A stretch of 29,222 bases of DNA from Gemmatimonadota bacterium (lineage in GTDB: Bacteria; JBHIER01; G020348925). The position numbers were made by a program, and so were the translations under genes. The DNA lies in NCBI GenBank assembly GCA_020348925.1, contig CP070758.1, forward strand, positions 3,327,360-3,356,581, given 5' to 3'. Within the stretch, counting starts at the first letter, position 1. Each line of letters begins with the position of its first letter. Below, piece after piece: positions 1 through 29,222 of the stretch. The notes under the pieces are model-generated. The model was given only the letters and a program-made list of their open reading frames with translations. It had not been told where the DNA came from and searched no databases.

Positions 1-129
1 ATATCTTCCATTCAGATCGAGGTGTTCAATATGCCAGTGCCAAATTCAGAAAGCTTCTCACCGACCATCGGTTCACCCAAAGCATGTCTGGAAAAGGCAA
101 TTGCTATGACAATGCTATTATGGAGTCAT
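1..129 (+). pseudogene. Remnant of a second IS3-family transposase (OrfB fragment)
   Basis: Bases 1-129 read the same as 1059-1187 inside the complete IS element next to it (constant offset 1058), and the match stops at the element's left end. The frame starting at base 3 encodes the OrfB part from [10 protein letters not shown] to NAIMES, with the second catalytic Asp and the catalytic Glu. It ends at a TGA (129-131) supplied by the incoming element. The right-hand remainder of this copy is not found after base 1389. This is therefore a broken copy, either truncated by a nested insertion plus an adjacent deletion, or a repeat-collapse artefact at a contig edge. It cannot make a transposase. 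Confidence 0.85.
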
Positions 130-197
130 GATCCTCCCCCGGTATTGTGGACACACCGAAAAGTTTCTATATTATCAAGAAACAATGGAGGTGTGTC

Positions 198-500
198 ATG
201 GCCCCATACAAGCCGCGACGGAGGTTTGAGCGGGAGTTCAAGCTTGAGGCCGTTCGACTGGTGAATCAGGATGGTCGAACCCTCAAATCGGTTGCAGAAG
301 ATCTCGGTCTTCATCCGAATGTACTGAGTCGCTGGAGGCGAGAGTTTCTCAGAGAGTCTGAGGATGCGTTTCCAGGAAAAGGTCATCTTACTCCTCAGGA
401 GGAAGAGATTCGGCGTCTGAAGCGGAAGCTGGCAGACGCAGAGGAGGAGCGTGACATCTTAAAAAAAGCCGTGGCCTTCTTTGCCAAACGCTCCGAGTGA
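198..500 (+). CDS. IS3-family transposase OrfA (helix-turn-helix subunit)
   Basis: This 100-residue protein binds the IS ends and supplies the N-terminus of the OrfAB transposase. It starts MAPYKPRRRF and has a helix-turn-helix around residues 10-50 (REFKLEAVRLVNQDGRT, then LGLHPNVLSRWRREF). A leucine-zipper-like coiled coil follows (EEEIRRLKRKLADAEEERD), ending in the family-typical DILKKAVAFFAKRSE. I chose the ATG at 198 because GGAGG lies just upstream at 186-190; an in-frame start at 147 would sit inside the left-end region. The A7 run 461-467 is phased A_AAA_AAA against this frame, so a -1 slip fuses it to orfB. Without a slip, translation ends at 498-500, overlapping the GTG that opens the orfB frame. 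Confidence 0.9.
   Translation: MAPYKPRRRFEREFKLEAVRLVNQDGRTLKSVAEDLGLHPNVLSRWRREFLRESEDAFPGKGHLTPQEEEIRRLKRKLADAEEERDILKKAVAFFAKRSE
461..467 (+). promoter_or_regulatory. Programmed -1 ribosomal frameshift site (A7)
   Basis: Seven A residues are in the phase A_AAA_AAA relative to orfA (codons AAA AAA = Lys-Lys). A -1 slip continues as AGC CGT GGC CTT ... into the orfB frame, which is open from here to 1354. IS3-family elements are known to use this type of slip. Confidence 0.75.
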
Positions 501-1354
501 AATTCGAGTTCATCGAGACTCACCGCTCCGCATTCAGAGTGACAAAGATGTGCCACGTGCTTGCTGTATCCCGGAGCGGGTATTACGCCTGGAGGAAGCG
601 GCCCAAGAGCCATCGGGACAAGGAGAATGATCAATTGGTGGACAGAATCAAAGAGATCCATAGATCCAGTCGAGGATTGTACGGGTGCCCCAGGGTGACT
701 GCCGAGCTTCATGCTAAAGGCATTCAGTGCGGTCACAACAGAATTGCCCGTCTGATGCGTCTCAACGGCCTCAGATCGAAGATTCAGCGCAGGTTTAAGG
801 TAACGACTCATTCCCGTCATCATTTGCCGATAGCTCCCAATATACTCGACAGAACGTTCACGACCGATTCTGCAAATCAGGTTTGGGTATCAGATATCAC
901 GTACATTCGAACTCAAGAGGGATGGCTTTATTTAGCCGCCATACTCGATGTCTATTCCCGACACATTGTTGGATGGTCTATGAGTCGATTCCTTGGCCAG
1001 GAGCTGGTCCTGGGTGCCCTGCAGCAAGCATTAGGAAGACGGAAGTTGACTGAAGGTCATATCTTCCATTCAGATCGAGGTGTTCAATATGCCAGTGCCA
1101 AATTCAGAAAGCTTCTCACCGACCATCGGTTCACCCAAAGCATGTCTGGAAAAGGCAATTGCTATGACAATGCTATTATGGAGTCATTCTTCCACACCTT
1201 GAATACAGAGTTGGTTCAATTTCATAGATATCAGACAAGAGCCGAAGCCAGGGAGTCTGTCTTTGAATACATTGAAGTCTTCTACAATCGTATACGAAGG
1301 CATTCATCTCTCGACTATCGTTCTCCATTTGAATTTGAAAGGATACAACAATAA
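497..1354 (+). CDS. IS3-family transposase OrfB (DDE integrase catalytic domain)
   Basis: This is the catalytic half of the transposase, a retroviral-integrase-like (rve) DDE enzyme for strand transfer of the element. The N-terminal part has the IS3 HTH_21-like segment (HRSSRGLYGCPRVTAEL). The catalytic triad is intact: Asp in WVSDITYIRT, Asp in [10 protein letters not shown], and Glu in [13 protein letters not shown], followed by HSSLDYRSPFEFE near the C-terminus. The frame opens at a GTG (497) that overlaps the orfA stop. Upstream of it the frame stays open back to the A7 slip site at 461-467, so the main product is expected to be an OrfAB fusion made by -1 frameshifting. No disabling mutation is visible. 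Confidence 0.9.
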   Translation: MKFEFIETHRSAFRVTKMCHVLAVSRSGYYAWRKRPKSHRDKENDQLVDRIKEIHRSSRGLYGCPRVTAELHAKGIQCGHNRIARLMRLNGLRSKIQRRFKVTTHSRHHLPIAPNILDRTFTTDSANQVWVSDITYIRTQEGWLYLAAILDVYSRHIVGWSMSRFLGQELVLGALQQALGRRKLTEGHIFHSDRGVQYASAKFRKLLTDHRFTQSMSGKGNCYDNAIMESFFHTLNTELVQFHRYQTRAEARESVFEYIEVFYNRIRRHSSLDYRSPFEFERIQQ

Positions 1355-1389
1355 CCTAATTACGTGTCCACTTTTTCGGGGAAAGTTCA

Positions 1390-1797
1390 GGATATCTTCT
1401 AACAATTTGGCACAAGTTGTTAGTACTATATACTCAACTAAGCTAATACAAAGAACAAATAGAAGATATACATGCTGCTATGTTGGTCTATCCATTTGCC
1501 TAATTATTTCAATGTTTGTGCAGACTTTCATTAACTAAATATATTTCTTTCCTGAGAGCTAATCCCTAATAAAAATAGGGACACATTCTATTTTTAAAAT
1601 AGATAAAAAAGAAAATTGAAGATCTTGAAGGCAAGTAAGCTAAGGGACACCTTTTGTTGGTCTCTATTTCGCAAGGCATAGGAAGTTTATTTTGCTTTTA
1701 AACGGATACTATGTTCTCACAAAATTTTCATTGACTTTCCATAATAAAAGTATTACCTTTTTGTCAAATAGGTATTACAAACAAGGTTGATAAAAAA
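1390..1797. other. AT-rich intergenic stretch between IS and vapBC
   Basis: I see no gene here. Short frames run out of the end of orfB and have no coding character. The 3' part holds a near-dyad ahead of vapB (separate entry). The rest is AT-rich DNA. Confidence 0.6.
1751..1776 (+). promoter_or_regulatory. Possible vapB operator/promoter dyad
   Basis: TATTACC (1751-1757) and AGGTATTAC (about 1769-1777) form both a direct repeat of TATTAC and a near-inverted repeat (ATTACCT / AGGTATT) about 20-45 bp before the antitoxin ATG. A TTGACT (-35-like) lies at 1731-1736. Type II antitoxins normally repress their own promoter through such dyads. The assignment rests on position and symmetry only. Confidence 0.35.
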
Positions 1798-2034
1798 ATG
1801 AAGACAATCACTCTGAAACTTCCTGAAATTCTTGAGGTGCGGTTGAATACCATTGCCCGCCAAAACGGAATGAGCAGGTCTGAAATTGTTCGTCGTGCGC
1901 TCACGGAATACTTATCGCACGATGGTATCAAGCCGGGTTCCTTCCTGGATCTATCGAGAGATCTTGCAGGCAGTATTGAGGGTCCATCCGACCTATCAAC
2001 AAACAAAGCACGCCTCAAAAGATACGGCGCATGA
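1798..2034 (+). CDS. vapB: Ribbon-helix-helix (CopG/VapB-type) antitoxin
   Basis: This 78-residue protein begins MKTITLKLPEILEVRLNTIA, a beta-strand plus helix. It continues GMSRSEIVRRALTEYL, the RHH DNA-binding fold (residues about 2-42). The tail (residues 43-78) should wrap and inhibit the PIN toxin encoded immediately downstream. The stop TGA (2032-2034) overlaps the toxin ATG at 2031, the tight coupling usual for toxin-antitoxin pairs. The protein probably represses its own operon through the dyad upstream. The RHH fold is clear. The name vapB depends on the partner. Confidence 0.85.
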   Translation: MKTITLKLPEILEVRLNTIARQNGMSRSEIVRRALTEYLSHDGIKPGSFLDLSRDLAGSIEGPSDLSTNKARLKRYGA

Positions 2035-2456
2035 TGCCTCAAAAAGTATTACTGGATACCGGGCCGCTTGTCGCTTTCCTCAATAAAAAAGATCGATACC
2101 ATAAGTGGGCCATCACACATTTTGGGGCAATGAGTCCACCCATTCTAACGTGTGAAGCAGTGGTATCCGAATCGTGTTTTTTATTGAGACAGTATGAAAA
2201 TGGTGCTTCACATGTATTGAGTCTTCTCGAGCGAGAATTGCTCACCATCCCTTTTTGTCTGAAAGATGAATTGCGTGCCGTAAAAACATTGTTGAATAAG
2301 TATAAAGACATCCCAATGTCATTGGCCGATGGCTGTCTCGTTCGAATGGCAGAGCAAATAACGGACAGTGTTATTTTCACATTGGACTGTGATTTTAAAG
2401 TGTATCGAAAGAGCAGGAGAAAGGTCATTCCTCTCATTATACCTGATGACATATAG
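2031..2456 (+). CDS. vapC: PIN-domain ribonuclease toxin (VapC-like)
   Basis: A 141-residue single PIN domain, predicted Mg-dependent endoribonuclease. The acidic active site is visible: D9 in LLDTGPLVAFL, E47 in AVVSESCFLL, D100 in SLADGCLVRMAE, and D119/D121 in FTLDCDFKVYR. Translation can begin at 2031 (MMPQ) or 2034 (MPQK); both overlap the antitoxin stop. Length and motif order fit full-length VapC-type toxins, and no inactivating change is seen. Many VapC proteins cleave tRNA or rRNA, but the target here cannot be read from sequence. The next TA pair, 260 bp downstream, suggests an accessory island. Confidence 0.88.
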   Translation: MMPQKVLLDTGPLVAFLNKKDRYHKWAITHFGAMSPPILTCEAVVSESCFLLRQYENGASHVLSLLERELLTIPFCLKDELRAVKTLLNKYKDIPMSLADGCLVRMAEQITDSVIFTLDCDFKVYRKSRRKVIPLIIPDDI

Positions 2457-2678
2457 CTTATATCAAAGGGGTCAAGTCTCCGTTTGACTCTTTCTCTCGA
2501 TGCGGGGGATAGATTTAAAAAATAGAAATATTCATAGAAGGCATGAGAGGGCGTGACAAGGTATGAGAGGCTTGATAAGGCTTTGAGGGAAGATTTCAGT
2601 AGCATAATTGAGTCCAAATGTTGTTTCGTAGTATCACTGACATCTCAAAATCCAGCAATTCACTCCTTGAAATATTAC

Positions 2679-2706
2679 TTGCATTTTTCACTCAAGCGGT
2701 TATATT
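2679..2706 (+). promoter_or_regulatory. Candidate sigma-70 promoter for the RelE/HigB-type operon
   Basis: TTGCAT (2679-2684), 16 bp, TATATT (2701-2706). The expected start site falls at about 2713, only a few bases before the ATG at 2716, so the message may be almost leaderless. No Shine-Dalgarno sequence is visible in the preceding ACCAGC. Confidence 0.45.
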
Positions 2707-2715
2707 ATTACCAGC

Positions 2716-2982
2716 ATGAAATATAAGGTCAGAATTAAGAAGAGGGTTGCTGGTGGATTGGGAAAACTACCCAAAGATGTGCAGAAGCTTCTGTTTCTAT
2801 TAATTACTGATCTTCAAGCAGACGGGCCAATCCAGAAGAGTTGGCAGAACTTCTCGCAACTTGGAAAGGATAGCTATCATTGCCACCTGACATACCACTA
2901 CGTGGCCTGTTGGACGTGTCGAAAAGGAGAAATTGAAATCGAGGTATACTATGTTGGCTCTCGTGAAAAAGCCCCATATTGA
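2716..2982 (+). CDS. RelE/ParE-superfamily toxin (HigB-like)
   Basis: This 88-residue basic protein has the RelE/ParE pattern: an N-terminal strand (MKYKVRIKKRVAGGLGKLPK), two helices, a core strand pair with SYHCHLTYHYVACWT, and a final strand EIEVYYVGSREKAPY. That ending matches the 'Y..G.R...Y' end of mRNA-interferase toxins. The toxin precedes an XRE-type antitoxin and overlaps it by 32 bp, the order seen in HigBA loci. RelE-type proteins cleave mRNA on the ribosome, whereas ParE-type proteins poison gyrase. The basic residues fit the former, but the split is not certain. Confidence 0.8.
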   Translation: MKYKVRIKKRVAGGLGKLPKDVQKLLFLLITDLQADGPIQKSWQNFSQLGKDSYHCHLTYHYVACWTCRKGEIEIEVYYVGSREKAPY

Positions 2983-3322
2983 GCTATCGATCCACGGCGA
3001 ACATGTAGACGAATTCCTCGCTTGGATCAAGAAAAAGTATGATGTCGCCGTGTTGTCTCTTGACGAGGCGGAAGAATCTGTGCCTGTCGAGGAGATCGAT
3101 TTCTGGAAAGAGATGGAGAAAAACCGGATTGGAAATCTCCTCGCCGGTGCCCGGCTCAAAGCCGGCCTCAAGCAGGCAGATGTGGCCAGGAAACTCGGGA
3201 TCCGGCAGAATATGGTCAGCGACTACGAGCGCGGGAAACGCCCACTTTCGCCTACCATGGCCAAGCGGTTCAGCAGGGTTCTGAAGGTCAAGGAGGAGCG
3301 CTTGCTCTTCGGGGGTAAGTAG
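2951..3322 (+). CDS. XRE/HTH antitoxin (HigA-like)
   Basis: This 123-residue protein has an N-terminal toxin-interaction segment (residues 1-50, KPHIELSIHGEHVDEFLAWI). A Cro/C1-type helix-turn-helix follows at about 64-117 (LKQADVARKLGIRQNMVSDYERG). I chose the ATG at 2951 because GAGG (2941-2944) lies 6 bp before it. An earlier TTG in frame at 2933 has no such signal. The start lies inside the toxin gene. The HTH probably also represses the operon. This antitoxin class often encodes the segment before the HTH differently from classical HigA, so 'HigA-like' is a functional label. Confidence 0.82.
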   Translation: MLALVKKPHIELSIHGEHVDEFLAWIKKKYDVAVLSLDEAEESVPVEEIDFWKEMEKNRIGNLLAGARLKAGLKQADVARKLGIRQNMVSDYERGKRPLSPTMAKRFSRVLKVKEERLLFGGK

Positions 3323-3848
3323 TCCTGTGATCTTAGCGCCTGTCATTTAGAATCAGGCATGAGAAATTGAGAATTCGCTTTGAAATCCGGTTCGGCACAG
3401 AATGTGTGAGATCATTTGTTAGCTTTCATCTTGGGGATTCAGCGGATTCACGAATAGAATGTATGACGTGAATGTTAAAGAGAGAAGTAATCGACCCTGA
3501 AATATCTTTTATATCGACCCCAAAAAGTTATGATTTTTTCTTCTTCTTAGCTGGCCAAAGAAAATAGAGACAAAACGAAAGGCCAGCCAAAAGCCTTCGC
3601 CGAGACTGTCAACAGCTCACTGCGCTGGTTTTTTCCAAATTCATCACGCTGTACAGGATTCAGACACGGAAAAAGCGTTGCTCTGTTCGCCTGTCGGTCT
3701 TGGGGAGAAGGCTTCAGGGTATTCCTGAGCTAAAACAATTTTTAAAACTGGAATAAGAGTGCCAGGAACCTTTCATACCCGGAATCTACTTTGAGCAAGC
3801 AATGGATTCCCACAGAAAGCATGCGGACATGATACAATCGGAAAGATG
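3323..3848. other. Non-coding stretch with repeat-like segments
   Basis: I see no supportable gene. The stretch holds a direct repeat of ATCGACCC (3488-3495, 3514-3521), a 7-bp inverted repeat GCTGGCC/GGCCAGC (3550-3556, 3581-3587), and the inverted-repeat element given separately. It separates the TA genes from the 3' end of the minus-strand peptidase gene. Confidence 0.6.
3591..3714. repeat. Possible small inverted-repeat (MITE-like) element
   Basis: AAGCCTTCGCC (3591-3601) and GGAGAAGGCTT (3704-3714) are inverted with 10 of 11 positions matching, around 102 bp that have no open frame of note. A subterminal CCAGC/GCTGG pair adds further symmetry. A genome-wide copy search would decide whether it is a dispersed repeat. 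Confidence 0.35.
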
Positions 3849-5876
3849 CTACTTAAGATACTCAGCGAACCACTCGTGGACCGTCTTCCACCACAGCTCG
3901 GCGTTCTGGGGCTTGCGGACGAAGTGGTCCTCGTCCGGAAAGTAGAGTAGTTTTGAAGGAACACCATGGCGCTGCAGGGCAGTGAAGACCTGAAAGCCTT
4001 GTGTGTTGGGGACCCTGAAGTCGTTCTCACCATGAACAACAAGCATGGGCGTTTTGAAATTCTTGGCATAGGTGCTGGGCGACCACCTCTCGTACTCCTC
4101 AGGGTTGTCCCAGGGTGTGCCGCCGAACTCCCACTCCAGAAACCACAGCTCCTCAGTACCACCATACATGCTCACCTGATCGTATACCCCGTCGTGGTTG
4201 ACGAAGCACTTGAAAGGATGATTATGCCCGGCGAGCCAGTTGATCATGAAGCCGCCGTACGATGCCCCGGCAGCGCCCATGCGGTCGACATCGATGAAAT
4301 CGTAGGTCGATGTGAGGTAGTCGATGCCCTTCATGAGATCCTCATACGGCGCACCGCCCCAGTCGCGGCTCACGGCATCGGTAAACTCCTGACCGTAGCC
4401 GGTGGAAGCATGGAAGTTGACGGCGGCAACAACGTAACCGGGGGAAGCGAACATCTGATAGTTCCAGCGATAGTGGAACTCGTCCTCCCAGGCTCCCTGT
4501 GGCCCGCCGTGGATGAGGTAGATCAAGGGCCATCTCCTGCCGGGATCGAAATCCGGTGGCCTGAGCAGAAGCCCGTGGACCGAATCACCTTTGGCTCCGA
4601 TGAACCAGAACTCCTCGAGAGCGTTCATCTCCAATTGACTTAACCGCTCTTCGTTTGTACGGGTCAACTGTGTCAGTTTCTTCCCTGTGATATCCGCCTT
4701 GAAGATTTCAGACGGCAGATCGGCCTCCTGATGTCGGAAGACGAAGTTCCTGCCGTCAGGAGTGAGACGAAGCTGATCGTTCAAGCTCTTGGTGACGATC
4801 TTTCTTATTGTACCGCCTGTAACAGGGACTGAGCAGATGGAGGTGTACGCCCGATCCGGGACGGTGAAATAGATCGTCTTGCTGTCCGGCGACCAGACAA
4901 TATCCTCGACCGTGTAGTCGAAATCTTTGGAGAGGCTTTTCATCTCGCCTGTGTGTCGGTCGTATAACATCAACTGATACCGATCGGCCTCAAATCCCGG
5001 CCGCTCCATGGCGTGGTAGGCTATGTAGCGGCCGTCCGGGGAGTATTGGGGCTGGTTGTCGTTGGCCTTGCTCGTGGTGATCCGCTTCGGTTGACCTCCG
5101 GTGGTGGGGATGGTGAAAAGGTCGTTGTTCGTGCTGATGGCCACCATGGGGTCGGGGTTCATGACAAAGCAGATCTCCTTTCCCTGGGGGGAGAAAGTGT
5201 AGTCGTGGTCGCTGCCCAATGAGATGGGCGGGACATCGCGCTCACCCGGTGTGAGATCTGTGCCCACACCGCCTGAATCCGGAACGATGAAGAGGTGGCT
5301 GACCTTGCCCTCCCGCCAGACGTTCCAGTGGCGATAGAGAAGCTTGTCGATGAGCCTGGCTTGAACCTTGCTCTCCTCTTTCTCTTCGTCCCGGGCCTTG
5401 TTGCAGGGATCGTCCGGGCAGTCGGGGTAGACCTCGGAGGTGAAGAGGAGGTGCTTACCGTCCGGCGACCACTCGACGCCGGAGGCACCGGTGGAGATGG
5501 TTGTCATCTGCTTCGCCTCGCCGCCATCGGCCGGGATCATCCACACCTGTGATGTGCCAGTCCTTGAAGAGATGAAGGCGATGGATTTCCCGTCGGGCGA
5601 CCAGCGCGGGTGGGAGTCGCCCTCGGGGCTGGTGGTCAATTGGATGGGTTCGCCGCTGTCGATGGGGACGAGCCAGATGTCGCTGTTCCCCTTGTTCTCC
5701 TCATAATCATACCAGGTAACGGTGTAAGCGATCCGTTCACCGTCGGGAGAGATCTGTGGGTCACTCACCCGCCCCATACCGAAAAGGTCGTCGAAAGTGA
5801 TGGGGTTTTTGTCCTGGGCGAAAAGTGAAAAGGCTAGGGCTAAAAACAAGGCTGAGATACATAGGACCCGTTTCAT
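3849..5876 (-). CDS. Exported S9-family serine peptidase (prolyl oligopeptidase/acylaminoacyl-peptidase-like)
   Basis: A 675-residue peptidase with an N-terminal signal peptide (MKRVLCISALFLALAFSLFA, cleavage near residue 20), so it acts outside the cytoplasm. Residues about 28-400 form a TolB/PD40-type beta-propeller with seven SPDG-like blade motifs (starting near 42, 92, 136, 228, 278, 328 and 371). The alpha/beta-hydrolase domain runs from about 425 to 675: oxyanion-region HGGPQG at 456, nucleophile S539 in GASYGGF, D619 in HGENDFRVP, H651 in DEDHF. The triad is complete. S9 enzymes trim short peptides, often after Pro or from acylated N-termini. AGGAGGT lies about 5 bp before the ATG. 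It is probably monocistronic, since a terminator separates it from the upstream pepF-like gene. The exact specificity is unknown. Confidence 0.93.
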   Translation of the reverse strand: MKRVLCISALFLALAFSLFAQDKNPITFDDLFGMGRVSDPQISPDGERIAYTVTWYDYEENKGNSDIWLVPIDSGEPIQLTTSPEGDSHPRWSPDGKSIAFISSRTGTSQVWMIPADGGEAKQMTTISTGASGVEWSPDGKHLLFTSEVYPDCPDDPCNKARDEEKEESKVQARLIDKLLYRHWNVWREGKVSHLFIVPDSGGVGTDLTPGERDVPPISLGSDHDYTFSPQGKEICFVMNPDPMVAISTNNDLFTIPTTGGQPKRITTSKANDNQPQYSPDGRYIAYHAMERPGFEADRYQLMLYDRHTGEMKSLSKDFDYTVEDIVWSPDSKTIYFTVPDRAYTSICSVPVTGGTIRKIVTKSLNDQLRLTPDGRNFVFRHQEADLPSEIFKADITGKKLTQLTRTNEERLSQLEMNALEEFWFIGAKGDSVHGLLLRPPDFDPGRRWPLIYLIHGGPQGAWEDEFHYRWNYQMFASPGYVVAAVNFHASTGYGQEFTDAVSRDWGGAPYEDLMKGIDYLTSTYDFIDVDRMGAAGASYGGFMINWLAGHNHPFKCFVNHDGVYDQVSMYGGTEELWFLEWEFGGTPWDNPEEYERWSPSTYAKNFKTPMLVVHGENDFRVPNTQGFQVFTALQRHGVPSKLLYFPDEDHFVRKPQNAELWWKTVHEWFAEYLK

Positions 5877-5929
5877 GAATAACCTCCTGTTTGAATGAGT
5901 GTAATGATATTCTTAGAAGCGGCGAGTAA

Positions 5930-5956
5930 ATTATAGTCAATGAAATAAAAATGCAA
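5930..5956 (-). promoter_or_regulatory. Candidate sigma-70 promoter of the S9 peptidase gene
   Basis: On the minus strand a perfect TATAAT (complement of 5930-5935) lies downstream of TTGCAT (complement of 5951-5956), with a short 15-bp spacer. It sits about 55 bp before the ATG. The spacer is below the optimum, so strength is uncertain. Confidence 0.4.
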
Positions 5957-6200
5957 AAGATTTCTTTGTCTCTGTTCGTTCTTCGATTCTCCTTGAGATG
6001 GGATAAAGAGGTTTCTACACCGGGAGGGATCCGAGGCTGAGGGATTAGGAGAATCGTTTATGACTCTTGGAGTGTGGAATGATTCGGGTAATCTGACAAA
6101 GTACTTGGCTGATATGTCTCAAGTGATCAATAACGCTCAGTTTCACTTTGAAAAAGAGGGATAATAATATGCTGGCGCATGTGGAGCCTGAGACGCATTC

Positions 6201-6240
6201 AAAGAAAAAGGGGCAGGAGGGGGAATCCTGCCCCGGTTTT
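6201..6240 (-). terminator. Intrinsic terminator of the pepF-like gene
   Basis: On the minus strand: GGGGCAGGA, a 7-nt loop, TCCTGCCCC (9-bp perfect stem, 6210-6218/6226-6234), then CTTTTTCTTT. It lies about 60 bp after the stop codon. The A-rich other side (GGTTTTGAGG) makes it weaker on the plus strand. Confidence 0.85.
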
Positions 6241-6296
6241 GAGGGGGAAGCTCTGTCGTCCCTCAAACCATCCGGTTCAACCGGAATGGATTTTAT

Positions 6297-8210
6297 CTAT
6301 TCCTGCAGTAACGTGTCCATTTCGTCAACCAGGCGGCCCATGAGTTTGGCCACCGCTTCAACAGGTTCGGGTGAAGTCATGTCGACGCCGGCGTCCTTCA
6401 GGACGTTAATGGAATAGTCCGAGCTGCCGCTGGCGAGGAAGCTGAGATACCGGTCCAGGGTTTCGGTGTCCCCGGCCAGGATTTTTTGGGCCAAGGCCTC
6501 CCCTGCAGAAAGCCCTGTGGCGTATTGGTAGACATAAAAAGTGCGATAAAAATGGGGTATCCGCGCCCAGTTGAGTTCATACATCTCGTCCATGACGAAA
6601 TCGGGTCCGTAGTATTTCTGGTAGAGATCCTTCATAATGGCATTGAACTCTCTCGTCGTCAATGCCTCGCCGGCTTCGACCCTTTCGTGAACCGTCTTCT
6701 CAAACTCCGCGAAAAGGACCTGGATGTAGACCGTACCGCGGATGTTGTCGATATATTGGTTGAGCAGATAGAGCTTTTCGTCTCGATCCACCGTCGTTTT
6801 CAGCAGGTAATCCATGAGAAGGGCCTCGTTGACGGTCGAGGCCACCTCTGCCACAAAGATGCTGTAATCCCCGTAGATATACGGCTGCGTGTTCCCGGTG
6901 TAGTAGGAGTGGAGGGCGTGCCCCATCTCGTGGGCCAGAGTGAACACATCGTCCAGCTCATTGTCGTAGTTCATGAGGATGACCGGGTGCGCGCCGTAGA
7001 CATAGGAGGAGTAAGCGCCGGAACGCTTGCCCTGGTTTTCGTAGACATCGACCCAACCGGATTTGAACCCCGTCTTCAGATCCCTGATGTATTGCGGCCC
7101 CAGGGGTTGAAGCCCTTTCTCCAGTAGGTTCATGGCCTCCTCGTACGGTATCTCTTTTTTCAGTTTCGGAAGAAGCGGCACGTAGAGGTCATAAGAATGG
7201 AGCTCGTCGAGCTTCATCATGCGCTTTCGCAAACTCATGAACTTGTGCATCGGTTCGAGATAGTCGTTGATGGTGCTGATCAAATTGTTGTAAACGGCCA
7301 CCGGTATATTTCCTGCATCCAGAGAAGATTCAAGGGATGAATCGTATTTTCGTGTTTTGGCGTAGAAGATGTCGCGCTTGATCTGGGAGCCGAGGAGTGC
7401 CGCCAGAGTATTGGACCATTTGTTGTACTCGGTATAGAGGGCGTCGAATGCGTCCTGTCGAACCCTGCGGTCAGAAGATCTCATGAAGCTGAAAAAGCGA
7501 CCCTTCGTCACCTCAACTTCATTTCCATCTTCGTCAACGATACTGGGGAACTTGATATCGGCGTTGTTGAACATGTTAAAGATCTGATACGGACCGCGAG
7601 TGACTTCCCCGGCCATGGCCAGGATTTCCTCCTGTTCGGGTGGCAGGATATGGGCCTTGGAGCGGACGAGGTCCTCGAAGTAGTGGCGATATACCTCTAA
7701 CTTTTCGTTGCGCTCGACAAAATCCCAGAGTTTGGCTTCAGGGATGGCTGTTATCTCCGGGTCGATAAAGGCGGTCGCCTGGCCGACCTCAGAATATAAA
7801 CTGGCAATACGATCGCGCATGGCCTGATAAGTTTGATCGGCCATGTTCTCATCGTTCCGTCGGGCGGCATACCAGTATAATTTCCCCAGAATCTCGCCGA
7901 CCTGGTTGTCCAGTTCCAAACACTCAAGCAAGTTTTGGGCCGTCTCGTCAAGAGTCCCTTCGTAACGTTTAAACTGATCCAAAATGTTTTTTGCTTTTAA
8001 AAAATCCTTCTCCCAGAATTCATCGGTCGCGTAGACGTCGTCCAGACGCCATTTATATTTCTTGTCGATCTCATCACGCGCAGGGAGTTTCTTCACCTCT
8101 TGGGCACTTGCGGTTGAGACGAGAAAAGCAAAGAGAAGAATGACTGTCAAAGTGAAACCGATGACTTTTCGTACACGAAACAACGACTTGGTTGTGTTGA
8201 ACTTCATCAT
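6297..8210 (-). CDS. pepF: Exported oligoendopeptidase F-like M3 zinc metallopeptidase
   Basis: A 637-residue M3B (PepF) enzyme for cleaving medium-length oligopeptides. The zinc site is H427EMGH431 with E455 in VAEVAS. The substrate-side motif PHFYRTFYVYQY follows at about 552-563. The N-terminus carries a basic region and a hydrophobic stretch ending VSTASAQ (about residues 15-37), a signal peptide or membrane anchor. PepF is usually cytoplasmic, so export is the odd point. Two ATGs (8210 and 8207, MMKF) follow AAGGAGG; the second gives better spacing (4 nt instead of 1). With the downstream S9 enzyme it suggests extracytoplasmic peptide breakdown. The terminator at 6201-6240 ends the transcript. 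Confidence 0.93.
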   Translation of the reverse strand: MMKFNTTKSLFRVRKVIGFTLTVILLFAFLVSTASAQEVKKLPARDEIDKKYKWRLDDVYATDEFWEKDFLKAKNILDQFKRYEGTLDETAQNLLECLELDNQVGEILGKLYWYAARRNDENMADQTYQAMRDRIASLYSEVGQATAFIDPEITAIPEAKLWDFVERNEKLEVYRHYFEDLVRSKAHILPPEQEEILAMAGEVTRGPYQIFNMFNNADIKFPSIVDEDGNEVEVTKGRFFSFMRSSDRRVRQDAFDALYTEYNKWSNTLAALLGSQIKRDIFYAKTRKYDSSLESSLDAGNIPVAVYNNLISTINDYLEPMHKFMSLRKRMMKLDELHSYDLYVPLLPKLKKEIPYEEAMNLLEKGLQPLGPQYIRDLKTGFKSGWVDVYENQGKRSGAYSSYVYGAHPVILMNYDNELDDVFTLAHEMGHALHSYYTGNTQPYIYGDYSIFVAEVASTVNEALLMDYLLKTTVDRDEKLYLLNQYIDNIRGTVYIQVLFAEFEKTVHERVEAGEALTTREFNAIMKDLYQKYYGPDFVMDEMYELNWARIPHFYRTFYVYQYATGLSAGEALAQKILAGDTETLDRYLSFLASGSSDYSINVLKDAGVDMTSPEPVEAVAKLMGRLVDEMDTLLQE

Positions 8211-8355
8211 GCCTCCTTGTGTGAAGTTTTACGAAAGGACGACGGACCTCTGATACTGTAACCGTATTTGACAGCGTTACTGCTGATTTTGATTCAGATG
8301 TGAGAAAAATGTATCGAAAATATGTCGCATGTGCATATGTTTTTTGTTCGTAGTC

Positions 8356-8384
8356 TTGACAATCTCACAAAAGGTATGTATATT
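8356..8384 (+). promoter_or_regulatory. Sigma-70 promoter of tRNA-His
   Basis: TTGACA (8356-8361), 17 bp, TATATT (8379-8384). The predicted start at about 8391 lies about 16 nt before the mature tRNA 5' end. A near-consensus match in the right place. Confidence 0.8.
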
Positions 8385-8406
8385 CCATTTTGTACGATAA
8401 CGATGT

Positions 8407-8484
8407 GGTGAGTGTAGCTCAGGTGGCCAGAGCACCAGGTTGTGGCCCTGGGGGTCGGGGGTTCAAGTCCCCTCACTCACCCCA
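8407..8484 (+). tRNA. tRNA-His (anticodon GUG)
   Basis: The cloverleaf reads directly. Acceptor stem GTGAGTG (8408-8414) pairs with CACTCAC (8474-8480). D-arm GCTC/GAGC. Anticodon stem CCAGG/CCTGG around loop TTGTGGC with GTG at 34-36. T-arm GGGGG-TTCAAGT-CCCCT. The extra G(-1) at 8407 faces discriminator C73 (8481), the identity pair of bacterial histidine tRNAs. CCA is encoded (8482-8484). Confidence 0.97.
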
Positions 8485-8722
8485 TTCCTTATTGGCTTAT
8501 CACGTCCTCCCCAAGATCATGCCGGAGATCGAGAGATGTAATGATTTTTGTGCCAAAGAGCTTCAAGAATGCGAGAACATTGAATCATGTGATCCTGAAG
8601 GAAGCCGTGGAGTTTCATCGAGGCTGAGGATTGTTTTCGATAGAATTCGAAGTGGTCATCTGCGGTTCTTCGGTTTAACAGACCAAAGATCTATGTAACA
8701 GGGGTACGGTAAAAAGGTTCCA

Positions 8723-10273
8723 GTGTGTACGAAAGGTGCATATGGTCAGCATGGGATTCGAGAGGAGCTCGACACTCTGAATCAGCGTGTCAAAGAATTG
8801 GAAGCCCTGAACAAGGTGGCCGTCCTCATCAGCTCGACAATGGAGGTGGAGGACATTTTGAAAATCATTCTGGACGAGGCGATCTCTCTCACCGGTAGTG
8901 CCCAGGGCTCCATTTCGATCATCAATCCTGAAGCCCCAAATGGTATGACGACCGTTGTCCGGTGCGAACATTGCGAACTTCAAGATGCCACATACACGGT
9001 CGATCAAAATCTCACGGGATGGGTTTTGCAGAATAAGAAACCGCTGATGGTCAAGGATTTGTCCAATGACGACCGGTTTCCGGGATTTCGTCGTAAGAAT
9101 CATGGAATTCAGAGTGCGCTGAGCCTGCCGCTCGTCTCAAAAGGCACAATGGTTGGAGCGATCAACCTGTGCAATAAAAAGGGAGGCACAGCGTTCACCG
9201 AGGATGATGTGAGACTTGTGTCCATTCTCTCCTCCCAATCCGCACAGGTGATCGAAAGTGCGCGATTGTTTGAGAAGGTTTCCAGGGAAAATATGTCTTT
9301 GAAGAAAGAGGTCAGAGGAAAATATCAATTCAGGAACATTATCGGTCGAAGTTCGGCAATGCAGTCGGTTTTTAAAATGTTGGAGCAGATTGTTCAGAGC
9401 GAGGCAAGTGTTGTTCTTCAGGGTGAGAGCGGTACGGGGAAGGAACTCGTAGCCTGTGCCGTTCACGTCAATGGTCCCAGAGGAGAAAAGCCTTTCGTCC
9501 CGGTGGACTGTGGAGCCATTCCGGAAAATTTATTGGAAAGCGAGCTTTTTGGGTATGTGAAAGGTGCCTTTACAGGTGCGGTGAAGGATAAAATCGGGCT
9601 CTTTCAGGAGGCAAATGGTGGTACCCTCTTTTTGGATGAGATCAGTACTATGAGTCTTCATCTCCAGGCGAAACTCCTGAGAGCTTTACAGGAGAGAGAA
9701 ATCCGTCCCCTGGGAGCGACTGTTGCAAAAAAGATTGATGTCCGGATCATCAGCGCCAGTAGCAGTGACTTGAGAGAACTCGTAGCCCAGGGCTCATTCA
9801 GGGAAGATCTCTACTATCGGCTCAACGTCGTTGTAGTGAACTTACCTCCACTTCGTCAGCGGAAGGAAGATATTTCTTTACTGGCCAATCACTTCTTAGC
9901 GAACTTTCAAAAGTCCACGGGGACGAAACTCAAGAGGTTCAGTTCAGAAGCGATGAGTTTGATGGAGGTGTATGACTGGCCGGGAAATATTCGGGAGCTG
10001 GAAAATGTCGTGGAACGCGCTGTTACAATGGCTTCAGCAAGTGACGAAAATATACAACCCAAGCATCTGCCCGATGAGATCCTTCAAAGCTGTGGCTCCA
10101 TTCCCAGACAGATCGAAGGTCAGAAGCTCAGGGATATTCTGCGGGACATAAAACGAAAAGCCATTGTCGGTGCACTGGAAAAGTATCAGAATAATAAAAC
10201 AAAGGCTGCAGAAGATTTAGGGATTAGTCGACAGGGCATGATTAAGATGATGAAGGAATTGGGCCTCTCTTGA
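8723..10273 (+). CDS. GAF-domain sigma-54-dependent transcriptional activator (NtrC/NifA-type bEBP)
   Basis: 516 residues in three parts. A GAF sensor domain (about 27-182) binds an unknown small ligand or partner. The AAA+ domain has Walker A GESGTGKE (234-241), the sigma-54 contact loop GAFTGA (281-286), Walker B GGTLFLDEI (299-307) and the DWPGNIRELENVVERA segment. A Fis-type HTH (about 473-516, NNKTKAAEDLGISRQGMIKMM) binds enhancer DNA. There is no receiver domain. The sensor I motif, normally ATN, reads SASSSD, so the conserved Asn is Ser. The start is a GTG preceded by AAGG 5-6 bp upstream. A terminator overlaps the stop codon. No adjacent sigma-54 promoter is seen, so its target genes are not evident here. 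Confidence 0.93.
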   Translation: MCTKGAYGQHGIREELDTLNQRVKELEALNKVAVLISSTMEVEDILKIILDEAISLTGSAQGSISIINPEAPNGMTTVVRCEHCELQDATYTVDQNLTGWVLQNKKPLMVKDLSNDDRFPGFRRKNHGIQSALSLPLVSKGTMVGAINLCNKKGGTAFTEDDVRLVSILSSQSAQVIESARLFEKVSRENMSLKKEVRGKYQFRNIIGRSSAMQSVFKMLEQIVQSEASVVLQGESGTGKELVACAVHVNGPRGEKPFVPVDCGAIPENLLESELFGYVKGAFTGAVKDKIGLFQEANGGTLFLDEISTMSLHLQAKLLRALQEREIRPLGATVAKKIDVRIISASSSDLRELVAQGSFREDLYYRLNVVVVNLPPLRQRKEDISLLANHFLANFQKSTGTKLKRFSSEAMSLMEVYDWPGNIRELENVVERAVTMASASDENIQPKHLPDEILQSCGSIPRQIEGQKLRDILRDIKRKAIVGALEKYQNNKTKAAEDLGISRQGMIKMMKELGLS

Positions 10274-10293
10274 AGGAATGTCAAGAGAGTTTT
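10265..10293 (+). terminator. Intrinsic terminator overlapping the bEBP stop codon
   Basis: CTCTCTTGA (10265-10273, which includes the TGA stop) and TCAAGAGAG (10281-10289) form a perfect 9-bp stem with a 7-nt loop, followed by TTTTC. The T-run is short. Confidence 0.7.
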
Positions 10294-10639
10294 CAATTGC
10301 TATGCCAAGAGCGTCCACATTGTAGACAATTATTACTTACTTATTTTTATAGTTTTATACAAAGAGTAGAATAGAAGAGATTTAGTCGTTAACTGAGTTG
10401 ACACCATCCCTGTTGCGTTTCATTTCATCTCTCACCACACATCTTCGGATTTTATTCATTTAATGTTATAATTTTATTGAACTTAGTTGAAACACTCGAC
10501 TTTTTTACATCTCTTTTTCTCCACCGGTATACTTTTCTCTATTTCAATTAGTCAAAGAAAGAGGAAAATGTTGTTCTGCTGGCAGTGGTGTGAAGGGAGG
10601 AGAGTCAGAGCGATCAAGAAATGAACCGAGTGAGGAAGA

Positions 10640-10860
10640 ATCTCCTTGTAATGGAAGATATGTCCGGGTGGGGAAAGCATAATCTTTATGAAATGAAACC
10701 GCTCGATGAAAAGTCTCCTCTGACAGGGGTGAGTGCCTGTCTCTCTGTCCGCTCGAAGGAATGGGATGTATGAGGTGAGATTTGCAGAATGACACTTTAG
10801 TCTTTGTCTCAGATGGGCCTGAGGAGTATCATGTAAAAAAATAGATTTTTTGGAAATCTA
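10640..10860 (+). pseudogene. Possible remnant of a SpoIIE/RsbU-type PP2C serine phosphatase
   Basis: With one in-frame TGA ignored, the frame through about 10745-10850 reads CPLEGMGCMR then DLQNDTLVFVSDGPEEYHV. This resembles the 'G.PLGM ... L..GD.LVFYSDGV.EAR' end of bacterial PP2C-type phosphatases. Just upstream, GKHNLYEMKPLDEKSPL is loosely like the 'AGHNPPLL' region but in another frame. Frames are broken by stops and shifts, so if the reading is right it is a decayed 3' fragment. Phosphatases of this class often act beside GAF or PAS regulators, which makes the position after the bEBP suggestive. The match is weak and by eye. Confidence 0.3.
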
Positions 10861-11657
10861 TAATGCAGATGAATTACGCGTTTCAAGTTTCGGAGTCAAG
10901 GGCACTTTCGTAGGTATGAATAAGGGGAATGCGCATGCATGAAGCGATCGTCGATTAACCGATATGCTCCCCTACCTGGGCGAGCTGACGGATGTGGATG
11001 GATTAAAATGGAGGAAGTTGCCACAGTAATTGTGCATCCGATACTCGCAACCATCTCTCCCAACTGTCAATGCTCGCCCAGGATATTATCCCTCCACTAT
11101 GAAACGGCCTTTCCTCGAGGCCCTCGTAATTTTTTCAGAATCGGCACGCTTTTTTTCAAAAAAAGAGACTGAAGGAAAACGGTCAAATATATCTTCGAAA
11201 ACGTAATGTCTGAGCCCTGTGTGGCAATTTTCCTCTGATTGAAAGGATCGGCTGGTGCCCCTGTCAGGTGTGGGGAAAATTCCTGCCTCGCTGTAAATTG
11301 CAACGGCGCTCGCCGTTCGATAAAAACTTTCATATGAAATGTGCTTCTCGGTTTCTATGGCCACAAAATTCAACAAAATAACACAGACTACTTGACCTCG
11401 AAACGATACGGGCTTCGTAATCCCACCGTGATTCATAAACTCTCATCTTCACCGGTTGACTTTCGCTCGAAACACGATGGCCCTGCACTGCAGGCGGCAT
11501 AAGGGTCATTGAAAATAGGATCATATCCTGTGAATAGAAAATATGCGATTTCGGGGGTCGGTTATGAATGCTGTGGACAACGAAAAAATTGTAGGAGCAT
11601 ATTATTTATGAGGGGATCAATGAAAAAATTCAGTCTTAAAAAAATTAAAAATTTTGC

Positions 11658-11687
11658 TTGACAAAGGTGAGACTCTATATTTATATT
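11658..11687 (+). promoter_or_regulatory. Sigma-70 promoter of the HU-like gene
   Basis: TTGACA (11658-11663), 18 bp, TATATT (11682-11687), about 60 bp before the ATG at 11749. The flanks are very AT-rich, fitting a strong promoter. Confidence 0.65.
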
Positions 11688-11748
11688 AGTTCTAACTTAA
11701 AAATAATAAGTTATTTAATCTTGTTTGAACCTTAGTCAGGGGGGAGTC

Positions 11749-12054
11749 ATGACCATAACCAAGAAGGATTTGGCTTTAAAGGTCAGCGAGGTTACGAAGT
11801 TCAAAAAAAATATGTCCGCAAAAATGGTCGATGCCCTGTTTACTGCCATGCGAGATACGTTGATTGCAGGTAACCGTATAGAAATAAGGGGTTTTGGTGT
11901 TTTTGAAGTTAAGGATACCAAGCCGAAGCCTGCCGCTCGTAATCCGCGGACCGGTGAGATCATTTACGTGCCCGCTCGGCGGAAGACGCATTTCAAACCG
12001 GGTAAGCTGCTGAAAGAAGAGCTTCATAAACCTATCAAAAAAAAACGCAAATGA
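11749..12054 (+). CDS. HU/IHF-family DNA-binding protein
   Basis: This 101-residue nucleoid protein bends DNA as a dimer. It shows the family pattern: N-terminal helices (TKKDLALKVSEVTKF ... MVDALFTAMRDTL), then RIEIRGFGVFEVKD, and the DNA-intercalating arm with PAARNPRTGEIIYVPA (Pro at the RNP tip). The length is about 10 residues above a standard HU because of a Lys-rich tail (HKPIKKKRK). The ATG at 11749 follows GGGGGAG with good spacing; an in-frame start at 11725 lacks this. It has its own promoter. IHF-type proteins assist sigma-54 activation by looping DNA, so a role with the regulators in this window is possible but not shown. Confidence 0.93.
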   Translation: MTITKKDLALKVSEVTKFKKNMSAKMVDALFTAMRDTLIAGNRIEIRGFGVFEVKDTKPKPAARNPRTGEIIYVPARRKTHFKPGKLLKEELHKPIKKKRK

Positions 12055-12374
12055 GGTGATGGAGCCGCAATTGTAAAACACCCGCGTTTTTTCCATTGCG
12101 CGATTGAAGAAATGGAAAGTTAATCCTTGATGCTGTCTGATTTCTTCATTATATTGTGTGTAATGAATAGCAAACCACAACATATTGGGGAAATTGAGTG
12201 AAAAACAATCTTCATAACCTTGGCCACATTGTGGAACTGGAAGAATCACAAGAGACGATAAAATACAGGTCGAGGATGACAGGTCTGAGATAGATTTAAA
12301 AAAAGAGAAAATGTGTGAAGGTTTCTTTGATACCTGTTGTTTCTGAATTCTCGAGGTGAGATAAAGTAAAGGTT
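12055..12374. other. Intergenic region between HU and M23 genes
   Basis: Nothing gene-like. AAAAAACGC in the HU 3' end and GCGTTTTTT about 40 bp later are complementary and could act as a large-loop terminator. The evidence is weak. Confidence 0.5.
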
Positions 12375-13295
12375 ATGATTAAGAAAGTATTCACTATTAT
12401 GGTCATTCCAGATCATAATAGCTCAAAGGTTCGGGTGATGAAACTGCCCGTTTTTTTTATATGTGTTGTCGGTTTTCTGTGTGCCGTATGGATTGGGATC
12501 TTCTGCTTTTATATGTGGGGATATTATAATGAGGCTGTGGAAAGGTCGGCGTATGACCAGTTGATTGAAGAGAAGGGACTCTATATTCGACAGCTTGGCC
12601 AATTGGATTCACAAATTGATAGTTTGAAATCGGAAATTGATTTTCTGGCTCAGCAAGATAGGTTGTTGAGGCTGTTGGCTGAATTACCGGAGATCGACGA
12701 AGAGACCAGGAAAGTCGGCGTGGGAGGCGCCGCGCTCGCTTTTGATGAATTCGATTCAAATACCAGTATCTCAGGTCTTCCTCCCTCCATGGAAGTGAAC
12801 ATCGATCAATTGTTGCGCGAAACGGCTCTGCTTAAAACCAGTTTTGATGAAATTGAGAGCACATTCAAAGAGCAGAAGGATCTCCTCGATCATACGCCGA
12901 CAATCATGCCCACGCAAGGATGGTTCAGTTCGTATTTCGGACGACGTCGCGATCCATTTACCGGAAGACGCCAATTCCACCGCGGTGTTGATATCGCTGG
13001 CAGGAAAGGGACACCTATATATGTTACTGCGGATGGTACGGTTAAAAATTGCATCCACGATAAAAACTTGGGTCGTCTTCTGATAATCGATCACGGATAT
13101 GGCTTAGAGACGCGCTACGGTCACCTTCAGAAGAGTCTGGTTAAAAAAGGGCAGGAGGTGAAGCGAGGTCAAAAAATCGCCTTAATGGGCAGTACCGGTC
13201 GATCGACAAGCTCCCACCTCCATTATGAAGTGAAATTGAATGGGCGACATCAGAATCCTTTGAATTATTTTTATGCCGATGAGGTCGTCGATTAA
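12375..13295 (+). CDS. Membrane-anchored M23 (LytM/MepM-type) peptidoglycan endopeptidase
   Basis: A 306-residue cell-wall enzyme or divisome-type regulator. It has one N-terminal membrane helix (about 23-48, VFFICVVGFLCAVWIGIF). A periplasmic coiled coil follows (about 55-100, IRQLGQLDSQIDSLKSEIDF), then a C-terminal M23 domain (about 180-300). The zinc and catalytic residues are present: H202 and D206 in FHRGVDIA, H250 in YGHL, H281 and H283 in HLHYEV, so it should be active, unlike EnvC-type proteins. It is expected to cut peptide cross-links. The ATG at 12375 has only a weak close AAAGG; GAGGTGAG lies about 14 bp upstream. A terminator follows at 13325. Confidence 0.92.
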   Translation: MIKKVFTIMVIPDHNSSKVRVMKLPVFFICVVGFLCAVWIGIFCFYMWGYYNEAVERSAYDQLIEEKGLYIRQLGQLDSQIDSLKSEIDFLAQQDRLLRLLAELPEIDEETRKVGVGGAALAFDEFDSNTSISGLPPSMEVNIDQLLRETALLKTSFDEIESTFKEQKDLLDHTPTIMPTQGWFSSYFGRRRDPFTGRRQFHRGVDIAGRKGTPIYVTADGTVKNCIHDKNLGRLLIIDHGYGLETRYGHLQKSLVKKGQEVKRGQKIALMGSTGRSTSSHLHYEVKLNGRHQNPLNYFYADEVVD

Positions 13296-13734
13296 AATAG
13301 ACGACGACTGTGACTGATTCTGAGGACCTCACTCTTAGGTGGGGTTTTTTTATTGTCCCGATCAGAATGTGAAATATTTTTTCGGTGACGACATGAAGTG
13401 TGAGAAACAGGAAAACCGAATTCTTCGATAGCATTCAGGGCAGGTATCGAGAATCAAAGCAAAGACCAAATACAGATGTCCGAGATCCTCCTGATATTTA
13501 AGAGGCATTGTTCCGGTTCTTCACTCTTTGGACTTGGAATTTATTTTTCGTCCTTTGTGCTTTGAGCGTATTGGGTTCAGTAAGTTTGCGGTCAAGTGAC
13601 AGTGTCGAGCCTTGAGGCCTTTGGGGTGTCCAGGCAAGAAACAGAATAGTCTTGGGAGGGAGACCTCTCGTTAGCCCGTTGGATGGAATGATCGGACGCA
13701 TATTTTCGCTCAGTTTCCCTGGATTTCTGCTTCT
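13296..13734. other. Intergenic region between M23 and DUF523 genes
   Basis: It contains the M23 terminator. The middle (about 13515-13570) is a simple-sequence stretch built on CTTTGGACTT and CTTTGTGCTTTG words, of the kind often found as dispersed intergenic repeats. I see no gene. Confidence 0.5.
13325..13352 (+). terminator. Intrinsic terminator of the M23 gene
   Basis: CCTCAC and GTGGGG form a 6-bp stem (one G-T pair) with a short TCTTAG loop, followed by TTTTTTTATTG, about 30 bp after the stop codon. Confidence 0.7.
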
Positions 13735-14202
13735 ATGGAATATATTGTTAGCGCTTGTTTCGTTGGAGTGAATTGTACATATGATGGGACACACAACTTT
13801 GTTCCTGAGATAGCCGAATTGGTTACCTCCGGCAATGCCCTTCCCCTATGTCCTGAGCAACTGGGAGGTCTTTCGACACCTCGGACACCTGCTGAGATCA
13901 AAGGCGGCGACGGAGACGATGTGCTCAGGGGAAAAGCCTTCGTTCTAACAGAAGGAGGGATCGATGTGACCGCCGCGTATCTCCGCGGTGCTCGGGAAGC
14001 TCTGAGGCTGGCCCGTATCGTTGGGGCGAAAAGGGCAATAACAAAAGATCGGAGTCCCTCCTGTGGATGTGAATATGTATGGCGTGACCATAAACTTGTC
14101 AATGGAAAAGGAGTCATGGCGGCCCTTTTTAGGAGAGAGGGCATTGAAGTCATCGCGATGCGATGTCCATCCTCATGGGATGGTCACGAATTTTTGCCTT
14201 GA
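13735..14202 (+). CDS. DUF523-family protein (possible Fe-S thiouracil desulfurase, TudS-like)
   Basis: A 155-residue cytoplasmic protein matching the DUF523/YbbK pattern along its length: SACFVGVNCTYDG (C8, C14), PLCPEQLGGLSTPR (C39), and KDRSPSCGCEYV (C110, C112). Family members studied as thiouracil desulfurases hold a [4Fe-4S] cluster by three conserved cysteines. C8, C39 and C110 are the likely equivalents here (inference by position). The role would be removal of sulfur from damaged or modified pyrimidines. The length is typical and complete. The ATG has no strong Shine-Dalgarno. It stands alone, with gaps of over 300 bp on both sides. Confidence 0.88.
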   Translation: MEYIVSACFVGVNCTYDGTHNFVPEIAELVTSGNALPLCPEQLGGLSTPRTPAEIKGGDGDDVLRGKAFVLTEGGIDVTAAYLRGAREALRLARIVGAKRAITKDRSPSCGCEYVWRDHKLVNGKGVMAALFRREGIEVIAMRCPSSWDGHEFLP

Positions 14203-14524
14203 AACGATCAGAATCATAGTGGGTGGGAGGAGAACAATTCTGAGCCCTATGTGATGAACACACTAACCCGGCATGATGCCTGAAATGTGTCAGGGGGTGA
14301 GCGGAGACGGGAGCTTTGTTGATGCACGTTGATCGATAAGGTACACTTGTACCAGAAGTTGGTTTCCTTTGACCGGTCACTTCTCGAGAGGGCTTGACCG
14401 ATCCTATGGCGCTTCGCGGTCCCCCGCCTGCACGGATCGCTCCGCTGTTACTCTTGAGGGCACGTTCGAGAAGAATATGGTCACATTCGTTTCAAAAATT
14501 CAGATGATACCGGTTGCCTAAGTT
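14203..14524. other. Intergenic region with two short palindromes
   Basis: No gene is seen. Perfect palindromes GGTACACTTGTACC (14340-14353) and TGACCGGTCA (14370-14379) lie about 150-185 bp before the next start and could be operator sites. This rests on symmetry only. Confidence 0.4.
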
Positions 14525-16825
14525 ATGAAAAGGAGTATGGTGCAGCGGAGACTCGTTCTCGCCTGGATTTGTCTGGGATTTACCTCCATGGTCGGGCAAG
14601 TGGTCCTGATGCGTGAGCTGTTGGTGGTCTTTTACGGAAACGAGATGTCCCTGGGGATTATTCTGGCCTGCTGGCTTTTTTGGGTAGGGGTGGGGAGTCT
14701 TGTTTTGGGAAGATTGGTGACAGAAAATGGGCGCGGAATAAAGGCTTTTGTCCTGTGTCAGATGCTCTTGGCATTATTTCTCCCTCTGTCCCTTGTCATG
14801 ACCCGGATCTCAAAACTGGTCATTGGTGTTTCGCCGGGCGAGATTATGGGACTCTTCACCATGGCAGGTATCTCCTTCGTTCTGTTGGCCCCATTGTGTA
14901 GTGTGCTGGGTTTTCTTTTTGCATTAAGCTGTCGTCTTTTCACTGCTGAAACCAACCGGGCAGCTACACATATCGGACGGATTTACGTTTTCGAAGCCGT
15001 GGGGGCGACCCTGGGCGGTGTACTATTCAGCTATATTTTTATCCATGTTCTGCACCCTTTTCAGATCGCGTGGCTGGTCAGTACGTTCAACCTCCTTTTG
15101 GCATTCATAATCACTCTTTCGAAATCGTATTTTGAAAGAAAAATACTGGCTCTTGCTGTCTTCGGTATTCTCGTTGCCGATCTTGCTCTCGGTGTGTGGG
15201 GTCTTGATACATTACATTGGTCCTCACTCCGCTGGCAGTGGCCAGGGTTTGAATTGATCTCCTCGGAGGATTCTGTCTATGGGAACGTTACCGTGAACGA
15301 GAGAGGTGAACAGCGAAATGTCTTCGGGAACGGACTGCTTCTGTGTGCCCATCCGGATCGCTTCGTGGCAGAGGAGTCGGCTCATTTTGCCCTTTTGGAG
15401 CATCCACATCCCCATCGTGTTTTGCTCATCGGGGGGGGTGTGAGTGGTGCTCTTGAGGAAATCCTGAAGCATCCGGTTGACGAAGTGACATATGTAGAGC
15501 TCGATCCTCTTGTTATTCAAGTGGCCCAGCGCGTGTTATCCAAAGAGCAGTTGATGCTGGATAATCCGAAAGTGATCCTGCACCATCTCGACGGGCGACT
15601 CTACGTGAAACGCGCGACAGTCAAGTATGATGTTATCATTATCAATCTTCCCGAGCCCTTCACGGCCCAGCTCAACAGGTTTTATACTCTTGAGTTCTAT
15701 CGGGAGACGAAGCGAATTTTAAATGATGACGGGATCGTCTCCTTTCGAATAACGTCCGCGGAAAATTACATCAGCAATGATCTTCAAATACTTTTGGCCA
15801 GTTACGATCGTACCCTTCGACAGGTTTTTGCCGAGGTGAAGATCCTCCCCGGCAACACGAACATCTTTTTAGCCTGTCAACAAAGTGGTGTGCTCACATA
15901 TGACACGCACACTCTTGTCGAACGTCTCAAGGAACGACGGATTGAAACGCACTATGTGAGTGAGTATTATCTCCCCTTTCGACTTGCAAGCGAACGGATC
16001 GACTACCTGCATGATCGCATTCGTAGGGCAGACCACACGACGTCGAATACGGACTTTCATCCCATCACTGCTTTTTACAATATGGTTCAGTGGACGACCC
16101 AATTTCAGTCCCCTTTGTCCTCGGTCCTGCGCAGTTTCGGTCGAGTGACCCTGGCGTGGATCCTTCTTCCTCTGGGGGCGGTTTCTCTTCTTCTTTTTGG
16201 GTGGGGCTTTCGCTCCGTCGGTCTGCGACGATCCACTCTGCTTGTGGTCCTTGGGATCACTGGGGCTCTGGAAATTATTTTTGAGGTGGTTCTTCTCATC
16301 GGTTTTCAGATTCTGTATGGATTCGTATACTCAAAGATTGGCATTCTTCTCACGGGATTTATGGTGGGACTGACGAGCGGAGGCTGGTGGATGACGAGGC
16401 GCCTCGGCAGGAAAAATGTGACGCACGGTAGTATTATAAAAATACAGGGTGCTCTTTGCGTGTATCCCCTTGCGATAATTGGTGCTTTCAAGGGCCTTAC
16501 GGTTTTGAGCGGGAACACAATTGTGTTTCTCTCGACAGAAATTCTTTTTCCAGTTCTTATCGCTTTCGGTGGATTCTTGGGTGGAGCGCAGTTTCCTTTG
16601 GCCAACAAGCTCTACATTGAAGGAGGGGGGAGAGCCGAACATGCCGGAGCCAAGGGCTATGGTGTCGATGTTTTGGGATCAAGTCTCGGAGCCCTTATCG
16701 GCGGTTCCCTTTTGATTCCGATTCTCGGGATCTGGAACACTTGTATATTTCTGTCGTGTCTGAGCCTCTTCGCACTTCTTCTCCTCCTTCCCGAGACTCT
16801 CGCTCCCAAAACAGCTTTTTCCTGA
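14525..16825 (+). CDS. Polytopic membrane protein with embedded spermidine-synthase-like methyltransferase-fold domain
   Basis: 766 residues. N-terminal membrane block (about 10-225, roughly 6-7 helices), a Rossmann domain (about 245-480), then a second membrane block (about 540-760). The soluble part shows VLLIGGGVSG (about 299-308), an acidic strand end YVELDP (about 323-328), DGR at 356-358, and YDVIIINLPEP at 368-378. In true aminopropyltransferases an Asp sits where this protein has Asn (INLPEP), so it is probably not a polyamine synthase; the substrate is unknown. 'Fused MFS/spermidine synthase' proteins of this type occur widely. The start is uncertain: M1 lacks a Shine-Dalgarno, while AAGGAG inside the gene favours M5 (14537) or GTG 14540. 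Confidence 0.85.
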   Translation: MKRSMVQRRLVLAWICLGFTSMVGQVVLMRELLVVFYGNEMSLGIILACWLFWVGVGSLVLGRLVTENGRGIKAFVLCQMLLALFLPLSLVMTRISKLVIGVSPGEIMGLFTMAGISFVLLAPLCSVLGFLFALSCRLFTAETNRAATHIGRIYVFEAVGATLGGVLFSYIFIHVLHPFQIAWLVSTFNLLLAFIITLSKSYFERKILALAVFGILVADLALGVWGLDTLHWSSLRWQWPGFELISSEDSVYGNVTVNERGEQRNVFGNGLLLCAHPDRFVAEESAHFALLEHPHPHRVLLIGGGVSGALEEILKHPVDEVTYVELDPLVIQVAQRVLSKEQLMLDNPKVILHHLDGRLYVKRATVKYDVIIINLPEPFTAQLNRFYTLEFYRETKRILNDDGIVSFRITSAENYISNDLQILLASYDRTLRQVFAEVKILPGNTNIFLACQQSGVLTYDTHTLVERLKERRIETHYVSEYYLPFRLASERIDYLHDRIRRADHTTSNTDFHPITAFYNMVQWTTQFQSPLSSVLRSFGRVTLAWILLPLGAVSLLLFGWGFRSVGLRRSTLLVVLGITGALEIIFEVVLLIGFQILYGFVYSKIGILLTGFMVGLTSGGWWMTRRLGRKNVTHGSIIKIQGALCVYPLAIIGAFKGLTVLSGNTIVFLSTEILFPVLIAFGGFLGGAQFPLANKLYIEGGGRAEHAGAKGYGVDVLGSSLGALIGGSLLIPILGIWNTCIFLSCLSLFALLLLLPETLAPKTAFS

Positions 16826-16842
16826 GAAATTTCGGAGAGTTC

Positions 16843-16871
16843 TTGACTTTGATGAATAAAAACAGTATGTT
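16843..16871 (+). promoter_or_regulatory. Sigma-70 promoter of the NtrBC-type operon
   Basis: TTGACT (16843-16848), 17 bp, TATGTT (16866-16871), about 85 bp before the kinase ATG and just after the preceding stop codon. Confidence 0.6.
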
Positions 16872-16959
16872 CATACGCTATTTCCATAGAGAATGTGGTC
16901 TCTCTTGGAAAACCTGAAGCAAGAATAATTAAAATGAGCAGGAGGAGAGGACATCACCG

Positions 16960-18114
16960 ATGAAATTGAACATCGAAGGGAAGAGAATTTTTGCGATTAC
17001 CCTCTTGGTCGTCATCATTTCGTTTCTTCATTATGTTACCAGCATTCAATCCCCTCATCTCCACGCCATATACGCCCGGGCTTATTATATCCCCATTATC
17101 CTGGCAGCCTTCTGGTATAGCTTGAGAGGCGGGATTGTCGTGTCCGCGGTCGTCGGTCTCATTTATCTGCCCCACGTCATCTTTCAGTGGGGTGGTGGCT
17201 TGGGAAATCTGAGTCGGTTTCTGGAGATCGTGATGTTCATCGTGGGGGGATTGCTGACAGGTCTTATGGTTGAGCTAGTGGTGGAGCAGAGGAACAAGTA
17301 TCAAAAGAATGCCCAGGAGCTGGTACGATCGTACGAAAAACTGAGGGGGCAGACCGAAAAACTCCTGGAAATGGAGGATCATCTCCGGACTTCTGACCGA
17401 TTGGCCGTTATGGGGGAACTGAGCGCCAGTTTGGCCCACGAGGTGAGAAATCCTCTCGGATCGATCAGAGGTACCGTCGATATTCTGAGGAAAGAATTCC
17501 CGGCCGGTGGCAAGCACATGGAATTCTTTAAAATATTGGTGCAGGAGGTCAATCGTCTGAATGAGGTTGTCGAGCGCTATCTCGGACTGGCGAAGCAAAA
17601 GCGGCAGAAAATGGTTGAAAAAAACTTATGTGATATCGTTCAATCCGTGGTCGATCTCGTCTCCGCAAAGGCTCGCAAGGAAAAGATCGATCTTATTGTT
17701 GTGAAACCTGCGGAGACAATTACAGTATTCACCGATGAGACGCTTCTGCAACAGGTCTTACTCAATATTCTTCTGAATGCCATGGCCTCAATGGAAGAGG
17801 GTGGGCGCATCCTCATCTCCCCTTCACTCAAGAGAGAAGCCCCGAAGGCAGGAACCTCCCCTCACCCCTACGCTTCAGTGACCGTTTCCGATACGGGCAA
17901 GGGGATAAAGGAGGCGGAGATCGATAACGTTTTCAAACCTTTCTATACGACGAAGGCCGAGGGAACGGGTCTGGGCTTGGCCATTGCCAAGCGCTCTCTC
18001 CAACAGCTCGGTGGAGAAATCGGGCTGGAGAGTAAGGAGGGAGCCGGAACCTTAGTCACAATTACTCTTCCTTCAGCGGAGGGAAAGCGGAAGAATCTAT
18101 GGGATCAATCTTAG
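16960..18114 (+). CDS. NtrB/ZraS-type membrane sensor histidine kinase
   Basis: 384 residues. Three to four membrane helices at the N-terminus (about 8-27, 40-75, 88-107) form a compact sensor with little periplasmic sequence. A coiled linker follows (110-140), then HisKA with phospho-accepting H160 in LAHEVRNPLGSIRG, and the HATPase domain: N-box near 269-273 (NILLNAM), G1 DTGKGI (311-316), F-box FKPFYTTK, G2 GTGLGLAIA (335-343). All catalytic motifs are intact. It overlaps the downstream response regulator by 16 bp, so they are cotranscribed and coupled. GGAGAGG stands 9 bp before the ATG. The signal is unknown. The metal-efflux locus downstream makes a ZraS-like metal signal attractive but unproven. 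Confidence 0.93.
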   Translation: MKLNIEGKRIFAITLLVVIISFLHYVTSIQSPHLHAIYARAYYIPIILAAFWYSLRGGIVVSAVVGLIYLPHVIFQWGGGLGNLSRFLEIVMFIVGGLLTGLMVELVVEQRNKYQKNAQELVRSYEKLRGQTEKLLEMEDHLRTSDRLAVMGELSASLAHEVRNPLGSIRGTVDILRKEFPAGGKHMEFFKILVQEVNRLNEVVERYLGLAKQKRQKMVEKNLCDIVQSVVDLVSAKARKEKIDLIVVKPAETITVFTDETLLQQVLLNILLNAMASMEEGGRILISPSLKREAPKAGTSPHPYASVTVSDTGKGIKEAEIDNVFKPFYTTKAEGTGLGLAIAKRSLQQLGGEIGLESKEGAGTLVTITLPSAEGKRKNLWDQS

Positions 18115-19442
18115 TCATTGACGACGACGAAAGTTTCATCCGGGTTCTGGAGCATATGTTGATTGAAGACGGCCATCGGGTGGCGACGGCCAGTGACGGT
18201 GAACGCGGACTCAAGATCTTCAAGGGCGGTTCTTTCGACATTGTACTCACGGATCTGATGATGCCCAAGCTCGACGGCATGGCGGTCCTCAAGGAGGTGA
18301 GACGAATCGATCGAGAGGCGATCGTCATTTTCATCACTGCCCATGGGACCGTGGAGAATGCAGTTGAAGCCTGTCGCCTCGGAGCTACCGATTATATCAC
18401 GAAACCATTCAGCCATGAGCAGTTGAGTTTCGTCGTGGAGAAGGCGATCAAGGTGCGGGAATTGCTCTCGGAGAATATTCGCCTGCAAACTGAATTGTCT
18501 GAGAAGTATCAATTCAAGAATATTGTGGGGCGAAGCGCCCGGATGGAAGAGGTCTTTCGGCTGGCAGGCCAGGTAGCAGGGAGCGATGCCACAGTTCTTC
18601 TACTGGGAGAAAGCGGCACCGGAAAAGAACTCATTGCACGGGCGATCCATTTTAACAGTCCGAGGGAGAAAAGACGTTTTATGGCCATCAACTGTGCGTC
18701 CATTCCGGACAATCTGATGGAGAGTGAACTCTTCGGCCATGTGAAAGGTGCTTTCACCGGAGCGATGAAGGATAAAAAAGGTAAGTTTGAGTTGGCTGAT
18801 GGCGGGACCATCTTCCTCGATGAAGTGGCCGATTTAAAGAGCGACCTCCAGGCGAAACTTCTCCGTTTTTTACAGGAGCGAGAGTTTGAACCTGTCGGTG
18901 CTACCGAGCCGATACGAGTCGATGTCCGTATCATCGCAGCAACCAACAAGGATCTTGAAAAATTAATCCGCGAGGAGAAGTTTCGCGAGGATCTCTATTA
19001 CAGGCTGAGCGTTGTACCCGTCGTGCTCCCACCTTTGAGAGCGAGGAAGGACGATATTCCCCTGCTCGTCGATCATTTCCTGAGGAAATACGGAGGGGAA
19101 AAATCCTTCACCGTCGCTGACGATGCCATGAAGATTCTTTACGAGTTCGACTGGCCGGGCAACGTCCGGGAACTGGAAAACGTGGTGGAACGGGCCGTCG
19201 TGTTGGCCGGAGGCGGGGTGATAACGTCCGATTTACTCCCCTCATCACTTCGGACAGGGCGTTTCGAGGGAAAAGAATTCGAGGTCACCACAGAGGGTCT
19301 CTCCATGGCCGAAGTTGAAAGGCAGACTCTTCTTGCAGCCTTGGAGCGCACGGGCTGGAACAAGACCAAAGCGGCGGAGTCACTGGAGATTCCGCGACAT
19401 GTTTTGATGTATAAAATGAAGAAATTGGGACTCCAAGGCTAA
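18099..19442 (+). CDS. NtrC-family sigma-54 response regulator (REC-AAA+-Fis)
   Basis: 447 residues. Receiver domain (about 3-115) with the acidic pocket D8-D10, phospho-acceptor D52 in LTDLMMP, T80 and K102. The AAA+ domain has Walker A GESGTGKE (170-177), GAFTGA (218-223), GGTIFLDEV, and an intact sensor motif AATNKDL. The C-terminal Fis HTH is NKTKAAESLEIPRHVLMYKM. It should activate sigma-54 promoters after phosphorylation by the overlapping upstream kinase. Two sigma-54 promoter matches (about 20018 and 20424) and a cluster of repeated half-sites (19893-19936) lie in the 1 kb after its stop, making a local regulon likely. Confidence 0.95.
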   Translation: MGSILVIDDDESFIRVLEHMLIEDGHRVATASDGERGLKIFKGGSFDIVLTDLMMPKLDGMAVLKEVRRIDREAIVIFITAHGTVENAVEACRLGATDYITKPFSHEQLSFVVEKAIKVRELLSENIRLQTELSEKYQFKNIVGRSARMEEVFRLAGQVAGSDATVLLLGESGTGKELIARAIHFNSPREKRRFMAINCASIPDNLMESELFGHVKGAFTGAMKDKKGKFELADGGTIFLDEVADLKSDLQAKLLRFLQEREFEPVGATEPIRVDVRIIAATNKDLEKLIREEKFREDLYYRLSVVPVVLPPLRARKDDIPLLVDHFLRKYGGEKSFTVADDAMKILYEFDWPGNVRELENVVERAVVLAGGGVITSDLLPSSLRTGRFEGKEFEVTTEGLSMAEVERQTLLAALERTGWNKTKAAESLEIPRHVLMYKMKKLGLQG

Positions 19443-19524
19443 ATGCTATGGTTCGAAAGTTCGTTGCCGTCTTTTCGCGTTTGTTTCAAAAATAGGGCCA
19501 TCGAGAAAAACCTGATCAGTGGCA

Positions 19525-19760
19525 GTCATTGCCAGCCTTCCGATGCCTCGGAACCTTGTCTGGGAGCAGCCGAAGGGACAAACGTCAGCCCGCGATCTCT
19601 TTTCTTAAGCTGTCTCTGCGGGCACCGGGCAGAGCCCGGGACAAAGTACGCATGCGATATTTGCCTCACACCTGATAATGTGAGGGAAGCGGAGCAATCT
19701 TTCTCGAACACAGAGAGCGCTTCTTCCTGCCCTGCTCCGCACGACATTCCTCGCAGTGAC
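19525..19760. repeat. Dispersed inverted-repeat element of the GTCAxTGC type
   Basis: The left end GTCATTGCCAG (19525-19535) is mirrored by CTCGCAGTGAC (19750-19760), and GGAGCAATC lies inside. The sequence resembles the common bacterial intergenic repeat with GTCATTGCGAGG at its ends and GCAATC nearby. Internal GC-rich inverted repeats (CCGGGC-AGA-GCCCGG at 19625-19639; GCCCGC/GCGGGC around 19590-19625) add foldback structure. Open frames across it are by-products. Copy number elsewhere in the genome would confirm it. Confidence 0.45.
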
Positions 19761-19892
19761 GACTTGAGACGAGACAATTGCTCTGTCCTGCCCAGTGCAG
19801 AAGTTCCCCCTTCTGAGGAACGCTCCCTCCGAGGTGCGTTCCTAATAATGAGACAAACGAACTCGCATGAAGCGGTTGGTTTCAAGCAATTC

Positions 19893-19936
19893 GTGCACAA
19901 AAGTGCATGAATTGCACCTCTCCCTGTGCACGTGCA
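19893..19936. promoter_or_regulatory. Cluster of TGCAC/GTGCA half-sites, probable NtrC-type enhancer (UAS)
   Basis: Within 44 bp there are several copies of GTGCA or its complement TGCAC. They form the dyads TGCAC-AAAA-GTGCA (19894-19907), GTGCA-N5-TGCAC (19903-19917) and TGCACGTGCA (19927-19936). The cluster ends about 80 bp upstream of the sigma-54 promoter at about 20018, a usual enhancer distance. The regulator encoded just upstream is the natural candidate to bind it. Confidence 0.55.
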
Positions 19937-20016
19937 TTTGTATTGAATTCTGACTCTTTAATTGTATCCCCTTGTATTACATTACTATAGTAATCTTTTT
20001 ATATTTTTTTGTTGTT

Positions 20017-20033
20017 CTGGCACGAAATTTGTT
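20017..20033 (+). promoter_or_regulatory. Sigma-54 (-24/-12) promoter, ncRNA-proximal
   Basis: CTGGCACGAAATTTGTT matches the consensus YTGGCACGRNNNTTGCW at every fixed position except T for C in the -12 element. GG (20019-20020) and GT (20031-20032) are separated by 10 bp. The expected start falls near 20043, in GGGGCAG. Confidence 0.6.
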
Positions 20034-20042
20034 TATTAAAGG

Positions 20043-20314
20043 GGCAGTTGTATGACGAACTCATTTATGCTCCTTTCCTTTCAGTCGATTTGTTTGAAAG
20101 GGAAGCCGAAAGATAGATTGAAAGACAACCGCAGGCGAGTAGCCGGGTTATGACAAAACGATAAGCTAACCTACCTATTCGTCCTACCAAATTTTCCGCT
20201 ATTGTTCCCTCTTTTGGTGAAAGCCTGCGGTGTTTTTCAAACCTTCAGGTTAAAACCTGGTTCTTCCTCCTGCAGAATAATCGACACCGAATGAAGATTA
20301 TTCTGCATTTTTTT
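20043..20314 (+). ncRNA. Candidate sigma-54-driven structured RNA (about 270 nt)
   Basis: It is bounded by a sigma-54 promoter and a strong terminator, with no normal gene between. Foldable parts: hairpin CTTTCCTTTC (20073-20082) with GAAAGGGAAG (20096-20105); a perfect 9-bp long-range stem ACCGCAGGC (20128-20136) with GCCTGCGGT (20223-20231), followed by TGTTTTT; and the terminator hairpin. The first strand of the long stem can instead fold locally (AACC...GGC-GAGTA-GCC...GGTT, about 20127-20150), so two folds compete. A 33-codon frame (20052-20153, starts MTNSFM, ends RVAGL) covers that region, so a leader peptide or dual-function RNA is possible. I recognise no known RNA family. Confidence 0.45.
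20271..20314 (+). terminator. Strong intrinsic terminator
   Basis: TGCAGAATAATC (20271-20282) and GATTATTCTGCA (20296-20307) form a perfect 12-bp stem with a 13-nt loop, followed by seven T (20308-20314). Confidence 0.9.
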
Positions 20315-20372
20315 GCTCTTCAATATACGACAGAAAGAAACGTCACCTTCGAGAGGTTTGTAACCCTTTGGG

Positions 20373-20413
20373 AATAAGCCGTTAGCGAGAAACGCGAACG
20401 GCTTATTTTTTTG
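20373..20413 (+). terminator. Second strong intrinsic terminator
   Basis: AATAAGCCGTT (20373-20383) and AACGGCTTATT (20397-20407) form an 11-bp perfect stem. The loop can add a GCG/CGC pair. A T-run follows. It lies 10 bp before the next sigma-54 promoter and shields it from upstream transcription. Confidence 0.88.
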
Positions 20414-20423
20414 GTACCGAAAA

Positions 20424-20439
20424 TGGCACGGAACTTGCG
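20424..20439 (+). promoter_or_regulatory. Sigma-54 (-24/-12) promoter of the metal locus
   Basis: TGGCACGGAACTTGCG has the full TGGCACG and TTGC elements, with GG (20425-20426) and GC (20437-20438) 10 bp apart. The expected start at about 20449 gives a leader of about 60 nt before the GTG at 20510. Confidence 0.75.
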
Positions 20440-20509
20440 ATAGGGTCTATTGAAAGTTGCCCAAAGGATGTTTGCCTGAGAATTGTGTGAATCGAAAGAG
20501 GAGTTGAAT

Positions 20510-20851
20510 GTGACCGGGATAATGAAAGTGAATAAGATAGGACTCATGTTGGTTCTGGTGGGAGTCGTTGGGACTGTGCTCTTCTTTCCATGGAAGTTAG
20601 AGAACGGAAGAACGTGCATGGCCCAACGTTACATCCATGGTGAAGGCCTTCAGGCCGAAGGAAATTCCATGATGGAACATGGTCATTCCCTCGCTCGATA
20701 TTACGTTTTTCACTACGGATTGTTTTGGTGGGTGAGCATGGGATTGATAATAACCGGATTCTGTCTCGTTCGAAAGAAAAAACCGATAGAAGAAGATGTC
20801 AGAATGAGCCGGGAAATGAAGAGAGTGGAAGCAGCAAAAATGACGGAATGA
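20510..20851 (+). CDS. Small two-helix membrane protein with His/Met-rich loop
   Basis: 113 residues, family not recognised. The first membrane helix is at about 8-27 (GLMLVLVGVVGTVLFFP) and the second at about 66-88 (HYGLFWWVSMGLIITGFCLV). The loop between them is rich in possible soft-metal ligands (TCMAQRYIHGE, then MMEHGHSLARYYVFHY), and the C-terminal tail is charged. I place the start at GTG 20510 because AAAGAGGAG sits 6 bp upstream; ATG 20522 is an alternative. It is the first gene after the sigma-54 promoter at 20424 and precedes metal-binding and efflux genes, so a role in Cu/Ag sensing or handling at the inner membrane is likely but inferred. Confidence 0.75.
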   Translation: MTGIMKVNKIGLMLVLVGVVGTVLFFPWKLENGRTCMAQRYIHGEGLQAEGNSMMEHGHSLARYYVFHYGLFWWVSMGLIITGFCLVRKKKPIEEDVRMSREMKRVEAAKMTE

Positions 20852-20946
20852 GGAAAGGAGGAAGTCATGTAGAATGTCGAAAGCTCTTGGCGAGAGAATA
20901 TTGTTTTTCGTTGTAAATTGAGTTCCATTTTAAGGAGGCTTATAAG

Positions 20947-21657
20947 ATGAAAAGGACATTTCTTGTATTGAGTATGATAGCAATGGGTGCGCTGGTATTT
21001 GGATCTTCTGGTGAAGCTCAGATGCAGCATGAGCACCCTCGTGGCGAGAAGATTGAAAAGACGCAGGGGGATGAGGTCGTTTGTCCTGTGACGGACAGGG
21101 TCATGAAGCGGGCGGAAGCCCCGGCGTCCTATACATTGTACTTCGCATCCGAGGCAGCCATGGATGCTTTTCTTAAAAATCCTGCCAAATTTCTTACGGC
21201 TGCGTGTCCGGTGATGGGTGGTGAAGCCAACAAGCTTACGGCGACCTACAGCAATTACGACGGTGTTGCTTATCATTTCTGCTGCGCCGGGTGCAAGGAG
21301 ATATTTGAAAAAGAGCCGAAGAAATATATCGGGAAAGCACAGAAGAAGTCGGAGATCCATGGCCATTCTGAAATGAATTTTGGGGCAGCGACTGGAAGCG
21401 ATGTGATGGGTAACACTGGCTATATGGGGTGTAGCAGTACCGGTTCTGAGAAGGATCAAAAAGGACACTCTTGCGGAATGTCTCACAAATCTGATGCCAC
21501 GAAAGGTTCTGCGGGCATGGCTGATCCGGTGTGCGGGATGAAGGTTTCCTCGAAGGACGGTGTTCACTCAGAATTTCACGGTAAGGAGTACTATTTCTGT
21601 TCGACTCAGTGTCAGGAGAAGTTCGAGAAGGCGCCGGAGGATTATATCAAGAGGTAA
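20947..21657 (+). CDS. Exported protein with three YHS/TRASH-type metal-binding modules
   Basis: 236 residues. Signal peptide at about 1-24 (FLVLSMIAMGALVFGSSGEA). Three related modules follow. Module 1 (about 44-83) has VCPVTD but ends YTLYFASEAAMDAFLKNPAKF, without the distal Cys pair. Module 2 (about 86-128) has ACPVMGG and YHFCCAGCKEIFEKEPKKY. Module 3 (about 193-235) has DPVCGMKV and YYFCSTQCQEKFEKAPEDY. The linker (130-190) is rich in His, Met, Cys and Ser. YHS/TRASH domains bind copper and other soft metals, so this is probably a periplasmic metal scavenger or chaperone. The SD 'AAGGAGG' precedes the ATG. A terminator follows, so the later genes may have their own promoter. Confidence 0.88.
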   Translation: MKRTFLVLSMIAMGALVFGSSGEAQMQHEHPRGEKIEKTQGDEVVCPVTDRVMKRAEAPASYTLYFASEAAMDAFLKNPAKFLTAACPVMGGEANKLTATYSNYDGVAYHFCCAGCKEIFEKEPKKYIGKAQKKSEIHGHSEMNFGAATGSDVMGNTGYMGCSSTGSEKDQKGHSCGMSHKSDATKGSAGMADPVCGMKVSSKDGVHSEFHGKEYYFCSTQCQEKFEKAPEDYIKR

Positions 21658-21687
21658 GCGGAGTGGAGAGAAGTATGTGGGGAAAAA

Positions 21688-21720
21688 GGGCAGGGGTTCA
21701 ATCCCCTGCCCCCATTTTTC
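21688..21720 (+). terminator. Intrinsic terminator after the YHS-protein gene
   Basis: GGGCAGGGG (21688-21696) and CCCCTGCCC (21703-21711), a 9-bp stem with TTCAAT loop, then CCATTTTTC. The stem sequence closely resembles the terminator at 6201-6240. Confidence 0.8.
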
Positions 21721-21753
21721 AAGCGGAGATAAGATAGAAAGGATTGAGGAACT

Positions 21754-23523
21754 ATGAGAAAGGTACTGTCATTCGGTTTGGCCGGATTGGTGTTGTCCGC
21801 ATGTGGGGCTTTTGCCTATCAGAACATCACTCCGTCTGAGGTGTATGAGAAAATGGCGAGCGGCGATGAGATGGTGATTGTGGATGTCCGGGAGCCGTGG
21901 GAATATGAATCCGGACATATTTCCGGAGCAATCAATATGCCGTGGAACAGCGGTGTGCTCCAGGCACGATACGAAGAGCTGCCCTCAGATAAGGAGATAA
22001 TTGTCGTCTGCCGGAGCGGGAACCGGAGTGTCTCTGCCAGTCTTTTTCTCGATGGTCAGGGTTTCGACCGAGTCTTTAACATGCTCGGCGGTATGCTCGC
22101 CTGGAAATGGGATGTTGCTACGCCCGGTTCTGGGACGCATCATCACGGTCCCGGTTGGATATACAGGGATAGTGAGGATTCGACATTCATCCATTGCCCG
22201 ACGGATTCTCTGGACTGGCTGGAGTTTCCACCGGGAGGCATGATGCACCACCATTTCCCCGATTCGATCTACTGCAATTTTGTGGAGATGCACCCGGACA
22301 GTGTGCCTTGGCCCAACGATTCGACAATGATCGGAGGGTATCACGTTGACATCTCGGATCCGATGGGGCACGGGATGATGGGTGGTGGTCAGATGGGATT
22401 CGGGCAGGGCATCGGGCTCCATCTCCACTACGATGATCAAATGTTGATCGGCGTGTTGGAGGATGGGATGATGCTGAGGTACTGGGATGAGGGGAGCGGG
22501 CAGTGGATCGATGTCCCTGCGGCAATGCAGGATATGGATCAGAATATATTCTTGGTCTCACAAGCTTCAATCCGGTCTTACTACGGACTTTTTGCCACCC
22601 CAATGGGACCGAAAAAGGGAGACTTGAACAGCGATGGTCTGGTGGATATTACGGATACCATTGTGCTGGTGCAGATCATTCTCGGCGGCCAGGACACGAC
22701 CCCGGAACAAATTGAGGTCGCTGATCTGAATACGGATGGGGCGATCGATATTCTCGATGTCTTACAAGTTGTGAACATCATTCTCGGAGTCAGCCCCAAA
22801 GGAGGTGAGACGGGGTGGCGTTCGCAGGCATTTTTACGAGTTCCCTCGAGCGTTGTTGTTCGTGACCGTTGTGTGACGATTCCGATTTCATTGGAGACGG
22901 AGACCCCGGTGTCCGGTCTTCAGTTGGCAGTGACGTATGACGGGCGAAAATTGCGCCCTGGAATCCCGAAAGGAACGGACAAGACGGAGCATATGACGTT
23001 TGAATGGACTCAAAGAGATTCGGAGATTCTCATGCTCTTTTACAGTACTCAGGGAAAACAGATTCCGGCAGGACCGGCTGTTCTTGTTGAGATACCTTTT
23101 GAGCCCGTTGCAGGGGCCGCCGGGGAGTGTGCGTTGTGTATCGGGGAGGCCATTGTGGCCGGATCGAACGGAGAATCAATCGAGGCCATGACTTCGGTCT
23201 CAGCCATTACGCTTGGTGCAGTCGATCTCGAATCTTATCGGCTTTTCCAGAACTACCCGAATCCCTTCAATCCTGAGACTGAAATCGCATTCCAGATACC
23301 TGGGGCAAGTGGCGATGGGGAGCATCGTGTCGCGTTGAAGATTTATAATGTCCTCGGCCAGGAGATCCGGACTCTCCTTGAAGAACAGAAGAGACCGGGA
23401 TTCTATTCTGTGCGCTGGGATGGTCGTGACAACAACGGTACTGAGGCCGTCAGCGGCTTCTACTTCTACCGATTGTCCGCCAAGAATTTCACAGCAACGA
23501 AGACTATGGTTCTTATGAAGTAG
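21754..23523 (+). CDS. Secreted rhodanese / His-Met-rich / dockerin / cohesin-like / type IX-like sorting-domain fusion
   Basis: 589 residues. N-terminal signal with a lipobox-like LSAC (C16) or alternatively signal peptidase I cleavage after AFA. Rhodanese domain (about 26-121): VIVDVREPWEYESGHI and active-site C86 in VVCRSGNRS, so it could carry persulfide sulfur. A His/Met-rich stretch (about 128-230: THHHGPG, GGMMHHHFPDS, MGHGMMGGGQMG) suggests metal binding. A dockerin-type pair of Ca-binding repeats (about 287-345) has GDLNSDGLVDITD and ADLNTDGAIDILD. A cohesin-like beta domain lies at about 358-485. The C-terminal sorting module (about 495-589) shows FQNYPNPFNPETEI, LKIYNVLGQEIRTL and SGFYFYRL. 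This combination beside Cu/Ag efflux genes is unusual. The module assignments are firm for the rhodanese and sorting parts, fair for the others. Confidence 0.85.
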   Translation: MRKVLSFGLAGLVLSACGAFAYQNITPSEVYEKMASGDEMVIVDVREPWEYESGHISGAINMPWNSGVLQARYEELPSDKEIIVVCRSGNRSVSASLFLDGQGFDRVFNMLGGMLAWKWDVATPGSGTHHHGPGWIYRDSEDSTFIHCPTDSLDWLEFPPGGMMHHHFPDSIYCNFVEMHPDSVPWPNDSTMIGGYHVDISDPMGHGMMGGGQMGFGQGIGLHLHYDDQMLIGVLEDGMMLRYWDEGSGQWIDVPAAMQDMDQNIFLVSQASIRSYYGLFATPMGPKKGDLNSDGLVDITDTIVLVQIILGGQDTTPEQIEVADLNTDGAIDILDVLQVVNIILGVSPKGGETGWRSQAFLRVPSSVVVRDRCVTIPISLETETPVSGLQLAVTYDGRKLRPGIPKGTDKTEHMTFEWTQRDSEILMLFYSTQGKQIPAGPAVLVEIPFEPVAGAAGECALCIGEAIVAGSNGESIEAMTSVSAITLGAVDLESYRLFQNYPNPFNPETEIAFQIPGASGDGEHRVALKIYNVLGQEIRTLLEEQKRPGFYSVRWDGRDNNGTEAVSGFYFYRLSAKNFTATKTMVLMK

Positions 23524-23790
23524 GAGGTATGTGTTGATCCGGTATTGAGGCATGGCTTCGTGTAGCAGAGATGCACTCTGAAGTTCTCAGAAAGGCGAAG
23601 ATTTTTCCCTTGCGGAGATCTGAACAATGTTTATTTTTAAGCACAGACACATGAACATGAACGGCAATGACTCGGCTTGGCCCGGATCGGTCTTCATCGA
23701 TACGTGAAGATGATATTTTGAACCGGAAATGTTGCGGACTATGGTCGGTCAATACGTCTCCGCAAAGAACAGGAGCAAAGGAGTGGATTC

Positions 23791-25053
23791 ATGAAGGGGA
23801 GAATTCAGAAAGTCTTGTTGCTGATATGCGTGATTATGATTGTCGGAAGCGCGCTTCACCAGGTTTCATCCGAAACACTTGACTCACTCATTGGAGAAGC
23901 CTTGGAGAAGAATCCGGAAATCCTGGCAGCGAATGAGAGGTGGCAAGCCACACAGGCCAGGGTACCACAAGTGAGCGCATTACCGAACCCTCAGCTCATG
24001 TTCGGTATCCGAAATGCGGGGTTTGATGAATTTACCCTTGGCGAAGATCCAATGAGCATGGTGGGTGTAACAGCGGCCCAGATGATCCCGTTCCCGGGCA
24101 AGTTGTCGCTCCGAGGGAAGATTGTGGGTGTGGAAACCGAACGGCAGAAAGAACTGCTCAATGCAGCACGATTCGGTGTCATTTCCAGTTTAAAAGTGGC
24201 GTACTTTGGTCTCTTCTTCGTGCACAAATCAATTGAGGTCATTGGTAAAGATAAAGACATCCTGGAAAAATTTGCGCAGATTGCCGAGGCCAAATATGCG
24301 GTGGGGGAAGGTATTCAGCAAGATGTTTTAAAGGCTCAGGTTGAGGTCTCGAGGCTGATTGAGAGGTCGACCGATCTGGAGCAGGAAAAGGGGCGACTTG
24401 AGGCGGAGATAAACGCACTCCTCAACCGTCCCCCTTACGAACCTTTGGGGAAACCGGACGAACTGAAGCAATCCATTTTTCAAAAGGGGCTGGGAGAATT
24501 AAACGCGATGGCCCTCGAGAGTTCACCCCGTCTGCTGGCCGCCCAACTGGCCATAGACAGGAACAGTTCCGCCCTCTCCCTGGCCAGACGAGAGTACTAT
24601 CCTGATTTCACTCTGAAGGCAGGATGGTTCAATCGTCAGGACGGGTTCAGAGATATCTGGGATTTCAACATCGGGGTGGAAGTACCTCTTTACTTTGGCA
24701 GGAAAGAACGGTACGGGATCAAGGAGGCGGAACTCAATCTCAATTCGGCTCGCCAGAATTATGAGGCGACAAAGCAGGATGTTCTATTCAAGGTGAGAGA
24801 TCATTATATCGTCGCCCAGACGGCCGACAAGCTTATAAAACTTTACAGTACCGGCATTATCCCCCAGGCCAGTCTATCGCTGGAATCGGCAATTGCCGGC
24901 TATGAGGTGGGGAAAGTGGATTTCCTGACGCTGCTCAATAATCTCATCACGCTGCTCAATTATGAATTGAAATATTACGAGGAACTGGTTCGTTTTGAAA
25001 AGGCTCTTGCACGGCTGGAGGAAGTCGTGGGTGCGAGTATTATAGAATATTAG
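23791..25053 (+). CDS. TolC/CusC-family outer-membrane efflux protein
   Basis: 420 residues with signal peptide (about 1-28, KVLLLICVIMIVGSALHQVSS). Two outer-membrane-efflux repeats follow: ALEKNPEILAANERWQA with LPNPQLMFGIRN in the first half, and ALESSPRLLAAQLAIDRN with YYPDFTLKAGW in the second. Long coiled-coil helices (FAQIAEAKYAVGEGIQQDVLKAQVEV) would build the periplasmic channel. It forms the outer-membrane exit duct for the CusBA-type pump encoded directly downstream (26-bp gap). AAAGGAG sits 7 bp before the ATG. The length matches CusC-like proteins. The Cys-lipidation site found in CusC of E. coli is absent here. Confidence 0.92.
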   Translation: MKGRIQKVLLLICVIMIVGSALHQVSSETLDSLIGEALEKNPEILAANERWQATQARVPQVSALPNPQLMFGIRNAGFDEFTLGEDPMSMVGVTAAQMIPFPGKLSLRGKIVGVETERQKELLNAARFGVISSLKVAYFGLFFVHKSIEVIGKDKDILEKFAQIAEAKYAVGEGIQQDVLKAQVEVSRLIERSTDLEQEKGRLEAEINALLNRPPYEPLGKPDELKQSIFQKGLGELNAMALESSPRLLAAQLAIDRNSSALSLARREYYPDFTLKAGWFNRQDGFRDIWDFNIGVEVPLYFGRKERYGIKEAELNLNSARQNYEATKQDVLFKVRDHYIVAQTADKLIKLYSTGIIPQASLSLESAIAGYEVGKVDFLTLLNNLITLLNYELKYYEELVRFEKALARLEEVVGASIIEY

Positions 25054-25079
25054 ACAGAGAAAAACATGGAGGTGAAAGA

Positions 25080-26942
25080 GTGAGAAAAATTCTGGGCACG
25101 AAGGGGAGGAAAAGAGGATACGTCAAGATCATACTGGTCTTTACAATCGCCTTTGTGCTGGGGTACATACTCAGATCATCACCACCACATCCTCCCGGAG
25201 AGCATGGAAACACTATGGTTGGAGAGACTGAAGCCAAGGCTCGGATGTGGACGTGCTCCATGCATCCTCAAATCAAACTGCCAAACCCCGGCCAATGTCC
25301 CATCTGCTTCATGGATCTTGTGCCGTTCGAGGGGGATGAAGGAGATACTGATCATCCCAGGCAGCTTACGATGTCTGAGACGGCCAAGGCTCTGGCCGAA
25401 ATCCAGACAGCTCCGGTGGTGCGTGAACGGGTCATGAGCGCGGTCCAGATGGTCGGGAAGGTGGAATATGATGAGACGCGACTGGCCAACATCACTGCTT
25501 GGGTACCCGGACGCATTGACAGTTTGTATGTGGACTACACCGGTATCTCTGTTGAAGTTGGTGATCCCATGGTCTCCATATACAGCCCGGATTTGGTATC
25601 CACGCAGAAAGAGCTTCTTCAAGCAATTGACGGCGAGAAGAAGGTGAGTGGGAGTACTATAGAGGAGATTCAAAAGATGGCCACCTCCCTTCGACTGGCT
25701 GCTGAGGAGAGACTCAGGCTGTGGGGGCTCAGTACCGAGCAGATTGACGAGATCAAGGGGAGGGGAAAGGTTGTTGACCATACCACCATCAGGGCGCCTG
25801 TCGGTGGTGTCGTCATCGAAAAGCAGGGTTTTGAGGGGATGTATGTCCAAACGGGCACCCCTCTATACACAATCGCCGATCTCTCGCAGGTCTGGGTTTC
25901 TCTCGATGCATACGAATCTGATATGATGTGGCTTCACAGCGGACAGGATGTGGAATTTACGGCAGAGGCGTATCCGGGAGAAACTTTTCTGGGCCAGGTC
26001 GCTTTCATCGATCCCTTCCTGAATGAGAAGACGCGGACCGTCAGGCTTCGGGTGAATGTCCCCAATCCGGACGGACGTCTTAAACCCGGCATGTTCGTTC
26101 GATCACGAATACGGGCCAACATAAATGACGGAGGGCAAGCCGTCGCTCAGGAAAAGCCGGGTGGAACTGTAGATCCCCTGGTGATACCGGCCAGTGCGCC
26201 TCTGATTACCGGCAAACGAGCGATCGTCTACGTCGAAGTTCAGGGTACGGACCGCCCGACATATGAAGGTCGGGTTGTCGAACTCGGTCCCCGGACCGAC
26301 GATACCTATATCGTCAAGTCCGGTCTTCAGGAGGGCGAAATGGTTGTGGTTCGAGGTAACTTTAAAATTGATAGCGCCCTTCAGATAAAGGCAAAGCCAA
26401 GTATGATGAATCCCGAGGGGGGTGGTCCTCCTCCAATCCACAGTCACGGCACGCATACCTCGGAAAAACCAGAAGCATCCCGGCAAACCCCTGGTGCTGA
26501 TGAATTCAGAAATTCCCTCTCGTCGGTATTGTCAACATATCTTGAGACCCAGAAGGCCTTGGCTTCCGACGATCTTGCCAAGGCGAAAGGCTCACTGAAA
26601 CATATCGGCCATGCTCTGGAAGCGGCAAAAATGGGCGTTCTCGAAGACGAGGCACACGTAAAATGGATGAAACTTTCAAGGAGAATCGAGTCCGCCTCGG
26701 AAGAAGCGTTTGGCACCGATGACATCGATGTCGCTCGTCGTGCCTTTGCCACACTGTCACATGCGATTCTGGAGGTTATTCGAACTTTCGGCCGCCCCGA
26801 TTCGATCGTTCTGTATGAGATCTACTGTTCGATGGCTTTTGATGGAGAGGGTGCATCCTGGGTCCAGGACAGCAAGGAAATCGCCAATCCCTATTACGGA
26901 GCCATGATGCTCAGATGCGGTGAGGTAAAGGGAGAATTTTAA
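25080..26942 (+). CDS. cusB: CusB-like heavy-metal efflux adaptor with extra metal-binding and DUF3347-like domains
   Basis: 620 residues. N-terminal membrane anchor (about 15-31). A heavy-metal-binding module (57-80) has C59 and M61-H62 in WTCSMHPQI and C73/C76 in GQCPICFMDLVP; the usual Gly of CPKCGMDL is Phe here. The membrane-fusion core (about 120-430) shows ITAWVPGRIDSLYVDYTG, the lipoyl-like TIRAPVGGVVIEKQGFEG and the barrel YTIADLSQVWVSLDAYE. A His-rich linker (about 446-465) leads to a C-terminal DUF3347-like domain (about 475-615) with YCSMAFDGEGASW and IANPYYGAMMLRCGEV, whose Cys/Met could bind Cu. The start is GTG 25080 after GGAGG. It links the RND pump and outer-membrane channel and passes periplasmic metal to the pump. 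Confidence 0.92.
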   Translation: MRKILGTKGRKRGYVKIILVFTIAFVLGYILRSSPPHPPGEHGNTMVGETEAKARMWTCSMHPQIKLPNPGQCPICFMDLVPFEGDEGDTDHPRQLTMSETAKALAEIQTAPVVRERVMSAVQMVGKVEYDETRLANITAWVPGRIDSLYVDYTGISVEVGDPMVSIYSPDLVSTQKELLQAIDGEKKVSGSTIEEIQKMATSLRLAAEERLRLWGLSTEQIDEIKGRGKVVDHTTIRAPVGGVVIEKQGFEGMYVQTGTPLYTIADLSQVWVSLDAYESDMMWLHSGQDVEFTAEAYPGETFLGQVAFIDPFLNEKTRTVRLRVNVPNPDGRLKPGMFVRSRIRANINDGGQAVAQEKPGGTVDPLVIPASAPLITGKRAIVYVEVQGTDRPTYEGRVVELGPRTDDTYIVKSGLQEGEMVVVRGNFKIDSALQIKAKPSMMNPEGGGPPPIHSHGTHTSEKPEASRQTPGADEFRNSLSSVLSTYLETQKALASDDLAKAKGSLKHIGHALEAAKMGVLEDEAHVKWMKLSRRIESASEEAFGTDDIDVARRAFATLSHAILEVIRTFGRPDSIVLYEIYCSMAFDGEGASWVQDSKEIANPYYGAMMLRCGEVKGEF

Positions 26943-26945
26943 ATC

Positions 26946-29222
26946 ATGGCGCAAAAAAACACCGGCTGGGAAAATAAGAAAATGGGACCGCTTGACCGTC
27001 TCATTGGTTTTTGCCTTGAGAACAAGATCGTCGTGGCCCTTGTCATTCTCTTTGTGGTTACCTGGGGGATCATGGTGGCGCCATTCGACTGGAATTTCTG
27101 GGGGCTTCAGCGCAGCCCGGTGCCGGTGGATGCCATTCCTGATATCGGAGAAAATCAGCAGATCGTCTTCACCGAATGGATGGGTCGCTCCCCTCAGGAT
27201 GTGGAGGATCAGATCACCTATCCCCTCACCGTCTCGCTTCTTGGTATCCCGGGTGTGAAGACGGTGCGAAGTTTCTCCTTCTTCGGCTTCTCGAGCATCT
27301 ACATCATCTTCAAGGATGACGTCGATTTCTACTGGTCCCGTTCCCGCGTTCTGGAAAAGCTTGGCAGCTTACCCGCGGGCACCCTTCCGGAGGGTGTCCA
27401 ACCCACCATGGGACCGGACGCCACGGCCCTGGGACAGGTTTTCTGGTACACGCTGGAAGGGCGGGACGAGGACGGCAAGCCGACAGGAGGCTGGGATCTC
27501 AATGAGTTGAGGAGCATCCAGGACTGGTATGTCCGCTATGCTCTCCTTTCTGCCGAGGGGGTCAGCGAGGTGGCCTCGGTCGGCGGATTTGTCCAGGAGT
27601 ACCAGATCGATGTGAATCCCGATGCCATGAGGGCAAACCGGGTGACACTGGGCGAGATCTTTAATGCGGTGCGCATGTCCAATGTTGATGTCGGAGCCCG
27701 CACCATCGAGGTCAATAATGTCGAATACGTCATCCGGGGCTTGGGCTTTATAGAAAACATCGGTGATATTGAAAAGACGGTCGTCAAAGTAAACGCCAAT
27801 ATCCCGATTTCTATCAAGGATGTGGCCACGGTGAGCCTGGGGCCGGCCTTGAGGCGGGGTGCCCTGGACAAGGAGGGAACCGAGGTCGTCGGAGGTGTTG
27901 TGGTCACCCGGTACGGCGAAAATCCCCTGGCCACCATCGGCAATGTCAAAAAGAAGATTGAGGAGATCTCCCCCGGACTGCCGAGGAGAGTGCTGCCTGA
28001 CGGAAGAATATCCCAGGTCAGGATTGTACCCTTTTACGACCGCACCGGTCTTATCTATGAAACCCTCGGCACGCTCAACACCGCCCTGACGGATGAGATC
28101 CTGGTGACGATCATCGTGGTCATCATTATGGTCATGCATCTCGGGAGTTCTTTTCTCATCTCAGGTATTCTTCCCCTGGCCGTTCTCATGTGTTTCATCG
28201 GCATGAAGCTTTTCGGGGTGGACGCCAATATCGTCGCCCTTTCCGGAATAGCCATCGCCATCGGGACGATCGTGGATATGGGTGTTGTCGTCAGTGAAAA
28301 CATCATGAAACACCTCAAGGCGGCATTCCCGGAGGAAAACCGTCTTGAGGTCGTCCGCCGCGGCGCCTCGGAGGTCGGGGGTGCCGTGGTAACGGCAATT
28401 TCAACGACGGTGGTCAGCTTCCTGCCCGTTTTCACTATGGAAGCTGCGGAAGGGAAACTATTCAAACCACTGGCCTATACCAAGACCTTCGCCCTCATTG
28501 CTTCGGTTATTGTAGCCCTGACAATCATTCCGTCCTTTGCTCACATCATATTCGCCGGCAGGGTCAACGGTAAAAAGCTCCGGTCAATCCTGTCCGGATT
28601 GTTGGTAGTCGCCGGGATCATCATAAGCATCTTTCTCTCGTGGTGGGTGGGTTTTATTGTCATCCTGGTGGGAGGCTATCCCTTCTTTAAACAGAATCTG
28701 TCGGGGAAGATTCTCAAAGTTATTCCATACGGCGTGAATGGACTGGCTGTCATTGTTGTGGGGATTCTCCTTGCCAGGCATTGGGTGCCAATCGGTCCGG
28801 AAAAAGGACTGTTGCTGAATCTCATATTCGTGGCCCTCTTCATAGGTGGTCTCCTTATCTTTCTTCAGGTCTTTAAGCGGTTCTATGAAAGGATTCTGCG
28901 CTGGTGCCTTGTGCATAAGGTGCTCTTTCTCTCGATACCTACACTGCTGGTCATTCTGGGGGGGACCATCTGGCTGGGTTTTGACCGGGTGTTTGGATTC
29001 TTACCCGAGCGGATCAGATCAATTCCTCTGGTAACGACCGTCAGTCATACATTTCCCGGATTGGGTAAGGAGTTTATGCCTCCCCTGGATGAGGGTTCGT
29101 ATCTGTTGATGCCGACGACCATGCCCCATGCCTCCATTGGCGAATGTCTGGACGTGCTTCAGAAGCAGGATATGGCGATTCGGGCTATTCCTGAAGTGGA
29201 GAGTGTCGTGGGGAAGATAGGA
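26946..29222 (+). CDS. cusA: CusA/CzcA-family heavy-metal RND efflux pump (3' end beyond window)
   Basis: The first 759 codons are present with no stop; the gene continues past the window. Proton-driven inner-membrane pump for Cu(I)/Ag(I)-type ions. Visible marks: PVDAIPDIGENQQIVFTEW near the N-terminus, SPQDVEDQITYPLTVSLLGIPGVKTVRS, FFGFSSIYIIF, GFVQEYQIDV, and the TM4 segment with acidic residues in GTIVDMGVVVSENI (D444, E451). The later porter start is EGSYLLMPTTMP, where M722 is a candidate equivalent of a metal-binding Met in CusA. About 150 extra, mostly hydrophobic residues (about 540-690) lie between TM6 and this point, adding several membrane helices. It starts 3 bp after cusB, so the two are cotranscribed. 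Confidence 0.94.
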   Translation, partial: MAQKNTGWENKKMGPLDRLIGFCLENKIVVALVILFVVTWGIMVAPFDWNFWGLQRSPVPVDAIPDIGENQQIVFTEWMGRSPQDVEDQITYPLTVSLLGIPGVKTVRSFSFFGFSSIYIIFKDDVDFYWSRSRVLEKLGSLPAGTLPEGVQPTMGPDATALGQVFWYTLEGRDEDGKPTGGWDLNELRSIQDWYVRYALLSAEGVSEVASVGGFVQEYQIDVNPDAMRANRVTLGEIFNAVRMSNVDVGARTIEVNNVEYVIRGLGFIENIGDIEKTVVKVNANIPISIKDVATVSLGPALRRGALDKEGTEVVGGVVVTRYGENPLATIGNVKKKIEEISPGLPRRVLPDGRISQVRIVPFYDRTGLIYETLGTLNTALTDEILVTIIVVIIMVMHLGSSFLISGILPLAVLMCFIGMKLFGVDANIVALSGIAIAIGTIVDMGVVVSENIMKHLKAAFPEENRLEVVRRGASEVGGAVVTAISTTVVSFLPVFTMEAAEGKLFKPLAYTKTFALIASVIVALTIIPSFAHIIFAGRVNGKKLRSILSGLLVVAGIIISIFLSWWVGFIVILVGGYPFFKQNLSGKILKVIPYGVNGLAVIVVGILLARHWVPIGPEKGLLLNLIFVALFIGGLLIFLQVFKRFYERILRWCLVHKVLFLSIPTLLVILGGTIWLGFDRVFGFLPERIRSIPLVTTVSHTFPGLGKEFMPPLDEGSYLLMPTTMPHASIGECLDVLQKQDMAIRAIPEVESVVGKIG

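Follow-up and report, generated by a model that had tools for sequence, protein, structure and literature searches.

Between a sensor kinase/NtrC-type response regulator pair and a CusABC-like metal-efflux operon there is a 272 nt interval (20043-20314) in the window, by which we mean the whole 29,222 nt stretch of Gemmatimonadota DNA analysed here. The initial annotation described this interval as a structured RNA lying between a sigma-54 promoter and a terminator, and the locus raises the question of what kind of RNA this is and on which gene it acts. The structure noted there is real and extends beyond what had been seen. The interval folds to -83.2 kcal/mol compared with -59.4 kcal/mol in shuffled sequences (z -5.3), and none of 200 shuffles is as stable as the 127 nt element alone (z -5.7). 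The perfect 9 bp long-range stem (P1) is present as claimed; it encloses an element of about 110 nt and in this copy (c1) it continues outward as far as 20118/20240. The coordinates of all features are given in Table 1.

What had been missed is that the genome (5.04 Mb, one contig) carries nine further copies of this structured RNA. The region is similar by blastn to four other loci of its own genome, and at one of these a tandem second copy (c5b) was spotted by eye. A covariance model made from these first six copies found four additional ones, with E values from 7e-5 to 2e-15, and a second model recovered exactly ten scattered copies, each with E≤2e-11, and nothing more up to E=1 in the same genome. 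A 12 bp hairpin in the 5' part of the window transcript was not seen in any of the nine copies with which c1 was compared.

Compensatory changes are present in the closing helix, where variants across the copies include CCGCAGG/CCTGCGG, GAGCAGG/CCTGCTC and GCGGG/CCCGC. In the ten-copy alignment of both helices, 91% of cells hold standard pairs, as against 77% in shuffled alignments and 33-46% when the partners are slid, and two-sided changes occur in nine of the 16 pairs. The covariation score is 0.386 compared with 0.189 for shuffled alignments, a value reached by 0/500 shuffles; these figures lean towards the model, since the structure guided the alignment and every row is a paralogue from one genome. 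The effect is large and was already visible in the first six copies, which were aligned without structure. The substitution pattern indicates that the fold is under selection.

The element consists of P1, an internal loop, a short second helix (P2) and a large loop with a pyrimidine-rich strand of about 50 nt. In the internal loop, AGUA faces GAA in seven copies, and the flanking bases are G and A (U and C in c4). The sarcin-ricin, or bulged-G, module has a G-U-A triple, an A.G pair and a tolerated C-U alternative at the flanking pair (PMC8450098). The GAGUA/GAAA loop resembles this loop E module, including the U.C alternative of the flanking pair in c4, and from this sequence likeness we infer a sarcin-ricin-like module. 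It differs in that three copies (c3, c5a and c6) carry canonical pairs and a bulged C instead. In these copies three positions switch in concert to give an ordinary helix with a bulged C (bulge G to C, A.A to A-U, and A.G to G-C or A-U), and this could have been a single ancestral event.

The large loop is poor in G. Its last 55 nt are 31% C, 40% U and 9% G in c1, and 27-42% C, 31-40% U and 4-16% G across all copies. UCCC occurs in 10/10 copies where 6.2 are expected, and both UCCCUC (shuffled mean 0.7) and CCUACC (shuffled mean 0.5) occur in 8/10. ACAAAA is equally frequent (8/10 copies, shuffled mean 0.39) and is probably the tip of a hairpin, P3, for which RNAalifold gives an inner pairing of GGG/CCC and single-sequence folds give GGGUU/AACC. 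The candidate seed bases of c1 are mostly unpaired in the predicted fold.

Promoters and terminators were identified as consensus matches. The sigma-54 promoter of the initial annotation is present upstream of the element and differs from the consensus at a single base, the -12 C; a shuffled window is expected to hold 0.05 sites that come this close (one mismatch at most), and a sigma-54 gene is encoded in the genome. The terminator is as described, a 12 bp TGCAGAATAATC/GATTATTCTGCA hairpin at 20271-20307 followed by T7. The window copy thus looks to be independently transcribed from its own promoter to its own terminator. A second terminator-like hairpin (20377-20412) precedes a second sigma-54-type promoter, ATGGCACGGAACTTGCG at 20423-20439, which is directly ahead of the metal-efflux operon. 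Upstream of the first promoter there are seven GTGCA/TGCAC pentamers within 56 bp, whereas 200 dinucleotide shuffles of the window gave clusters of four at most, and the cluster includes a single exact perfect palindrome, TGCACAAAAGTGCA (19894-19907). The array resembles the NtrC box, TGCACCAnnnTGGTGCA (PMC8743547), and is possibly a set of sites for the adjacent NtrC-type regulator. Among the other copies, c6 is preceded at a distance of 142 nt by a near-consensus sigma-70 promoter (TTGACA-16-TATATT), and in c7 a strong 8 bp terminator comes directly after the element. An own promoter and terminator are good in c1 and partial in c6 and c7; they are not evident in c2, c3, c5 and c9. The opposite strand was considered as the functional strand and rejected because the loop-E sequence, the promoters and the terminators are on the + strand of the element.

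Table 1. Features of the locus and the ten copies of the element. Positions are those of the window, except for c1 to c9, where the genome position given is that of the element's first base, read along its own strand.
Feature	Position	Strand	Evidence or remark
Sensor histidine kinase, same two-component system	16960-18114	+	HisKA, HATPase_c
NtrC-family sigma-54 response regulator gene	18099-19442	+	Response_reg, Sigma54_activat, HTH_8
GTGCA/TGCAC pentamer cluster, candidate activator sites	19893-19936		Seven, overlapping, upstream of promoter
Sigma-54-type promoter CTGGCACGAAATTTGTT	20017-20033	+	One mismatch to YTGGCACGRNNNTTGCW; predicted start about 20044
5' hairpin of window transcript, 12 bp	20073-20105	+	Fold of 20043-20314
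Repeated structured RNA element (c1)	20118-20240	+	Covariance model match 20124-20236, 111 bits
P1 5' strand ACCGCAGGC	20128-20136	+	Partner 20223-20231; two-sided changes in 7/12 P1 pairs, ten copies
Sarcin-ricin/loop-E-like internal loop, strand 1 GAGUA	20137-20141	+	Ten-copy alignment; geometry inferred from sequence
P3 hairpin, conserved apical UGACAAAACGAUAAGC at 20151-20166	20145-20172	+	Pairing weakly supported
Pyrimidine-rich, G-poor strand, candidate antisense seed	20168-20214	+	UUUUCCGCU 20192-20200; UUCCCUCU 20205-20212
Sarcin-ricin/loop-E-like internal loop, strand 2 GAAA	20219-20222	+	Ten-copy alignment
P1 3' strand GCCTGCGGT	20223-20231	+	T-rich stretch next
Small hairpin separating element from terminator	20245-20260	+	Fold
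Intrinsic terminator, 12 bp stem and T7	20271-20314	+	Fold
c1	3347483	+	Window copy
c2	2973676	+	
c3	2881456	-	
c4	1403042	-	
c5a	3315443	+	
c5b	3315577	+	
c6	1798253	-	
c7	675492	+	
c8	915531	+	
c9	774562	-	

We give an about even chance to the reading that c1 is one of ten paralogues of an undescribed, sRNA-like family whose pyrimidine loop pairs with ribosome-binding sites. The window copy would be a free-standing small RNA of about 270 nt, made from the sigma-54 promoter and ended by its own terminator, and the neighbouring NtrC-type regulator probably activates it together with the metal-efflux operon. The rigid stem would display the pyrimidine strand, which would pair with purine-rich ribosome-binding regions and block translation. 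One mRNA predicted as a target is that of the neighbouring response regulator itself, which would give negative feedback. Copies c6, c7, c8 and perhaps c4 may act likewise as separate RNAs, and c2, c3, c5a/c5b and c9 may act from within 5' leaders.

The prediction of Shine-Dalgarno pairing and translational repression by c1 comes from duplex energies. The best partner found lies directly ahead of the regulator ATG, where AGCGGAAGA and GAGGGAA are predicted to pair with UUUUCCGCU and UUCCCUC at -34.9 kcal/mol, an energy that ignores most accessibility effects. This value is reached by 0/326 start regions, sampled from about 0.5 Mb of the genome, and by 1/1000 shuffled loops. This target came to attention in a scan of 14 local start regions, and correction for that leaves a significance of only about 0.01-0.04. 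The same seed is common to c1 and c2 and nearly so to c3. Pairing with Shine-Dalgarno regions is to be expected of any RNA rich in C and U.

The initial annotation had proposed another mechanism, in which translation of a 33-codon ORF (20052-20153) chooses between the long-range stem and a local hairpin (20127-20150), as in a leader-peptide attenuator or a riboswitch. Both the ORF and the hairpin do exist in c1. The frame is not conserved, however, since in 7/9 other copies an AGG-TGA stop closes it right after P1, and the leader ORF was rejected for this reason; the full hairpin is possible in c1 and its close copy c2, but the outer part is absent elsewhere. The sole Shine-Dalgarno-like sequence, AGGGG (20040-20044), reaches no further than the predicted start site, so the ORF would have no Shine-Dalgarno sequence in the predicted transcript, and the terminator closes that transcript ahead of the next gene. 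Additionally, the genes near the copies share no common pathway (metal efflux, ftsA, response regulators and a large secreted protein). A metabolite riboswitch serving a single regulon was rejected on these contexts, and unrelated downstream genes argue against a single-ligand riboswitch or attenuator. A fold decided by translation is therefore highly improbable.

A domain acting in cis within mRNA leaders is possible, if somewhat unlikely; it would bind a protein or a general signal and control the downstream gene, for example by the UCCCUC strand hiding or freeing the Shine-Dalgarno sequence. Six copies (c2, c3, c4, c5a, c5b and c9) are upstream of a same-strand gene, c2 ending about 26 nt ahead of an ATG that is served by a GAGGAGG ribosome-binding site, and c5a and c5b, which have differing internal-loop subtypes, forming a tandem pair in the ftsQ-ftsA gap of the division cluster (L009 4994-5235). 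A conserved three-dimensional module would also suit a binding site. The presence of several copies in 5' leaders is not required by a pure sRNA family and counts against the sRNA reading. Copies c6, c7 and c8, however, face away from the next gene; they point into no same-strand gene and so cannot be ordinary 5' leaders. In c1 the two terminator-like hairpins and the second sigma-54 promoter separate the element from the next gene, the lack of a shared pathway downstream again speaks against control in cis, and the proportion of same-strand copies does not seem clearly above that of random placement. It is unlikely, too, that the element is a dispersed non-coding repeat of the REP/MITE kind, hairpin DNA spread by a trans-acting transposase with the RNA structure as a by-product. 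Such a repeat would fit the occurrence of ten copies dispersed over intergenic sites, their inverted-repeat ends, the one tandem pair, and the 87% identity by BLAST, ends included, between two of the copies. Against this, most copies have kept P1, the internal loop and the loop motifs but have otherwise diverged widely, a pattern that implies selection acting on every copy; the asymmetric GAGUA/GAAA loop is sensible for RNA and not for DNA, and neither a transposase nor a target-site duplication was noticed at the examined copies. A combined scheme seems distinctly improbable to us: one lineage-specific domain, its sarcin-ricin-like stem displaying a pyrimidine-rich antisense strand, would serve in leaders, among them that of ftsA in the division cluster, as well as in the form of free sRNAs made with different sigma factors, its shared seed joining stress signalling, metal efflux and division.

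The sRNA reading has close parallels in known systems. In Listeria monocytogenes, UCCC-containing sites of LhrC bind a G-rich sequence upstream of the target start codon (PMC4132741). The element resembles LhrC1-5 in having multiple paralogues per genome (ten here), in its low G content and redundant UCCC motifs in unpaired regions, and in expression linked to a two-component system and Shine-Dalgarno pairing, although the pairing has been shown for LhrC and is predicted here (PMC4132741). Unlike LhrC, it has a sarcin-ricin-like loop that closes one large pyrimidine loop, sigma-54 control is predicted, and copies are also found in 5' leaders. FopS of Bacteroides (RF04319) is a 14-member paralogous sRNA family in one genome and likewise acts near mRNA start codons, but its seed is at the 5' end and its fold is different (PMC11697453). 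The FopS model scores 20.1 bits against the region (gathering threshold 56, E 1.4), which is chance level and outside the element core. Hfq was not found in the genome by Pfam PF17209, though sigma-54 is present, and this counts against the sRNA reading.

The element matches no Rfam family, GEMM included. With Rfam 15 at the gathering threshold, a tRNA-His is the sole match in the entire window, and at E≤10 the sub-threshold matches in the region are at chance level, with the GEMM, LhrC and T-box thresholds not reached. Searches with the model gave only chance-level scores in 386 distant genomes and nothing further above chance level in the 39 genomes nearest by FtsZ (the source genome included) and the small phyla around three of them. 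A strict DNA pattern scan of 84,980 GTDB species gave five matches, none with a good model score, and pattern and BLAST scans did not find the element in plasmid and phage collections. The source genome is deep-branching and the only member of its phylum among the genomes compared, and absence from the nearest genomes says little because these are merely about 60-65% identical in FtsZ. Judged by these searches, the element is a new, previously undescribed RNA family, probably a variant of the known multicopy-sRNA kind.

To our knowledge, no sRNAs have been described in the phylum of the source bacterium. Discovery in the Rfam style depends on many related genomes, so structured RNA families confined to poorly sampled phyla are easily overlooked; in this case the comparison could be made among ten paralogues of a single genome. 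Should the sRNA reading prove right, the copies form a regulatory RNA family that is multicopy, probably under sigma-54 control and built on an unusual three-dimensional module, and there is a directly testable feedback circuit around the metal-efflux two-component system.

Two proteins encoded on either side of this locus are also of note. The metal-efflux region of the window includes, at 21754-23523, a protein with rhodanese, dockerin, cohesin-like and FlgD_ig domains. For the 766-aa protein encoded at 14525-16825, Pfam gives a single match, a central spermidine-synthase domain (residues 283-453).
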